Positions 1 through 64,000 of a stretch of DNA of 64,000 nt are shown here, piece after piece. The notes below the pieces were generated by a model. The model saw nothing but the letters and a program-made list of their open reading frames with translations, was not told where the DNA came from and did not search any database. Numbering within the stretch: position 1 is the stretch's first letter; each line of letters opens with the position of its first letter. Source of the stretch: Balneolaceae bacterium (lineage in GTDB: Bacteria > Bacteroidota > Rhodothermia > Balneolales > Balneolaceae); NCBI GenBank assembly GCA_034521495.1, contig JAXHMK010000009.1, positions 489,001 to 553,000 on the forward strand. Reading direction: 5' to 3'. Position numbers and translations under genes: made by a program.

Positions 1-385
1 ATCTGTTTTCCCGGGCCAGATCATCCGAGGTGGCATTTATAAACGAGATATTTTCAGGCCATTTTTGATCAGAAAGATATTCAAGAGCCCGTCCATCCGG
101 CTCAATTCCTGTGATCTGAAGTTTAATTCCATCATTCTTGGCAAGCCGGTCAATCATTTTGATAATATCCCCGCCGCCACATCCAATATCTAACAATGAA
201 TATTTTTTTGAGGAATCACTGAGAACTGGCCGAATGTGGTTTCTGTAGATATGCTGCCAACCAGAAATCAGGCGATTAATAGTTGAAAACTGTTGATAGG
301 TGTTAAACAAAAGCACTTTATTACAATTCGGCTGATCCATTTTTTCCCTGAGATGCTCCTTCCGTTCTTTCAGAAAAAAAGACAT
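1..385 (-). CDS. SAM-dependent methyltransferase, N-terminal part (cut by window edge)
   Basis: The reading frame opens at an ATG read leftward from position 385 and runs off the window with no stop, so only about 128 N-terminal residues are visible. Around residues 63-71 it carries the class I methyltransferase motif I, LDIGCGGGDI, followed by an acidic motif II-like stretch (GIEPDG) that would hold the SAM ribose. The start lies three bases after the stop of the type III polyketide synthase, so the two are almost certainly co-transcribed and translationally coupled. By known pairings of type III PKS genes with methyltransferases, the inferred substrate is the polyketide product (an alkylpyrone or alkylresorcinol-like phenol); the sequence does not show this directly. 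Confidence 0.8.
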   Translation of the reverse strand, partial: MSFFLKERKEHLREKMDQPNCNKVLLFNTYQQFSTINRLISGWQHIYRNHIRPVLSDSSKKYSLLDIGCGGGDIIKMIDRLAKNDGIKLQITGIEPDGRALEYLSDQKWPENISFINATSDDLARENR

Positions 386-388
386 GGT

Positions 389-1489
389 TCAGGGAGTTAT
401 TTTTGTAAGAAGGGCTGATTCGAGTGTTAAACCCGGCCCAAAAGCCATCGCCAGAGTTTTCTCCTCTTTTTTTTCTGAGTTTTTGTTCATCAACTCTTTA
501 AGCACAAACAAGATCGTTGCACTGCTCATATTTCCAAAATTGGATAATACACTTCTTGATGATCCCATTTTCCCTTTGGGTACAGATGTTGAAGATTCCA
601 GTTTATCAAGAATGGCCCTGCCACCGGGATGTATTGCCCACTGATCAATTTTATTATGAGTGATCTGAAATTGATTCATCACATCAAGAAGAAAATCGTC
701 CATTCCTTCTTTGAGAAGATCTGGAATGTAGCTCGATAAAATCATATTGAAGCCGTTATCTCCAATCGACCAGGCCATGTCATCCTCTCCTTTTTTGTTG
801 ATGGAAGAGGCAAAACCATCAAGTCTGAAATGAGAATCTTCTGGTGTTCTGCGGCTGATAATTGCACCGCCGCCGCCGTCAGAAAAAACGGTGGATGAGA
901 GCAGATTATCCATTTTTGAATTTGCCTGGAAATGGATTGAACAGAGCTCAACTGAAACAATGAGAACAGTAGCATCCTTATCGGCTGAACAAAACTGCTG
1001 AGCCATTTTTAAAGCCGGAATCGAAGCATAACATCCCATAAACCCCAAGTGATAGCGCTGGATGGATGGATCTAATCCAAGAGATTGGATAATATCGAAA
1101 TCGGGACCAGGGGCATAAAAACCAGTGCAGGAAACGGTGATAATATGTGTAATATCCTGTGTTTTAAATGAGGAGTTTTTTAGAAGTTTTTTGGCCACTT
1201 CAACAAAGAGTTTTCGGCCCTGTTTAATGTAGAGATCATTCCGGCTTTTGGTTCCGGGCGTAGCTCCCTGTCCGTTGAAAAAGAGTGCGGGCGTATCTCT
1301 GTTGCTAAAGTCATCAATGACGGAGTATCGGGTATCAATTCCGGAATTGGCATAGAGGTGGTGGATGATTCGTTTTTCCCGTTCTGTTGTACCCACTACA
1401 TCTTTCATAATCTCCCGGAGTTTTTCTTGTTTGAAAGAATGCCTCGGAACGGCGGTTTCTATTTGATGGATATACACGGAATTTTTCAT
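389..1489 (-). CDS. Type III polyketide synthase (chalcone/stilbene synthase family)
   Basis: At 366 residues this matches the family length. The catalytic triad is visible: Cys121 in the VSCTGFYAPGPD motif, His287 in WAIHPGGRAI and Asn320 in SNFGNMSSAT. The GFMGCYAS and FSDGGGGAI motifs also fit the thiolase fold. Such enzymes act as homodimers, loading an acyl-CoA and extending it with malonyl-CoA to a pyrone or resorcinol; which starter this one uses cannot be read from sequence. A methyltransferase begins three bases downstream, suggesting a small biosynthetic cluster that continues past the left edge. A bacterial alkylpyrone/alkylresorcinol-type role is more likely than a plant-like chalcone role. 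The start ATG at 1489 is followed by a plausible N terminus. Confidence 0.92.
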   Translation of the reverse strand: MKNSVYIHQIETAVPRHSFKQEKLREIMKDVVGTTEREKRIIHHLYANSGIDTRYSVIDDFSNRDTPALFFNGQGATPGTKSRNDLYIKQGRKLFVEVAKKLLKNSSFKTQDITHIITVSCTGFYAPGPDFDIIQSLGLDPSIQRYHLGFMGCYASIPALKMAQQFCSADKDATVLIVSVELCSIHFQANSKMDNLLSSTVFSDGGGGAIISRRTPEDSHFRLDGFASSINKKGEDDMAWSIGDNGFNMILSSYIPDLLKEGMDDFLLDVMNQFQITHNKIDQWAIHPGGRAILDKLESSTSVPKGKMGSSRSVLSNFGNMSSATILFVLKELMNKNSEKKEEKTLAMAFGPGLTLESALLTKITP

Positions 1490-1565
1490 AGAGTTAACTT
1501 TAAGCGGTCATTTGAATCTATGTACTAAAACTATTAATCTGAAACAAGCGAGCTTCGTTCAATAA

Positions 1566-1600
1566 ATGTACACCGGACAGCTTGTCTGGCTCCACAGATT
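1566..1600. repeat. Degenerate copy of the GGACAGCTTGTC palindrome
   Basis: The stretch holds TACACCGGACAGCTTGTCTG, a near-copy of the second hairpin in the tandem repeat that begins about 120 bases to the right. It supports the view that this gap was filled by repeated copying of one palindromic element. Confidence 0.55.
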
Positions 1601-1684
1601 ATGGTTCCCGGAATAAACGATAAGAGAGATATCATCCGATTATGAGCCCCAAAACGCTTATTTGGAAAAATAGTATGAGTATTT

Positions 1685-1990
1685 CAGTAACGGGCAAGCT
1701 GCCCGTTGTACTTGTACGCCGGACAGCCTGTCCGGCACGACAATTGTTGTTATGTTACAGAACGGCAGGTTGTGTGTTTGAACGCTATTCATACATCCTG
1801 TTCCACACTTCCCACTGGAGTTGCGTTGGTCAGTAACGGGCAAGCTGCCCGTTGTACTTGTACGCCGGACAGCTTGTCCGGCACCACAATCTGTTCTTAT
1901 GATACAGAACGGGAGGTTGTGTGTTTGAACGCTATTCAGGCATCCTGTTCCACACTTCCCACTGGAGTTGCGTTGGTCAGTAACGGGCTG
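1685..1990. repeat. Two-unit tandem repeat (146 and 147 bp) with nested hairpins
   Basis: Unit 1 covers 1685-1830 and unit 2 covers 1831-1977, with the start of a third copy (cagtaacgggc) at 1978. The units differ by a few substitutions and one base in length. Each opens with CGGGCA-agc-TGCCCG and then has a 9-bp stem of the form GCCGGACAG/CTGTCCGGC with a single-base loop (unit 1; unit 2 has one base change in the centre). Frames open across it, but they follow the repeat and look non-coding. It sits between the ends of the MATE gene and the start of the polyketide synthase. A REP-like origin is likely; a regulatory RNA is possible but unsupported. Confidence 0.8.
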
Positions 1991-2037
1991 GCTTAACTTC
2001 GCATAAAGCTTCGATGTGTAAACTGCCCGTTGTACAA

Positions 2038-3396
2038 TTAAGCACCCATTGACTTTGTTCGAGCATAAAATCGAAGATTGTGCAGAATTCCGGCAACGGT
2101 TAATCCGGTTATCAAACCAATCCATAAACCTGGCGCACCATAATCAGAGATAAAACCGAGATAGTACGCCACCGTAATTCCAATCACCCAATAGGCAAAC
2201 AGATTTACAAACATAGGAACTTTGGTATCTTTGAGTCCGCGAAGAGCACCAAAACCGGCAACTTGTAATCCATCAGAAAGTTGGAAAACGGCTGCAAAAA
2301 AGAGTAATTCTACAGCAACGGTTTTTACGGCGGCATCATCGGTGTAGATAGAAGCAATTGTATTAGGAAACAGGAAAATAAAGATTGCTGTAAGTACCAT
2401 AATGCAACTGCACACTCCAACGCCTACATAACCCCGAAATCGGGCTTCGGCCGGACGTCTTCTCCCTATGGAATTCCCAACGCGTGCGGTAATGGCAACA
2501 GACAATCCAAATGGAATCATAAACATCATAGCCGCAAAATTTATAGCTACCTGGTGACCGGCCACGGCTACGGCGCTTAAGGTACTGATCATTAAACTTA
2601 CAGCAGCAAACATCGAGACTTCCATGGTAGAACTGATCCCGATGGGGACTCCAATACGCAGAAGTTCAGACAGATATTTCCACTCTGGCAACCGGAATTT
2701 TGAAAATATATCGAACCGTTGATAGGATTTGTAACTGTATGTAAATGCAAACATGGCGATGAACATTACAGTATACACGATGGAGGATGCGTATCCTGTT
2801 CCCACTGCACCCAGTTGTGGTAACCCGAATTTTCCAAACATCAAAACATAGTTTGCCGGAATGTTTACCAATGTTCCCAATAAGGCAACGAACATAGCCG
2901 GGCGAGTAACGCTCAACCCTTCATTAAAATTTCTGAGTCCCCCGTAGGCATAAAGCGGAAAAATCCCCCACGAAATTGCTGTTAGATATCCCGAAGCAAT
3001 AGGAATTACATCTTCAGTTACACCGATCCAAACGAATAGAATATCGAGATTTCGAAGAAGGAAAAAACTGGGAAGTGCAAGAATTTGGCTGAGCCATAAA
3101 ACCTGCCGTGCATTCTTTCCAATAACTGATAATTTACGCCCCCCAACATTCTGTGCCACGATAGGAGTAACCCCCATCATACTGCCAAGGCAAAGAACTA
3201 CAAAAGGAATAAGTATACTCGTACCAACAGCAACGGCAGCAAGATCTTCCGGTGAAAGGCGGCCGGCCATAACAGTGTCCACAAAACTCATACTCATTTG
3301 CAGGAGCTGAGCTATAATTACCGGAAATCCAATTGTCATTAAATTCGATATCTCTTTCCGGATTAGCTGGCGATATGAGTGGTCTGGCATTTCCAT
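2038..3396 (-). CDS. MATE family multidrug/sodium efflux transporter
   Basis: This integral membrane protein of about 452 residues has the twelve hydrophobic segments and two related halves of MATE exporters, including the N-terminal signature GFPVIIAQLLQMSMSFVDTVMAGRL (split here by position 20-40) with the conserved aspartate and asparagine region. MATE proteins export cationic drugs or metabolites in exchange for sodium or protons; no substrate can be assigned. The longest frame opens at a TTG (3417), but ATG codons at 3396 and 3390 fit the family's N terminus better, and I chose 3396. It lies downstream of the large sensor kinase on the same strand with a gap of about 77 bases, so co-transcription is possible. 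Confidence 0.9.
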   Translation of the reverse strand: MEMPDHSYRQLIRKEISNLMTIGFPVIIAQLLQMSMSFVDTVMAGRLSPEDLAAVAVGTSILIPFVVLCLGSMMGVTPIVAQNVGGRKLSVIGKNARQVLWLSQILALPSFFLLRNLDILFVWIGVTEDVIPIASGYLTAISWGIFPLYAYGGLRNFNEGLSVTRPAMFVALLGTLVNIPANYVLMFGKFGLPQLGAVGTGYASSIVYTVMFIAMFAFTYSYKSYQRFDIFSKFRLPEWKYLSELLRIGVPIGISSTMEVSMFAAVSLMISTLSAVAVAGHQVAINFAAMMFMIPFGLSVAITARVGNSIGRRRPAEARFRGYVGVGVCSCIMVLTAIFIFLFPNTIASIYTDDAAVKTVAVELLFFAAVFQLSDGLQVAGFGALRGLKDTKVPMFVNLFAYWVIGITVAYYLGFISDYGAPGLWIGLITGLTVAGILHNLRFYARTKSMGA

Positions 3397-3473
3397 AGGA
3401 GGGCATAGATGGTACAAATTTTTTGGCAGAAAGGAGAGAGCTATTTTCGTTCAGGAAAATATTAGAAGCGTGT

Positions 3474-6400
3474 TTATTTGACAGGCAGTTTTACAAAAAA
3501 TGTAGTTCCTTTTCCATTATTGGGTTCGAACCAAATATCGCCGCCGTGAGCTTCTACAATTTTCTTTGATATGGCAAGTCCCAGTCCGGTACCGCTCGAT
3601 TTCGTTGAAAAATTTGGCACAAATACTTTTTCACGAGACTCCAAATCAATGCCTGTACCATTATCAGATATTTTTATTAGAATATTTTTTGATCTTCTTT
3701 CAAGAGAGATTTTAACGAAGGCTTTTTCCTCGTCGCAAGCTTCAATTGAATTTTTTAACAAGTTGACTAAAACCCGGCGCAATTCATCTTTTACAGCTTG
3801 GATTTTTACGTTTTGTTCCGGCAGGTGAAGATCTACTACAACAGTGGATTTATTGTTGTACAGATCAGAAATAGATTCAAGAAGTTCCGTGAGATTAACC
3901 TGCTCTTTGGGTTCCCGGATAGGCTGAGCAAACTTAGAAAAATCGGAGGCTATTTTGTTCAACGATTCAATCTGCCCGATTATATTGTTGGCAGTTTTTT
4001 CAATAACAGGTTTCAACTCAAGGACCTTATCCGGATTTTGTTCCAACTGCCGTTGCAGGTGTTGAAGATTCAGTTTCATTGGGGTGAGCGGATTTTTGAT
4101 TTCATGTGCTACCTGCTGTGCCATCTCTTTCCATGCAGATTCACGCTCTGCTTTTAGCAGTTCTTTTTGAGCTTCTTCAAGTCGTTCAACCATATTATTA
4201 TAGGCATTGGCCAAAGAACCAATTTCATCGCGGCTGGTAACCGGTACTTTTGTTCTCATATCACCTCTTGAAATTTTCTTCAAGCCGGTTTGAATAAGAG
4301 ATATTGATTTGGTTAACCGACCTGATAGGATGACTGAGCCTGTAATAAATAGTGCAAATATGAAGAGGTAAACCACGAAAAGATAACTGGTGGTCTCAAG
4401 CAATTGTTCATTATAAATAGGAGACTGTAAAAACGTTGGTATTGCAATAACTCCAATGGGTTGACCGGCCTGGTTCATCAGTGATTGATAACCTACAAGC
4501 AACTCTTCATTACCAATTCTAACAGTGGTGATATAATGGCTCCGCTGTTGGTTATAGATAAAATCGTAAACAGGAAAAGGCAGTATCGATGGAATTAAAT
4601 TTTGCTGAAATACCTGCGGTGTGGTTGATTCAGCAACCTCAGTTCCACGGTATAAAATTACATCAGCATTGAAGGTAGAAGTAAGATCAGCCAGTGTTAC
4701 CGAAGTTCTGTCAATTGAATTTGAAAGGGAAAAGTTTTTCAAAGATTCCGAAAGGTTATCAAGGTTCTGAATGAGTTCCCGTTCCAGTTTCTCTTCATTC
4801 TGAATACCAACAGCATACTGTGTTGTAAAAGTTAAAACAATCAAAAATATAATAGTGGCAAAAGCCAGTCCGTCGATAAGACGCGATCTAAATCTCTTGC
4901 TCTGCCCAAAAGGGCTAAAATGGCCAAAACCGGCGATTGATAGTATGGAAAAGCAGAATAACCCGAAGAATACAAGCACAATTTGTAGTCTGAAGTATGA
5001 AAACAGGTGTTGCTCTATTCCGGGAAATGGAGTACTGGCTTTTACAATTTTTGGGTCTTCAGTGGATATTAAAACCTCTCGGAATGATCCGTTGGAAGTT
5101 GAATTGGTAAGAAAATTGATAGAATCAGTCTGGGCAATTTCAAGCTCTCTGGCTGGTAGTTGATGGTATTGAGGCTGATGGCTGTACAAACCAATCATGG
5201 CATTTCTCGTCAGACGCGATCCAGTAAATTCAGCCAGATAAAAACTTTGTTTCCAGGCGTCAGATGGAGTTTCAGATAAAACCGCCCGCATCGGTTTGTT
5301 ATAAACAGCGCGTTCCAGGTAAACATCGGCCGCCACCCATACAATAATTTCACGTGGATTTTCGCTATCGTATAAAGGTATCCATCCGCGGGAAAGCGAT
5401 ACAAACCGATCAGATAGATTCAATGGCAGATTATCCCAGATGACCGGACGGTTGTTATGCCAACGTATCTGTTCGCTTTGATAGGTTCGCAGCATTATAT
5501 CCCTGTTAGAGAAATATGTTGACCATGAAGGGGTTTCTACAGATGTAGTGTAGGTAGCAATTTCCTGGTTTTGCTGGGTAATCAGCTTCACATAAAAGGA
5601 ATAATTTTGCCATTCGGGTCGGATGATTTGCTGGATTGTTTCCTGGAATTGAATCTGAATGTTGGATGATCGCTGGTTCAGATCTTCCTGTGAGAGATCA
5701 GAAAGATTAAATTCAATCTCAGAAAGAAGATCATACAGTACCTCTTCCGTTTGGACGGATTCTTCTTCAACAAAATTTGAGGCCTGAGTTAGAAGTGCTT
5801 GATCTAACCGGGTATTGGTGGCGTTCCAGATAATAACGTAGATAATGGAGGAGGCGATAAATACACCAATTAGTAACTTACGAAAACCGGACATCTCTTT
5901 GACCAATTTGGGATATTGATGCAGGAAGTGAATACTAATGAGGTAGATGAACAAAAGGCAGATTGCCAGAATAAATTCCCAGTCGATTACTGTAAAATCT
6001 GTCAGAAAAAGATCCAGCAGAAAAAAGGTACAGATAAAACTAAAGGATGTAATGACAGATATAAGCGCGGCTTTCCCACTTTCAATCAATTCCAGGTGAT
6101 AACCTGCGGAAACAATAATGCCCGACAAGCCGGTGAAGAATAGTGCAGAAAAAATATAAAAGAAGAACGATTGAGTATTCGGTGCTAACTCCAGATCAAG
6201 CAATGGAATATCACTGTTTGTTAACAGAGTTTGAGTTGATTGAATGAAGAACAGGATGAGTATGACCTGAATTGCACCAAATAAAATTGATAATAAAAAA
6301 GATCGGGATAGTTTGTTGCTCCACTCCGGGAATTGGGTGAGTTTTAATAAGTTGTGGAACGCGATAAATAGAATGAAGATAAAGAAACTATTAACTGCAT

Positions 6401-7340
6401 AGAATGTGAATTCTTTGATAGAACGTAATTCCTGTCCGGTTGTCATCGAAAAAATCATGGATGACCACTGGCCGATAAAATCTCCATAAATAATTAATGG
6501 CCAGGTAACTGCAACAATAATAAATGTGAAAGCAGATTTAGTGACATTTTTTTTCCGTGTAGTCCAAGAGAAAAGAGTAATGAAAAAAAATAGAAATATG
6601 GCTACATGAAAACTGAACCGGTAAGCAAGAGTTGTTGAATTATCGGTTATTGGACTGTTGATTGCCTGGTTTGGATCGGCATAGACGGTTCCAACTGAGT
6701 CACTATAACTGGTGCTTAAGATTCTTTTGGGAGCGTTACGGGGTGCATTTCCAAAAAAGTTGAAGTAGATCGGGTAACGATTATTAAGATTGGGCTGATC
6801 AGAAAATTGCAACGCCCTCTCTTCTGAAAATGGGAGTTCTGAAACCTGGTAAAGTTTCTCAGCCGTTACAACGGTGTACTTTTCCTCATTAAAATTGATA
6901 ATTCGTTTACTGAGAAAGGCTACTACATTATTAAAATTAACAATGGAGGTGGTGTCAGAACGATTGTTAAAGATTGTAGAATCAGAAGGCGAGCTTACAT
7001 CAAAGCCGGTCCAGATCCATTTCTCGTTGTCCTGGAAAACTGTAACTCCCCATATATCATATTGCTCTAACCGGTTGTGCAGTGCTATCTTTGCCGTTTT
7101 CGTTTGAATGGCATCATTAATGTCCCGGTAGATCTGATTGGATTTGGTTTGAAATTCTTCAGACAGTTCACCAAAGAATTTAACTCCCTGGTCCAATGAT
7201 TGAGCAATGTCATCTTTTACATCCGTTCTGGTATCGGCAGAACCGGGTATTGTGGAAATCTCAAATAAACTATAGCCTGTAAGTAAAACTACCAGTACAG
7301 AAAGTGAAATAGCAGTAGAATATTTGACTGACCAGAACAA
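3474..7340 (-). CDS. Giant membrane sensor histidine kinase (NtrY-like, HAMP-HisKA-HATPase)
   Basis: The protein has 1288 residues, far longer than a typical kinase. It has an N-terminal membrane segment (about 9-27), an extracytoplasmic stretch to about 235, some eight membrane helices up to about 510, a second extracytoplasmic region to about 760, two more helices, a third sensor region and a last helix near 970. A HAMP linker, a HisKA domain with the phospho-acceptor His1079 in AHEIKNPLTPMK, and an HATPase domain with N box DNGTGID (about 1225) and GTGLGLAISKK (about 1250) follow. No response regulator lies next to it. The only available start is TTG at 7340, since a TAA stop lies five codons upstream. 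It follows rsfS by about 70 bases. The stimulus is unknown; membrane or envelope state is a guess. Confidence 0.88.
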   Translation of the reverse strand: MFWSVKYSTAISLSVLVVLLTGYSLFEISTIPGSADTRTDVKDDIAQSLDQGVKFFGELSEEFQTKSNQIYRDINDAIQTKTAKIALHNRLEQYDIWGVTVFQDNEKWIWTGFDVSSPSDSTIFNNRSDTTSIVNFNNVVAFLSKRIINFNEEKYTVVTAEKLYQVSELPFSEERALQFSDQPNLNNRYPIYFNFFGNAPRNAPKRILSTSYSDSVGTVYADPNQAINSPITDNSTTLAYRFSFHVAIFLFFFITLFSWTTRKKNVTKSAFTFIIVAVTWPLIIYGDFIGQWSSMIFSMTTGQELRSIKEFTFYAVNSFFIFILFIAFHNLLKLTQFPEWSNKLSRSFLLSILFGAIQVILILFFIQSTQTLLTNSDIPLLDLELAPNTQSFFFYIFSALFFTGLSGIIVSAGYHLELIESGKAALISVITSFSFICTFFLLDLFLTDFTVIDWEFILAICLLFIYLISIHFLHQYPKLVKEMSGFRKLLIGVFIASSIIYVIIWNATNTRLDQALLTQASNFVEEESVQTEEVLYDLLSEIEFNLSDLSQEDLNQRSSNIQIQFQETIQQIIRPEWQNYSFYVKLITQQNQEIATYTTSVETPSWSTYFSNRDIMLRTYQSEQIRWHNNRPVIWDNLPLNLSDRFVSLSRGWIPLYDSENPREIIVWVAADVYLERAVYNKPMRAVLSETPSDAWKQSFYLAEFTGSRLTRNAMIGLYSHQPQYHQLPARELEIAQTDSINFLTNSTSNGSFREVLISTEDPKIVKASTPFPGIEQHLFSYFRLQIVLVFFGLFCFSILSIAGFGHFSPFGQSKRFRSRLIDGLAFATIIFLIVLTFTTQYAVGIQNEEKLERELIQNLDNLSESLKNFSLSNSIDRTSVTLADLTSTFNADVILYRGTEVAESTTPQVFQQNLIPSILPFPVYDFIYNQQRSHYITTVRIGNEELLVGYQSLMNQAGQPIGVIAIPTFLQSPIYNEQLLETTSYLFVVYLFIFALFITGSVILSGRLTKSISLIQTGLKKISRGDMRTKVPVTSRDEIGSLANAYNNMVERLEEAQKELLKAERESAWKEMAQQVAHEIKNPLTPMKLNLQHLQRQLEQNPDKVLELKPVIEKTANNIIGQIESLNKIASDFSKFAQPIREPKEQVNLTELLESISDLYNNKSTVVVDLHLPEQNVKIQAVKDELRRVLVNLLKNSIEACDEEKAFVKISLERRSKNILIKISDNGTGIDLESREKVFVPNFSTKSSGTGLGLAISKKIVEAHGGDIWFEPNNGKGTTFFVKLPVK

Positions 7341-7412
7341 ACGATAAAACGTTTAGTTTATATTAGAAGAAAAGATGGTATGGAATTTGGCATAGCAACA
7401 GTTAGCCTGCTA

Positions 7413-7826
7413 CTATTCAGTATCTTCTACTTCGGTAATTTCTGCATCATTCCACATTCGTTCAATTCCATAATACTGTCTTTTTTCCTCGCTAAAAATG
7501 TGAACGACTACGTTAACATAATCCAGGATAATCCATCTTCTTGCATCCAGTCCCTCTTTTTTCCAAACATTCTCCCCCAAATCTTCCTTCACTTTTTCAG
7601 TGGCACTATTTGCAAGAGCACGAATTTGTGTTTCCGAATTTCCGTGGCATACTACAAAGTAATCGGTTAGTGTTGTTAGTGCCCGAACGTCCAGTATTTT
7701 TATATCTCTCGCTTTTTTTTCAAGCAAACCCTCTGTGATAGAATCAATTAAAAGCTTCGAATCTGCTGTTTTGCTTGGTGAATCAGTTTGAAATTGCGAT
7801 TCGGCAACATCTGTTTTTTTTGTCAT
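7413..7826 (-). CDS. rsfS: Ribosome silencing factor RsfS (YbeB/Iojap)
   Basis: At 137 residues this is slightly longer than the usual 105-120 because of an N-terminal extension of about 25 residues. The core has the family signatures DIKILDVRALTTLTDYFVVC, SETQIRALAN and the C-terminal WIILDYVNVVVHIFSEEKR with Y-IE-W after it. RsfS binds ribosomal protein L14 and blocks subunit joining when nutrients are scarce. It starts six bases after the LytR-C gene ends, in the same transcription unit; the pairing of a LytR C-terminal-domain gene with rsfS is common in bacteria. Confidence 0.95.
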   Translation of the reverse strand: MTKKTDVAESQFQTDSPSKTADSKLLIDSITEGLLEKKARDIKILDVRALTTLTDYFVVCHGNSETQIRALANSATEKVKEDLGENVWKKEGLDARRWIILDYVNVVVHIFSEEKRQYYGIERMWNDAEITEVEDTE

Positions 7827-7832
7827 AGGCGA

Positions 7833-8291
7833 TTAATGTAAGTTTAAAGATTGATAATCTGATCCAATAATAAGTGTTACATCAAGGTAATATTCAGGAG
7901 CTTGTTCCCTCAGAACTTGTTGATGTGAAACCCCAAGAGCATCTGCTACACGATAGGCATTTTCCATTTGTCCGCTTCGTGAAATGATAAAGGTTTTTGA
8001 TACGTCAAAGTGATCGTAATTTCCGGTTTCAACTACATCAAAACCGTATTCTCTTAGTTTATCAGTAAACCGTGTTGCAATTCCCGTAATTCCACAACCA
8101 TTTAATACCTCAAGTTGAATTACTTCACTAATGAGTGAGGGATCTTCCTGGATACGATCAGTTACAATTCTTGGATATAAGATACGAGAAAACAGGGCAA
8201 CAAGTAATATCAATAGCAGAACGCCAAGAAAACCAATTACCGAATTGAGAAAGAGATGTTTGGAAGATTCATCCTTCGAAATGTTGCTCAT
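7833..8291 (-). CDS. LytR C-terminal domain protein, membrane-anchored
   Basis: The 152-residue protein has one N-terminal membrane helix (about residues 18-38) and then a LytR_C domain (about 55-150), recognisable from VLNGCGITGIATRFTDKL, the GFDV-ETGNYDHFD stretch and the C-terminal LDVTLIIGSDY. The catalytic LCP domain is absent, so this is the stand-alone form, held in the membrane with the domain outside. In Gram-positive LCP proteins this domain lies at the C terminus of cell-wall polymer ligases; for the stand-alone form no reaction is established. It lies between a secreted hypothetical protein (8-base gap) and rsfS (6-base gap). Confidence 0.85.
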   Translation of the reverse strand: MSNISKDESSKHLFLNSVIGFLGVLLLILLVALFSRILYPRIVTDRIQEDPSLISEVIQLEVLNGCGITGIATRFTDKLREYGFDVVETGNYDHFDVSKTFIISRSGQMENAYRVADALGVSHQQVLREQAPEYYLDVTLIIGSDYQSLNLH

Positions 8292-8299
8292 TTACTCTA

Positions 8300-8794
8300 T
8301 CAATACCAAGGTCTCATCATTCTGTTGAACGGAGAAAAAGCCCCATAACCATAGTGTGCCGGTCGTTGTGAGAATTGGAAGGAGATGCTTGCATTATCAG
8401 AAAGTTGATAATCTAAGCGGGCTTGGTCAATAATAATTTGGGCACCGAAATCATTACTGTTGTTCGTCATAAAACTATTGCCAAATGGCGAATGGAGAAG
8501 AGAAACATCAAGTTGTGCCTTCAGGCGGTCGCTTACATCAAAAAACATATGATTGGTATAAGCGTTCATATTTTGCATCTGTCCGCCAAAGTTACTGAAC
8601 GACATAGAATAGGAGTGACTCATCGTCATATTCAGCATATTCATCCAGTTGCCGGGCCCACCCGTCTGCTGGGAACTGGATAGCGTAGTAGTATACGTCT
8701 CTGGTTGATAGGAAAGATCTTCACGCAATTGGGCATTTGCCACAACCGCTGTTGCTAAGAAAATAATAGTAAGAGAAGTAAGGATTTTCTTCAT
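8300..8794 (-). CDS. Secreted hypothetical protein
   Basis: The 164-residue protein has a clear signal peptide (MKKILTSLTIIFLATAVVANA, cleavage near residue 21) and a mature part rich in Ser, Asn, Met and Gln. The sequence alternates polar and hydrophobic residues (AQLDVSLLHSPFG, ARLDYQLSDNASISFQFSQ), which suggests beta strands of a small outer-membrane or periplasmic protein. I do not recognise a named family. It heads the minus-strand unit with the LytR-C gene and rsfS, eight bases apart, and the strong start ATG at 8794 fits the signal peptide. Confidence 0.7.
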   Translation of the reverse strand: MKKILTSLTIIFLATAVVANAQLREDLSYQPETYTTTLSSSQQTGGPGNWMNMLNMTMSHSYSMSFSNFGGQMQNMNAYTNHMFFDVSDRLKAQLDVSLLHSPFGNSFMTNNSNDFGAQIIIDQARLDYQLSDNASISFQFSQRPAHYGYGAFSPFNRMMRPWY

Positions 8795-9005
8795 GACTTT
8801 GTCTTTCTAATCAAACGGTTTTACATAATAAATAATTATACATAATTGTAGGAAGTAAGTAAATAGATTTTATTGGTTTTAAAAAGAGAATTTATTCAGA
8901 AACGATCAGTTCAATAAAGATCTTGTAAGAAGATTAAAAAACTACTATATTTTTTGGCTTCCTTAAAGTTGAAAACTCAAATTCATAATCCCTACTGTTT
9001 TGAAA

Positions 9006-10052
9006 ATGAAATTGACAGATTTCAAATTTGAAATCGATGATTTTAATGTCCCTGAAGAACCAAAAGACCCAAGAGATGAGTCAAGGCTGATGGTCTTGAA
9101 TCGAGAGGATGAATCCATTAAACATGAAGAGTTTAAAGACATTCACAAACATTTTAATAAGGGTGATGTAATTGTTTATAACAATACAAAAGTATTCCCT
9201 GCAAAATTGAAGGGCAAGAAAGAGAAGACCGATGCGGATATCGAGGTTTTCCTTTTGAGAGAACTAATGCCGGAAAATATGCTCTGGGATGTTCTGGTTG
9301 AACCTGCCCGAAAAATTCGAATTGGCAATAAACTTTACTTCGGTGAAGATTTAATGGCAGAGGTAATTGATAATACGACCTCCAGAGGCAGAACTATTCG
9401 CTTTCTGTACGATGGTCCGAATGACGATCTGTATGACAGATTGGACGAGATCGGCGATATGCCACTGCCGCCATATATTGACAGAGAACCTAAAGAGAGC
9501 GACAAAGAAAGGTATCAAACCATTTTTGCGAAAGAACGGGGGGCAGTTGCTGCACCTGCCGCCGGAATGCATTTTACACACGAGTTAGTGGAAAAACTCG
9601 AGAAGAAAGGAGTAGAATTTCTTCCGGTAACCCTTCATATTGGATGGGGTACATTCCGCCCTGTTGAAGTGGAAGATCTTACCAAGCACAGAACAGACTC
9701 AGATAACTATTACATATCCAAGGAGACTTCAGACAGAATTAATGAAGCACTTTCCAGTAAGAAAAATAAAGTATATGCTTGTGGAACGTCGGCTGTTCGG
9801 GTTATTGAAACCAGTGTAATGGCAAGTGGTATGTCGAAGCCCGGAACCGGATGGACGGATAAATTTATCTATCCAGATTATGAGTTTAAAATTACTGAAG
9901 GTATTATAACCAATTTTCACAGACCCGAATCAACACTTTTGATGTTGGCTGCGGCTTTTGGCGGATTTGAATTCATCAAAAAAGCTTACAAGGAAGCTGT
10001 TGCTGAAGATTATCGGTTCTTTGCATTCGGGGATGCAATGTTGATCCAATAA
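9006..10052 (+). CDS. queA: S-adenosylmethionine:tRNA ribosyltransferase-isomerase
   Basis: QueA transfers and rearranges the ribose of SAM onto preQ1 in tRNA, giving epoxyqueuosine at the wobble base of GUN anticodons; it acts in the cytoplasm. The 348-residue length is typical. Family motifs are visible: RDESRLMVLNRE near the N terminus, VIVYNNTKVFPAKLKG, then GAVAAPAAGMHFT, VTLHIGWGTFRPV and the C-terminal ITNFHRPESTLLMLAAAFGG. The frame opens at a TTG at 9000, but the ATG two codons later is the more likely start. It is the first gene of a run with ispD, ispF and dedA, four bases before ispD. Confidence 0.97.
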   Translation: MKLTDFKFEIDDFNVPEEPKDPRDESRLMVLNREDESIKHEEFKDIHKHFNKGDVIVYNNTKVFPAKLKGKKEKTDADIEVFLLRELMPENMLWDVLVEPARKIRIGNKLYFGEDLMAEVIDNTTSRGRTIRFLYDGPNDDLYDRLDEIGDMPLPPYIDREPKESDKERYQTIFAKERGAVAAPAAGMHFTHELVEKLEKKGVEFLPVTLHIGWGTFRPVEVEDLTKHRTDSDNYYISKETSDRINEALSSKKNKVYACGTSAVRVIETSVMASGMSKPGTGWTDKFIYPDYEFKITEGIITNFHRPESTLLMLAAAFGGFEFIKKAYKEAVAEDYRFFAFGDAMLIQ

Positions 10053-10056
10053 AGCT

Positions 10057-10755
10057 GTGGCTAAACAACAACTTGCACTTATCATACCGGCTGCCGGGAA
10101 GGGTGAAAGACTCGGCGCCGAAATTCCAAAGCCTTATATAAAGGTAGCCGGTAAAACTATTCTTGAATATACACTTCTTAAATTCAGGGATGTTACAGGA
10201 TTAGGTGAAGTTATTGTTTCAACATCTATGCAGTACGTTGATACTACACAAGAAGTGCTTTCCCGTGTTTTTCCCGACTTGAATTATTCTGTGGTAGAAG
10301 GTGGAGAGGAGAGGCAGGATTCAATTCGAAATGCAATAGAAAAAATTTCAGACAAGACCGGTCTTATTGCTGTTCATGATGCGGTCCGTCCCTTTGTTAG
10401 TAAAGAAGAGATTGAAAACTGTGTGGAAGAAGCATCGCGGTCTGGTGGAGCTGTATTGGCTATTCCAGCTCGTGATACCATTAAAGTGGCTCGCCAAAAT
10501 CTTGAAATTGCAGAAACACCAAACCGGGAGAGATTATGGCAAGCTCAGACTCCGCAAGTTTTTTGGGCAGCTTTGCTCAGGGAGGCTTATCAATATGCGG
10601 CGGAGCACAAGTTTTTGGGTTCAGACGATTCCTCCCTTGTGGAAAAGATTGGCGGGAAGGTGGTACTTGTCAGAGGATCCAGTAAAAATTTCAAAATTAC
10701 CCACCCGTATGATTTGGATATGGCTCGCTATTTGATTGAGGAGGGAGCAGAGTGA
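10057..10755 (+). CDS. ispD: 2-C-methyl-D-erythritol 4-phosphate cytidylyltransferase
   Basis: IspD joins CTP to MEP in the non-mevalonate isoprenoid pathway. The 232 residues include the nucleotide-binding loop PAAGKGERLGAEIPKPYI (11-28), the GGEERQDSIRNAI motif, VHDAVRPFV and the C-terminal KITHPYDLDMARYLI. The start is GTG at 10057, four bases after queA. Its end overlaps the start of ispF in a GTGA junction, so the two enzymes of neighbouring pathway steps are translationally coupled; ispE is not in the window. Confidence 0.97.
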   Translation: MAKQQLALIIPAAGKGERLGAEIPKPYIKVAGKTILEYTLLKFRDVTGLGEVIVSTSMQYVDTTQEVLSRVFPDLNYSVVEGGEERQDSIRNAIEKISDKTGLIAVHDAVRPFVSKEEIENCVEEASRSGGAVLAIPARDTIKVARQNLEIAETPNRERLWQAQTPQVFWAALLREAYQYAAEHKFLGSDDSSLVEKIGGKVVLVRGSSKNFKITHPYDLDMARYLIEEGAE

Positions 10756-11231
10756 GTTTTCGGGTAGGCCTTGGGTACGATGTGCACCCGTTCCGGGAAA
10801 ATCGAAAATTGATTCTCGGCGGTATAGAAATTCCATTTGAAAAGGGATTAAAGGGGCATTCTGATGCTGATGTATTACTGCACGCTATTATTGATGCAAT
10901 TTTAGGAGCAGCTGCATTGGGCGATATTGGTCAGCATTTTCCGGATACAAATCCGGATTTTAAAAACGCCGATAGTACAAAACTTCTCGTAGAATGTTAT
11001 GAAATGGTTCAAAAAAAAGGGTTAACTATCGAGAATATAGACTCGACCGTAGTGACTGAAAAACCAAAACTCAGCCCATTTATCCCAAAAATTCGGAAAC
11101 ATATTAGTGAAGTTTTAAACTGTGATGCAGACCAGGTTTCTGTAAAAGCCACTACAAATGAAAAAATGGGGTTTGTTGGCCGTCAAGAAGGGATTATGGT
11201 TCACGCTGTGGCACTTTTAAAAAGAGATTAA
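10752..11231 (+). CDS. ispF: 2-C-methyl-D-erythritol 2,4-cyclodiphosphate synthase
   Basis: IspF closes CDP-ME 2-phosphate into the cyclic diphosphate with release of CMP. The 159-residue length is standard. The metal ligands Asp10 and His12 (GYDVHPF) and His44 (DADVLLHAI) are present, as are GDIGQHFPD, the VSVKATTNEKMGFVGR stretch and the terminal VHAVALL. The start is GTG at 10752, overlapping the ispD stop. With ispD it commits two steps of isoprenoid synthesis to one transcript, which could feed carotenoid or quinone synthesis in this organism. Confidence 0.97.
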   Translation: MSFRVGLGYDVHPFRENRKLILGGIEIPFEKGLKGHSDADVLLHAIIDAILGAAALGDIGQHFPDTNPDFKNADSTKLLVECYEMVQKKGLTIENIDSTVVTEKPKLSPFIPKIRKHISEVLNCDADQVSVKATTNEKMGFVGRQEGIMVHAVALLKRD

Positions 11232-11232
11232 G

Positions 11233-11862
11233 ATGGAGGCATACGTTCAACAAATTGTTGAGTGGATACAAGCTCTTTCTCCTTTCTATATCTATATTAT
11301 CTTCACGCTCGTTGCTTATTTTGAAAATATTATCCCTCCAATTCCAGGAGATGTACTTGTGGCTTTTGGCGGATACCTTGCGGCAGAGCAGATCATAAAT
11401 TTTGTACCTGTATTGATTTTTACAACAGTGGCTTCGGTTTTTGGGTTTATGAGTATGTATGCCATTGGTTGGTATTTTGGAGACCGGATTGAGCAAGAGA
11501 GAAATCGATTTTGGCTGATGAGGTTCATAGATGTTAAATATTTCGACAAAATTAGAAGGTGGATGAGCAGGTGGGGGCAAGGTGTAATTATTGCAAACCG
11601 GTTTTTGGCCGGAACTCGTTCTGCAATTTCTCTTGCTTCAGGGATGAGCAAAACAAAAGTTTATCCTACTGTAATCAATTCGTTTATTAGCTCAATCTTG
11701 TGGAATACTATTTTATTGCTATTTGGTTGGATTGTTCACGAAAATTGGCAAATCATTGGCCATTATTTAAATGTTTATGGCTGGATAATATTGATTCTCA
11801 TTGCCATTTTTATTGTAGGTCGTGTTGTTTATAAGAGATTCCGGCAGTCCGAGGAAAAGTAA
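11233..11862 (+). CDS. DedA family membrane protein
   Basis: This integral membrane protein of 209 residues belongs to the DedA/SNARE-associated (VTT) family. It shows the family features ENIIPPIPGDVLVAFGGYLA near residues 33-52, GDRIEQERNRFW after a helix, and NRFLAGTRSAISLASGMSK with the conserved arginines. DedA proteins are lipid scramblase-like or transport-related membrane proteins that keep membrane charge and undecaprenyl phosphate balance; the exact role here is not readable. It starts one base after the ispF stop, so it belongs to the queA-ispDF unit. Confidence 0.9.
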   Translation: MEAYVQQIVEWIQALSPFYIYIIFTLVAYFENIIPPIPGDVLVAFGGYLAAEQIINFVPVLIFTTVASVFGFMSMYAIGWYFGDRIEQERNRFWLMRFIDVKYFDKIRRWMSRWGQGVIIANRFLAGTRSAISLASGMSKTKVYPTVINSFISSILWNTILLLFGWIVHENWQIIGHYLNVYGWIILILIAIFIVGRVVYKRFRQSEEK

Positions 11863-11883
11863 GAAAAAAAGTTCTCAATTTTG

Positions 11884-11912
11884 TTGATTAGTATTAAAGA
11901 TGTTCTTATACT
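11884..11912 (+). promoter_or_regulatory. Candidate promoter for the tRNA-tuf operon
   Basis: A TTGATT box at 11884-11889 and a TATACT box at 11907-11912 are separated by 17 bases, the standard sigma-70 layout. They stand about 105 bases before the first tRNA and downstream of dedA. No transcript evidence exists, and the match could be chance in AT-rich DNA. Confidence 0.4.
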
Positions 11913-12016
11913 TCAGGTCTTTCGCTTGTGGGAAAATTACGCCTACAAGTTATAGAGGGTGAGCAGGATTTTGTTTCTGCCCGCTGTTGTTCAATGTTTT
12001 TTGAAATTTTGGAAAT

Positions 12017-12088
12017 GCCAGTGTAGCTCAGGGGTAGAGCAGCGGTTTTGTAAACCGCCGGTCATCGGTTCAAATCCGGTCACTGGCT
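12017..12088 (+). tRNA. tRNA-Thr (anticodon TGT)
   Basis: A full cloverleaf is seen: acceptor GCCAGTG/CACTGGC, D arm GCTCAGGGGTAGAGC, anticodon stem GCGGT/ACCGC with loop TTTGTAA, and T arm with TTCAAAT. The discriminator base is T and CCA is not encoded. It is the first of four tRNAs before tuf. Confidence 0.97.
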
Positions 12089-12122
12089 CTCTCTATTTAT
12101 ATTTTTATATAATTAGAAGTAA

Positions 12123-12205
12123 GGGGGGATACCAAAGTGGCCAACTGGGGCAGACTGTAAATCTGTTGTCGTGAGACTTCGGAGGTTCGAATCCTCCTCC
12201 CCCCA
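12123..12205 (+). tRNA. tRNA-Tyr (anticodon GTA)
   Basis: This is a class II tRNA of 83 bases with a long variable arm. The acceptor is GGGGGGA/TCCCCCC with discriminator A; the anticodon loop CTGTAAA sits in the stem GCAGA/TCTGT, giving GTA. GTA is a substrate codon class for queuosine, which fits the queA gene just upstream. Confidence 0.97.
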
Positions 12206-12213
12206 CAATTATT

Positions 12214-12286
12214 GCGGGCGTAGCTCAATTGGTAGAGCGTCACCCTTCCAAGGTGAATGTTGCCAGTTCGACTCTGGTCGCCCGCT
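12214..12286 (+). tRNA. tRNA-Gly (anticodon TCC)
   Basis: Acceptor GCGGGCG/CGCCCGC, anticodon stem TCACC/GGTGA with loop CTTCCAA, and T arm GCCAG-TTCGACT-CTGGT form a normal 73-base cloverleaf. Discriminator T; CCA not encoded. Confidence 0.97.
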
Positions 12287-12297
12287 CACTGAAATAA

Positions 12298-12369
<72 letters not shown>

Positions 12370-12419
12370 CTTCAGGGTGAACGTTTTAAATAAATGAAAC
12401 CATAAATAATTTTTAAACC

Positions 12420-13607
12420 ATGGCAAAAGAGACATTTCAACGTACCAAGCCGCATGTAAACATTGGTACGATCGGTCACGTAGATCACGGCAAGACAACG
12501 CTAACGGCGGCGATTACGACGGTAATGGCCAAGCACTATGGGGGTGTAGCCAAACAGTTTACAGATATTGATAATGCACCTGAGGAGCGCGAGCGTGGAA
12601 TTACCATAGCGACGGCTCACGTGGAATATGAAACCGACCAGCGCCACTATGCCCATGTGGACTGTCCGGGACACGCCGACTATGTAAAGAATATGGTGAC
12701 CGGCGCGGCCCAGATGGACGGGGCGATTTTGGTAGTAGCGGCCACAGATGGCCCGATGCCCCAGACTCGTGAGCACATTCTTCTGGCCCGCCAGGTAGGG
12801 GTTCCCCAGATTGTTGTGTTTATGAACAAGACCGACCTGGTAGACGATGAGGAGTTGATTGAGCTGGTAGAACTGGAAGTTCGCGAGCTGCTGACCTCCT
12901 ATGAATTTGACGGGGATAATATTCCGGTGATCCAGGGAAGTGCCCTGAATGCCCTGAACGGCGATGCCGACAGTGAGCAGGCAATTCTGGACCTGATGGA
13001 TGCCGTCGATGAGACCGTGCCTACACCGGAGCGGGATATTGAAAAGCCGTTCCTGATGCCGGTTGAAGATGTGTTTTCAATTACCGGCCGTGGTACGGTC
13101 GCCACCGGGCGAATTGAGCGGGGTGTTGTAAAGCTCAACGACGAGGTGGAAATAGTCGGGATTGTAGAAGATCCGATGAAGAGTGTGGTTACCGGGATTG
13201 AGATGTTCCGCCGTTTGCTGGAGGAAGGTCAGGCAGGCGACAACGCCGGGATCTTGCTTCGGGGAATTAACAAAGAGCAGCTGGAGCGGGGGATGGTACT
13301 CTGCAAGCCGGGCTCGATTACCCCACACAAAGAGTTTGAATGCGAGGTATATGTACTGAGCAAAGATGAAGGAGGCCGTCACACGCCGTTCTTCAAAGGA
13401 TATCGTCCGCAGTTTTATTTCCGGACCACAGATGTGACGGGAGCCTGTGAGCTACCCGAAGGAGTGGAGATGGTGATGCCGGGCGACAACGTGAAGATGA
13501 ATGTAAAACTGATCCAGCCGGTCGCCATGGAGAAAGGACTTCGGTTTGCGATTCGCGAAGGCGGACGCACCGTTGGAGCTGGTGTAGTTACTAAAATTAA
13601 TGACTGA
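12420..13607 (+). CDS. tuf: Elongation factor Tu
   Basis: EF-Tu carries aminoacyl-tRNA to the ribosome as a GTP complex. The 395 residues hold all GTPase motifs: GHVDHGKTT (P loop, 18-26), the switch [22 protein letters not shown] (switch II) and NKTD for guanine binding; domains 2 and 3 follow with [13 protein letters not shown] and the C-terminal [13 protein letters not shown]. The gene is noticeably richer in G and C than its neighbours (sampled 60-base lines give 50-60 percent against 35-43 in rpoB) and uses codons such as CTG and GCC where rplL uses GCT, GCA and CTT. It sits between four tRNAs and tRNA-Trp, the arrangement known in Bacteroidota relatives. Confidence 0.99.
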
Positions 13608-13661
13608 TTAAAGTCGTATGTAATTTTGCAGGGCTAAGGTAACTTGGTTCTGCATATTACT

Positions 13662-13734
13662 ACGGGTGTAGCTCAGTTGGCAGAGCACTGGTCTCCAAAA
13701 CCAGGTGTCGGGAGTTCGAGTCTCTCCACCCGTG
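13662..13734 (+). tRNA. tRNA-Trp (anticodon CCA)
   Basis: Acceptor ACGGGTG/CACCCGT with discriminator G, anticodon stem CTGGT/ACCAG with loop CTCCAAA. It lies between tuf and secE, as in many bacteria, and probably is processed from the same transcript. Confidence 0.97.
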
Positions 13735-13757
13735 CTATAAGGCAATAGATTTTATAT

Positions 13758-13940
13758 ATGGAGAAAATTAAAGAGTTCATAGAAGGTGTTCGTAAGGAGA
13801 TGGCAAAAGTGTCATGGCCGTCTCAACAAGAGCTAATCGACAGCACAATTATAGTGATCGTGTTTACAATCATTATTTCTGCGTTCATCTTTGGAGTGGA
13901 TCAAGTTTATAGCACCATTTTGGGGGCAATATATCAATGA
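13758..13940 (+). CDS. secE: Preprotein translocase subunit SecE
   Basis: The 60-residue protein is the short single-helix form of SecE. It has the amphipathic N-terminal helix ending in KEMAKVSWPSQQEL, the family hallmark, and one membrane span (about 29-50). SecE clamps the two halves of SecY in the translocon. Its end overlaps nusG by four bases (ATGA), the usual pairing. Confidence 0.96.
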   Translation: MEKIKEFIEGVRKEMAKVSWPSQQELIDSTIIVIVFTIIISAFIFGVDQVYSTILGAIYQ

Positions 13941-14518
13941 GTACAGCCGAAGAGAAAAATGAAGATGGATTTGACTGGTACGTAGTTCGTTGTTTTTCCA
14001 GTCATGAAAAAAAAGTAAAAGAGTTTCTGACCAGAGAAATTGAAGATCAGGGACTTGAACATAAGATTAAAGAGATTTTAATACCAACTGAGACTGTTGT
14101 TGAAATTAGATCGGGTAAAAAACGAACAAAAGAGAAGAATTTTTTCCCCGGATATATTTTACTCAAGACCCGGTATGATGAAGAAGTAAACAATTTAGTA
14201 CAATCAGCACCATCCTGTATAGGGTTTTTAAAAGCAGGTAAGAGTGATATAATTCCAACACCATTAAAGAAACGAGAAGTTGATCGTATTCTCGGCCGTG
14301 TAATGGATAGTGAAGAGATGGCCGAGAAAGGTGGAGTTGTAGATATCCCCTATAAAGAGGGAGATGTTGTTAAAGTAATTGACGGACCGTTCAAAGAGTT
14401 TGACGGAACGGTTCAAGAAGTACTCACTGAAAAATTGAAATTACGAGTACTCGTAAGCATTTTCGGTAGAAAAACTCCTGTTGAAGTTGATTTGAACCAG
14501 GTTGAATCTACCACTTAA
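13937..14518 (+). CDS. nusG: Transcription termination/antitermination protein NusG
   Basis: At 193 residues it has an NGN domain (about 10-125, with WYVVRCFSSHEKKV and the FFPGYILLK segment) and a KOW domain (about 140-175, KEGDVVKVIDGPFKEFDG). NusG binds RNA polymerase and couples it to the ribosome through S10 or to Rho. The start ATG overlaps the secE stop. Confidence 0.97.
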   Translation: MSTAEEKNEDGFDWYVVRCFSSHEKKVKEFLTREIEDQGLEHKIKEILIPTETVVEIRSGKKRTKEKNFFPGYILLKTRYDEEVNNLVQSAPSCIGFLKAGKSDIIPTPLKKREVDRILGRVMDSEEMAEKGGVVDIPYKEGDVVKVIDGPFKEFDGTVQEVLTEKLKLRVLVSIFGRKTPVEVDLNQVESTT

Positions 14519-14579
14519 AAAAACTTAAACGTGAGCTATTACGCAGCAAACAAAAGCATGAATCACTAATTGATTCTTT

Positions 14580-15011
14580 ATGGCAAAAAAAGTAGATACA
14601 GTGCTTAAACTTCAAATTGTTGGTGGACAGGCCAATCCCGCCCCACCCGTGGGGCCAGCTTTGGGACAGGCAGGCATTAACATAATGGAGTTTTGTAAAG
14701 CATTTAATGCACAAACCCAGGAAAAGGCAGGTACCATTATTCCTGTTGAGATTACTGTGTATGCGGACAAATCGTTTAGCTTCAAAACGAAAACTCCGCC
14801 CGCAGCAGTTCTTCTCAAAAAAGCCGCTAACATTAAATCAGGATCAGGTGAACCTAACCGGGCAAAGGTAGGTAAAGTAACTTTCGATCAATGCCGTGAA
14901 ATTGCACAGCAAAAGATGGAAGACCTGAATGCTTTTGATGTAGATAACGCAGCAGAGATGATTGCAGGTACTGCCAGAAGTATGGGTTTGAGAGTAATCC
15001 GAGATAATTAA
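14580..15011 (+). CDS. rplK: Large ribosomal subunit protein uL11
   Basis: The 143-residue L11 forms the GTPase-associated centre base with 23S rRNA. The signature [20 protein letters not shown] is split across residues 14-33, and the C-terminal rRNA-binding domain ends [10 protein letters not shown]. It is 61 bases after nusG and 14 before rplA, where a leader with L1-binding potential could sit, though I did not find a clear one. Confidence 0.98.
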
Positions 15012-15025
15012 AAGGATGATAAGAA

Positions 15026-15724
15026 ATGGCAAAAAGAAGTAAGAAATATCAACAGGTCGCTGAATTGATTGACCCTGACATGGAGTATACCCTCGAGGAG
15101 GCTTGTGATCTTATAAAACAAACAAGCACAACGTCTTTCGATGCTTCCGTAGATCTTGATCTTCGGTTAGGTGTAGATCCGCGTCATGCAGATCAAATGG
15201 TTCGTGGCACTGTTTCGCTTCCTCACGGAACTGGAAAAGAGATTCGTGTACTTGCTTTTGTAAATGAAGCAAAGCAGGAAGAAGCGAAAGAGGCCGGAGC
15301 CGATTATGTTGGCCTTGATGAATACATTACGAAAATTGAAGATGGTTGGGCTGACGTAGATGTAATTATTGCTACGCCGGATGTCATGGGTAAAATTGGT
15401 AAACTCGGACGACATCTGGGCCCACGTGGTCTTATGCCAAATCCTAAAAGTGGAACAGTAACTACCGATGTAGAAGGAACTGTTAAAGAATTCAAAGCCG
15501 GCAAGATTGATTTCCGGGTTGATAAAACAGGCATTCTGCATACATCTGTAGGTAAAGTAAGTTTTGATGCAAATGAATTGCGTGAAAATCTTATTTCTTT
15601 TCTGCAAACTATTTTAAGGTTACGGCCGGCATCAGCGAAAGGTCAATACATCAGAAGTGCTTTTTTAAGTACTACAATGGGGCCGAGTATCCAGATTAAC
15701 CGATCATCAATTATTTCAATTTAG
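15026..15724 (+). CDS. rplA: Large ribosomal subunit protein uL1
   Basis: L1 forms the mobile L1 stalk that handles exiting tRNA; 232 residues is the usual length. The motif [19 protein letters not shown] (about residues 129-147) is the family signature, and the C-terminal part shows [17 protein letters not shown]. It follows rplK by 14 bases in the ribosomal operon. Confidence 0.98.
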
Positions 15725-15743
15725 AAATTAATAAGTAAGAACA

Positions 15744-16268
15744 ATGCCGACATTAACAGATAAAAAGGCAGTTGTAGAAGAAATTACCGAGCAGCTGAAT
15801 AGCTCTAACGCGGTTTACATTACCAATTACTCCGGCATGTCTGTTGGAGATATGGGTGAGTTGCGTGGGAAATTTCGCGAAGGTAATGTGCGCTTTAAAG
15901 TGTATAAAAACACACTTATAAAAAGAGCGATGGATACAATTGGCGGATATGACGAACTCTATCCACACCTTGCAGAACAAAACGGTTTTGCGTTTGTGGA
16001 AGAAGAGCTTGCTGCACCTGCTAAAGTTTTGAAAGACTATATTAAGGAAAATGAAAAGCCAAAATTTAAGGCTGCCTTAATAGATGGTGATTATTACACG
16101 GAAGACCAACTCGATACACTGGCCGCTATGAAGTCTAAGAGCGAAGTTATCGGCGATATTATTGGTCTGTTGATGGCACCAATGTCGAACATAGTAAGTG
16201 GATTGCAGGCACAAGGAGGCAATCTTGCAGGAGCAATCAAAACAATCGCTGAAGAAGGCGACGAATAA
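15744..16268 (+). CDS. rplJ: Large ribosomal subunit protein uL10
   Basis: L10 anchors L7/L12 dimers to the ribosomal stalk. The 174 residues include the N-terminal domain with YSGMSVGDMGELRGKFR and FKVYKNTLIKRAMD, and a C-terminal helix for L7/L12 binding. Only 19 bases separate it from rplA, so no typical L10 leader is present before it. Confidence 0.97.
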   Translation: MPTLTDKKAVVEEITEQLNSSNAVYITNYSGMSVGDMGELRGKFREGNVRFKVYKNTLIKRAMDTIGGYDELYPHLAEQNGFAFVEEELAAPAKVLKDYIKENEKPKFKAALIDGDYYTEDQLDTLAAMKSKSEVIGDIIGLLMAPMSNIVSGLQAQGGNLAGAIKTIAEEGDE

Positions 16269-16318
16269 CCAATCACTAAAAATTTTTTAATTAAACCGAC
16301 GAACGGAGAATAATTATA

Positions 16319-16699
16319 ATGGCTGACGTTAAAGAAATCGCAGAACAACTCGTTAACTTAACGATCAAAGAAGCAAACGAACTAGCAAAAGTTCTTGAAG
16401 AAGAATACGACATTAAACCTGCTGCTGCGGCTGTAGCTGTAGCTGGCGGAGGTGCCGGTGGCGGAGATGGAGAAGCTGCTGAAGAACAAACAGAGTTTGA
16501 TGTAGTTCTGAACTCTGCTGGAGCGAAGAAAATTGCAGTGATCAAAGAGGTTCGTAGTATCACCGGTCTTGGACTGAAAGAGGCTAAAGAACTGGTTGAT
16601 AATGCACCAAACACTGTAAAAGAAGCAGTTGCTAAAGCAGAAGCTGAAGATCTTAAAGCAAAACTTGAAGATGCCGGAGCTGAAGTAGAGCTCAAGTAA
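16319..16699 (+). CDS. rplL: Large ribosomal subunit protein bL12 (L7/L12)
   Basis: The 126-residue stalk protein has an N-terminal dimerisation domain (about 1-35), an alanine and glycine-rich hinge (about 38-58, [14 protein letters not shown]) and the C-terminal factor-binding domain with [11 protein letters not shown]-like stretch [20 protein letters not shown] and [12 protein letters not shown]. Codon use is AT-leaning (GCT, GCA, GAA), in contrast with tuf. Confidence 0.98.
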
Positions 16700-16724
16700 C
16701 CGGCTCTGTCTATTTATTGCCTTA

Positions 16725-16753
16725 GCCGACATCTAATTTAGGTGTTGGCTTTT
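16725..16753 (+). terminator. Candidate attenuator hairpin between rplL and rpoB
   Basis: A 10-bp stem, GCCGACATCT (16725-16734) with AGGTGTTGGC (16740-16749), including two G-U pairs and a five-base loop, is followed by only four T residues. The short T run suggests partial termination, which would lower rpoBC relative to rplJL as in the known enterobacterial rplL-rpoB attenuator; function here is inferred. Confidence 0.55.
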
Positions 16754-16767
16754 GGCGTCTAAATCAT

Positions 16768-16814
16768 ATGTGAGAATCTTACTAAAAGGACTCCACAAGA
16801 GAGTTCGCTCACAT
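16768..16814 (+). promoter_or_regulatory. Branched leader stem upstream of rpoB
   Basis: ATGTGAG (16768-16774) pairs with CTCACAT (16808-16814), and inside it GGACTC (16788-16793) pairs with GAGTTC (16801-16806, one G-U). AAAAGGACT (16784-16792), part of the inner stem, is also perfectly complementary to AGTCCTTTT (16836-16844) at the rpoB start, so the two folds exclude each other. Confidence 0.5.
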
Positions 16815-16827
16815 TTCTTTTTAACCT

Positions 16828-16845
16828 AAAGGAGAAGTCCTTTTG
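16828..16845 (+). promoter_or_regulatory. Shine-Dalgarno hairpin abutting the rpoB TTG start
   Basis: AAAGGA (16828-16833) holds the ribosome-binding sequence and pairs with TCCTTT (16838-16843); the loop is GAAG. The last stem base is the first base of the TTG start. The AAAGGAGA ribosome-binding site decides the start: it is 7 bases from TTG 16843 but 19 from the next ATG. Confidence 0.6.
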
Positions 16846-19800
16846 AGTACAACTATGGAGAAAATCCCGTTTACAGATCGCCTTTCATTCGGCAGAATAA
16901 AAAAAGTAATAGATTATCCAGATTTCTTAGATATCCAACTCGAATCTTTCAACAGTTTTGCGCAGCTTGATGTTGCCCCGAACGACCGAGAGAATCAGGG
17001 ATTACAAAGAATATTCAATGAGAATTTCCCTATTCAGGACTCAAGGGAAACTCATATTCTGGAGTTTATCTATTATTCTGTCGATACGCCAAAATATAAT
17101 ATTAAAGAGTGCCAGGAACGAGGACTCACATATGCCATTCCATTAAAGGCAAGATTAAGATTGTCTGCTGTGGATAGTTCCGATGAAGCATCCGAGACCA
17201 TTGAACAGGAAGTATTTCTGGGAGATCTGCCGTGGATGACTAAAAGAGGAACCTTCATTGTGAATGGAGCTGAACGTGTAATTGTAAGTCAGTTACACCG
17301 TTCACCAGGTGTGTTTTTCGGACAGAATGTCCATCCTAACGGTACAGTATTATACTCAGCACGGGTTATACCTTTTAAAGGTTCATGGATAGAGTTTACC
17401 AATGATATTCGTGACGTGCTCTGGGCATACATTGACAGAAAGAAAAAGATTCCTGCTACTACTCTCTTACGCGCTCTCGGATTTTCAACAGATCTGGATG
17501 TACTGAGTCTTTTTGAACTTTCTGAGGAAGAATCGTTTGGTTCGAAGAAAAAGTACAACGATAATCTGGTCGGAAAAAGGTTAGCAACAGACATTACTGT
17601 TGAAGTAACCGAAGAAGTAGTTGATGATGAAACCGGCGAAGTTACTGAAGCAACTGAACGAAGAGTTCTTCTTGAGCGGGATCATGAATTGACCGAGGAC
17701 GATTACGGAGTACTCAAAGAAGCTGACGTGAAAAAAGTTCTGGTTCAAAAAATTGATGAAGAAGAGTCAGAGCGATCTGTCATCATGAATACATTGAGGA
17801 AAGATCCTTCTCATGATGATGTGACGGCGCTTGGAGAAATTTACCAGCAGATCAGAACGGGTGAAATGCCGGATCCTGAAACTGCGAGACAAGTACTCGA
17901 ACGATTGTTCTTCAGCGACAAGAAATATGATCTTGGTGAAGTTGGAAGATATCGACTCAACAAGCGTTTGAAGCTGGATATAGATCCTGATATTCAATAT
18001 CTAACCAAAGAAGATATTGTTGCAATCGTCAAAGAGGTAATTCGTCTCAAAGAGATGAAATCGCAGGTAGATGACATTGATCACCTGAGTAACCGGCGTG
18101 TACGAACTGTTGGCGAGCAGTTAGCTCAACAGTTTTCTATCGGCCTGGCAAGAATGGCCCGAACGATCCGTGAGCGAATGAACTCTCGTGATGCTGAGCA
18201 GTTAACTCCGCAAGATCTTGTAAATGCACGTACCATATCAAGTGTAATTAACAGCTTCTTTGGTACCAATCAGCTCTCTCAGTTTATGGACCAAACCAAC
18301 CCGGCGGCTGAACTGACACATAAACGACGTATGTCGGCATTAGGCCCTGGTGGATTAACTCGTGAACGAGCCGGTTTTGAAGTTCGTGACGTCCACTACA
18401 CTCACTATGGCCGTTTGTGCCCTATTGAAACACCTGAAGGTCCGAATATTGGATTGATTACCTCTCTTTGCGTTCATGCTAAGGTGAATGATTTCGGATT
18501 TATCGAAACTCCGTATCGTGAGGTGAAGGAAGGCAAGGTGACCAATAATGTTGAATATCTTGCTGCTGAACAGGAAGATGAGACAGTAATTGCGCAGGCA
18601 AATGCACCGATTACAGACGAAGGTAATTTTGAAAATGAGTCTGTATTCTCCCGGTTTAGAGACAGTAATGTAGGTCTCGCCAAACCGGATCAGATTGAAT
18701 ATATGGACGTATCTGCCAACCAGATTACTTCACTGGCTGCAGCGCTGATTCCATTTATTGAACACGATGATGCCAACCGTGCTTTGATGGGATCTAACAT
18801 GCAGCGCCAGGCTGTGCCACTGTTAAGACCGGAATCACCTATTGTAGGAACCGGACTTGAACAGCGTGCAGCAAAAGACTCCCGTACTATAATAAGTGCT
18901 GAAGGAGATGGAGAAGTGATGTACGTAAGTGGTGATGAGATTCGCATTAAGTACGAACGTACTGAGATGGAACAGGACTGTTACTTCGATGAAGGTATTA
19001 AGAGTTACAAACTTCAAAAAAATGAAAGAAGTAACCAGGACACGACTATAAATCAGCGTCCCATTGTAAGTGTTGGCGATAAAGTGAAAGAAGGGGAAGC
19101 TATTGCCGATGGTTGTGCTACGGATAAAGGTGAGTTAGCTCTTGGAAGAAACATGCTTGTGGCCTTTATGCCATGGCGTGGTTACAACTTCGAGGATGCT
19201 ATTGTTATCAGTGAGCGAATTGTTCAGGATGATGTTTATACATCTATTCACATTACTGAATTTGAACAGCAAGTTCGAGACACCAAGCGCGGCGAAGAGG
19301 AACTGACGCGTGAAATTCCCAATGTAAGTGAAGATGCTACGAAAGATCTTGATGAACGTGGAATTATACGAGTCGGTGCGAAAGTAAATCACGGAGATAT
19401 CCTGGTTGGTAAAATTACTCCAAAAGGAGAGACCGACCCAACTCCTGAAGAGAAATTACTTCGCGCAATTTTCGGTGATAAAGCCGGTGATGTGAAAGAC
19501 GCCTCGATGAAAACACCTCCGGGTGTATCTGGTGTGGTAATCAACACGAAGCTTTTCAGCCGTAAACGGGATGAACAGATCTCTCGGAAGGAAGAGAAGA
19601 AAATGGTTGAGCAAGAGAATGAGCGACACGCTAAAAAACTTGCAGATCTTAACCAGAAGTGGGCTGATAAAATGTACAGCCTGTTGCGGGATAAGACATC
19701 TCCCGGAGTGTACAACTACAGTGAAGTTGAGTTGATTCCAAAAGGTGAGAAATATAAAAAATCAGTTTTTGAAGAGCTCGACCCTGTGAACATCAATGAA

Positions 19801-20670
19801 AATATTGATTGGGCAACTGATGAAGAGCTCGTGAAGCATGTGAAGTTGCTCTTTAAGAACTACAGAGAACTTCGTAGAGAAATTGATACCGAGGCAAAAC
19901 GCCGTAAATACCAAATTCAGGTTGGCGATGAGTTACCCCCGGGAATTATTCAGAAAGCCAAAGTCTATGTTGCCAAGAAGCGTAAAATGCAGGTGGGTGA
20001 CAAGATGGCTGGTCGTCACGGAAATAAAGGTGTAATTGCCAAAGTAGTTCCGGTCGAAGATATGCCATTTACGAAAGATGGCACTCCGGTGGATATCGTT
20101 CTGAATCCGTTGGGTGTACCATCTCGGATGAACCTTGGTCAGATATACGAAACTATTCTTGGCTGGGCCGGAAAGAAATTGGGTGTGAAATATGCATCAC
20201 CAATTTTTGATGGTGCTTCTTACGACCAGGTTCAGGAAGAACTGGAGAAAGCCGGGCTTCCGAAAGATGGTCGTGTTTACTTGTATGATGGGCAAACTGG
20301 TGAGAAGCTAAATCAAAAAACCACTGTTGGCTACATGTACATGCTGAAACTCAACCACCTTGTTGAGGATAAGATGCACGCTCGTTCTATCGGTCCATAC
20401 TCACTGATTACGCAACAGCCGCTGGGTGGTAAAGCACAATTTGGCGGTCAGCGACTTGGTGAAATGGAGGTTTGGGCACTGTATGCGTATGGTGCAGCCA
20501 ATGTTCTGAAAGAGATGCTCACTGTTAAAAGTGATGATGTAAAAGGACGCTCAAAAGTATATGAAGCCATCGTGAAAGGTGAGAACCTGCCCGAAGGTGA
20601 TGTGCCGGAGTCGTTCAAAGTTTTATTACGTGAAATGATGGGTCTCGGTCTCGAAATCCATATTGACTAA
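16843..20670 (+). CDS. rpoB: DNA-directed RNA polymerase subunit beta
   Basis: The 1275-residue beta subunit forms one jaw of RNA polymerase and holds the rifampicin site. Visible landmarks are [29 protein letters not shown] and [16 protein letters not shown] in the rifampicin region, the [13 protein letters not shown] motif and the C-terminal [16 protein letters not shown]. The rifampicin-contacting residues seen match the sensitive consensus. An acidic insertion of about 80 residues (about 245-330, rich in E, D and V) interrupts the N-terminal lobe. The start is TTG at 16843, supported by the Shine-Dalgarno spacing. It is followed 39 bases later by rpoC. Confidence 0.99.
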
Positions 20671-20694
20671 TTTTTGTTCTGTTAATTAAATCTA

Positions 20695-20712
20695 AAAGGA
20701 GGTTTTCCTTTG
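20695..20712 (+). promoter_or_regulatory. Shine-Dalgarno hairpin abutting the rpoC TTG start
   Basis: AAAGGA (20695-20700) pairs with TCCTTT (20706-20711) around loop GGTTT. The AAAGGAGG ribosome-binding site lies in the 5' arm and loop, and the 3' arm ends inside the TTG start at 20710-20712. The design is the same as at rpoB. Confidence 0.6.
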
Positions 20713-23700
20713 CCGTCTACACAAACATTAACTGTTAAAAAAGACTTCAACAAAATCGGGATCTCTTTGGCATCTGCCGAGACTATTCTATCCCGTTCAC
20801 ATGGAGAAGTTCTTACACCTGAAACGATCAATTACAGAACATTCAAACCGGAAATGGATGGTCTTTTCTGTGAAAAGATCTTCGGTCCGGTGAAAGATTA
20901 TGAATGCCACTGTGGAAAATACAAGCGCATCCGTTACAAAGGAATTATCTGTGACCGCTGCGGTGTTGAAGTTACCCGAAAAGCAGTACGAAGAGAGCGT
21001 ATGGGGCATATTACCCTCACAGTTCCTATTGTACATATCTGGTATTTCAAATCCCTGCCGAGTAAATTAGCTTATCTGCTGGGCTACTCTTCAAAGAATT
21101 TAGAAAAGATTGTTTACTACGAAACCTTTGTAGTTATTAATCCTGGTTTTGCCAGAGATCTTGGCTACAAACGTGGTGATATGATTTCAGAAGAGGAGAA
21201 GTTCGATATTCTGGACCAACTTCCGGAAGATCATTATGAAATGGATAATGATGACGAAGACAAATTCATCGTAAAAGATGGTGCCGAAGCTATTGAGGAA
21301 CTTCTCACCGACATGGATTTGGATGGTCTTGCTTACACTCTGAGAGACGAGGTAAAAAATGAAACGTCTCAGATGCGTAAGAAGAAAAAGCTAAAGAGAC
21401 TCCAGGTTATTGAGTCTTTCCGTTCTGCAAATCAACATACTGAGAATGATCCACGATGGATGATTCAAAGTGTGATTCCGGTTATTCCTCCGGAATTGAG
21501 ACCACTTGTTCCATTGGAAGGCGGCCGTTTTGCAACATCTGATCTGAATGATCTCTACCGGCGGGTTATTATCAGAAACAATCGTTTGAAGAGATTGATA
21601 GATATTAAAGCTCCTGATGTAATTCTCAGAAATGAGAAACGAATGCTGCAGGAAGCGGTTGATTCTCTGTATGACAACTCAAGAAAATCTAATGCAGTAA
21701 GGAACAACAACCGACCTCTGAAATCTCTCAGCGATATGCTGAAAGGAAAGAGTGGTCGATTCCGCCAAAATCTACTTGGTAAACGTGTTGACTATTCCGG
21801 CCGATCTGTAATTGTTGTAGGCCCGGAACTGAAAATGCACGAGTGTGGTCTGCCGAAAGAGATGGCTGTTGAACTTTACAAACCTTTTGTAATTCGACGC
21901 CTCATTGAGCGTGGATATGTGAAGACGGTGAAAAGTGCCAAGAAAGTTGTTGACAGGCGAGAACAGGCTGTTTGGGAAGTTCTCGAAAATGTAATTGACG
22001 GACACCCGGTTCTGTTGAATCGTGCTCCGACTTTGCACAGGTTAGGTATTCAGGCATATCAACCGGTCTTAATTGAAGAGAAAGCCATTCGATTGCACCC
22101 GCTCTCATGTACAGCGTTTAATGCTGACTTTGACGGTGATCAGATGGCTGTTCACCTTCCGTTGAGTCATGATGCGGTTCTTGAAGCATCTATCCTGATG
22201 CTTGGCTCGCATAACATCTTAAGCCCTGCCAGTGGCGGACCGATTGCGGTTCCTTCGCAGGATATGATTTTAGGTATTTATTACCTCACTAAGATGGGCA
22301 ATGGTAAACGTGGTGAAGGTAAAACTTTTGCTAATCCGGATGAAGTACTGGTTGCTTATGATCAGAACAAGATCGACGTTCATGCCAAGATCAACGTTCG
22401 AATTCCAAAAGTGAACGAAGAGGGTGAGACGGAATATGAAATCATTAAAACCACAACAGGCCGGGTTCTGTTTAATAGAATTGTGCCTGAGAATATTCCA
22501 TTTGTGAATAAGACGCTTGGTAAGAAGGAGTTGAGAACACTTATTGGCGACATTCACAGTTCTACGGGAACGACTGTTACAGCCGATTTTCTTGACAAAA
22601 TGAAAGCGATGGGCTTTGAACGAGCTACTACAGGTGGACTTTCGTTCAGCCTTGAAGATATCATTATACCGGATGCTAAGCAGCAATTAATTGATAAAGC
22701 TCAGTCTGAAGTAGCTGAAATCCAGGATCGTTATGAAATGGGTTTCATTACAGATAATGAGCGATACAACCAGGTTATTGACAAGTGGACAAGCACAACA
22801 AATCGAGTATCTGAAACACTCTTTCAGAGTCTGGCAGACGATAAGGATGGATTTAATGCCGTCTTTATGATGGCCGATTCAGGTGCTCGTGGTTCGAAAG
22901 AACAGATCCGTCAGCTTGGTGGTATGCGTGGATTGATGGCCAAGCCGCAGAAAAGTTCTATGCAGCAGGGCAATGAGGTTATTGAAAATCCAATTTTGTC
23001 AAGTTTCCGTGAAGGGCTCACTGTTCTTGAATACTTTATTTCAACACACGGTGCTCGTAAAGGATTGGCCGATACGGCTCTGAAAACGGCCGATGCCGGT
23101 TACCTTACACGACGACTGGTTGATGTTTCACAGGATATCATTATTAATGAGGACGATTGTGGAACACTGCGTGGAATTAAGATGAAGGCTCTCAAAGACA
23201 ATGAAGATATCATTGAAAGTCTTGAGAACAGGATTATTGGCCGAGTGTCTATGCATGAGATTCGTGACCCTATTAGTGATGAACATATCTGTGATGCCAA
23301 TGAATTGATTACAGAGAAAATTGCTAAGAAAATTGCTGAAACGAACATAGAAGAAGTTGAAATTCGTTCAGTACTAACCTGCGAAACAGAACGTGGCGTG
23401 TGTGCGAAATGCTATGGTCGTGATATGTCGCGAAACGCTCTTGTTCAAACAGGTGAAGCAGTTGGAGTAATTGCGGCTCAGTCTATTGGTGAGCCGGGTA
23501 CACAGCTGACACTTCGAACGTTCCACGTAGGTGGTACGGCATCTCGTATGGAATCTGATTCACAACACAAAGCGAAATTCGATGGAAAAATTGAATTCGA
23601 AAACGTACGTATTGTTGAATACGACGACGGCGAAGAGATACACAATGTTGTACTAAGCCGTGCGGGAGAAATGAAGATTGTTGGTGAAGACGGTAAAATT

Positions 23701-25017
23701 CTGAATACATACAATGTACCTTATGGTTCAGAAATGCTTGTTGAAGAGGGAGATAAAGTTCCTAAAGGAATGCCTCTTTGTAAGTGGGATCCATATAACG
23801 CACTGATATTCAGTGAACTTGACGGAAAAGTCGAGTACAAGGATATTATTGAGGAGATTACATACACCGCTGATACCGATGCTCAAACCGGACACAGGGA
23901 GAAAGTAATTATCGATTCCCGAGACCGATCGCTTGTTCCTACTCTTGTAGTGAAAGGAGATGATGATCGAATTCGTGAGAATACACTACCTGTTGAAACT
24001 CATATCGTTGTAGACGATGGTGAGAAAGTTCAGGCTGGTCAGATTCTGGCTAAGATTCCGCGTGCTGCTTCCAAATCGAAAGATATTACAGCGGGTCTGC
24101 CGCGTGTAACCGAGTTGTTCGAGGCACGGTCACCAAGTGACCCGGCTACGGTATCTGAGATTGACGGTATTGTAAGAATGGGCGGAAGAAAACGAGGTTC
24201 TCAGGAAGTAATCGTTGAGAGCAAGGACGGAACCGAAGAGAAGAAATATTTGATCTCGCTGTCTAAGCATATCCTCGTTCAGGAAAATGACTTTGTGAAA
24301 GCTGGTCAGGCACTTTCTGATGGTACTATACCCGCTCAGGAGATCCTCAACATTCTTGGACCGTTTGCTGTACAGTCTTACCTGGTGAATGAGATTCAGG
24401 AAGTTTACCGATTGCAGGGTGTGAAAATCAATGACAAGCATATTGAGGTTATTGTTCGCACAATGATGCAGAAGGTTGAAGTAACCGATCCCGGTGATAC
24501 GATGTTCCTTGAAGGCGACAAAGTTGACCGGTTCGAACTCAACAACAAGAATGATGAATTGATCGGTAAGTTTGTTGTTACCGATCCGGGTGGAAGTGAC
24601 CTGAAAAGAGGAGCCACTCTGGACAGGCGTGAAGTTCGGGAGTACAACAACGAAATGATCCAGGAAGGTTTAGACGAATTACAGACACGAGAAGCAGAAC
24701 CGGCAATCTCGAAACCGATACTGCTTGGAATTACGCGTGCTTCGCTTTCAACTGAAAGTTGGTTGTCTGCCGCATCATTCCAGGAAACCACAAAAGTTCT
24801 TACACAGGCTTCCATCGAGGCGAAGAAAGATCACCTCCGCGGCCTGAAAGAGAATGTTATTGTGGGTCACAAAGTACCTGCCGGTACAGGACTGCAGAAA
24901 TACGAAGAACTCATTGTGGGTTCTAAAGCAGATCTCGACGAGCAGGACGAGGATATCCAAAAAGTGTTTGAAACACTTGGAGCGGATAATCCGGAAGCGG
25001 AAGAGGAAAACGAATAA
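20710..25017 (+). CDS. rpoC: DNA-directed RNA polymerase subunit beta'
   Basis: The 1435-residue subunit carries the catalytic magnesium site [12 protein letters not shown] (about residue 472), the first zinc site [20 protein letters not shown] (about 71-90), and a second zinc site formed by [15 protein letters not shown]. The bridge and trigger region [18 protein letters not shown]-type stretch is present ([15 protein letters not shown]). The start is TTG at 20710, with AAAGGAGG seven bases before it. Two stem-loop terminators follow the stop, so this ends the operon. Confidence 0.99.
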
Positions 25018-25025
25018 AAAGAAAA

Positions 25026-25051
25026 AAGTCCTGATGGAAATCAGGGCTTTT
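25026..25051 (+). terminator. Intrinsic terminator after rpoC
   Basis: AAGTCCTGAT (25026-25035) and ATCAGGGCTT (25040-25049) form a 10-bp stem with one G-U pair and loop GGAA, followed by T residues. It begins nine bases after the rpoC stop. Confidence 0.85.
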
Positions 25052-25074
25052 GTAGCGAATTAATATTGGAATCG

Positions 25075-25110
25075 AAATCCGCGAAGTTTTTAAAACTTCG
25101 CGGATTTTTT
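25075..25110 (+). terminator. Second terminator after rpoC, CCGCGAAGTTTT stem
   Basis: AAATCCGCGAAGTTTT (25075-25090) and its perfect complement (25092-25107) form a 16-bp palindrome closed by a single T, with a run of six T residues. Nearly the same stem recurs at 33794-33827, there acting on the other strand. Confidence 0.8.
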
Positions 25111-25134
25111 ATATGAGAGAGATTTTTTCACTCG

Positions 25135-25156
25135 TTCCGAAGCTCCAGCTTCGGAA
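25135..25156. repeat. Small perfect palindrome TTCCGAAGCT-cc-AGCTTCGGAA
   Basis: Ten perfectly paired bases on each side of CC, with a second small hairpin-like stretch (GAAGCTCTGCTTC) just after it. It lies in the 280-base gap between rpoC and the YtxH gene; no gene is seen in the rest of that gap. Confidence 0.6.
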
Positions 25157-25296
25157 TGTCAAAGGGAAGCTCTGCTTCACGAAACAAGGGTAGTGCTATA
25201 ACAGCAATTAGGAAATTGAAGAGTATATTTCCGTTAGTTGTTGCAGAGAAGACTTTCAGAACCAGTATTAGATGTTAAAATCTAAAAGAGCTGATC

Positions 25297-25605
25297 TTAA
25301 TTCTTTTTCGACTTCTCAATATTTTCAAGAAGAGTTTCAGCTTCTTTTATAAGATCATCTGCACGTTTTTTTGCATCGGTTACAACATCATCTCCCTTCT
25401 TTTTTGCATCCGATGAATATTTTTCTTTTTCATTTTGGAGTTTTTTAATCATCCCATTGATTTCATCAACATACTTGCTCAACTGGTAAGAGAGTCGACC
25501 CCGTGTGTTGGATCCTGAATCAGGGGCATAAAGTAACGTAACGACAGTACCAAGTGCAGCTCCTGTTAGCAATCCAAGTGCAAAATCTTTTCCTGATTTA
25601 CTCAT
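25297..25605 (-). CDS. YtxH domain-containing protein
   Basis: The 102-residue protein opens with a hydrophobic segment FALGLLTGAALGTVVTLLYAP (about residues 7-27, split here by family motif), then SGSNTRGRL and a long charged helix rich in Lys, Asp and Glu with coiled-coil character. This is the YtxH form: a membrane-tethered helical protein linked to general stress in Bacillus. Its exact role is unknown. It diverges from the aldolase gene across about 135 AT-rich bases that should hold both promoters. Confidence 0.85.
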   Translation of the reverse strand: MSKSGKDFALGLLTGAALGTVVTLLYAPDSGSNTRGRLSYQLSKYVDEINGMIKKLQNEKEKYSSDAKKKGDDVVTDAKKRADDLIKEAETLLENIEKSKKN

Positions 25606-25741
25606 AATAGATAAATGGTTTGTTTTTATTATTTCTTATAAAATATAAAATCCTGATCCAAATATATAGAACTTAGTCTTTATTGATGCTATACATTCAT
25701 TATATTTCACGCAAATAAAAACCCCTAAAAAAATATTCACT

Positions 25742-26401
25742 ATGAAATTTTTTATTGATACTGCCGATCTGAATGAAATTCAGGAAGCCAATGATCTTGG
25801 TGTTCTTGATGGAGTAACAACAAATCCCAGCCTTTGCCATAAAGTAGGAGTCAGTGATTTTGAAGGACATATCGCAAAAATTTGTGAGATTGTTGATGGT
25901 GATGTTTCCGCTGAGGTAATTTCAACCGAATATGATGAAATTATAGAAGAAGGAAGAAATATCGCCGAAATCGCGGATAATGTTGTTGTAAAAGTTCCCT
26001 TGATTAAAGACGGCATTAAAGCGATTAAAACATTTTCGGAAGAGGGCATTAAAACCAATTGTACACTTTGTTTTTCTGCTACTCAGGCTATGATTGCCGC
26101 TAAAGCAGGAGCCACTTACATCTCACCATTTATTGGCCGTGTGGACGATATTTCTAACGATGGAATGACAATTATTGAAGATATTGTTCAAATTTACGAC
26201 AACTATGGCTTTGAGACGGAGATTCTTGCAGCAAGTATTCGTCATCCAATGCATGTATTAGAAGCTGCAAAACTTGGTGCCGATGTTGCTACAATGCCGT
26301 TGAATGTGATTGAGCAATTACTCAAACATCCGCTTACAGATAACGGACTTGAGCGGTTTATCGCCGATTGGGAAAAACTTCAGGAAAGTTTGAAGAAGTA
26401 A
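25742..26401 (+). CDS. fsa: Fructose-6-phosphate aldolase / transaldolase-like (FSA/TalC family)
   Basis: The 219-residue TIM barrel opens with [14 protein letters not shown] and GVTTNPSL, typical of the short transaldolase family. The Schiff-base lysine is Lys84 in VVVKVPL, and FIGRVDDIS and ASIRHPMHV are conserved. Short family members are either fructose-6-phosphate aldolases or true transaldolases; sequence alone does not settle which. If it acts as transaldolase it would serve the non-oxidative pentose phosphate pathway, which fits the ribose salvage operon converging on it from the right. Confidence 0.93.
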
Positions 26402-26413
26402 ATACTTACATAA

Positions 26414-26473
26414 AACGCGTTTACCGGTTAAAGGACTTTCAAGCGTCCTTTTTGGTTATCTGGTAAACGCGTT
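26414..26473. terminator. Bidirectional palindromic terminator between converging genes
   Basis: AACGCGTTTACC (26414-26425) pairs with GGTAAACGCGTT (26462-26473), and AAAGGAC/GTCCTTT forms an inner stem followed by T residues. It lies between the end of the aldolase gene and the end of the SMP-30 gene and would stop transcription from both sides. Confidence 0.7.
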
Positions 26474-26481
26474 ACATTGTC

Positions 26482-27372
26482 TTATTGAATTCCGGTAATT
26501 TTCATATCTAATGTGTAAACGGCCGTACTGGCAGTTATGAACAGTGTTCTCATGTCAGCTCCGCCAAATGTTACATTGGCTGTCCAGTTTTGGGGAACAG
26601 GAATATGTTCAATCTGTTCTCCATTTTGATTGAAAACTGTGACACCATCGCCGGTTAAGTAGAGATTTCCCTCTTCATCCAGAGTCACTCCGTCGGATCC
26701 CATCTCAGTAAGCAGAGTTTTGTTTGATAAGGATCCGTCCCCCTCTATGGAATAAGAATAGGTTTTGCCATCTCCAATGTCTGCTACATAGAGAGTGTTA
26801 CCATCCGGAGTTCCAATAATACCGTTTGGCTGAACCAGATCATCAGCTACGATAATCAGATCCTCCCGATCAGGTGTGAGATAGTAAACCCGCTCTTCCT
26901 TGATCTCTTTTTCTGTATGATCCCAATATTCCCGCTGGTAATAAGGGTCGGTAAAATAGATGCCGCCTTTCGGATCCGGCCAGAGATCATTCGGTCCGTT
27001 GAGCCGTTTGCCATTATAATCGTCAACCAAAACTTCAACTTCCATATACGGTGTGATGGACCACAACTCATTTTCTTCATCAGCGCATGCAAGCAAATTA
27101 CCATTATCAGCAAAATAGAGTCCATTCGAGCGGCCCGATTCATCCATAAACTTATTCAACTCGCCCTCAACCGTGTAAATCCAGATGTCGTTATTGGGTT
27201 GATCGGTGAAGTAGACGTTTCCTTCACTGTCAGCCGCAGGTCCTTCTGTGAATGAGAATTGGTTGGATACCAGGTTAAGTTTTGCCCCGTCTGCAATGAC
27301 AGGGCTTTGGGCCTGGAGTGAAAAATTGACAATTAGAAAAAGTGCGAAAACGTAAAAAATTAATCGAACCAT
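26482..27372 (-). CDS. SMP-30/gluconolactonase family protein, secreted
   Basis: The 296-residue beta-propeller has a signal peptide (residues 1-21, ending SLQAQ) and repeats with FTEGPAADSEGNVYFTDQPN, RLNGPNDLWPDPKGGIYFTDP and LVQPNGIIGTPDGNTLYVAD. Family metal ligands are the early Glu of FTEGP, the Asn of GPNDL and the Asn/Asp of PNGI and SDGVTLD. Members hydrolyse sugar lactones. It is the last gene of the nucleoside/ribose salvage run, five bases after the ADP-ribosylglycohydrolase-like gene, so a sugar-lactone step outside the cytoplasm is likely but the substrate is unknown. Confidence 0.88.
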   Translation of the reverse strand: MVRLIFYVFALFLIVNFSLQAQSPVIADGAKLNLVSNQFSFTEGPAADSEGNVYFTDQPNNDIWIYTVEGELNKFMDESGRSNGLYFADNGNLLACADEENELWSITPYMEVEVLVDDYNGKRLNGPNDLWPDPKGGIYFTDPYYQREYWDHTEKEIKEERVYYLTPDREDLIIVADDLVQPNGIIGTPDGNTLYVADIGDGKTYSYSIEGDGSLSNKTLLTEMGSDGVTLDEEGNLYLTGDGVTVFNQNGEQIEHIPVPQNWTANVTFGGADMRTLFITASTAVYTLDMKITGIQ

Positions 27373-27376
27373 CTGT

Positions 27377-28786
27377 TTAATTATTTGTTGCTTGAGTGAT
27401 ATTTAATTCTCTATCAGGAATGTACCATACATTTTCGTCAAGGTCGATACCGCCATCCATCTGTTTCTGAACAGCTCGATCAACAATAAAAACTCCTTTC
27501 ACTGCCATATTTTCAAAGGTATCTATTCCATCATTTGGAAAATTCTGACGGGTTCTGTGAATATTATATTGATTTGCAAATCTTCGACCAAAAGCCTCTT
27601 CAACACCTTCTTTTCCAAGTATAAATCCCAGAAGTCCTGACCAGGTTGCAGTTGGGTTATCTGAATCCCAGCCGGTAAGTACACCAATTTTAATCGTTTC
27701 CTTGAGGTTGCCTTCTCCATAAAAAAGGCTGACTAAACTGGCTCCAAAATTTATCCCTGCCGCAAAGCATCCACTGCACGTCGGTTCGTTCGAAGAGATG
27801 GTATAACCGTCGGCTTCCTCAACCTGATACCGCTGATAAAGATTGTCTCTTGCTTCTTCCCAGGTTACACCAGATTCGTACTGTTTTAACACAAAATCAT
27901 ACATTTTTCGTGAATACGATTCTGTAGGTAAACGGTTGGATGCCTGATCTGCTAACCACATAACCTTCTCCTTCATGGACAGATTCTCATCAACCAGAGA
28001 TGCGAGAGAATGCATAATTACATAAAACTCAGATATCCATGCTGCGTTTTTGCGAGCCGTTGTTCGGATTGGGAGATGGCTCATTTCCAGGGCTACATCA
28101 GGACGGGCGGGAGCAAACAACCCAAATATTTCAGTTGTGAGCTGAGCATCAATCATTTCAAAATTTGGATTCAGCTCCGGGTCACTCGTGGCAGGTGGAA
28201 CTTTGCCTTCAATCATCAAATTAAGAGCTGTCTGGTTTGATACCCAGAGATAATTTTCCTCTTCATGCTTGATATGTTTCAGCCATCCTTCGCGGATCTG
28301 CTCACTGGTAAGAATACTCGTTTCATTTTCAAGCAGAAGATGTTGGTACATATATTCAATATCCGTGTCGTCATCGGCTCCCCATACGTCTCCTTCATCC
28401 CGAAATACAAAATCGATTGTTTCAGAAATATCACTTGGTTCGTCTGACCAAATATTGGGTTGATCCGGCTGCCCCCAATCGTCACGTGTATAAAATTCAC
28501 CGGTTTTAATTTCACCCGTATTCCCGATTTTATCCATCTCGGTTACCAAGCCTGTCCAGTTAGCAATATTTTGCGCCAGCCAGAATCCGTAGAGTTTATC
28601 GGCATATTCGGCTCTTGAAATGACAATATCCGATTCTTTGGGTTGATACTCTTCATATTCGAAATCCGGATTAACCATCGATGTAGCTGTTGAAGTCTGA
28701 TTTTCAGACTTATTCTGGTCACATGATGAGAATAGAAATAAACTCATTAACAAAAATAAGATTGTTCCTGAAGGTAGGTTTTTCAT
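27377..28786 (-). CDS. ADP-ribosylglycohydrolase-like lipoprotein
   Basis: The 469-residue protein has a lipoprotein signal with lipobox FSSC (lipidated Cys22), then the ADP-ribosyl-glycohydrolase fold. Metal-site motifs are visible as GADDDTDIEYMYQHL (about 117-131) and LTGWDSDNPTATWSG near residue 380, which correspond to the family's TDDT and DTD sites; the core residues TCSGCFAAGINFG precede the second. Intracellular relatives split ADP-ribose from proteins or other N-glycosides. Membrane export and its place between ribokinase and SMP-30 suggest a role in releasing ribose from nucleotide-like substrates in the periplasm or at the cell surface. The substrate is inferred, not shown. Confidence 0.85.
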   Translation of the reverse strand: MKNLPSGTILFLLMSLFLFSSCDQNKSENQTSTATSMVNPDFEYEEYQPKESDIVISRAEYADKLYGFWLAQNIANWTGLVTEMDKIGNTGEIKTGEFYTRDDWGQPDQPNIWSDEPSDISETIDFVFRDEGDVWGADDDTDIEYMYQHLLLENETSILTSEQIREGWLKHIKHEEENYLWVSNQTALNLMIEGKVPPATSDPELNPNFEMIDAQLTTEIFGLFAPARPDVALEMSHLPIRTTARKNAAWISEFYVIMHSLASLVDENLSMKEKVMWLADQASNRLPTESYSRKMYDFVLKQYESGVTWEEARDNLYQRYQVEEADGYTISSNEPTCSGCFAAGINFGASLVSLFYGEGNLKETIKIGVLTGWDSDNPTATWSGLLGFILGKEGVEEAFGRRFANQYNIHRTRQNFPNDGIDTFENMAVKGVFIVDRAVQKQMDGGIDLDENVWYIPDRELNITQATNN

Positions 28787-28800
28787 ATCTGTATCGTACT

Positions 28801-29724
28801 CTAATTAGAAGTCTCAGAGATAAAATTCTGAATCTCTTTTTGATTTGGAATAGACGGCTGAGCTCCCATTCTTGTAACAGAAAGAGCAGCCGCTGCATGT
28901 GCCCAAATAATCGCGTCCTCAATTGATTTTCCAAGTGATACACCAACTGCAAGTGCTCCATTAAAAGTATCACCCGCCGCAGTGGTATCCTCTGCGTTGA
29001 CTTTAAAACCGGGAATTGTTTTTTGAATGGTTTCACTCATCACAAAAGCTCCTTCAGATCCAAGGGTAAGGATTACTGTCTTAACTCCTCTTGAAAGAAG
29101 CTTTTCAGAAGCCTTTTTGGCAGAACTTTCATCCTCAACTCTAATACCAGTCAAAAGTTCGGCTTCTGATTGGTTGGGAGTAAGGATGTCAATTCGCTTG
29201 AGAAGGTCGTCACTCAGGGGTTGAGCCGGTGCAGGATTCAGAATCACTTTAACATTATGTTTATTGGCAATTTTAATCGCTTGTTCAATGGTTTCAAGAG
29301 GTGTTTCGAGTTGAGCTAAAAGGATATTCCCATCGGCTATAACAGGCTCTGTTTTACCTATTTGTGATGGAGTCAACGTTCCATTCGCACCTGACGCTAC
29401 GGCAATGCTGTTCTCACCATCTTCACCTACAAAAATAAGCGCTACGCCAGATGGAGTCTCCTCATCAACAAAAATGCTTTCCGTATTGACGCCCTCTTTT
29501 TGGAATCCTTCAATGGCTTCTTTTCCAAAGTTGTCGTTCCCGGTGTTGGCGATAAACGTCACATTTCCGCCACTTCTCGCAGCAGCTACAGCCTGATTAG
29601 CTCCTTTTCCCCCGGCTGCTTTCACGAATTTTCCGCCAAGAATGGTCTCGCCCGGTGCAGGAATTCTGGGCACTTTTACGATCATATCCGTATTGGAACT
29701 ACCGACGACAATTATTTTGCTCAT
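28801..29724 (-). CDS. rbsK: Ribokinase
   Basis: The 307-residue PfkB-fold kinase has the N-terminal SSNTDMIVKVPRIPAPGETI, the substrate loop GGKGANQAVAAARSGG (about 38-53), and the C-terminal AAGDTFNGALAVGVSLG with the catalytic Asp of GDTFNG. Ribokinase makes ribose-5-phosphate in the cytoplasm. It precedes the ADP-ribosylglycohydrolase-like gene by 14 bases and follows the sugar transporter after a gap that holds a 73-bp palindrome. Confidence 0.95.
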   Translation of the reverse strand: MSKIIVVGSSNTDMIVKVPRIPAPGETILGGKFVKAAGGKGANQAVAAARSGGNVTFIANTGNDNFGKEAIEGFQKEGVNTESIFVDEETPSGVALIFVGEDGENSIAVASGANGTLTPSQIGKTEPVIADGNILLAQLETPLETIEQAIKIANKHNVKVILNPAPAQPLSDDLLKRIDILTPNQSEAELLTGIRVEDESSAKKASEKLLSRGVKTVILTLGSEGAFVMSETIQKTIPGFKVNAEDTTAAGDTFNGALAVGVSLGKSIEDAIIWAHAAAALSVTRMGAQPSIPNQKEIQNFISETSN

Positions 29725-29750
29725 GGTTTTTTATAGATCATTATTGTACG

Positions 29751-29823
29751 GTCATTCTGAGTTTAACTCAGAATCTCCTATCGTAATTTAGGTTTGGGGA
29801 TTCTGAATCAAGTTCAGAATGAC
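29751..29823. repeat. 73-bp palindromic element, GTCATTCTGA family (copy 1)
   Basis: The left arm GTCATTCTGAGTTTAACTCA runs on to AGAATCTCC; the right arm is its imperfect inverted copy, ending GTTCAGAATGAC at 29823. Related elements stand at 39839-39912 and 46600-46678. It lies between the ribokinase and the transporter genes. Confidence 0.8.
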
Positions 29824-29856
29824 TCATTCATAGTTTTTTGGCCCAAACTGTATTCA

Positions 29857-30864
29857 TTAAGCAACTCTCGCATATATCAAAAGTCCCAGTCCAACTAAAA
29901 AGAATAAGAACATGAATGTCAGTAGTGTATTGGTTCCTTTGGGTGCATCTTTAAATTCTTTCCAGATGAAGACTCCCCAGATGGCCGCGACCATGGTAGC
30001 TCCTTGTCCAAGTCCGTAAGAGATTGCATCGCCAGCCACTTCGGAAGTATAGTTTGATAAAACCATTCCGATACACCAGATGGCTCCGCCCAGCAGGCCC
30101 ACGAGATGTCGTTTTGTATTTCCATCCGAGAAGTATTGAGAATATTTCACCTTATCACCGGAAAACGGTTTGGCCATCGCCCAGCTGTTCCAGATAAAAT
30201 TGGAGAGAAAAAGACCAATGGAGAAGACAAACACAGCGGCGAAGGGTTCCATTTTACCGACCTCCGGATTGCTGAAATCAACGGCAATGGCAACCTGTAC
30301 GAGGTAGAAAAAGAGTCCCATCAATAAACCACCCACAATTGATACCACAATTCCTTTCGTGGATGTGCTCGAATCTTGTTGCGGAAGGCGGCGGTATGCA
30401 ACGGCATCAATGATAATGGCGATGGTTACAAGTGTAACGCCGGAAAAAATCAAAACAGCGTTTCCGGTAGGGTCAGCAATATAGTTGATGATTGTACCCT
30501 CAACCAGGGCAATGCCAATTCCGATTGGAAAAGCAATAGCCATACCGGCAATATCAATAGCGGCTACGATTAAAATATTTGCCAGGTTAAATACCACTCC
30601 GCCAAGCATTGCAAAGAGAATTGCGTAGGCTGAGGCTTGAAGAAGATCTTCGGTAAAACCTCGCCCAACGGTTCCCAGACTTCCAATGGTGAGGCCAAAG
30701 AGCAGAGCCATAAGAATAATTCCCAGCGAATAATCCCAGTAGAAGAGTTGAAATGGCCATTTATCACCACTGACGAGTTTTTGGGTATTCGCCCAGGAAC
30801 CCCAGCTTAACATTGTAATTACCAAGAGAAAAACAGCGAGTGGGTAGGATTCTAAGCCAATCAT
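29857..30864 (-). CDS. GRP family sugar transporter (DMT superfamily)
   Basis: The 335-residue protein has ten membrane helices, an opening of MLSWGSWANTQKL that is typical of glucose/ribose-type GRP carriers, and GLGQGATMVAAIWGVFIWKEF near the end. Such carriers move sugars across the inner membrane, driven by proton or sodium. The neighbours (nucleoside hydrolase upstream, ribokinase downstream) make free ribose the likely substrate. It stands 133 bases after ribokinase in transcription order reversed, and 140 bases after the nucleoside hydrolase, with hairpins in both gaps. Confidence 0.85.
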   Translation of the reverse strand: MIGLESYPLAVFLLVITMLSWGSWANTQKLVSGDKWPFQLFYWDYSLGIILMALLFGLTIGSLGTVGRGFTEDLLQASAYAILFAMLGGVVFNLANILIVAAIDIAGMAIAFPIGIGIALVEGTIINYIADPTGNAVLIFSGVTLVTIAIIIDAVAYRRLPQQDSSTSTKGIVVSIVGGLLMGLFFYLVQVAIAVDFSNPEVGKMEPFAAVFVFSIGLFLSNFIWNSWAMAKPFSGDKVKYSQYFSDGNTKRHLVGLLGGAIWCIGMVLSNYTSEVAGDAISYGLGQGATMVAAIWGVFIWKEFKDAPKGTNTLLTFMFLFFLVGLGLLIYARVA

Positions 30865-30912
30865 GTTGGTAGTTTTTGTTAGTTGTTAAGAATCCCATTC
30901 GAAGGGCGAATC

Positions 30913-30979
30913 GAGGGGGATGTTCTCTCACATCGCGCCAACATCCCTCTGAGTTTTTCAAGAACTTGTTGAAAAACTC
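30913..30979. repeat. Two hairpins in the gap between nucleoside hydrolase and transporter
   Basis: GAGGGGGATGT (30913-30923) pairs with ACATCCCTC (30941-30949) with one bulge. GAGTTTTTCAA (30951-30961) pairs perfectly with TTGAAAAACTC (30969-30979). They could process or stabilise the operon message, or stop part of it after the nucleoside hydrolase gene. Confidence 0.6.
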
Positions 30980-31004
30980 TGTCTCACTTCAAAGGGAGAT
31001 TTTT

Positions 31005-32021
31005 TCATTCACTCCTCATCGTAGAATAAAAATCTTCGAGAATCGCTTCCTTATCAAAGTTTTCCCAGATGGTGATGGATCGGTCATTGTTGGGCCGTTC
31101 CTGCCAATCTTCTCCATCTACGATTGGTGCAGGAATCTCTGTTGCTTCTCCCCAATTCGGATTCTTTAAAATAGCCACAGCAACCATATCAAACAGTGCC
31201 CGCGATGGCGGATCTCCGTGCAGGTCAATTTCTGAAAATAGGTTTACCGAGTAATCACCAAAGTTAGTGAATTCACCACCGTGGCGACCAGTTACAGGGT
31301 CCACCTCAGGACCGGCACCAGGCATGTTTTTTTCAATTTCGGCAGGAGTTGCACGGACCGCGTCAGATCCGCTCGGTTCTCCATATCGAACCATTACAAT
31401 TTCAAAAGGGACTTCTTGGTTCAGAATGTAATTGAGTGCCGGAATATCGTTTTCCTGGTTGTATTCACCGGGCTCAGGATAATTCGAACCCAACCAAACA
31501 ATCCGAACATTTTCTTTGATGTCCGGCGCTTTTTCCAGGGCAAGTGCAATGTTAGTCAGCTTACCAACCGGTAACAAAACAAGCTTTTGACCTCTCGGTT
31601 TTCGAGCTTCTTCAATAATAAACTCCACAGCGGCATGTCCGTCATACTCAGGTTGATCCAGCGTTGGCCGAATATCTTCAAAATCTTCATTAGCTCCGGG
31701 TAGCAGTGGAATTTGCCCCATCACATCAGTCAACTTCATCACGCGTTCAGCTTCTGCCACCTGTTGGTCAATAGCACCTCCGCTATAGGTTGCATTCACT
31801 GTAACACCAATCGTGTTAAACAGATCTTCGTTAAAAAACAGATAAGCCATCGCATGCTGATCATCCAGTTCATTATTGGCATCCGTATCAAGTATAATTG
31901 GAATCAGGTCGTTCTGCTCATTTTCCGTTGGAGCGTTTTGTTGAGCAGTTTCTGTATCATTTTGTTGTGAACAATTAGCAAAAAACAACAGGCAGGTACA
32001 AATTATCAGATAATGCTTCAT
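31005..32021 (-). CDS. Nucleoside hydrolase, secreted lipoprotein
   Basis: The 338-residue protein has a lipoprotein signal (lipidated Cys17 in FANC) followed by a nucleoside hydrolase fold. The calcium-binding N-terminal motif DTDANNELDDQ (about 45-55) is the family hallmark, and EIVMVRYG and FDMVAVAIL fit the C-terminal part. It would split nucleosides into base and ribose outside the cytoplasm. It is the first gene of the salvage unit: hydrolase, sugar transporter, ribokinase, ADP-ribosylglycohydrolase-like protein, SMP-30. Confidence 0.93.
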   Translation of the reverse strand: MKHYLIICTCLLFFANCSQQNDTETAQQNAPTENEQNDLIPIILDTDANNELDDQHAMAYLFFNEDLFNTIGVTVNATYSGGAIDQQVAEAERVMKLTDVMGQIPLLPGANEDFEDIRPTLDQPEYDGHAAVEFIIEEARKPRGQKLVLLPVGKLTNIALALEKAPDIKENVRIVWLGSNYPEPGEYNQENDIPALNYILNQEVPFEIVMVRYGEPSGSDAVRATPAEIEKNMPGAGPEVDPVTGRHGGEFTNFGDYSVNLFSEIDLHGDPPSRALFDMVAVAILKNPNWGEATEIPAPIVDGEDWQERPNNDRSITIWENFDKEAILEDFYSTMRSE

Positions 32022-32068
32022 AACTGAGCAGATCGGTTAAGGTTTCGTGTTTTGACGGAATGGATATT

Positions 32069-32102
32069 CAAACATAATTGACAAAATAGTTTAATTTTGC
32101 AA
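32069..32102 (-). promoter_or_regulatory. Candidate Bacteroidota-type promoter for the salvage operon
   Basis: Read leftward, TATGTTTG (32076 to 32069) matches the TAnnTTTG box known in Bacteroidota, with a TTG about 23 bases upstream of it. It is 48 bases before the nucleoside hydrolase start. The -33 element is a weak match. Confidence 0.3.
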
Positions 32103-32132
32103 GTTGATAAGATCCAAATTCCAAATGTTAAT

Positions 32133-32885
32133 TCATCGGCTCAAACTTTTCCGTTCTTCAAATACTTCACCCGGAATAACAGCACCAGCGGAGTTCCCAA
32201 AACTATTTCTGATATAGGTAAGAATATCCGCTACTTCCTGATCTGTTAATTGCTGAAAAGCCGGCATCTCCTGGTTATAGATTTCACCGTTTACTTCAAT
32301 AGGTTCAGAAAGTCCAAGAAGCAGTGTTCGTATCAAACGTCCTTTATCACCGGTAACCCATTCAGTGTTGGCAAGCGGAGGATACATATCTGCAGAGCCC
32401 TGGCCTTCCGGTCCATGACAAACCTGGCAATGCCTGACATACAACGTTTGTCCCGTTGCAAATTCCTGCTCATCCACCGGGTGATTCCAGTTTTCACTCA
32501 ATAGATCGATTGGTTCGGTGTTTTCTTCCAGAACGGGGAGTGATGGGGCGATCTCTACGCCATCCTGAAGAGCTCTGATTCGAATAATTCGATCGCCACC
32601 CTCTGGTAGTTGATCGTACATCCAGGGTTGAAATCTGGGATGCCAGTCGGTATTGCTGGTGCTAAAATAGATGCTGCCGTCGGGAGCTGTAGAAACATCT
32701 CGAATCCGCCCAAACTCTTTCTGAAAATAGATATGTTCTTCTGTAATCTCCTGCCCGTCATCACTCAAATTCAAAAAACGTAGTGCCCTGCCTTTCATGT
32801 TTGCAGCAATTAAACTTTGTTCCCACTCGGGAATGGATGAGTCATTAAAATAAGCCAACCCTGAAATCGCAATCGTGGGAGTCCA
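32133..32885 (-). pseudogene. 3' half of frameshifted PQQ sugar dehydrogenase: propeller end and cytochrome c
   Basis: This frame continues the beta-propeller (GLAYFNDSSIPEW, then FGRIRDVSTAPDGSIYFSTSN) and ends in a class I cytochrome c domain (about 80 residues) with the haem motif CQVCH and the distal Met in MPAFQQL. It has no proper start: the upstream part is in another frame. Deleting one base (position 32886, T on the plus strand) restores RWTPTIAISGLAYF across the junction. Either the gene is broken or the assembly has an indel. Intact proteins of this kind oxidise sugars in the periplasm and hand electrons to the attached cytochrome. Confidence 0.8.
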
Positions 32886-33732
32886 TGCGATTAAGTGGTT
32901 CTTCTATTTGATATTCGGCACAATAGTTTTGTTCAAAGTCCTCATCACAAAAACCGTGAACATCCGGCCAGCCGTAATTTCCGTTTTTCTTTATCAGGTT
33001 GATTTCGTCATCGTTGTTGGGACCGTGTTCAGTACTGTAGAACAGTCCGTCATCAGAGAAAGCCAATCCCTGTGGATTTCGATGACCCCGCGACCAGATC
33101 GGGCTGCCGGGAATGGGATTATCGTCGGGAATCGATCCATCCAGATTCAAACGAAGGATTTTTCCGACCAGGATTGAATCACTTTGTGTTTGATCCGGCC
33201 GTCCCGCATCTCCCATCGAGAAAAAGAGTTTCTTATCAGGAGAAATAATCAATCTGGAACCGTTGTGGTAGGTGTTACCGGGAATACTATCCAGTAAAAT
33301 TTCAGGGTTGATGAGTGTATCACCCTCAAAAGAATATCGAACAATTCGGGATTGAACTTCCTGTTGAAGATCATCTTCATTGGATTGAAACGTGTAGTGC
33401 AGGAAAACGGATGATTCATCAGGATGAACGGCCATACCGAGTAAACCATATGATTTTTTGTAGAGCAGATCGGGAATTTGAAGAACTTCGGCTTGTTCAA
33501 GTGTCTCGAGGTTCAAGCGATAGACAGAACCACTCTGTTCCGTAAACCAAAGTTTTCCGGCGATGGACGCATCCACATCCCAGGGTACACCGAGGCTGTC
33601 GGCTACTTCTTCAACAATTAAAGAGGAATTTTCCAGTTCGAGGTAGGCGAGAGGTTTGGCTTTATTTGAATCGTTTTGGTTACATGAAATGGCGAAAAAT
33701 CCGACCAAAAAGAAAAGAGAAATATATTTCAA
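32845..33732 (-). pseudogene. 5' half of frameshifted PQQ-dependent sugar dehydrogenase lipoprotein
   Basis: The frame of 295 residues starts with a lipoprotein signal (lipobox FAISC) and runs through the glucose/sorbosone dehydrogenase propeller: WDVDASIAGKLWFTEQSG, TYHNGSRLIIS, GHRNPQGLAFS and STEHGPNNDDEINLI. After EEPLNRM it leaves the family sequence and ends in a short unrelated tail (HDCDFRVGLF), because of an extra base near 32886. The rest of the domain lies in the next frame downstream. The two halves share about 14 bases. PQQ enzymes of this family oxidise aldoses; the substrate is unknown. Confidence 0.82.
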
Positions 33733-33793
33733 AACAGTTGGATTAATTAGTAAGCTGATAAAAATATGAGGAAGAATAGATGATTTACAAAAA

Positions 33794-33827
33794 AGATCCG
33801 CGAAGTTTTCAAAAACTTCGCGGATCT
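33794..33827 (-). terminator. Terminator after the VOC gene, CCGCGAAGTTTT stem
   Basis: Sixteen perfectly paired bases (AGATCCGCGAAGTTTT and its complement) with a two-base loop end in a T run when read leftward. It begins 12 bases after the VOC gene stop. The stem is the same as the second terminator of rpoC. Confidence 0.75.
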
Positions 33828-33838
33828 AAAAACGAGTC

Positions 33839-34336
33839 TCAATCCAATTCACTCAGCAAATCTTTCAAATCCAGCGGACGGGTGTACATCTGCAGCGAAC
33901 CATCCTCTTTTTGAGGCCACTGATCTTTAGGGCGATCCCAATACAATTCCACGCCGTTTTGATCTGGATCATTCAGATAAAGAGCTTCGGAAACACCATG
34001 GTCGGAAGCACCCGTCAGTGGATATTCTTCTTCACGTAACCGTTGGAAAATAGCTGCTAAATCTTTTCGGGTTGGATATAAAATGGCGGTATGAAAGAGT
34101 CCGGCAGAATTTCGAGGAGCAGGCGGACCGTTTTTGCTGTGCCATGTATTCAACCCGATATGATGATGGTATCCGCCCGCTGAAATGAAAGCCGCGTCCG
34201 TTCCGTACATGGTCATCAGTTCAAACCCAAGAAGTCCGCAGTAAAAATCGAGTGAGCGCTGGATGTCCGAGACTTTCAGGTGAACGTGTCCGATGCGTGT
34301 TTGAACCGGGATTTTATAGTCTGCTTGTGAAGGCAT
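33839..34336 (-). CDS. VOC family protein (glyoxalase/extradiol dioxygenase-like)
   Basis: The 165-residue protein has two beta-alpha-beta-beta-beta units: RIGHVHLKVSDIQRSLDFYCG with the first metal His, and LFHTAILYPTRKDLAAIFQ with a second His; the final ELYWDRPKDQW supplies the Glu ligand. The arrangement fits CatE-like dioxygenases or similar metal-dependent members. The reaction cannot be assigned. It stands alone before a terminator on the minus strand. Confidence 0.85.
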   Translation of the reverse strand: MPSQADYKIPVQTRIGHVHLKVSDIQRSLDFYCGLLGFELMTMYGTDAAFISAGGYHHHIGLNTWHSKNGPPAPRNSAGLFHTAILYPTRKDLAAIFQRLREEEYPLTGASDHGVSEALYLNDPDQNGVELYWDRPKDQWPQKEDGSLQMYTRPLDLKDLLSELD

Positions 34337-34417
34337 TTGAATGTGAACGATTAATTTATTTTAGGATAAGTAAAAAAGAATCAACTTCCTATGTTCAGGA
34401 GTGGCAAGGGAAGGTAC

Positions 34418-34462
34418 AAATCTCCCCTTGAGGGGAGTGCGACTTTAGTCGCGAGGGGTGTT
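34418..34462. repeat. CCCTTGAGGGG repeat, copy 1
   Basis: AAATCTCCCCTTGAGGGGAG, then an inner palindrome GCGACTTTAGTCGC, then GAGGGGTGTT. The inverted copy at 46923-46969 shares both flanks but has a different middle. The gap between the VOC and DUF1801 genes (180 bases) holds no gene. Confidence 0.65.
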
Positions 34463-34515
34463 ATCCCCCTTTGTGTTTGACACTTTCCTTCTTCAACTTG
34501 CAAATTTTTAAACAT

Positions 34516-34935
34516 TTAAACACCCAACATCGGCAGATGTTTAATTTTGTGATACGTTAAGGCCAGTGAAATACAATGCTTTAATTCCAGCTCTGGAATG
34601 TCGTCCGACAAATCAAAAACAATCGCCCGGTTTCCTTCAAATTTGAGTTTGCTACTATACAGTTTCCTGAATGTATCGACCAGGCTTGTTGTACAGGTGA
34701 AATACATGGCATATTGATCCGGCTGCTTTTTCTTCCAATCAATGCGAACTGTACTTCCGGTTTTTGTTGTATAGCTTGGCTCACTCCAACTGAGAGTTTC
34801 TTCCAGATTGTTCACAATTTCTGATTCGTCTGCTGTATCCAGAATCAATTGACGCAGATGCATCATTTTTGGGCGAACATGATCCGGGTAGGTATTGAAT
34901 ACATCAGCAACTTTTTGGCTTTTAAATGACGTCAT
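34516..34935 (-). CDS. DUF1801 domain-containing protein
   Basis: The 139-residue protein matches DUF1801 (YdhG-like): RPKMMHLRQLILDTA near the start, LSWSEPSYTTKTGSTVRI in the middle, then the MYFTCTTSLVDTF segment and a C-terminal helix. Members resemble small iron chaperone frataxin-like folds; the function is uncertain. The gene stands by itself; the 180-base gap on its upstream side (34936-35112) holds palindromes. Confidence 0.85.
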   Translation of the reverse strand: MTSFKSQKVADVFNTYPDHVRPKMMHLRQLILDTADESEIVNNLEETLSWSEPSYTTKTGSTVRIDWKKKQPDQYAMYFTCTTSLVDTFRKLYSSKLKFEGNRAIVFDLSDDIPELELKHCISLALTYHKIKHLPMLGV

Positions 34936-34993
34936 TTTCAGTATGAATTTTAAATGGTCTGAGCGTCCCTCGCGTGGAAATTAAAATAAGAGA

Positions 34994-35017
34994 GCACAAG
35001 CGAGACGCTTGCGCTAT
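34994..35017. repeat. GCACAAGCGAGACGCTTGCGCTAT palindrome, copy 1
   Basis: An imperfect palindrome in the gap between the DUF1801 and M81 genes. A damaged copy in the other direction lies at about 34963-34977, and an inverted copy at 35074-35098. Confidence 0.8.
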
Positions 35018-35073
35018 CAAAGGTTTTTAAGATTGAATTCCCTCTCTACCATGTTGGACAACTTTTTTCCTGG

Positions 35074-35098
35074 ATGGCGCGAGCGTCTCGCTCGTGCC
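35074..35098. repeat. Inverted copy of the GCGAGACGC palindrome, copy 2
   Basis: ATGGCGCGAGCGTCTCGCTC continues to GTGCC. It lies 15 bases downstream of the M81 gene stop and 57 bases from copy 1 in inverted orientation. Confidence 0.8.
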
Positions 35099-35112
35099 CC
35101 TTTTTCTATTGC

Positions 35113-36681
35113 TTATTCAATTTCATCCGATGCCGGAATTAATCTCGCGGAGAGATCCGGGTCTTCCATATCTTCATCAAAGGGAAACATAGGTCGTTGG
35201 ATTCGTTCATACTCCAGCCGGTGCAGATCCTGATCAACACCACCCGGAGTCAATGCCATAATCCAGTCCTCTCTCATCTCATACAGTTCCGGAACCAGGT
35301 ATCCGATTTTCACGACCACAATATCCGTTTCGCGCGGATTCAATCCCAAATTCGTAAAATCACTTTCCTGGTGATACGGTTTTCGTTTTTTGGTGACAAT
35401 CACATTCACACTTCCAATTTTCACGACCACTTCCGTTTCGGCGTCTTCATCGCCGTGTTCAATTGCAGTGATCTCTCCTTCAAGCAAAATAGGAGGGGAG
35501 TAACGATCGTCAACCCGGGCACCTGCATATTCACTAACCGTACCACCGACTCCGGCTTCAACAGCGGCTTCAATAAAATCAGGACCGGGAATAGAAGCGT
35601 ATATCAATGACGGACCATCCTCTGTCTGAAACTCAGGTCGTTCCAGGATTTGTCTGATGGTCCAGGTTACATCCCCTGCGCCGCCAGCCGTGGGATTATC
35701 ACCCATATCACTGATGATAAACGGTTGAACATCGCTTTCAATCGCCATATCCAAACTTTCTTCGAGTGAGGCGGTTGGAGCGATAAACTCAAACTCATTT
35801 CGTACATCCCAGAAACTTTGTGCCAGCATTTCGGCGGAGCTGGTTACGGCTTCTCTGTTATCTCCCGTAACCATCACAACGGCATGATTTCTTGGTTCAT
35901 CCGCCCATGGATAGCCCACCCAAATGGCGGCGTCAATCACTCCTTCTTTTTCTGTTACCGGATCCACTTTTGCATACAGGCTTTTCGCGGGTTCTACTCT
36001 CGTACTTGTTTTTTCACCGGGCAGTAAAATGGGAACAGGAACCCATGCCTTGTATTCTGGCTTACCTTTGCCGTTTTCGAGCCGGGTGAGCAGATTTCTT
36101 ACAGCTCGTTCTTTGGATTCAAGGGCATCTTCGTGAGGAGCCATCCGGTAACAGGTAATCAGATCAGAATGACCGGCTAATCTCCGGGATACATTTCCGT
36201 GCAGATCCATCGAGGTTGAAATAAGTGTTTCCGTTCCCACAACCTCACGAACCCGTTTGATGAAATCTCCTTCAGGATCATCAATTCCCTGCACGCTCAT
36301 CGCGCCGTGGATATCAAAAAAGAGTCCGTCGTACGGCAGGTTTTCACGGAGGCGATCCAGCGTTTCTGTAACCAGTGATTCATACGCTTCACGGGTCACA
36401 ATTCCACCGGGAATGGAATGTCCGCGAAGTGTTGGGAACCACTGAGCGCGCTCGCGGAGGTCATCGCCTTCATCCATAAACGGGTAGTAGGAAAAAACTT
36501 CGTCGCCATATCGTGCTTTAAAAGCTTCTTCATGCGTTACAGCTGGCGAAAACGTACTCGATTCAATCGCAATTCCGGCGATAGCTATTCTGGGAAGGTC
36601 TGCATTTTCTTCAGATGAGCCGCAAGAGATCGTTGTGAGAAAAAGAAGAGAAACGAAGAGAGATAAAACTGCTTTATTCAT
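35113..36681 (-). CDS. M81 family metallopeptidase (MlrC-like) lipoprotein
   Basis: The 522-residue protein has a lipoprotein signal (lipidated Cys20 in TTISC) and an MlrC-type fold: IAGIAIESSTFSP, then SIPGGIVTREAYE, the zinc-site stretches FDIHGAMSVQG (about 129-139) and SMDLHGNVSRR, and MAPHEDALESKERAV. A C-terminal MlrC_C domain follows with VGGTVSEYAGARV and the TEVVVKIGSVNVIVTKKRKPY region. The family is named after the microcystin-degrading enzyme, but most members act on other peptides; no toxin substrate is implied here. It would sit in the outer membrane or periplasm. Confidence 0.88.
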   Translation of the reverse strand: MNKAVLSLFVSLLFLTTISCGSSEENADLPRIAIAGIAIESSTFSPAVTHEEAFKARYGDEVFSYYPFMDEGDDLRERAQWFPTLRGHSIPGGIVTREAYESLVTETLDRLRENLPYDGLFFDIHGAMSVQGIDDPEGDFIKRVREVVGTETLISTSMDLHGNVSRRLAGHSDLITCYRMAPHEDALESKERAVRNLLTRLENGKGKPEYKAWVPVPILLPGEKTSTRVEPAKSLYAKVDPVTEKEGVIDAAIWVGYPWADEPRNHAVVMVTGDNREAVTSSAEMLAQSFWDVRNEFEFIAPTASLEESLDMAIESDVQPFIISDMGDNPTAGGAGDVTWTIRQILERPEFQTEDGPSLIYASIPGPDFIEAAVEAGVGGTVSEYAGARVDDRYSPPILLEGEITAIEHGDEDAETEVVVKIGSVNVIVTKKRKPYHQESDFTNLGLNPRETDIVVVKIGYLVPELYEMREDWIMALTPGGVDQDLHRLEYERIQRPMFPFDEDMEDPDLSARLIPASDEIE

Positions 36682-36763
36682 AGGAAATACTTTCGGTGTA
36701 TGGATTTTTTAGAATGATAAAATCTATAATAACTGTAGTCATGACGATTGGCAAGTTCGACAT

Positions 36764-36836
36764 TTCTCTGCGTTACCCAGCGTCCTTTGCGGTTATATTT
36801 TTGAAACCGCAGAGAACGCAAAGGTACGCGGAGGAT
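36764..36836. repeat. Inverted repeat with AACCGCAGAGAACGC arms
   Basis: The left arm reads, on the other strand, AACCGCAAAGGACGCTGGGT and on to AACGCAGAGAA; the right arm reads AACCGCAGAGAACGCAAAGG. The repeat lies between the M81 and fucosidase genes. This type of intergenic repeat is widespread among bacteria. Confidence 0.7.
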
Positions 36837-36837
36837 T

Positions 36838-38571
36838 TTATTGTAGCTTGATGACCAAGCCCTCAACATCTAAATTTATGTGAGGGTTTGATTGGCCAGC
36901 CAATCTTAATTCTATTTTGTTGAGATCATTCTGTAATAGTTCAACGGTTCCAAACTCTTTTACAAAGTTTCCGTTTGAGTCCGTTTCGGTTTGATCATCC
37001 AGAGTGATTTCAATGGAATTTCCGTTAATTATGGTTTGTAAAACCTTTCCGATTTGGTCTGATGGGTAATGAAGTAGAACAGAAAATTCCTCTTTCTCAG
37101 GGTTTAAAATGAACCACTCTTTTTCAACAACGGTCGGCTCCGTTGTGTAATAATCCTCCCCGCTCAGGCTGTGATAATCGATAGCATTTTTCGAGGTCAA
37201 CCGGTATGAATTGTCATCAGACAGAGCAATTGTATTCGAGGGCACATACTCCAACTCCCCGTCATATTCAATCACAACTACGTTCACCATATCCGTTTCG
37301 GGCAGCCCGCTGATATCAATGATGTACTCTTCTCCGGTTTGAATTGCGGTCAATGATTGAGATGGATCAGAAAGAAGATAAGTTTGTGTGGGTTCCGACC
37401 GGAGTCCCTCAATCGTTATTTGATCACTCTCGGGCGGATCTGTTATAAATAAAAACTGTCTTCCGGGTTTAGCTGTGACTGTTCCCCAGCTTTGTTCAAA
37501 AAGGGGAGAGGTGGTTGTACCGTAGATTGCTTCGCCGTTTTTATCAAGCCAATCGCCGATGGTCAGCAGCACTTCTTTCTCAAATTCCACAACGCTGCCA
37601 TCGCCTCGTGGACCAATATTCAGCAGGTAGTTTCCGCCATTACTGACGACCTTGATTAACTCTTTTAACTTTTCTGCAGCTTTTTCTTTCGGATTACCAC
37701 GCTCTTGCCACGATCTGTATCCCCAGGTTTCATCAAACATGGAAGCCGGAGTTTGCCAGAGTGTTCCCATTCTGAAATCGGGAGAGACGTTATCGCCCAT
37801 CACTACAAAATCGCCCTGGTCGTTCCAGAGTCGTCCGCTGACAAGTGTGTTGGGCTGATGTTTTTTCACCATCTCTTTCAGTTCCCGGCTTTGTTCGAGT
37901 GTCGGTTTTCCCATATCAAACCAAATTTCTGAGATGGGACCGTACTCGGTCATCAGTTCCTCTACCTGGTTCAGGTTAAACTGATGATGTTGCGGTGGAA
38001 TGGAGTCGCTGTTGTGAGAAGAGATCGGCAGAGCGTGTTCATAATCCCAGTCGATGAGGGAGAAGTAGACGCCAAAATCGAGTCCCTGTTCGCGGGTGGC
38101 TTCTGCAAGTTCGCCGATGATATCACGGTCATAAGGCGAGGCATCGATGATATCAAAATCAGAATATTCGGTATCGAACAAAGCAAATCCGTCGTGATGT
38201 TTGGCTGTAATCACGATAGAATTCATCCCGGCATTTTTGGCTAAAACAGCAACTGAATCCGGGTTCCAGTTTACGGGATTAAACGTGCTGGCCACTTCCC
38301 GAAAATCCTCTCTCGGAATATCGCCATGAGCACGAATCTGTTCGCTGTATCCAACTTCTACGCGTTCATCATTCCAAACTCCGCCCAGTTCTGAATACAC
38401 TCCAAAGTGAATGAACATGGAGTATTTTTGAGATTCCCATTCGGTGATGGCTTGTTCCTGGGTTTGGGATTGGGAAGTTTGTTGAGTCGTAGAGTTTTCT
38501 GATTGGCAGTTTATCAGTAAGAAAATTAAGCCAATGGCAGTAAGCATTTTAGTGGTTTTGTAGAGTTTCAT
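36838..38571 (-). CDS. Alpha-L-fucosidase (GH29), lipoprotein
   Basis: The 577-residue protein has a lipoprotein signal (lipidated Cys22 in LLINC) and a GH29 catalytic domain: SMFIHFGVYSELGGVW, ITAKHHDGFALFDT (His125/His126) and EIWFDMGKP with the likely nucleophile Asp219. A C-terminal beta domain follows. It would release fucose from glycans such as algal polysaccharide on the outside of the cell. The frame opens at a leftward extension to 38610, but ATG 38571 gives a proper signal peptide. No sulfatase or other fucan enzyme is near. Confidence 0.92.
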   Translation of the reverse strand: MKLYKTTKMLTAIGLIFLLINCQSENSTTQQTSQSQTQEQAITEWESQKYSMFIHFGVYSELGGVWNDERVEVGYSEQIRAHGDIPREDFREVASTFNPVNWNPDSVAVLAKNAGMNSIVITAKHHDGFALFDTEYSDFDIIDASPYDRDIIGELAEATREQGLDFGVYFSLIDWDYEHALPISSHNSDSIPPQHHQFNLNQVEELMTEYGPISEIWFDMGKPTLEQSRELKEMVKKHQPNTLVSGRLWNDQGDFVVMGDNVSPDFRMGTLWQTPASMFDETWGYRSWQERGNPKEKAAEKLKELIKVVSNGGNYLLNIGPRGDGSVVEFEKEVLLTIGDWLDKNGEAIYGTTTSPLFEQSWGTVTAKPGRQFLFITDPPESDQITIEGLRSEPTQTYLLSDPSQSLTAIQTGEEYIIDISGLPETDMVNVVVIEYDGELEYVPSNTIALSDDNSYRLTSKNAIDYHSLSGEDYYTTEPTVVEKEWFILNPEKEEFSVLLHYPSDQIGKVLQTIINGNSIEITLDDQTETDSNGNFVKEFGTVELLQNDLNKIELRLAGQSNPHINLDVEGLVIKLQ

Positions 38572-38754
38572 GAGAAAACGATAAGAAGCTATGCTAAAAG
38601 TAACAACCAAATATTTTTTTTGCTGATTGCTCAGTGTTTAGAGTAGAGTGTCGTAGAAATACACAGTGACAATCAGCGATTCATCTGTGAAATTATGCGA
38701 GACGCCGGTCTATTGTTATATTTTAAATTAGCTCAAAACCACGTTCAGCAAAGT

Positions 38755-39093
38755 TTATATTCCCTCAAGACGGTCGGTGTATACAGATACCAATTTGTTG
38801 GTTTCGATCAGGTTTAAAACTTCCGGCCAAATACGATTTAGGAAGCTATGCATCTCTTTTAAACGCATATTGCCTATTTTCAAATGAATAACTTTAGGGG
38901 GTGGCTCGGAAACTAATATGGAATTATAAAAATCTGTGTCTTTTGTGATGATAACCAGGTTTTCCTCTCTTGCATATTCCCAAATCTGTTTATCAGTCCA
39001 TGTATCATTAATATCCGCTTGGTGAATATAATCATCATGATTCCAGAGTGAAAAATAGTAGGGAAGATTAACATCAACTAAAAAACGGGACAT
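38755..39093 (-). CDS. DUF5615 PIN-like protein (toxin of a toxin-antitoxin pair)
   Basis: The 112-residue protein has the DUF5615 features: N-terminal FLVDVNLPYYFS with the Asp of a PIN active site, AREENLVIITKDTDFYN with TKDTDF as the second acidic cluster, and PPKVIHLKIGNM. PIN-fold toxins cut RNA. Its ATG at 39093 overlaps the stop of the DUF433 gene by one base (TGATG), a usual sign of coupled translation in toxin-antitoxin operons. A GTG just upstream is less likely as a start. Toxin activity is inferred from the family and context. Confidence 0.82.
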   Translation of the reverse strand: MSRFLVDVNLPYYFSLWNHDDYIHQADINDTWTDKQIWEYAREENLVIITKDTDFYNSILVSEPPPKVIHLKIGNMRLKEMHSFLNRIWPEVLNLIETNKLVSVYTDRLEGI

Positions 39094-39326
39094 CACGCCA
39101 CGGGTTTAACCGTAAACGTGCTGTCCATGATTTTTGAGGCGAATTCCAGGGCAGCTTTGATATCATCCGGTTCTAAAGAGGGATAAGCCTTTAGCAAGTC
39201 TTTTTGCGAATCTCCGGCAGCTAAAAATTCCAGAATGGTTTGTACAGTTATCCTTTTACCCCGGATAGTTGGCTTACCGTTGCAGATCGTTGGATCAACA
39301 GTTATTTTGGAAATTAAATTACTCAT
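39093..39326 (-). CDS. DUF433 protein (antitoxin partner)
   Basis: The 77-residue DUF433 protein shows ITVDPTICNGKPTIRGKRIT and VQTILEFLAAGDS, the first half of the family's winged-helix-like fold; the second half has LLKAYPSLEPDDIKAALEFA. DUF433 proteins pair with DUF5615 toxins as the neutralising, probably DNA-binding, subunit. It precedes the toxin and overlaps it by one base. Both lie next to the P-II gene with no functional link. Confidence 0.85.
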   Translation of the reverse strand: MSNLISKITVDPTICNGKPTIRGKRITVQTILEFLAAGDSQKDLLKAYPSLEPDDIKAALEFASKIMDSTFTVKPVA

Positions 39327-39416
39327 GATTTTAAAGTACCTTATCCACTTTAAAAACGCAATCGGGCTACTTTAAGTATGATCAAAAGCTTTTTCGATGA
39401 AGACAAAGAATAAGTT

Positions 39417-39776
39417 CTAAATCGCCTCCGACCCTCGTTCTCCGGTACTAATCCGAATGCAATCTTCAAGCGGAGTGATAAAGATCTTACCGTCTCCCGT
39501 GGTTTTACCGGGCTCTTTATCTTTGTATCGTGATTTAACTGTTTTGACGATTGTATCAACAGTAATATCTACAAATTCATCGTTGACGGCGATTTCCAGT
39601 CGAACTCTTGGAATCAATCCAGGAACTACTTTCTTTCCCCGGTAGATTTCTACGTCCTCCGCTTTACCGTGACCAGAGACACGGCTGACGGTGATTCGCC
39701 GGATGTCGGCTTCAATGAGTGCTTCCCGTACTTCATCCAGTTGTGTTTCCCGAATAATGGCTATGACAAGTTTCAT
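39417..39776 (-). CDS. glnK: P-II family nitrogen regulatory protein
   Basis: P-II proteins sense ATP/ADP and 2-oxoglutarate and block the ammonium channel. The 119 residues include MKLVIAIIRETQLDEVREAL, the T-loop region SGHGKAEDVEIYRGKKVVPG, and GDGKIFITPLEDCIRISTGE. Where GlnK/GlnB of Escherichia coli have Tyr51 (AEY), this one has Val (KKV), so uridylylation there is impossible; the T loop is also one residue shorter, and eight residues are inserted before the B loop GDGKIF. It follows amt by 184 bases on the same strand, with a palindrome between. Confidence 0.9.
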   Translation of the reverse strand: MKLVIAIIRETQLDEVREALIEADIRRITVSRVSGHGKAEDVEIYRGKKVVPGLIPRVRLEIAVNDEFVDITVDTIVKTVKSRYKDKEPGKTTGDGKIFITPLEDCIRISTGERGSEAI

Positions 39777-39838
39777 GTGTAGGTAATTTAAAGTGTTATT
39801 TGAATGGTAGACTTAGATGGGGAAGAAACGATGATATA

Positions 39839-39912
39839 GTCATTCCGGCCACAGAGCCGGAATCTCCAATCGTTAATAACGGACGGAGATTCCGGGTCAA
39901 GCCCGGAATGAC
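39839..39912. repeat. 74-bp palindromic element, GTCATTCCGG variant (copy 2)
   Basis: The left arm GTCATTCCGGCCACAGAGCC continues GGAATCTCC; the right arm is GGAGATTCCGGGTCAAGCCC and GGAATGAC. It lies between amt and the P-II gene, so it is transcribed if they share a message. Confidence 0.8.
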
Positions 39913-39960
39913 TTTTAATGGGTTTTGGAAATTCAACATCGTTGTTCTTACCATCTCAAA

Positions 39961-41295
39961 TTAATTAGGATTGAGCATTCCGTATCCGTGCTCGCTGTGG
40001 TAGGCACTGTCAAGGCCTTGCATCTCCTCTTTTGGATCAGACCGGAAGCCTACAAGTTTATTCACAACGAACAACAGGATCAGCGTGAGTATGGCTGCAT
40101 ATGCAATCGCAATCAAAACAGCTGCAACCTGAACGCCCAATTGCTGCCAGACGGTCCAGCTTCCGCCGGCAAGTTCAGCGGCTTCGGCCATCCAGCTATC
40201 CCGGATGAAGAATGTGAGGAGAATCGCCCCAACAATTCCGCCAACTCCGTGAATTCCAAAAGCATCAAGGCTGTCATCATATCCCAATTTGTTTTTCGCA
40301 ATAATGGCGATGTAGCAGAAAACAGATGCAAAGATTCCAAGCATAAAGGCTCCGAACGGTTGAACCACACCGGCTGCGGGAGTTACAGCAACCAAACCGG
40401 CTAAAATCCCTGACATGATGCCCAAAGCCGTAGCTTTGCCCTGGTGCCACGTTTCAATAACCATCCATGTAATCGCTCCGGATGCAGCGGCAACTTGTGT
40501 CGCAGTCAATGCCTGGGCCGTGCTCAAACCACTGGCAACAGAACTGCCCGCGTTGAATCCAAACCAGCCAACCCAGAGAAGTCCGCCGCCAATCATAGTC
40601 ATTACTAAATTGCTGGGCGGCATGTTTGTGACCGGAAATCCGCGTCTTGCACCAAGATAGATGGCTGCAACCAAGCCGCTGACACCGGCTGAGATATGAA
40701 CGACAGTTCCGCCGGCAAAATCAATTGCGCCGTTGGCGCCGAGGTTGAAAAGGAATCCGTCTTCAGCCCATACCCAGTGGCAGAGCGGATTGTAAACAAG
40801 GAGTCCCCAGAGAGCAATAAACAAGCAATAGGATTTGAACTTCACACGCTCGGCAAAAGCACCGGCAATCAGCGCGGGAGTTATAATCGCAAATTTGCCC
40901 TGGAACATGCTGAACACATATTCGGGAACTCCGGCATCCATTATTGCATCATCAATTCCGGTTAAAAACACATAGCTGGGATTCCAGCCAAACCATCCGC
41001 CAAAGACGTTGGGGCCAAAAGCCATCGCGTATCCAACGGCCACCCATAATACAGTCATGATCCCCATCGCGGCAAAGCTGTGCATCATCGTACCGAGAAC
41101 GTTTTTTGTGCGAACCAGTCCGCCATAAAACATAGCGAGGCCGGGAATCATCAATAGTACGAGTGCTGTTGAGACGAGCATCCAGGCAGTAGTACCTGTA
41201 TCAATAGTTGCCCCGTCTTGCGCAAGTGCTGGAGTTGAGATTAAGAGAAAGGTTAGTAGCAGTAGAGGGAATTTTCCCCAGTTTTTTATTTTCAT
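39961..41295 (-). CDS. amt: Ammonium transporter
   Basis: The 444-residue channel has a signal peptide (cleavage near residue 25, ALAQ) and eleven membrane helices. Conserved features are MFYGGLVRTKNVLGTMMHSF, the pore histidine His200 in GGTVVHISAG and the second His in AFGIHGVGGIVGA, plus the Asp-region AERVKFKSY. It moves ammonium into the cell and would be controlled by the P-II protein encoded downstream. No NtrC-like site or riboswitch is visible in the 300 bases upstream. Confidence 0.96.
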   Translation of the reverse strand: MKIKNWGKFPLLLLTFLLISTPALAQDGATIDTGTTAWMLVSTALVLLMIPGLAMFYGGLVRTKNVLGTMMHSFAAMGIMTVLWVAVGYAMAFGPNVFGGWFGWNPSYVFLTGIDDAIMDAGVPEYVFSMFQGKFAIITPALIAGAFAERVKFKSYCLFIALWGLLVYNPLCHWVWAEDGFLFNLGANGAIDFAGGTVVHISAGVSGLVAAIYLGARRGFPVTNMPPSNLVMTMIGGGLLWVGWFGFNAGSSVASGLSTAQALTATQVAAASGAITWMVIETWHQGKATALGIMSGILAGLVAVTPAAGVVQPFGAFMLGIFASVFCYIAIIAKNKLGYDDSLDAFGIHGVGGIVGAILLTFFIRDSWMAEAAELAGGSWTVWQQLGVQVAAVLIAIAYAAILTLILLFVVNKLVGFRSDPKEEMQGLDSAYHSEHGYGMLNPN

Positions 41296-41596
41296 ATTTG
41301 TTGATTTGATAGACTTTAAGGTAGACGCCTGAAAATCTATAATATTTTACCAAACAATACAAAGTTAAAATTGATTATTTCATAAAGTTATTAGATATAA
41401 GTTAGTTATTAGTTAAAAAATTAATGATTAAGACAATATTTATTAATTAAGTTTGATGTGTAAGCGGTTTCATAAATATGAATCCTTATTTTTTAAGGAA
41501 TCTTTTTATAGACAAGAAAATGAGGAGATCGAAAAAATTGAAGAATGTTGAATATGCTAATTCTAAGTCCAATGTAATTAACGGCTGGTTTTTTAC
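41296..41596. other. Gene-free AT-rich gap upstream of amt
   Basis: The stretch holds no supported gene. It must contain the amt promoter, and TTTGTATTGTTTG at about 41353-41365 (minus strand) resembles a Bacteroidota promoter box with an extra base. The 3' remains of the broken cupin gene end inside its right edge. Confidence 0.4.
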
Positions 41597-41947
41597 GCCC
41601 TCAGGCCCATAAAAGAAAACTCAAGTCACAAAATTATCGGAAAAATTTTCAAACCGATATTCTTCACTGGCAGGTACTAAAAGCAGATCTCCGGGTGAGG
41701 AATCTGTTCGAGTATCAGACAATACAAATTCTCAGGACCCGCTGGAAATTATATACATTTTATCCCGGGTATGTGGAGTTTGCTTGGCAACTTTAACGGG
41801 CTTGTGGATTTCAACGGAAAGAGTTCCATGTTTAAACAACTCGATAAATTCATTGCCGGATTCATGAAGTTTTTTTACGAGTCTTTGAGTGAAACTTTGA
41901 AGTTCTTGTCTTCCATAAGATTTCAAATTTTGGGGTATGTCAATCAT
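41597..41947 (-). pseudogene. Cupin-domain gene broken by two in-frame TGA codons
   Basis: From ATG 41947 the frame reads MIDIPQNLKSYGRQELQSFT and then KPVKVAKQTPHTRDKMYIIS, the cupin motif 1 region, up to a TGA at 41732-41734 where related proteins have glycine (SGSG). After the stop the same frame continues with EFVLSDTRTDSSPGDLLLVP and FENFSDNFVT, typical cupin motif 2, up to a second TGA (41621-41623) at a place where relatives have tryptophan (TWVFFYGPEG). The reading frame is otherwise intact. Its start overlaps the end of the kinase gene by eight bases. Pseudogene is the simplest reading; read-through is unlikely because the first stop replaces Gly. Confidence 0.8.
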
Positions 41948-43034
41948 TAAAGGTAAGCGTAAATGTAGTTCCCTCATTAATTTTACTTTCCACTGAAATT
42001 TTTCCTCCCAAATTTGTGATGTGATTGTAAACAAGGTAAAGCCCAATACCTTTACTGTCAGGATGATCATGGAATTTTTGATGTAGCCCAAAAACTTTCC
42101 CTTTCAATTTCTCGCTGTCGAAACCTCTGCCATTATCTGAAAAAATAAGCTGCTTATCGCCATTATTTATTTCAGTAGTTATTGAAATGACAGGATTACG
42201 ATCTGGATGAGCGTATTTAACTGAATTTGTAATCAGGTTTAAAAATATGCTCTCAAGGTATGACCGATTGAAATTAAGTGTATCAAAATCATCTAATTGA
42301 ATGTTAAATGTGGTATCTGAATCCCGGATGAAAGAACTGATCGATTTTTTAACAGTGTTTAAAACCTGTCTTACATCCAACTCGCTGGTTTCTAATTTTA
42401 AAGCATCCTCTCGATTGAGGTGATCTACATAATTATCTAATGTCTCTTTCAAATTTTCTGAGGCTCTTTTAAGAAGTCCGAGAAACTCCAGTGTCTCTTC
42501 ATCCTTGATGGTTGATGTATCAATCAAATTAAAAACAGCTAAAAGATTACTGACAGGAGATCGCAAATCATGTGATGTTGTATATGTCAGTTGTTTTAAT
42601 CGTTTATTGGAGGCTGTCAATTCCGTAAGCAACTGATTTCGTTCATTCTCGTGCTTTTTGAGGTGAGTTATATCTTTGGCAATAGCATAAACTAACTCTT
42701 TGTCATCAATGGGGATGGAAGTCCATGACAGCCAGATTGTTTTTCCTGTTTTGGTAAGATATCTGTTTTCATAATACAGAAGTGGTTTCCCACTCCGAAT
42801 TTTCTCACGATATTTTTCCGTTAGTTCCTGATCCTCCGGGTGAATAAATGAATTTATTGGCTGTGAAAGCAGCTCCTCCTTTGAGTACTCCAAAATATTA
42901 CAGAGGGCTGGGTTTACTTTTTTGAAATAACCATCAAATCCAGCAATGCAAAGCAAGTCAGATGACAATTCAAAAAAAGGTATGAGTGAATAATCCGAAT
43001 CCGGCTTATTTTCTGATTTATCTTCAGTGCTCAT
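41940..43034 (-). CDS. PAS domain sensor histidine kinase
   Basis: The 364-residue cytoplasmic kinase has a PAS domain (about 20-125, FFELSSDLLCIAGFDGYFKKV to the AIAKDITHLKK linker), a HisKA helix pair with the phospho-acceptor in TYTTSHDLRSPVSN (His near 159) and an HATPase domain with LIFSDNGRGFD and SKGIGLYLVYNHITNLGG. It has no membrane segment. The start ATG 43034 is preferred over a TTG one codon upstream. No response regulator is adjacent, so its partner is unknown. Confidence 0.92.
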   Translation of the reverse strand: MSTEDKSENKPDSDYSLIPFFELSSDLLCIAGFDGYFKKVNPALCNILEYSKEELLSQPINSFIHPEDQELTEKYREKIRSGKPLLYYENRYLTKTGKTIWLSWTSIPIDDKELVYAIAKDITHLKKHENERNQLLTELTASNKRLKQLTYTTSHDLRSPVSNLLAVFNLIDTSTIKDEETLEFLGLLKRASENLKETLDNYVDHLNREDALKLETSELDVRQVLNTVKKSISSFIRDSDTTFNIQLDDFDTLNFNRSYLESIFLNLITNSVKYAHPDRNPVISITTEINNGDKQLIFSDNGRGFDSEKLKGKVFGLHQKFHDHPDSKGIGLYLVYNHITNLGGKISVESKINEGTTFTLTFND

Positions 43035-43363
43035 CAATTTGCAGATTTAAAAAAATATAATTGCCTAAAGTCTATTCCCTCTCCAGGAATGTATCATTCA
43101 ATCGAAAGGTGATACAAATTGCGTGAAAATCATAAGCTTTTCCAATCAAATTTCCCGATTTATTTTTGACTGACGTAAGAACTCAGGGAAGCCTACTTCG
43201 GGACGATTTGTGGTGAGCTGATTCTGGACATGAATACTTTTTATAAAATAAAACCGATTTAAAAAATGTTCGTCACCCGTATTTTTTATAAACCCGGCAT
43301 CACTTTTTATAGATGAGCTGGTTACCTTGTAGAAGAGATTATTTAAATAACAGTTTCGAAGAT
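43035..43363. other. Divergent intergenic region
   Basis: The 329-base gap separates the kinase and phosphotransferase-kinase genes, which face away from each other. I see no gene in it on either strand; a leftward frame over 43146-43499 is antisense to the start of the next gene and shows no family. Both promoters must lie here. Confidence 0.5.
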
Positions 43364-44977
43364 ATGAGTAAAACAACGAAACAGTATTTATTTTCAGAAC
43401 TAAAGCATTTTTTGAACCAAAAGGAATCCTATCCGCACCAGGTGGATGAGATCGAGCACATCCAGACTCATATTTCGCATCTGTTTCTCGCGGGCTCATT
43501 TGTGTACAAAATCAAAAAGCCAGTGGATTTTGGTTTCCTGGACTACAGTACGCTTCAGAAGAGAAGAAAATACTGCCAACGTGAAATTGAACTTAACCGG
43601 CGTCTCAGCGATGATATTTATTTGGGCGTGATTGGAATTGCAAGGGATAACGGAAAGTATCATTTTGAGCCGGATAATCCGGATTCAGATGCAATTATAG
43701 AGTATGCTGTAAAAATGCGGAAACTACCCGAAGAGTATTTTCTGGATCAAATTGTTAAAGAAGGTAACCTGGAAAATGAACATCTGAATCGTGTTGCCGA
43801 TATTTTAACAGCGTTTTATCAGGAACAGAATAATAAGCAGGATCTGTTGAAATGGGGCAAGATTGAAACCATTCAACAAAATACAGATGAAAATTTCGAA
43901 CAAACAGAGAAATTCATCGGCCAAACAATCTCCCGGAATAGTTATGACGCCATCCGGTATTTTACAGATCACTATTATCATCAGAATGAAGAACTGTTCA
44001 GACGGCGTATGGAAAACGGTTTAATTGTAGACGGCCATGGAGATCTGCACCTGGAACACATCCATATTACACCCCAAAAAGTTCAGATATACGACTGTAT
44101 TGAATTTAATGAACGGTTTCGCTACGGAGATCTTGCTGCCGACCTTGCCTTCCTGGCGATGGACCTGGATTTCAACAACTGCAGCCGTCAGGAACGGTAC
44201 TTTGTTCAGCTGATGTCTGAAAAACTGGAAGATGAAGAGCTGTTGAAGATTATTGATTTCTACAAATGTTATCGTGCTTACGTGAAGGGAAAAGTGAAAA
44301 GCCTGCAAAGCGTGGAAGAGGAAGTGCCAAAGGAAAACCGGAAGCAGCTATCAGAGCGGGCCGACCGTTATTTTAATCTATCGCTGAACTACACCCTGGT
44401 AGGATCGCAACCGGTTGTTGTTGTTTTTATGGGGAGGATAGCTACGGGCAAGAGCACACTGGCCAAGAGATTATCAGAGCAAATAAATATTGAGTGCTAC
44501 TCGTCAGACAGAGTTCGGAAATCACAGGCAGGCTTAGAGATTGATAAGCGAACTCCTTCTCAAAAAAGACGATCTCTCTACTCTGCGGATATGTCAGAGA
44601 AAACCTATAACATATTGATTTCAAATGCGATTGAATCTGTTAAAAATGGAAATTCAGTAATACTGGATGCTACATTCAGCAGGAAAAAATACAGGAAAAT
44701 ATTTGTTGATCGATTAATGAGAGAAGAGATCTCCTATCTTTTTATAGAAGTTTGCGCAGATGATAGTACCATAATTGAACGACTAAAGGCCAGGGAGAAT
44801 AAAGAAGAGATAATTTCAGATGCGCGGCTTGAAGATTTTGATACACTAACCGCTGGTTATGAAAAACCATTGGAAATAGACCAGGATCATATTATTTCCA
44901 TTCAGACGGCTCAACCGGGAGAAGATACTATTGAACAACTGTACAGGAAAATGATTGATAATCACTTAAAGCGTTAA
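43364..44977 (+). CDS. Bifunctional aminoglycoside phosphotransferase-like / AAA family ATP-binding protein
   Basis: The 537-residue protein joins two parts. The first (about 1-330) has the phosphotransferase-type opening SFVYKIKKPVDFGFLDYST and catalytic stretch VDGHGDLHLEHIHI and YDCIEFNERFRYGDLAADLA. The second (about 350-537) is a small kinase with P loop GRIATGKSTLAKRL (about 356-369), typical of Zeta-toxin or polynucleotide kinase-like folds. Members are found widely in bacteria as single proteins; neither activity is known. ATG 43364 is the chosen start; a further ATG 51 bases upstream is in frame but lacks family sequence. Gene is monocistronic by appearance. Confidence 0.85.
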   Translation: MSKTTKQYLFSELKHFLNQKESYPHQVDEIEHIQTHISHLFLAGSFVYKIKKPVDFGFLDYSTLQKRRKYCQREIELNRRLSDDIYLGVIGIARDNGKYHFEPDNPDSDAIIEYAVKMRKLPEEYFLDQIVKEGNLENEHLNRVADILTAFYQEQNNKQDLLKWGKIETIQQNTDENFEQTEKFIGQTISRNSYDAIRYFTDHYYHQNEELFRRRMENGLIVDGHGDLHLEHIHITPQKVQIYDCIEFNERFRYGDLAADLAFLAMDLDFNNCSRQERYFVQLMSEKLEDEELLKIIDFYKCYRAYVKGKVKSLQSVEEEVPKENRKQLSERADRYFNLSLNYTLVGSQPVVVVFMGRIATGKSTLAKRLSEQINIECYSSDRVRKSQAGLEIDKRTPSQKRRSLYSADMSEKTYNILISNAIESVKNGNSVILDATFSRKKYRKIFVDRLMREEISYLFIEVCADDSTIIERLKARENKEEIISDARLEDFDTLTAGYEKPLEIDQDHIISIQTAQPGEDTIEQLYRKMIDNHLKR

Positions 44978-45008
44978 TCCGTCATCAAATCTTATTGTAA
45001 GACGAACA

Positions 45009-46487
45009 TCAGGCTTCACCAATTAAATTTTCTGCAATTTTGGATGAAGATAAAACACCGGGCAGACCTGCTCCGGGATGAGTTCCCGCTCCCACAAAAT
45101 AGAGATTATCCACATCTTCAGATCTGTTATGGGGCCGAAACCATGCCGATTGCGTAAGAATCGGCTCAACCGAAAATGCCGAACCTTTGTAACTGTTGAG
45201 GGTATTTTGAAAGTGAAGCGGATCGATGGTATGTTCCGCGACGATATTCTCTTGAAGATCCGGCAGGTAGTTTTCTTCCAGGAAATGTATAATGGCATCG
45301 CGGTATTTTGGTGTCATTTCGTTCCAATCGGTACCACTGTCGAGATGGGGGACAGGAGAGAGCACATAAAACGCCTCATGGCCTTCCGGTGCCATCGATG
45401 GATCGGTTATTGTGGGCATGTGCAGGTAGAGCGAAAAATCATCAGCCAGCTCTTTTTTATGAAAGATGTCTTTTAGCAGTCCTTTGTATCGCTCACCCAA
45501 AATGATGTTGTGATGAGCCAGACCTGAATCGAGATATCGTTTTTTGGTCCCGAAATAGATCACAAAAAGCGACATGCTGTACTTCGTCCGCTCAATTTTT
45601 CGGTCGGTATATTTTTTTCGATGTTTTGGGTTGATGAGATTCTTATAGGTGAAAGCAACGTCTGCATTGGAAACGACAACATCCGCCATCTGGATATCTC
45701 CGTTTTTTAACCGAACTCCAGATGCTTTTCCATTTTTTACTAAGATTTCTTCAATCTCGGAATTCAGATGGATCTTCCCGCCCTGATCTTCAATCAGATT
45801 GCACAAGGCTTCCACAATCGCGCCGGTTCCTCCCATTGCATAGTGCACTCCCCATTCGCGTTCAAGGTAGTGGATCATCGCATAGATAGAGGTGGTATCA
45901 AACGGATTCCCGCCAACCAGCAGCGGATGAAATGAAAAACACCGGCGAAGAAAATCATCTTCAATAAATTGCGAGACATAACTATAAACCGACTTGTAAG
46001 ATTGAAGTTTGATGAGATCCGGAGCTACCTTCAGCATATCCGTAAACTTCAGGAATGGTTTGTCTGCCAGTTCAACGAAACCTTTGTCAAAAATAGCCTT
46101 TGTGGTTTTTATAAACCTTTCATATCCATCGGCATCTTTTGGGTTTCTTTTTCTAATCTCTTCAAGTGTGAATTCGTGGTCATTATTGTAGTCGAATTGC
46201 CTTCCTTCATGGTCAAAAATGCGGTAAAATGGATTGCAGGGCACAAACTCTATGTAATCTTCTCGTTTTTTACCAGCTGCTTCAAAAATATCATCAAACA
46301 TGAAGGGGGCAGTAATAACGGTAGGACCACCATCGAATTTAAATCCATCGATTTCGTAGACATAAGCACGTCCGCCGGGTTTATCTCTCTTTTCAAAAAG
46401 AGTTACATTATGACCTTGAGAGAGCAATCTTGAGGCAGCTCCAAGTCCGCCAAATCCTGTTCCAATAACTATGATATCTTTTTTCAT
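45009..46487 (-). CDS. Phytoene desaturase family protein (CrtI-type)
   Basis: The 492-residue flavoprotein starts with the FAD motif [20 protein letters not shown] and [19 protein letters not shown], and ends with [19 protein letters not shown], the bacterial carotenoid desaturase signature. CrtI enzymes convert phytoene stepwise into neurosporene or lycopene. There is no phytoene synthase or cyclase in the window. With IspD and IspF present elsewhere, a carotenoid pathway is likely in this organism, which fits the pigmented habit of many relatives. Relatives also include C30 desaturases, so the exact substrate is open. Confidence 0.88.
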
Positions 46488-46574
46488 AAACTATTTTTTC
46501 TTTTCCTCGCATTTCTTAACCAAAAAGGAAGAGGAATCAATCCGCAGGGGTGAGATTTTTTCGAATTAAGATTG

Positions 46575-46707
46575 AAGAAGGCTTTGCAAAACTCTGACCG
46601 TCATCCTGAACTTGATTCAGGATCTCCTGATACTGGCTATAAAGACGAATGGAGAATCTGAATCGAGTTCAGATTGACGCATACCTACGGTTTTGCAAAG
46701 CCTTCTT
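46575..46707. repeat. 133-bp nested palindrome around a GTCATCCTGA element (copy 3)
   Basis: The outer arms AAGAAGGCTTTGCAAAAC (46575-46592) and GTTTTGCAAAGCCTTCTT (46690-46707) are a perfect 18-bp inverted repeat. Inside lie the 46600-46678 element of the GTCATTCTGA family. It lies in the 490-base gap between the CrtI and RlpA genes. The nested layout suggests insertion of one element into another, or a terminal-inverted-repeat unit with a cargo palindrome. Confidence 0.85.
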
Positions 46708-46824
46708 GAAAATCCACTCTTGCCTGTCCCGATGCTTTTTATCGGGGAGAGGAGAAAAGTCAGACTGTGTAGAGGATGACGAGGGGTATGTTTCGTCGAT
46801 TTCTGCAAAAAAAACCTGAAATGG

Positions 46825-46850
46825 GATGGCGCAAGCGTCTCGCTTGTGCC
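46825..46850. repeat. GCGAGACGC palindrome, copy 3
   Basis: GATGGCGCAAGCGTCTCGCT continues to TGTGCC. A damaged relative with an insert (CACGAGCG to GCTCGCGCTAT) follows at about 46867-46903. Confidence 0.8.
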
Positions 46851-46922
46851 TTCTCCGGTTACAATCACGAGCGATATTTCGGGGCAGGCTGCTCGCGCTA
46901 TCATCTCACCCCTCTGAATCAG

Positions 46923-46969
46923 AACACCCCTCCCCAGATAAATCCGGGACTCCCCTCAAGGGTAGATTT
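46923..46969. repeat. CCCTTGAGGGG repeat, inverted copy 2
   Basis: Read on the minus strand it gives AAATCTACCCTTGAGGGGAG and then AGGGGTGTT, matching 34418-34462 at both ends with a different central palindrome. It ends just after the RlpA gene. Confidence 0.6.
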
Positions 46970-46977
46970 ACTCATCT

Positions 46978-47649
46978 TTAATTCTCAATCTGTTTCACAA
47001 ACCCCTCAATACCTTTTTGGTTCAGTTTATTCAGATCGTCTCTTGCTTGTGCGGGATTAGTATAAGTTCCATAATAAACCCGATAGATTGTTTTTCCCTG
47101 AATAGTTACTTGTTCCACTCGCGATCCGGAAATTTGATTAGAAAGATTATCAGCTTCAGATTCTCTCTTAAAAGCAGCAAGTTGAATAGTAAATGTTTCC
47201 GTGTTACTTATATTTTGCTGATCAATCGGGCGGTCGCCTTCGCGAACTACCATCAGGCGTACACTTGTAGTGCCAGAGCCAATCATGTCGATTTCTTGTG
47301 CCGCTTTTCTTGAGAGATCGATAATTCGATTGTCTACATACGGACCGCGATCATTGATCCTCACAACAACCGATTTGCCATTTTCAACATTATCAACCCG
47401 AACCATGGTATTGAACGGCAAAGTTTTATGAGCAGCCGTGTAATCATTCATGTTGTACCGTTCGCCGTTCGCCGTGAGTTTGCCATGAAAATTGGGGCCA
47501 TACCAGCTTGCAATTCCGCTGCCGATGATGGCACCTTCTCGGGATGTTTCGGGCGGTGAGGTTCGCCGCACAACTCCGCAAGATGAGACGATCAGTAAAA
47601 GAACGCCTAACGAAACAGCGAAAATAATTTTAGAATGTTTTACTGACAT
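46978..47649 (-). CDS. rlpA: Septal ring lytic transglycosylase RlpA family lipoprotein
   Basis: The 223-residue protein has a lipoprotein signal (lipidated Cys24 in VSSC), a double-psi beta-barrel domain (about 42-130) with SGIASWYGPNFHGKLTANGE and VVVRINDRGPYVDNRIIDLS, and a C-terminal SPOR domain (about 148-222). It would bind denuded peptidoglycan at the division septum and, in Pseudomonas, cuts it. The gene stands alone among repeats, diverging from the rhomboid gene. Confidence 0.92.
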   Translation of the reverse strand: MSVKHSKIIFAVSLGVLLLIVSSCGVVRRTSPPETSREGAIIGSGIASWYGPNFHGKLTANGERYNMNDYTAAHKTLPFNTMVRVDNVENGKSVVVRINDRGPYVDNRIIDLSRKAAQEIDMIGSGTTSVRLMVVREGDRPIDQQNISNTETFTIQLAAFKRESEADNLSNQISGSRVEQVTIQGKTIYRVYYGTYTNPAQARDDLNKLNQKGIEGFVKQIEN

Positions 47650-47778
47650 GTTACGGTTACAGATGATATTTTGGGCACTGAATCTTAAGGATCTTTGTCT
47701 TTTACACGGCTACGAAAATATAGGACTTATAGATTTATAAACTCATATCAGATTAACAAATTGTTTTAACAACCCCTG

Positions 47779-48381
47779 ATGGCACTTTCTGTTACGATTA
47801 TTATAATTGGCATTACTTGCATTATCTCTTTGATTGCTCTTTATGGAAATGAAGCTCTGTATGAAAAAGGGATGCTCCGTCCATATCGAACAGTGAGAAA
47901 AAATACCTGGTATGAGCTGATCAGTTCAGGTTTTTTACATGGCAGCCTGGCTCACCTCCTGGTAAATATGTTCGTTTTATACTTTTTTGGATCTGTGATG
48001 GAGCAGGTTCTCGGCGTTTTTCATTTCATAGCTCTTTATATAAGTGGTTTGGCAGTATCCTCTATTCCATCATTTATTTTTCACAGAGATAACCCAAATT
48101 ATGCTACAATCGGTGCTTCAGGAGCCGTGGAGGCCGTATTATTTAGCTATATTTTTGTATTTCCTACAGAGAAATTAATACTCCTTTTACTGCCCATTCC
48201 TATTCCCGCATGGCTTTTTGGAATCGCTTTCCTGGCATACAGTATTTATGAAGGACAAAAAGGATCAATGAAGATCAATCACGAAGCGCACATTGCCGGA
48301 GCGATCTGGGGAATTTTATACCTTCTCTTCTTTGTGCCCAATAGCGTTGACCATATTTTGACGGTGTTTGGCCTCTTGTAA
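47779..48381 (+). CDS. Rhomboid family intramembrane serine protease
   Basis: The 200-residue membrane protein has six helices and the rhomboid active site: HGSLAHLLVNM (oxyanion Asn63), the nucleophile Ser114 in GASGA, and the base His171 in INHEAHIAGA. A catalytically intact protease is predicted. The natural substrate is unknown. A complex inverted repeat begins five bases after its stop and probably ends the transcript. Confidence 0.92.
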   Translation: MALSVTIIIIGITCIISLIALYGNEALYEKGMLRPYRTVRKNTWYELISSGFLHGSLAHLLVNMFVLYFFGSVMEQVLGVFHFIALYISGLAVSSIPSFIFHRDNPNYATIGASGAVEAVLFSYIFVFPTEKLILLLLPIPIPAWLFGIAFLAYSIYEGQKGSMKINHEAHIAGAIWGILYLLFFVPNSVDHILTVFGLL

Positions 48382-48386
48382 ATAGA

Positions 48387-48486
48387 AAAACATGGTATTT
48401 CTCCTGCTGATGTAAGATTAAACATCAGCACAAATTGAGTTGAAGTTGATCTCACATTTTCAACTTTTTAAGAAATACCATGTTTT
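48387..48486. terminator. 100-base three-arm palindrome after the rhomboid gene
   Basis: AAAACATGGTATTTCT (48387-48402) and its perfect complement (48471-48486) form a 16-bp outer stem. Inside are two hairpins: TGCTGATGT (48405-48413) with ACATCAGCA (48422-48430), and AGTTGAA (48438-48444) with TTCAACT (48459-48465) followed by TTTTTA. The whole can fold into a three-way junction. Possible roles are a terminator, a structured RNA or a small palindromic insertion. Confidence 0.75.
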
Positions 48487-48503
48487 CAGCAATGAAGATG
48501 TAA

Positions 48504-48527
48504 GCACGAGCGGGACGCTCGCGCTAT
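48504..48527. repeat. GCGGGACGC palindrome, copy 4
   Basis: GCACGAGCGGGACGCTCGCG continues CTAT. It follows the three-arm palindrome in the 250-base gap between the rhomboid and serC genes. Confidence 0.8.
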
Positions 48528-48629
48528 TTCATTCTTTCATTAGTAACCGAACTCTGCGAGGACCTGACGGACTCTCGCAGGTTCTGCACTTTTATCTCTT
48601 TTTCTTGCGCTATTCCGTTTCTTCGTTAC

Positions 48630-49709
48630 TTACCCGTTGTTCTTTCTGAAATCGCGCATGAACTCAACAAGCGTTTTTACGCTGTCGTATTCACAGGCGT
48701 TGTAGATACTTGCACGTATTCCGCCAACACTTCTGTGTCCTTTCAGCGCAACAAGGCCATTCTCAGCCGCTTCTGACACGAATGTTTGTTCAAGATTTTC
48801 ATCTTTAATCCTGAATGTCACATTCATTTTTGATCGGGAATCTTTCTCCACAGTTCCGTGATAGAACTCATCTTTGTCGAGCTCGTTATATATAAGGTCA
48901 GATTTTTTCGTGTTGATCTCTTCAAAGTGCGATACTCCACCTTGTTCCTGAACCCATTCCAATACGTAATTCACCATATAGACAGCAAACACCGGGGGGG
49001 TGTTAAAAATCTTATCCAGGTGAGTCTGGTAGTTCATCATGGTAGGTAATGCTTCTGACTTCTGATTCTTCATAAACGATTTTCGAATCATCACAACAGT
49101 TACTCCGGCGGGGCCGAGGTTTTTCTGTGCACCGGCATAGATCAGAGCATATTTGTCGAGATTAATCGGCCGGGAAAGAAAATCGGAGGAAGCGTCACAA
49201 ATCAAGAGAGAACCGTTTGTTTCCGGTTCTTCCTGGAACTGAGTTCCAAAAATGGTATTGTTGCTGGTGATATGGGTATATACCGCATCATCAGATGAAT
49301 TCAGTTCCTCATTGGTTGGAATCCGCGTATAATTTACATCTTTGCTTGAAAATGGAACATGAACGTTTCCAAAAAGCTTGGCTTCTTTAATCGCTTTGGC
49401 AGACCATGAGCCTGTATCGATGTAATCGGCAGTCTGGCCTTCACTCAAAAAATTAAAAGGTGCCATTAAAAACTGTGTACTGGCTCCTCCCTGTAAAAAG
49501 AGAACTTCCCAGTCATCATCTGCTCCCGTCAGTTCCTTTAACCGGGCTACAGCCTGATCGTTTACTTCTTTATACTCCGGGCTCCGGTGGCTCATCTCCA
49601 TAATGGAGGCGCCTTTGCCTTTATAATTAGTTAATTCAGATTGTGCTTTCTCTAAAACCGAAACGGGAAGTGTTGCCGGTCCGGCGCTAAAATTATGTAC
49701 TCTATTCAT
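48630..49709 (-). CDS. serC: Phosphoserine aminotransferase
   Basis: SerC makes 3-phosphoserine from 3-phosphohydroxypyruvate, and also acts in pyridoxal phosphate synthesis in some bacteria. The 359-residue protein starts HNFSAGPATLPVSVLEKA and contains the PLP lysine Lys196 in IYAGAQKNLGPAGV, with LLFLQGGAS-type cofactor region VLFLQGGASTQF. A DUF1015 gene ends seven bases upstream, a pairing known in Bacteroidota and Chloroflexota relatives together with serA. Confidence 0.97.
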   Translation of the reverse strand: MNRVHNFSAGPATLPVSVLEKAQSELTNYKGKGASIMEMSHRSPEYKEVNDQAVARLKELTGADDDWEVLFLQGGASTQFLMAPFNFLSEGQTADYIDTGSWSAKAIKEAKLFGNVHVPFSSKDVNYTRIPTNEELNSSDDAVYTHITSNNTIFGTQFQEEPETNGSLLICDASSDFLSRPINLDKYALIYAGAQKNLGPAGVTVVMIRKSFMKNQKSEALPTMMNYQTHLDKIFNTPPVFAVYMVNYVLEWVQEQGGVSHFEEINTKKSDLIYNELDKDEFYHGTVEKDSRSKMNVTFRIKDENLEQTFVSEAAENGLVALKGHRSVGGIRASIYNACEYDSVKTLVEFMRDFRKNNG

Positions 49710-49716
49710 GGTTGAT

Positions 49717-50928
49717 TTAAAATGTATGTATGATTAATCCTGATTTTAGTTTAGGCTCAAACCAGGTTGATTTTGGAGGCATAAGCTCGCCCTGGTCTGA
49801 AACGTCTACCAATTCCTGTATACCTGTGGGATACATGCTGATTGCTAAATCGTATTTTCCTGAATCAACAACTTTTTCCAGTTCTTTCGTGCCTCTGATT
49901 CCTCCAATAAAATTTATTTTTTTATCTGTCCGTGGATTTTCAATATCAAAAAACGGACTCAGAATCTGATCCTGCAGAATAGCGGCATCTAAAGAAGAAG
50001 CAACATTATCATCTTTGGCCTCCGGTAAATTCATCTTCCACCAATCTCCTTTATAGTAGAGATTTATAATGCCTTTCTCTTCGGGCTGTTTGGTTGAAGT
50101 TTTCTCTGTCCCAAAATTGTCTTTAAGCTTTCCAAATGTTTCATCGGAGACATCTTTCAAAACACGGTTGTAGGGAAGAATTTTCATCTGCTCCATCGGG
50201 AAAAGAACCACCGGGAAATATTCAAATTCAGATTCACCCGGAAACGTTTTTCTCTTTTTTCTAAGCATCTCTGCTACTCGCGAGGCACTTTTACACCGGT
50301 GATGACCATCGGCAATATATAGATTTTCAATCTTTGAGAATCCTTCAACAAAATCGACTGTTGAAAATACTTTCCAGATTTTGTGGGTAACTCCGTCATC
50401 TCCGGTATGTTCAATGAAAGGTTCAGAAGTCATCGTCGCTTTTTGGATGTGGAATGCAATATCTTCTGTATCCCTGAAAGTTAGCATCACCGGTTCGGCA
50501 TGAGCTTCCTGTGTGAGGATATGCCGGGTTCGGTCGTCTTCTTTATCGGGCCGGGTGAGTTCATGTTTTAGAATTACTTCATTGTCGTAATCTTCAACGG
50601 AGGCACAGGTAAATACACCGGTTTGTGTATGATTTTCTGTTTCAAGCTGGTAGATATAGATCGCAGATTTGGAATCCTGTTCGTACAAGTCGGATCGAAG
50701 AAGTTTCTTTAGATTTTCTGCTCCTTTCTCGTAAACAGCTTCATCATTAAATGCAGTGCCTTTCGGAAGGTCAATTTCAGGCCGAATAACATGCAAAAAA
50801 CTAAAAGGTTTGCCCTCAGCCATTTCAGCGGCTTCTTCGGTGCTTATTACATCATAGGGAACGCTGGCTACTTCGTCTGCCTTTTCGGGTTTCGGAAGCC
50901 AGCCTTTAAATGGGTGAATAATTGCCAT
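49717..50928 (-). CDS. DUF1015 family protein
   Basis: The 403-residue protein matches DUF1015: an opening of IHPFKGWLPKPEKADEVASV, then PYDVISTEEAAEMA, FLHVIRPEIDLPKGTAFND, and ENLYIADGHHRCKSASRVA in the core. The function is not settled; genomic neighbourhood suggests a step in serine or 3-phosphoglycerate metabolism. It precedes serC on the same strand with a 7-base gap. Confidence 0.92.
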   Translation of the reverse strand: MAIIHPFKGWLPKPEKADEVASVPYDVISTEEAAEMAEGKPFSFLHVIRPEIDLPKGTAFNDEAVYEKGAENLKKLLRSDLYEQDSKSAIYIYQLETENHTQTGVFTCASVEDYDNEVILKHELTRPDKEDDRTRHILTQEAHAEPVMLTFRDTEDIAFHIQKATMTSEPFIEHTGDDGVTHKIWKVFSTVDFVEGFSKIENLYIADGHHRCKSASRVAEMLRKKRKTFPGESEFEYFPVVLFPMEQMKILPYNRVLKDVSDETFGKLKDNFGTEKTSTKQPEEKGIINLYYKGDWWKMNLPEAKDDNVASSLDAAILQDQILSPFFDIENPRTDKKINFIGGIRGTKELEKVVDSGKYDLAISMYPTGIQELVDVSDQGELMPPKSTWFEPKLKSGLIIHTF

Positions 50929-51029
50929 TAAGTCTGTTCGTTTTTCTTATTTTTAATGAGCCTTAAGTATACAAACTCTTTTACTTTTCAGCGTATAGAA
51001 TTCTAAACTTAAACAAATATTTAACAGAC

Positions 51030-51368
51030 ATGAGCGAGACCGAAAATAAATCGTCTAATAATGAAAAGTTTAGTCCCGACCAACAGCAACAACTTCTCTT
51101 TATGATGCTGATTCAACAGCACGAGCAGATTGCTATGATGGGAATGGGTAAAGTAAAAAATCCCGCTACAGATAAAATTGAAAGAGATCTGAAATCAGCT
51201 AAATATGCTATTGATACATTGGTAATGCTTCAAAAATTTACAGAAGGTAATTTACCAAAGGAGCTTAAAGATTATTTGAATCAAACACTTACCAATCTCA
51301 GGCTAAACTATGCCGACGAACGAGAGAAAGACAGCGGTGAAGAAACCGATTCCTCAGATGAAAAATAG
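51030..51368 (+). CDS. DUF1844 domain-containing protein
   Basis: This small, all-helical protein of 112 residues shows the DUF1844 core QQQLLFMMLIQQHEQIAMMG, then DLKSAKYAIDTLVMLQKF and LKDYLNQTLTNLRLNY. Its C-terminal tail is acidic (DSGEETDSSDEK). Function unknown. Its last codons overlap the start of the NUDIX gene. Confidence 0.87.
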   Translation: MSETENKSSNNEKFSPDQQQQLLFMMLIQQHEQIAMMGMGKVKNPATDKIERDLKSAKYAIDTLVMLQKFTEGNLPKELKDYLNQTLTNLRLNYADEREKDSGEETDSSDEK

Positions 51369-51777
51369 CGAGATTATACCGGTAACGGCTGCAGGTGGTG
51401 TACTTTATAAAGCCGGATCATCTCCCAAAAAAGTTCTCCTTATCAAACGAAATGGGTTTTGGGATATACCAAAAGGTAAACTTGAAAAGGGCGAAACAAT
51501 CGAAGAGTGTGCCGTACGAGAAGTTGAAGAGGAGGTGGGAGCTGAAGATCTCACCACTGAAAAATTTCTGTGCGAGACCTTCCACAGATATCAGGCAGAC
51601 GGAAAAAATTATGGAAAAACCACTCACTGGTACCTAATGGAGTTTGATAATCCTGATTATGATTTTGAGCCGGAAACCAATGAAGGAATAACAGAAGTGA
51701 AATGGGCGAATATTGAAGAAGCAAAAAAAATAGTGGAGTTTGAGAACCTTGTAAAAGTTCTGAATAAAGTGGAATAG
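51358..51777 (+). CDS. NUDIX hydrolase
   Basis: The 139-residue protein carries a complete Nudix box, GKLEKGETIEECAVREVEEE followed by VGA (about 42-64), which binds metal and splits a nucleoside diphosphate linked to another moiety. ITPVTAAGGVLYKAG-like N-terminal strand IIPVTAAGGVLYK precedes it. ATG 51358 is inside the end of the DUF1844 gene; a longer frame from 51310 adds 16 residues unlike the family. Substrate unknown (Ap4A or ADP-ribose are possible, not shown). Confidence 0.9.
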   Translation: MKNSEIIPVTAAGGVLYKAGSSPKKVLLIKRNGFWDIPKGKLEKGETIEECAVREVEEEVGAEDLTTEKFLCETFHRYQADGKNYGKTTHWYLMEFDNPDYDFEPETNEGITEVKWANIEEAKKIVEFENLVKVLNKVE

Positions 51778-51790
51778 AGGGAAATAAAAA

Positions 51791-51819
51791 AAGGTGTGAT
51801 TGGATTCCAATCACACCTT
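51791..51819. terminator. Terminator between the NUDIX and tonB genes
   Basis: AAGGTGTGATTGG (51791-51803) pairs perfectly with CCAATCACACCTT (51807-51819), loop ATT. An A run precedes the stem on the plus strand, so it gives a T run for the leftward tonB transcript and a weaker signal for the NUDIX one. Confidence 0.8.
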
Positions 51820-51841
51820 AATGCTTAGAATTTAAAAGTAT

Positions 51842-52498
51842 TTAATTCTGTAATCTAAAGAAGATAGGTAAACTGTACTGAACCCGAACGGGTCGTCCAC
51901 GCTGCATACCAGGTTTAAACTTCGCCTGTTTTACAACTCTGAGTGCTTCTTCATCAGCTCCGCCGCCTATTCCTCGAATTACACGTGGATTTTCAACATT
52001 ACCCTGTTCGTTTACAATAAACTGAATGTAAACACGACCCTCAATTCCGGCACGTCGTGCCATCTCAGGGTATTTAATTTTCTGTTGAAGTTCACCAAGG
52101 CCGCCAATCAATTCTGGCATCTCTTCAACAACAACAAAGAAATCTTCCTCTTCTTCTTCCTCAGCCGGTGGGGGTGGTGGAGGCATATCAAGCTGACCAC
52201 CTAAATCAAGATCGCCACCGATATTTATTTCTACATCTTCTACAATTTCATCGTTGGGTACTTCTACCGGTACGGGTGGGCGTGGAGGTGGAGGAGGTGT
52301 TTCCATCTGTTCGGTTCGAATTACCTCTTCCATTTCCACAACTTCTTGTTCCTCGAGTTGTACTTCTTCCGTTGCACCGGTATTTATTTCCATGCGCACA
52401 GCGATGATAAATATTACCAGTGTAATCAGAAGGCCAAGTTCGAGAAAAACCGTGTGAAAATTTCTTAAATCGGCATCTGGTTTCTTTCGTTCAGTCAT
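51842..52498 (-). CDS. tonB: Energy transducer TonB
   Basis: The 218-residue protein has one N-terminal helix (about 16-36), a long proline- and acid-rich spacer with PPPPPRPPVPVEVP and six-proline runs, and a C-terminal TonB domain (about 130-218) with YPEMARRAGIEGRVYIQFIV and ADEEALRVVKQAKFKPG. It couples the inner-membrane proton gradient to outer-membrane receptors. It stands alone, without exbBD next to it. Confidence 0.95.
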   Translation of the reverse strand: MTERKKPDADLRNFHTVFLELGLLITLVIFIIAVRMEINTGATEEVQLEEQEVVEMEEVIRTEQMETPPPPPRPPVPVEVPNDEIVEDVEINIGGDLDLGGQLDMPPPPPPAEEEEEEDFFVVVEEMPELIGGLGELQQKIKYPEMARRAGIEGRVYIQFIVNEQGNVENPRVIRGIGGGADEEALRVVKQAKFKPGMQRGRPVRVQYSLPIFFRLQN

Positions 52499-52596
52499 TT
52501 GTCATTAATTGAAGTTTTCTATTACTGAGAGACACCAAAGAGTATAAATCATTTTCGTGTAATTGTCCAACGGTCAGATCCATTCTAATATTATTT

Positions 52597-53022
52597 TTAG
52601 ATTTTTTTTAGTTGTTTCTCCATTTCGTTGGTCAGATACCTTTTTTTTATCAAAAATAGAATTCCTACAGCTACTGCGCTTCCGCATATGTCTGCCAGGG
52701 CGTCGTAGCTGTTCATGGTTCGGTTAAAAGGTAAAATTTCCTGAAATATTTCTACTGAAATTCCAAAAAAACAGCCGGCTAATAAGATCAACATCAACTT
52801 TATTTCAGTTCGTTTTCTTGAAAACATAAAGAGCCCATAGAGCAGAGTCCACACAAAAAAGATTAGAAAATGTCCCAGCTTATCGTAGCTGTAAAGGTTA
52901 GAATTTCCCAGTTGGCCTGGTGGAAGCATGGTGAAAAAGAGAGTCACAAGTGTAACTAAAATCAATAGAACCTTTATGAACTGCCTGTTTTTAAGGCAGT
53001 ATAGAATAGCATTGTCTATCAT
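52597..53022 (-). CDS. VanZ family membrane protein
   Basis: The 141-residue protein has four membrane segments and the VanZ features DKLGHFLIFFVWTLLYGL and EIFQEILPFNRTMNSYDALADICG. VanZ proteins are linked to low-level teicoplanin resistance, but most are of unknown role. Its ATG overlaps the stop of the Nnr gene by four bases. Confidence 0.88.
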   Translation of the reverse strand: MIDNAILYCLKNRQFIKVLLILVTLVTLFFTMLPPGQLGNSNLYSYDKLGHFLIFFVWTLLYGLFMFSRKRTEIKLMLILLAGCFFGISVEIFQEILPFNRTMNSYDALADICGSAVAVGILFLIKKRYLTNEMEKQLKKI

Positions 53023-54542
53023 AGTAAATGTTCAGGACCAAACGGCTTGTTGCTGCCAGGTTCTTGTGAATTTTTATACCCGTTGTAAAGTGCAGATACA
53101 GCAGCAAGTTCCGGGTTTTCGCAGATAGACAAATTTGCAGCCAACGCTCCGGAAAGAACATCCCCAAATCCTGCTCTTGAGAACATGGAGGTGTCGTAAC
53201 CGGTTATATAGCTCGCAGAATTTTCAAATGACAAAATTGACGGGTTGCCTTTAAGCAGAAGTGAAACTTGTGCTTGTTTCGTAAATTCCTTTGTCCACGT
53301 AAATCTCTGAAAATCATTTTTAAAATCTGCTCCAAGGTAATTTTTTGCCTCCCCAATATGAGGTGTTAGCAGCCATCTCTTTTTTTGACGAGGCGTAATA
53401 TCAGATGACTCAATTTTTTCCCAAAAAGAGAGTCCATCGGCATCTAAAATTACAGGTCTATTTTGCTCTTTTAATACTGAAATCAAACAATCACCGGTTT
53501 CAGAATTTCTGCCAATTCCCGGACCCGCCAACAATACACCTTCTTTATTGCTGATATTTTCTTTGATTTGATTGGCATGATCTTTTCTGAAATAGTGATC
53601 GGAATGATCTCCCAAACCTATTTTAATGATATTCGGAAGTGTACTCTCGTAGATTGGCAGAAGTGCCTTAGGAGCATACAGGAAAACAGCACCGGCTCCT
53701 TGCTTCCAGGAACTTTTTGCAGCCATTATTGCAGCTCCGGTCAAACCTTCCGAACCGGCCATGATGTGAACAACCCCGCCATCATATTTGTGCCGGGCCA
53801 TTCTCTCAATTGCAGGCAGCGAATCTGTTAGTTTTTTATTGATAAGAGCGGCATCCCATTTTCTATAATTCGATGGGAATGGCAGGTTACAGAAAACTAC
53901 TTTCCCGGTATAATTTCGAGCACTCTTCCAGTGTAAACCAATTTTATTGGCTCCAAAAGTGAATGTATAGTCGGCTTCTACGCATCCCCCCATAATTTCG
54001 CCTGAATCTGCGTGCAAACCGGATGGAATATCCATCGAATAGATCGGTTTTGAGAATGCGTTCATTTTCTCAACAATATCAGGAAGATCTCCGCGAAGGT
54101 CGCTATTCAGTCCTGTGCCAAATATGCCATCAACTATGTAATCAAAGTCGCGTTCATCAATTTTTTCCAAGCTGTCGATCCATTCAATATCGGCACCGAA
54201 ATCTTTCAATTTTTTTAGCAGCGACAGGTTGGTTTCAGCATCCGGGGAGAGATCATCATCTCCCAAAACAAAAAAGAACATTGCGCTGTGTTGGGCATCA
54301 TTGATCAGGTATCGTGCTGCTGCCAGGGCATCACCGGCATTGTTACCTTTTCCGCAGATGTACAATCCCTTTTTCTCATCCCCCCGGAGGCTCCTGATAT
54401 GACCGGCAGCAGAAGAGGCCGCCAACTCCATCAGCGTAAAACCCTCAATACCAAATTCATTGATGGTTTTTGAATCCATCTCTCGCGACTGTTCTGCCGT
54501 GGAGAGTTTGCAATCAACCGGTATGTTAAGTTTATCAGCCAT
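53019..54542 (-). CDS. nnr: Bifunctional NAD(P)H-hydrate epimerase and dehydratase
   Basis: This 507-residue protein repairs hydrated NADH and NADPH. Its N-terminal half is YjeF_N (NnrE) with GKGNNAGDALAAARYL and VDGIFGTGLNSDLRG and PIYSMDIPSGLHADSG. The C-terminal half is NnrD, a ribokinase-like dehydratase with GGVVHIMAGSEGLTGAA, LLAGPGIGRN, the DADGLSF stretch and RAGFGDVLSG near the end. The enzyme is the middle gene of the proS-nnr-vanZ run; the gap to proS is three bases. Confidence 0.95.
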   Translation of the reverse strand: MADKLNIPVDCKLSTAEQSREMDSKTINEFGIEGFTLMELAASSAAGHIRSLRGDEKKGLYICGKGNNAGDALAAARYLINDAQHSAMFFFVLGDDDLSPDAETNLSLLKKLKDFGADIEWIDSLEKIDERDFDYIVDGIFGTGLNSDLRGDLPDIVEKMNAFSKPIYSMDIPSGLHADSGEIMGGCVEADYTFTFGANKIGLHWKSARNYTGKVVFCNLPFPSNYRKWDAALINKKLTDSLPAIERMARHKYDGGVVHIMAGSEGLTGAAIMAAKSSWKQGAGAVFLYAPKALLPIYESTLPNIIKIGLGDHSDHYFRKDHANQIKENISNKEGVLLAGPGIGRNSETGDCLISVLKEQNRPVILDADGLSFWEKIESSDITPRQKKRWLLTPHIGEAKNYLGADFKNDFQRFTWTKEFTKQAQVSLLLKGNPSILSFENSASYITGYDTSMFSRAGFGDVLSGALAANLSICENPELAAVSALYNGYKNSQEPGSNKPFGPEHLL

Positions 54543-54545
54543 TCT

Positions 54546-56012
54546 TTAATATGAACGTGCGAAAAGTACTTTTTGTGATGATTCTTTACCTGTTACCATA
54601 CATTTACCCGGTTCGGAATCGTTATCGAGAGGGATCAATCGGATGGTTGCTTTCGTCTCATCTTTAATTTTTGCTTCGGTTTCTTCAGTGCCATCCCAGT
54701 GAGCATAAATAAAACCGCCATCTTCTATCTCCTCTTTGAATTGATCGTACGAATCAACGTGCCGGGTTTCGTTCTCGGTTCGTTCTTTCGCTGAATTAAA
54801 CAGATCCGTTTGAATCGTCTCCAACAGATCAGCAATATGCTCTGCAGCTCCTTCCTTGCTGATAATATTTTTGTCGAGCGTATCTCGTCTCGCCAGTTCC
54901 AAATTTCCGTTCTTCACATCACGGGGACCCACTGCAACCCGCAGCGGAATTCCGGCCGCTTCGTGCTCGGCAAATTTATAGCCGGGTTGCTGATTTTCGC
55001 GATCATCCAGTTTCACAGATACGCCTTTGTCTCGTAGTTCCTTAATAAGCGGATCGGCATAATCGAGCACTTCAGCGCGTTGATCATCATTCCTGTAAAT
55101 AGGCACAACAACGACTTGCGTAGGTGCAAGTTTAGGGGGGAGTACAAGCCCCTGGTCATCCGAATGCGTCATAATCAAACCACCGATCAGTCGGGTTGAA
55201 ACGCCCCAGCTTGTGGCCCAAACATATTTATGCTCGCCGTCGGTATCCTGGAATTTAACATCAAATGCCTTCGCGAAATTTTGACCTAAAAAGTGAGATG
55301 TTCCCGCCTGCAATGCTTTTCCATCCTGCATCAGGGCTTCTATACAATAGGTGTCCACCGCACCTGCAAATCTTTCTGAGGCGGTCTTAACACCCGTTTT
55401 TACAGGCATGGCCATATAATCCTGGGCAAACGTTTTGTAAACCTCCAGCATTCTTTCTGTTTCTTCTACGGCTTCTTCTTTAGTTGCGTGTGCCGTGTGG
55501 CCTTCCTGCCATAAAAATTCCATCGTTCGGAGGAAAAGCCGCGTGCGCATCTCCCAGCGAACCACATTTGCCCATTGGTTAATCAAAATCGGCAGATCAC
55601 GATAGGATTGAATCCAGTTTCGGTACGAATCCCAGATAATCGTTTCTGATGTGGGCCGCACAATCAACTCCTCTTCCAGTTTTGATTCAGGATCGACCTC
55701 CACGCCGCCATCTACACTTTTTAACCGGCTGTGAGTAACCACCGCACACTCCTTAGCAAAACCCTCAACATGCTGGGCCTCTTTCGAAAGAAATGATTTT
55801 GGGATAAACAGAGGGAAATAAGCATTTTCATGGCCGGTATCTTTGAACATCTGGTCCAGCGCACCCTTCATATTTTCCCACAGGGCAAAACCGTTCGGAC
55901 GTATCACCATAGAGCCGCGGACCGGGGAGTGGTCGGCCAGCTTCGCTTCTTTTACTACATCTAAATACCATTGTGAATAATCGTCTTTTCTGTTCGTGAT
56001 ACGTTTCGCCAT
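54546..56012 (-). CDS. proS: Prolyl-tRNA synthetase (archaeal/eukaryotic-like type)
   Basis: The 488-residue length and lack of an editing insertion place it in the type 3 (archaeal-like) ProRS group. Class II motifs are present: motif 1 around [17 protein letters not shown], motif 2 [20 protein letters not shown] and motif 3 in the VVPIYRN-D and anticodon-domain boundary; the C-terminal domain ends KVLFARSY, a usual ProS_C tail. It charges tRNA-Pro with proline. It heads the proS-nnr-vanZ run. Confidence 0.96.
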
Positions 56013-56182
56013 CTGTAATTTTAATTCGTTGTTTATTGATTCTTTAAAAATACCTTAAGATAAACTCAAGATAAAGATCATTTGGTAGAAGTTTGTGTTG
56101 ATTGGCAAAGAAATATCGAAAGAACATTTCACCATTCTTATAAAAATGGTATCTTTCAGGCTCTGATTTTTTAAAGTGAACT

Positions 56183-56256
56183 ACCGTGGTAGCTCAGGTG
56201 GTAAGAGCGTCGGATTCATAACCCGGAGGTCGAGGGTTCAAGTCCCTCCCACGGTA
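56183..56256 (+). tRNA. tRNA-Met (anticodon CAT)
   Basis: Acceptor ACCGTGG/CCACGGT with discriminator A, D arm GCTCAGGTGGTAAGAGC, anticodon loop TTCATAA, T arm GAGGG-TTCAAGT-CCCTC. It is elongator-like: the 1-72 pair is intact, so it is not the usual initiator. A lysidine-type tRNA-Ile cannot be ruled out. Confidence 0.88.
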
Positions 56257-56262
56257 CACATG

Positions 56263-56296
56263 AAGCCACATTGCATGTTTGTGATGTGGCTTTTTT
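56263..56296 (+). terminator. Terminator after tRNA-Met
   Basis: AAGCCACAT (56263-56271) pairs with ATGTGGCTT (56284-56292), ending in six T residues. It starts seven bases after the tRNA. Confidence 0.85.
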
Positions 56297-56532
56297 AATT
56301 ACTTTAATCAGGTCAAGACAAATTAAGAAGTGGGTAACTTAAGAGTAGTATCTTCTGAAAATCGATTTGGACGGGCAAAAAAAATTAGCAGCACTCCGAT
56401 CAAAGAATGCTGCTAAATATCATCTACAGACGGCTATTACCCCATTTGCAAAATTAACTTACTTTTATCAAGAGCCTTCTGCAATAAGTATTTGAACGTA
56501 ATTTAATTACGTATAAATACGTAGATAGGGCT

Positions 56533-57177
56533 TTAGTCTATATTCTCTTCCATTGCAAACCGAACAAGTGCAGCTGTATTTTTTAAGTTGAGTTTGTTCA
56601 TCAGGTTGGAGCGATGAGTCTCAACAGTTCTCGGACTGATAAACAACAAGTTGGCGATCTCAGCACTTGTATATCCCTGTACAATTAACTTAACAATCTC
56701 TTTCTCTCGCTTCGTAATCAGCTTTTTGCCTTTTCCGGCAGTTTTTTTTGCGCTGTCGGCATACTTGCCAATCATCATTTGGGAAGCAGATTTTCCAAAT
56801 GCCTGCCTTCCCTGATTAACCTCAATAATTGCATCTATCAACTCTTCTTCCGGTGCATTTTTTGTAAGATACCCTTTCACTCCGGCTTTTAATGATTGAT
56901 TAAGATGTGTGAGTTCAGTGGAATGGGTTAATACAATAACGGGCGGTTCTTCTGCGGCTTTTTCCAGCTCCGTCATCAAATCATGGATATTCATATCGGG
57001 TATTCCGGACGAGACAAGACAAACGGCAGCAGGATTTTTTTTGAAATGTTTGATGAGCTCTTTCCCGGATCTGCATACATTTTCCAGTTGAACTTTATTG
57101 GAGGAGTTCAGGATAGATTCCAATCCGTGCTTGTAGATATCGAAACTTTCCGCAACTAATACATGAACTTTGCCCAT
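56533..57177 (-). CDS. LuxR/NarL family regulator with degenerate receiver domain
   Basis: The 214-residue regulator has an N-terminal receiver fold (about 3-120) and a C-terminal LuxR helix-turn-helix (about 152-214) with TKREKEIVKLIVQGYTSAEI and FISPRTVETHRSNLMNKL. At the usual phospho-acceptor position the sequence is SSGIP instead of DxxMP, so Ser56 replaces Asp; the acidic pair is reduced (AES for DD), while Thr84 and Lys106 remain. It likely senses something other than phosphate or binds partners constitutively. ATG 57177 is preferred to a TTG 36 bases upstream. No kinase lies near. Confidence 0.88.
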   Translation of the reverse strand: MGKVHVLVAESFDIYKHGLESILNSSNKVQLENVCRSGKELIKHFKKNPAAVCLVSSGIPDMNIHDLMTELEKAAEEPPVIVLTHSTELTHLNQSLKAGVKGYLTKNAPEEELIDAIIEVNQGRQAFGKSASQMMIGKYADSAKKTAGKGKKLITKREKEIVKLIVQGYTSAEIANLLFISPRTVETHRSNLMNKLNLKNTAALVRFAMEENID

Positions 57178-58281
57178 CGTGGTAGCCTGTAGGTCCGTCT
57201 TTACATGTACCAATATAATCCTTTATCCTAAAATGTAAAGGACTATATCATGAGAAGTTACCCCGAAATTTTTACTTCTTGAACTGTAAGTTAAATAAAA
57301 TCAGAAGGATACTTTTTTAAACAAGTGGAAATGCTCTTTGTTTGAAAGAAGACTACATAATAAGCCCCGAAGGGGCGTCATCAATAGCATGGGTGAAACC
57401 CTATGAAATAACGCATTTCATTCGATCAGCCTGAAAGGGCGTAAGCCCGAGATTGTAAGAGCTTCGTTCAGGGCTAACAATCCTATGATTCCACATAGAT
57501 GTCGATAAGCCCTTGGCTTTTATGCAACTCCTGGTCGACGGTGGATTCAAACCGAGAGTCAGCAATTTTGCAAAGGACTCCTCACTTCGCTGACTGAATA
57601 CGCAAACACGGAATGCGGCAATCTCCTGATCAAAGCCATGAAAGGGAGATTGCTTCGTCCCGACGCATCCTATCGTGTGGACACATCTTAAAGACTAAAC
57701 ATATCATCTTTGACGAAGTTTTTTACAATTGATTGGAGATTCTTCGAACCAGATACAAAAACACTGTCAGGGTCTACCGATGACAGATTGATAAAATACG
57801 TCTTTATATAACTTAAAAGCCTCATGCCATTTTTTCCTCTTACTTTTGAACCGCCAAAAGTAAGCAAAACCTCCCGGCTGTGATGGCTTCCGGGCATGGT
57901 TTGCACGCACGGGTACACTCTGCGAATGCTCACAGGGTGAGCGCACAGAGCGATTTCTCCCGTGCTGTGTTGCAAACCATGCAATTCCTCCACCCATCAA
58001 GGCCGAAGTGGAGAAAACCTTATCATCATTTGTCAAGTTGATTATGAAAAGATTTTCTGTTTCCTACTCAATGGTGTCGCCGTGCCTCTTTAGGATATTA
58101 TGTCATCCCGAGCAGAGTTGAGGCGAGTCAAGTGAGTCGGAACGAAGTACGAGGTATCGCTGCCAGAATGGGCGGGTAAGAAATGGAAAGCAAGGGGAAT
58201 GATTTTCGAAAAGTGAAAAAAGCAGTACTTCACAAACAGAATCAAAGATATTTTTTCTAAAATGTTGTGGACAGTTATGGA
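57178..58281. other. About 1.1 kb with no supported gene, rich in repeats
   Basis: The stretch holds GCCCCGAAGGGGC at 57364-57376, a CCTGAAAGGGC stretch near 57430, a region around 57836-57890 (ACTTTTGAACCGCCAAAAGT) with a palindrome, and TCATCCCGAGCAGAGTTGAG near 58101. Short leftward frames run over 57688-58036 but follow the repeats and resemble proteins predicted from repeated intergenic DNA. I regard the whole as intergenic repeat decay, not coding. Confidence 0.55.
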
Positions 58282-58710
58282 TCAGAACAGAAAAAATAAT
58301 ATGTACAAGCTTGAAAACGATTTTGCTGACCACAGGACAGTTCGAATCCAATTTGTTTTGATGAGTTTTTGAACAAGAGATTCGTTATATCCATCTGATA
58401 GAGAATTATGAATGGGAACCTGTACGAAAAAGGTTACAAGCCAGATGAGTATCACTACGATCAATCCAAAAATATTCAATCCTGCAAACTGCTGAAATTC
58501 AAATACCAATATTCCGGAGGTGGCTAACTCTATCGTCATCAGTGGGACGACGATAATAGAGATTCGTTGTTTATGAAAACCGATGTGCTCAATAAAGTTA
58601 GTTTTATCAGACCGCAGAAAAAACGGGTAATGAACAAGCTGCACACACCAAATCAACCCGAAAAGAGAAAAACTGCAAAAAATATTGGCAATAAAACTTA
58701 AACTCAGCAT
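58282..58710 (-). CDS. Small integral membrane protein, unknown function
   Basis: The 142-residue protein has four hydrophobic segments (about 5-25, 55-75, 80-100, 120-140). Conserved-looking features are IWCVQLVHYPFF near the start, with a His in the membrane, the FHKQRISIIVVPLMTIELAT stretch and VQVPIHNSLSDGY and TNWIRTVLWSAKS. Related small membrane proteins occur in several bacteria without a known function. It diverges from aspS with 100 bases between. Confidence 0.7.
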   Translation of the reverse strand: MLSLSFIANIFCSFSLFGLIWCVQLVHYPFFLRSDKTNFIEHIGFHKQRISIIVVPLMTIELATSGILVFEFQQFAGLNIFGLIVVILIWLVTFFVQVPIHNSLSDGYNESLVQKLIKTNWIRTVLWSAKSFSSLYILFFLF

Positions 58711-58810
58711 AAAAGTTACAGATGAAATGAGCGAATGGTTATCAGATTCTTTATTTTTGCCGCTTACAAAGAAAACGATTTAATAAGCATTTAATCAATA
58801 TAGATTTTTT

Positions 58811-60586
58811 ATGAGTTGGAACCGAACCCACACATGCGGTGAATTGACAATTGACAATCAGGGAGAGGAGGTTGTGTTGAATGGCTGGATCTCTACACGC
58901 CGCGACTTAGGCGGGCTTATTTTTATCGATCTTCGGGATCGTTACGGAATTACCCAAATTGTTTTCGATGAGACGAATAAAGAGCTGCATGAGATGGCCG
59001 AAGACCTCCGTTCGGAATATGTTATTGGGGTGAAAGGAAAAGTGATAGAACGGGATGAAGAAACCATCAATCCCGATATGTCAACCGGCAAGATAGAGGT
59101 GGAAGTGAGCAACCTGATTGTCTATTCAGAAGCGGAAACTCCACCATTTGAAATTAAAGATGGAATTGCTACCAATGAGGAAACGCGTCTGAAATATCGC
59201 TACCTGGATATCCGGAGGCAGGAGATTCAGGATAAGCTGATGTTGAGATCAGACGTGGCTCACACGGTTCGAAATTTTTACCACGACAAGAAATTTGCAG
59301 AAGTTGAAACACCCGTTTTAATGCGTTCAACACCGGAAGGAGCGCGCGATTATTTGGTGCCCAGCCGGGTGAATCCGGGGCGATTTTTTGCGCTCCCGCA
59401 GAGTCCGCAAACCTACAAGCAGTTGTTGATGGTGTCCGGGATGGACCGTTATTTCCAGATTGTAAAATGTTTCAGGGATGAGGATTTGAGAGCCGACCGC
59501 CAGCCGGAGTTCACGCAGATTGATGTAGAGATGTCGTTCGTGGATGAAGAGAATATTTTTAAAGTACATGAAGAGTTGATGGCAAAACTCTGGAAAGAGC
59601 ACCTGGATGTTGAGATTGAAACCCCGTTCCAGAGAATGCCTTACGAGGTAGCTCTCCATACATACGGATCTGACAAACCGGATCTTCGGTTTGGATTGGA
59701 AATCAACGACATTTCGGATGATGTGAAAGATTGTGAGTTCAAGATTTTTAAGTCCATTGTGAAGAAAGGTGGCCACGTGGTTTCTATTACAGTTCCGGGT
59801 GAAGGAAATATGGGGCGTGGTGCATTGGATCGCCTGACAGAACGTGTGCAATCACAAACCGGCGCGGCCGGAATGGTATTTATGAAACTGCAAGATGGTG
59901 AAATTAATTGCAGCGTCGGTAAGTTTCTGGATGATGAGACCATGAAAAATATGGTAGAAACATCCGGTGCCAATGACGGTGATTTGGTTCTGATTCTTGC
60001 CGGTCCGTCACCTGATGTGTTCAAACAGATGGGCACCCTTCGGTTGATGGTTGCCAAAGATTTTGATCTGATCCGAACGGATCAAACCAAATTTTTATGG
60101 GTGACGGATTTTCCGCTCCTTGAATGGTCGAAAGAGGATTTGCGATATCACTCGCTTCATCACCCGTTTACAGCTCCTAAGCCGGAAGATATTGAACTGT
60201 TGGATGAGGATCCGGCTCAGGTGAAATCCAGGGCGTATGATTTAGTACTGAACGGAAATGAGCTTGGCGGGGGTTCTATTCGTATCCATGACTCCGAACT
60301 ACAGCAAAAAGTATTTAATGTACTCGGAATTGATGATGATGAAGCTGAAGAGAAATTCGGATTCCTGATGGATGCATTTAAATATGGAGCACCGCCGCAC
60401 GGTGGAATTGCGTTTGGATTGGATCGGATGATTATGCTGATGGCCGGTGCACAAAGCCTGCGGGATGTAATTGCATTTCCGAAGAACCAGCGAGCGCAAA
60501 GCCTGATGGACAATTCACCGGGCGAGGTGGATGAAGAGCAACTTCGTGAGCTTCATATTTCATTGAGAAATACGGTAGATAAGTAA
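58811..60586 (+). CDS. aspS: Aspartyl-tRNA synthetase
   Basis: The 591-residue class II enzyme has the bacterial layout: an OB-fold anticodon domain (about 1-110, with WISTRRDLGGLIFIDLRDR), catalytic core with motif 2 FRDEDLRADRQPEFTQID, a GAD insertion (about 290-410) and motif 3 GGIAFGLDRMIMLM near 545. It charges tRNA-Asp; whether it also charges tRNA-Asn cannot be judged without gatCAB context. It stands alone, with a short repeat after its stop. Confidence 0.97.
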   Translation: MSWNRTHTCGELTIDNQGEEVVLNGWISTRRDLGGLIFIDLRDRYGITQIVFDETNKELHEMAEDLRSEYVIGVKGKVIERDEETINPDMSTGKIEVEVSNLIVYSEAETPPFEIKDGIATNEETRLKYRYLDIRRQEIQDKLMLRSDVAHTVRNFYHDKKFAEVETPVLMRSTPEGARDYLVPSRVNPGRFFALPQSPQTYKQLLMVSGMDRYFQIVKCFRDEDLRADRQPEFTQIDVEMSFVDEENIFKVHEELMAKLWKEHLDVEIETPFQRMPYEVALHTYGSDKPDLRFGLEINDISDDVKDCEFKIFKSIVKKGGHVVSITVPGEGNMGRGALDRLTERVQSQTGAAGMVFMKLQDGEINCSVGKFLDDETMKNMVETSGANDGDLVLILAGPSPDVFKQMGTLRLMVAKDFDLIRTDQTKFLWVTDFPLLEWSKEDLRYHSLHHPFTAPKPEDIELLDEDPAQVKSRAYDLVLNGNELGGGSIRIHDSELQQKVFNVLGIDDDEAEEKFGFLMDAFKYGAPPHGGIAFGLDRMIMLMAGAQSLRDVIAFPKNQRAQSLMDNSPGEVDEEQLRELHISLRNTVDK

Positions 60587-60607
60587 CACGGGTTGCTGAG
60601 CAGCGGG

Positions 60608-60632
60608 GCACAAGCGAGGACGCTTGCGCCAT
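60608..60632. repeat. GCGAGGACGC palindrome, copy 5
   Basis: GCACAAGCGAGGACGCTTGC continues GCCAT, with one extra G in the centre compared with copy 1. It follows the aspS stop by 22 bases. Confidence 0.75.
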
Positions 60633-60667
60633 CTGTAATAGAATACTTCACTTAAATTTTACAAATT

Positions 60668-61375
60668 TTGAAAACTGCGGGAATAGACGGCTGTGCAGCC
60701 GGTTGGATCTTAATAACATTTGATGAGGGCGATGCTTCCTACGAAGTGCTTCGAAACGATGATGATCTGGAAGATGCCTTTCACAGGTTCGATCGTATTC
60801 TGATTGATATGCCGATAGGCCTGGAAGATGAAAATTATACGCGCGAATGTGATGCTCTTCTTCGAAAAGAGTTGGGTGCTGAGTATGCATCAAGCGTGTT
60901 TAGCCCGCCCATTCGGCCGGCTCTGAATGCTCCATCGTATGTGGAAGCAAATATGCAAAGTTACGAATTCACCGAAAAAAAGCTGACGCTGCAGGCCTGG
61001 AATATCACACCTAAAATAAAGACTGTTGATCAGTTTTTAACGGATCAACCGGAACTACAGGAAAAGGTTTTTGAAAGTCACCCGGAACTGATTTTTAGAA
61101 ATCTGAATGGAGGCAAGATTTTTCAGAAAAAGAATACCAAAAAGGGATTACGCCACCGGCTTTCTCTGGTGAGCGACCGCGAAGAGATTGCCAAAGATTT
61201 TTTCCGGGATATTAAAGAGGAGTTCCGGCGAAATGAGGTGGATGAGGATGATATTGTGGATTCCATGGCGCTGGCACTTGCGGCTAAACAATCCGTTGAA
61301 AAAGGTCTAAAGACGCTTCCGGAAGAACCTGAAAAAGACTCAAGCGGCTTGGTGAAGGCGATTCATTACGTTTGA
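60668..61375 (+). CDS. DUF429 domain-containing protein
   Basis: The 235-residue protein matches DUF429: AGIDGCAAGWILI near residue 3, then FDRILIDMPIGLEDENYTRE, SSVFSPPIRPALNAPSY and VFESHPELIFRNLNGG, with the C-terminal EDDIVDSMALALAAK. The motif spacing resembles RNase H-like folds, suggesting a nuclease-like or metal-dependent activity; function is unknown. The only start is TTG at 60668. It stands between aspS and sthA, transcribed away from aspS in the same direction. Confidence 0.85.
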   Translation: MKTAGIDGCAAGWILITFDEGDASYEVLRNDDDLEDAFHRFDRILIDMPIGLEDENYTRECDALLRKELGAEYASSVFSPPIRPALNAPSYVEANMQSYEFTEKKLTLQAWNITPKIKTVDQFLTDQPELQEKVFESHPELIFRNLNGGKIFQKKNTKKGLRHRLSLVSDREEIAKDFFRDIKEEFRRNEVDEDDIVDSMALALAAKQSVEKGLKTLPEEPEKDSSGLVKAIHYV

Positions 61376-61385
61376 TTTATACATA

Positions 61386-61416
61386 TCCGTCTGACCGCTT
61401 GGAGCGGTCTGACGGA
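61386..61416. terminator. Hairpin between the converging DUF429 and sthA genes
   Basis: TCCGTCTGACCGCT (61386-61399) pairs with AGCGGTCTGACGGA (61403-61416) with one mismatch. No T run is present on either strand, so termination, if any, is weak. Confidence 0.55.
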
Positions 61417-61516
61417 TGGATCTTGCCTGAAATTGTGCCAGTCAGTCATCGGATGAGTGTTACAAGTTTGAATGAAATTTTTTGCAAAAAACTCATACGA
61501 TGACCCTCCATTTTCC

Positions 61517-62971
61517 TTAACTCTTATCTAAAATCTTCTTGTACTTCACACCTGCTTTGTGAACGCGATTAAGCCCGTTAAACGCCGCAATTTTGTATGC
61601 TTCGGAGTAAGTTGGATAATTTAACACTCGTTCAATAAAGTATTTGATGTTTCCGTTTTGCGACATAATACTTTGGCCTAAGTGGATCATATCAGTTGCA
61701 TGCTCGCCATAAATATGCACTCCGAGAAGTTTGAGATTATCCGTTCGGAATACGAGCTTCAAAACTCCTTCTGTTTCATGATTCAGATCAGCCCTGGTTA
61801 GATTAGAATAGTATGCCCGCCCGACTGTTACGTCGATATTTAATTCCTCTGCTTGTTGCTCAGTTAACCCAATACCAGAAATTTCAGGGATGGAATAGAT
61901 GCCATATGGCATACTTGTATCACTCATCTCAGCTATAGCTTTGTCTCCAAACATCTCACAAGAAGCGAGGCGTCCCTGGAGAAAGGAAGCTGAGGCAAGA
62001 GCAGGATATCCAATAACATCGCCTGCAGCATAAATGTTAGAGACATTTGTACGGTATTGACCATCTACTTTTATATATCCTTCTGCATCTCGTTCTACAC
62101 CAAGTTTGTCGAGTCCAAGATTATCGGTGTTTGGAATTTTACCGCCAATATACATTACGTGGTCGGTTTCTACTACTTGTAACCGATTGTCATTAGCTGT
62201 TTTGAACAGCACTTCATCGCAAGTTCTCAGGTCATTACTCGATATATTTTCGATCGAGATGTTGTTGAAGATCTGGATATTCTTTTTCCGAATGGATTTA
62301 AATAATGCAGCTTTAAGCTCTTGATCCAGAAACGGTAAAATTTCATCAAGATCACTCAAAATAGAAACACGTGTTCCAAGAGCTGCAAAAATGGTTGCAT
62401 ACTCAAATGCTATAATTCCGCTTCCAACAATCACCAACCGGCGGGGAATGTGTGTAATATCGAGAATAGAGCCGGAGTCAAGAACTTTAGCTTGATCTAT
62501 ATTCACATTTTGCGGGGCAGATGGCCGGCTCCCGGTAGATATTAAAATATTTTTTCCCTTATAGGTCTCTTTATTTCCAGTCTCTTTAACTACTTCAACT
62601 GTGTTAGAATCAATAATTTTACCCCATCCGGTGGCGGTGTCCACTTCGTTTTTTACAATATCTTCCCTCACCTTCTTGTTTTTACTTTCAAGAATGGGGC
62701 GTTTGTAATCCATTATATCTTCCATTCTAAATCGCTCATAGGGTTTTCTGCCCCGTTCATCACCAAATTGCGAGTGGAAAGACTGGATTAGCTTGGCGGC
62801 TGCGCGAAGTGCTTTACTGGGAACAGTTCCCTTATTAATCCAGGAACCCCCAAGATTGGATTCATTGGCCTCAACAATCAATACTTTTTTATCGAATTTT
62901 GTGCTTTGCATTGCACAAGAGAAACCGGCAGGTCCGCTGCCAATAATGATTACATCGTAATCGTACTTCAT
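61517..62971 (-). CDS. sthA: Si-specific NAD(P)+ transhydrogenase
   Basis: The 484-residue soluble flavoprotein exchanges hydride between NADPH and NAD+, balancing redox pools. The FAD site is IIIGSGPAGFSCAMQSTKF, and the NAD(P) site is RRLVIVGSGIIAFEYATIFA. The place of the redox-active cysteines in related reductases is taken by LGGSWINKGTVPSKALR, with none, as expected for SthA rather than a disulfide reductase. The gene diverges from sodA across about 210 bases. Confidence 0.92.
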   Translation of the reverse strand: MKYDYDVIIIGSGPAGFSCAMQSTKFDKKVLIVEANESNLGGSWINKGTVPSKALRAAAKLIQSFHSQFGDERGRKPYERFRMEDIMDYKRPILESKNKKVREDIVKNEVDTATGWGKIIDSNTVEVVKETGNKETYKGKNILISTGSRPSAPQNVNIDQAKVLDSGSILDITHIPRRLVIVGSGIIAFEYATIFAALGTRVSILSDLDEILPFLDQELKAALFKSIRKKNIQIFNNISIENISSNDLRTCDEVLFKTANDNRLQVVETDHVMYIGGKIPNTDNLGLDKLGVERDAEGYIKVDGQYRTNVSNIYAAGDVIGYPALASASFLQGRLASCEMFGDKAIAEMSDTSMPYGIYSIPEISGIGLTEQQAEELNIDVTVGRAYYSNLTRADLNHETEGVLKLVFRTDNLKLLGVHIYGEHATDMIHLGQSIMSQNGNIKYFIERVLNYPTYSEAYKIAAFNGLNRVHKAGVKYKKILDKS

Positions 62972-63181
62972 AAATTTATCTGTGTTAATATTCTAAAGCT
63001 AAAGATAGAAGAATTATGAGAGCATTTCTCCTGAAGTTTAAAGAATATCTGAAGCAGCTAAAAAAAATGGAACGTTTTTGACTGATATCTATATTATTGC
63101 TAATGTAACGAAGAACAGATAACGTATTGAAGTTAAATACGTTAGAGAAATAAATATTAATATAAAATCAAAGACAATATA

Positions 63182-63790
63182 ATGGCTTACGAACTTCCTG
63201 AATTACCATATGAACATGATGCTCTTGAACCCAGCATTGATAAAAGAACGATGGAGATTCATCACGGAAAGCATCATCAGGGATATACAAATAAAGTGAA
63301 TACTGCTCTTGAAGGGCATCCATTTGCTGACCTTCCAATAGAAGAAGTATTGACGAGAATAGAAGAAGTTCCTGAAAATATCCGCCAGGCAGTAATTAAT
63401 AATGGCGGCGGTTATGCAAACCATAAACTGTTTTGGACCGTGTTATCACCCAATGGAGGTGGAGAACCGTCCGGAGACCTTGCTGAAGCGATCAACAATA
63501 AGTACGACAGCTTCGATAAATTCAAGGAAAAATTTTCATCCACCGCAGCCGGACAGTTTGGATCCGGATGGGGATGGTTGTGTGTCGATGATTCCGGTGA
63601 CTTAAAAGTGATTTCAACTGCCAACCAGGATAGTCCATACATGCACGGATTAACTCCAATTTTTGGCGTTGATGTCTGGGAACACGCTTACTACCTGCAC
63701 TACCAAAACCGACGTCCCGACTATTTAAGCGCAATTTGGGATGTTGTAAATTGGGATCAGGTAGAAGAGAATTACAAGAATGCTAAGTAA
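63182..63790 (+). CDS. sodA: Superoxide dismutase, Mn-type
   Basis: The 202-residue enzyme turns superoxide into peroxide and oxygen. Metal ligands are His27, His81, Asp164 and His168 in [20 protein letters not shown]. Gln149 in ANQDSP and the NNGGGYANH stretch point to the manganese type rather than iron; a cambialistic enzyme is possible. It diverges from sthA, so both are redox genes possibly sharing control, and ends in a strong terminator. Confidence 0.96.
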
Positions 63791-63823
63791 CTAAAGAGTA
63801 CATTTAGCTAAAATACTTGTAAG

Positions 63824-63853
63824 GGTGCCTCAGATGATGGGGCACCTTTTTTT
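63824..63853. terminator. Terminator after sodA
   Basis: GGTGCCTC (63824-63831) pairs with GGGGCACC (63839-63846) with one G-U pair, followed by seven T residues. It ends exactly at the stop of the next gene on the other strand, which it would also serve weakly. Confidence 0.85.
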
Positions 63854-64000
63854 ATTTCACATTAATGATAAACCAATCTTCTCCCTGCCCAAGGTTTCGG
63901 CTGATGGCATACCGCATGTTTGCCTCACGTCTGCTGCGGTTGCTAAAATTATCTCTTTGCCTGTTTGATACGGAAGAAGCTTCTTCTCTGAAATTGAAAT
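63852..64000 (-). CDS. Hypothetical protein, C-terminal end (cut by window edge)
   Basis: Read leftward from the window's right edge, an open frame gives FNFREEASSVSNRQRDNFSN and then RRREAN-like basic residues (RSRREAN), MRYAISRNLGQGEDWFIINV and a lysine before TAA at 63852-63854. No stop interrupts the 49 codons. The end FIINVK fits a beta strand of an outer-membrane or secreted protein, but no family is recognised. The start lies outside the window. Confidence 0.55.
   Translation of the reverse strand, partial: FNFREEASSVSNRQRDNFSNRSRREANMRYAISRNLGQGEDWFIINVK

Follow-up and report, generated by a model that had tools for sequence, protein, structure and literature searches.

A probable reduced version of the ribose-utilisation system of Bacteroides, with a predicted exported ADP-ribosylglycohydrolase-family lipoprotein

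Gene content of the cluster

The window, by which we mean the whole 64,000-nucleotide stretch of DNA analysed here, comes from a Balneolaceae genome that is Rhodohalobacter-like and carries five consecutive open reading frames (ORFs) on the minus strand, reading from 32021 down to 26482 (Table 1). An initial annotation had placed five genes in a row here, and our reading agrees exactly with its coordinates. In this order the intergenic gaps are 140, 132, 14 and 4 bp, and the genes may be transcribed as one operon. The 132-140 bp gaps are space enough for separate promoters, which counts against a single-operon view. Promoter and terminator scans returned fewer sites than in shuffled sequence and were given no weight. 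We did not count the split dehydrogenase that lies upstream as a sixth gene of the set, since neither of its parts matches any of the 18 ORFs in the R. sulfatireducens stretch (L012).

Table 1. The five genes of the cluster, in order along the minus strand
Product	Position	Strand	Family and motif
Nucleoside-hydrolase-like protein, predicted exported, lipoprotein-like N-terminus	31005..32021	-	PF01156; Asp motif DxDx5DD
Inner-membrane carrier, DMT/GRP kind	29857..30864	-	Ureide_permease PF07168, Sugar_transport PF06800; RusT-like by context
Ribokinase	28801..29724	-	NCBIfam NF008353, above cut-off
ADP-ribosylglycohydrolase (ARH)-family lipoprotein, predicted	27377..28786	-	PF03747; E83, D139, D140, D374, D376 invariant
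SMP-30/gluconolactonase-like protein, predicted secreted	26482..27372	-	SGL match

Four of the families are those that the annotation had named. The ribokinase matches PfkB at 245 bits and the NCBIfam ribokinase model at 393.7 against a cut-off of 341, and the SMP-30 protein matches the Pfam family SGL at 136 bits; the SMP-30 gene was seen to adjoin an ARH gene directly only in Rhodohalobacter, that is, in the window and in R. sulfatireducens.

The remaining protein, with eight hydrophobic segments in a simple scan, had been called a GRP sugar carrier, and here the naming held only in part: its best Pfam match is Ureide_permease at 80.4 bits and Sugar_transport comes second at 40.9, both above their cut-offs. 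These scores would suit a carrier that moves a base, a nucleoside or a ureide rather than ribose, the kinase then acting on ribose freed inside the cell. We consider this improbable, because both hydrolases have export-type N-termini (below) and carriers homologous to that of the window, itself RusT-like by context, are found in BT2802-family ribose loci. In the same sense, RusT of the ribose-utilisation system (Rus) of Bacteroides thetaiotaomicron (BT2803-2809) is the proposed ribose transporter (PMC12596196, in excerpt).

The nucleoside hydrolase matches IU_nuc_hydro at 75.6 bits. The N-terminal hallmark of such enzymes is given as DxDxxxDD (PMC3608555, in excerpt), a motif absent from all 11 nucleoside hydrolases that we aligned; these all have DxDxxxxxDD, two residues longer in spacing and with the four acidic residues kept. 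The alignment covers two types, both of which occur in carrier/kinase clusters, and the type in the window differs from that in three BT2802-type loci (L100, L101 and L130). Six of eight hydrolases of the window's type have a lipoprotein-type N-terminus by a home-made rule. The lipobox of the window protein reads FANC, which is unusual at -1.

The ARH-family protein

The ARH matches ADP_ribosyl_GH at 75.5 bits (Pfam cut-off 26.2), and E83, D139, D140, D374 and D376 are invariant in an alignment of 94/94 close and 9/9 distant ARHs. We take these residues (Glu, Asp-Asp and Asp-x-Asp) to be the acidic metal site, as mapped from ARH3 and DraG. A search of solved structures gave only chance matches, both for the ARH alone (phmmer) and for a 52-row profile, and the assignment of the fold therefore rests on the Pfam match and the motif.

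A lipoprotein-type N-terminus is found in 83 of the 96 ARH ORFs scoring at least 450 bits, again by the home-made rule and not by SignalP. As controls, the rule picked none of 14 ribokinases, none of three SGL proteins and one of 17 carriers, a false positive. The 13 ARHs not picked comprise proteins with a simple signal-like N-terminus, proteins whose start is truncated or misplaced, and two (L013 and L117) with a Cys that the rule missed. Both hydrolases of the window, which the annotation took to be exported, have predicted export-type N-termini.

Cytosolic ARHs remove ADP-ribose from proteins. The protein in the window shares PF03747 and the acidic metal-site positions with cytosolic DraG, ARH1 and ARH3, but differs from them in its export-type N-terminus and in having no credible match to a solved structure. 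The family name and the kept metal-site residues would also fit an enzyme of signalling or defence that acts on ADP-ribosylated proteins in the periplasm or on the cell surface, with the neighbours disposing of the released ADP-ribose. This is very improbable: no ADP-ribosyltransferase occurs among the ten neighbour proteins and the first 25 of 135 neighbour families, and export together with a kinase and a carrier fits catabolism better. In the titles and abstract openings of the open literature, to which our search was confined, we recognised no exported catabolic ARH.

Genomic context of the carrier and of the ARH

The carrier clusters repeatedly with the same partners. In 15 of 20 carrier-centred loci other than the window's (18 other genomes), a ribokinase lies in the same small cluster. 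Nine of these 15 cassettes contain an ARH, which sits between carrier and kinase in four of the nine (L096, L097, L101 and L132). Six contain a nucleoside hydrolase, and a seventh (L095) has, where its contig begins, a truncated copy that scores under the cut-off; counting that copy, one or both hydrolases are present in 14 of the 15. Beside nine of the 15, as another likeness to Rus, lies a gene for a 'BT2802 family ribose utilization protein' (NCBI), two of the nine scoring above NCBI's strict cut-off.

In fact, ARH genes are found near the carrier far more often than chance would place them there: in 12 carrier genomes, five of the 11 PF03747 genes lie within 10 kb of it, against 0.05 expected, or about 100 times chance. 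ARHs of two subfamilies, only 22-28% identical, join carrier clusters, and within the window's subfamily the members with a ribose context belong to four separate groups on a tree from which nine distant ARHs were omitted and to which L128, L129 and L131 were added. Both ARH trees were built from ORFs of at least 400 aa; the ARH of L065, split into two ORFs, was omitted, and that of L132 is in neither.

A widely conserved five-gene order was rejected: partial sets recur elsewhere, and all five families were found together only in the window and in R. sulfatireducens. In one genome of the same family (G032) and one of the same genus (G010, on a 6.7-kb contig) the hydrolase, carrier and kinase stand together with no ARH seen adjoining.

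Seen from the ARH, the association is much looser. Carrier and kinase lie within 5 kb in four of 80 loci of close relatives, so that such homologues do occur beside ribose genes; none of the other four families lies within 5 kb in 73 of the 80, or in 47 of the 51 with more than 4 kb on both sides. These counts rest on matches above 100 bits with our own profiles, which a weaker nucleoside-hydrolase type would escape. They omit L001-L011 and the copy in the window's own genome (L127), include L065 among the four, and count L092, from the same species as L012, once with it. An ARH was matched in 25 further genomes, and only in G015 and G383 does one lie within 10 kb of the carrier. Elsewhere its neighbours, among the families listed, include ThuA, beta-lactamase-like, GyrI-like, Exo_endo_phos, GH3, xylose-isomerase-like and SASA proteins, in a Pfam tally of 138 of 147 operon neighbours (the nine omitted being the SGL proteins of L003 and L012, the L012 ribokinase and six pieces that were short or lay at an end). 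A tie between close ARH relatives and ribose genes was thus rejected. Given the four loci in 80, the ARH is not dedicated to a ribose pathway; it looks recruited to ribose salvage.

Such varied contexts would also be expected if the cluster served simply to salvage nucleosides and ribose and the ARH were a passenger, an exported glycosidase in wide use that acts on another sugar conjugate and stands beside kinase and carrier only sometimes; in G032 the cassette and the ARH are even on different contigs. We regard this as unlikely, considering the two ARH subfamilies in the cassettes, the copies placed between carrier and kinase, and the excess over chance of ARHs near the carrier.

Comparison with known systems

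The annotation missed a known precedent, Rus of B. thetaiotaomicron. ARH-type enzymes are reportedly mentioned in Rus variants by Glowacki et al. 2020. The Rus locus contains a ribokinase, a TonB receptor, SusD, a DUF4969 protein, a nucleoside hydrolase and a DMT permease (PMC10434189, in excerpt), and so has the ribokinase, nucleoside hydrolase and DMT-type permease in one cluster, as does the window. The window differs in that a predicted exported ARH holds a place in the cluster. TonB receptors and SusD occur in other cassettes, such as L130; none is present among the five cluster genes and five typed neighbours (25742-26401, and four ORFs in 32133-36681), and no BT2802-family match was found in the window's genome, which is 97.38% complete. 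Because clustering of carrier, ribokinase, ARH and BT2802-family genes recurs, and because this genome is without a BT2802-family gene and the typed neighbours without SusC/SusD, the cluster is, judging from its sequence, most likely a reduced relative of Rus and thus of a known kind.

The yegTUV genes of Escherichia coli K-12 offer another likeness, by gene content only: a putative transporter, the ARH YegU and the sugar kinase YegV adjoin one another. YegU is not known to be exported. YegT is predicted to be an MFS protein, unlike the DMT/GRP carrier of the window, and the operon has been linked to ADP-glucose and glycogen, not ribose (PMC10819704, in excerpt).

Discussion

We think it probable that the genes form a reduced Rus-like cluster in which two exported hydrolases free ribose, the carrier imports it and the kinase phosphorylates it. 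The nucleoside-hydrolase-like and ARH lipoproteins would cleave N- or O-ribosyl bonds in ribose-bearing compounds outside the cell or in the periplasm, candidate substrates being nucleosides and possibly ADP-ribose or NAD breakdown products. Free ribose would then cross the inner membrane through the DMT/GRP carrier, and ribokinase would convert it to ribose-5-phosphate, feeding the pentose phosphate pathway. The annotation had proposed a ribose-salvage pathway of this kind; what speaks for it is that genes for ribokinase, nucleoside hydrolase, ARH and the BT2802 family are found beside the carrier again and again. The ARH, however, is not dedicated to it.

More tentatively, and with somewhat more doubt than belief, we envision that the two ARH subfamilies are general extracytoplasmic ribosidases repeatedly recruited to ribose scavenging, whose substrates (ADP-ribose, NAD fragments or modified nucleosides) would lie beyond those of ordinary nucleoside hydrolases.

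The predicted exported ARH-like enzyme is the unusual element in what is most likely a system of an otherwise known kind, the ribose scavenging of gut Bacteroides. Should ARH lipoproteins indeed release ribose extracytoplasmically, the family, familiar as one that undoes ADP-ribosylation, would also serve bacterial nutrition and have a catabolic branch. The label 'ADP-ribosylglycohydrolase' would then be no sign of signalling when it stands on an exported protein from Bacteroidota or Balneolota. Rus-type scavenging would then extend to Balneolota, in a form with neither a nearby SusC/SusD pair nor a BT2802 protein.

The cluster and its surroundings

The five minus-strand genes that the initial annotation read as a nucleoside/ribose salvage operon with a surface ADP-ribosylglycohydrolase (ARH)-like lipoprotein are borne out by ORF positions and families (see table), and they are spaced, in transcription order, by 140, 132, 14 and 4 bp. 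Pfam and NCBIfam back all the families proposed, although the carrier, taken for a GRP sugar transporter, matches Ureide_permease (80.4 bits) better than Sugar_transport of the GRP family (40.9 bits), both over cut-off. The ARH gene is the only PF03747 gene of the genome, which is Rhodohalobacter-like. The SMP-30-like protein is not a widely conserved fifth partner: the window and Rhodohalobacter sulfatireducens (stretch L012) are the only places where its gene comes straight after the ARH, and another copy, in locus L069, lies four ORFs away from the ARH.

Genes of the cluster and flanking genes
Feature	Position	Strand	Basis
Nucleoside-hydrolase-like protein, 338 aa	within 26482-32021	minus	ORF + Pfam/NCBIfam
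Carrier, 335 aa	within 26482-32021	minus	ORF + Pfam/NCBIfam
Ribokinase, 307 aa	within 26482-32021	minus	ORF + Pfam/NCBIfam
ARH-like protein, 469 aa	within 26482-32021	minus	ORF + Pfam/NCBIfam
SMP-30-like protein, 296 aa	within 26482-32021	minus	ORF + Pfam/NCBIfam
Small transaldolase/fructose-6-phosphate aldolase	25742-26401	plus	fsa_talC_mipB, 310.7 bits
PQQ-dependent sugar dehydrogenase (GSDH) + cytochrome c tail, two overlapping ORFs in different frames	32133-33732	minus	
M81/MlrC family protein	35113-36681	minus	DUF1485 + MlrC_C

The aldolase gene faces the cluster and would suit pentose-phosphate use; an ORF of equal length (219 aa; likeness by length alone) lies two ORFs further off in R. 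sulfatireducens. The GSDH gene is split as if by a frame-shift, and neither part has a match in L012. The M81/MlrC protein has a lipoprotein-like N-terminus by eye and scores far under the cut-off of the NCBIfam microcystinase MlrC model.

Carrier and ARH give different pictures

The phylum sample (392 genomes) holds 13 genomes with carrier homologues, one of them the window's own; a second sample, from the class to which genome G296 belongs (396 genomes), also holds 13. With seven genomes common to both samples, this gives 20 carrier loci in 18 other genomes. In 15 of these loci the carrier is closely clustered with a ribokinase gene (the cassettes). Beside the remaining five carriers (L099, L103, L104, L133, L134) the partner families are absent, the nucleoside hydrolase of L104 (G292) being ~9.4 kb away. 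Nine of the 15 cassettes hold an ARH (L012, L096, L097, L101, L102, L128, L129, L131, L132) and six a nucleoside hydrolase (L012, L093, L094, L100, L101, L130); L098 is the only one with neither. By our own profile the nucleoside hydrolases of L100, L101 and L130 are weak (18-24 bits); those of G209 and G383 exceed the Pfam cut-off, as does a second one in L130, and a truncated one at the contig start of L095 falls under it. The 12 carrier genomes counted contain 11 PF03747 genes (two ARH fragments of G010 taken as one); chance would place 0.05 of these within 10 kb of the carrier, and five are found there (Poisson P ~2e-9), or four without the same-genus genome (P 1.6e-7), both values treating genomes as unrelated.

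The picture centred on ARH differs. Among 80 named loci with close relatives of the window's ARH (partners scored at >100 bits with our own profiles), carrier and kinase lie within 5 kb in four (L012, L017, L065, L082), nucleoside hydrolase alone in two (L018, L019), SGL (SMP-30/gluconolactonase-like) alone in one and no partner family in 73; for loci having >4 kb on both sides, carrier and kinase are near in 3/51. In the phylum sample of 392, an ARH match occurs in 25 other genomes, and in two of these (G015, of the window's genus, and G383) no more than 10 kb separate it from the carrier. Seen from ARH, clustering with ribose genes exceeds chance weakly.

Across 138 ARH operon neighbours, ThuA is the commonest (6), followed by beta-lactamase-like, GyrI-like, Cass2 and Exo_endo_phos (5 each), GH3 (4), PfkB (3) and nucleoside hydrolase (3), among the best 25 of 135 families. 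Upstream of the close ARH relatives stand, in Eudoraea (L015, L020, L048), genes for a xylose-isomerase-like TIM-barrel protein and for ThuA and, in Neomarinimicrobiota (L021, L035, L036, L073), one for a GH3 glycosidase, these neighbours being typed directly in L015 and L021 and assigned by clustering elsewhere. In L126 (G165) a 97-aa ribokinase-like fragment lies four ORFs downstream of a distant ARH (9236-10549). In G010, of the window's genus, a contig break interrupts the ARH (contigs C201, C231), and a second nucleoside hydrolase lies ~4.4 kb past its C-terminal piece, apart from the carrier cassette. PMC10434189 places an ADP-ribosylglycohydrolase-family gene after hmuY in an iron-regulated hemin-uptake locus of Prevotella intermedia.

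Two ARH subfamilies, 22-28% identical over local alignments, occur in cassettes: the window's own (L012, L128, L129, L131, plus L017, L065, L082 from the ARH-centred set) and a second (L096, L097, L101, L102, L132). On the tree of the former, ribose context changes four times (shuffled mean 6.8), with separate groups (window and L012; L017; L082; L128/L129/L131), or five times with distant ARHs included (7.8); inner branches are often weak, and gains are indistinguishable from losses. E83, D139, D140, D374 and D376, which we take to correspond to metal-binding/catalytic residues of ARH3 and DraG, are invariant in 94/94 close and 9/9 distant ARHs, and 83/96 ARHs have a lipobox-like N-terminus.

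A reduced relative of Rus

The ribose-utilisation system (Rus) of Bacteroides thetaiotaomicron, BT2803-2809, includes RusT as proposed ribose transporter (PMC12596196) and comprises ribokinase, TonB receptor, SusD, DUF4969 protein, nucleoside hydrolase and DMT permease (PMC10434189). A ~500-aa gene, named by NCBIfam 'BT2802 family ribose utilization protein', adjoins nine of the 15 cassettes; two of the nine pass the strict family cut-off of 550 bits (676.5 in L101, against 410 in L128). L130 has a TonB receptor and SusD gene, and L102 a similar pair. The window carries a reduced relative of this system, with no BT2802-family match in the genome and no SusC/SusD among the five typed neighbours; because it does not show every defining part, we name it Rus-like, not Rus. 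BT2802-family matches reach eight per genome (G501, that of L131; several partial), so the family extends beyond the ribose cassette.

Probable ribose salvage and the place of ARH

The analysis shows the families, the gene order, their conservation and N-termini of the export type. The exported hydrolases would release ribose, the carrier would bring it in and the kinase would trap it as ribose-5-phosphate; we consider this whole scheme most likely, with moderate confidence, its activities, substrates, transport and co-transcription being putative. The window's nucleoside hydrolase retains D45, D47, D53, D54 and D278, with DxDx5DD instead of the hallmark DxDxxxDD, and the longer spacing is found in 11/11 aligned nucleoside hydrolases of both types. 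According to PMC3608555, a protein whose Asp motif is altered in another way had undetectable hydrolase activity, so the putative activity here is not a given and should not be presumed.

The main uncertainty is whether ribosyl compounds are substrates of ARH at all, because it mostly occurs away from ribose genes. Another carrier-ARH-kinase triad, yegTUV of E. coli K-12, is tied to ADP-glucose and glycogen (PMC10819704), a caution against inferring 'ribose' from the ARH name alone. In outline the ribose-salvage interpretation holds, but this kind of system is already known, as Rus, and ARH is a recurrent accessory of such clusters, with a putative substrate.
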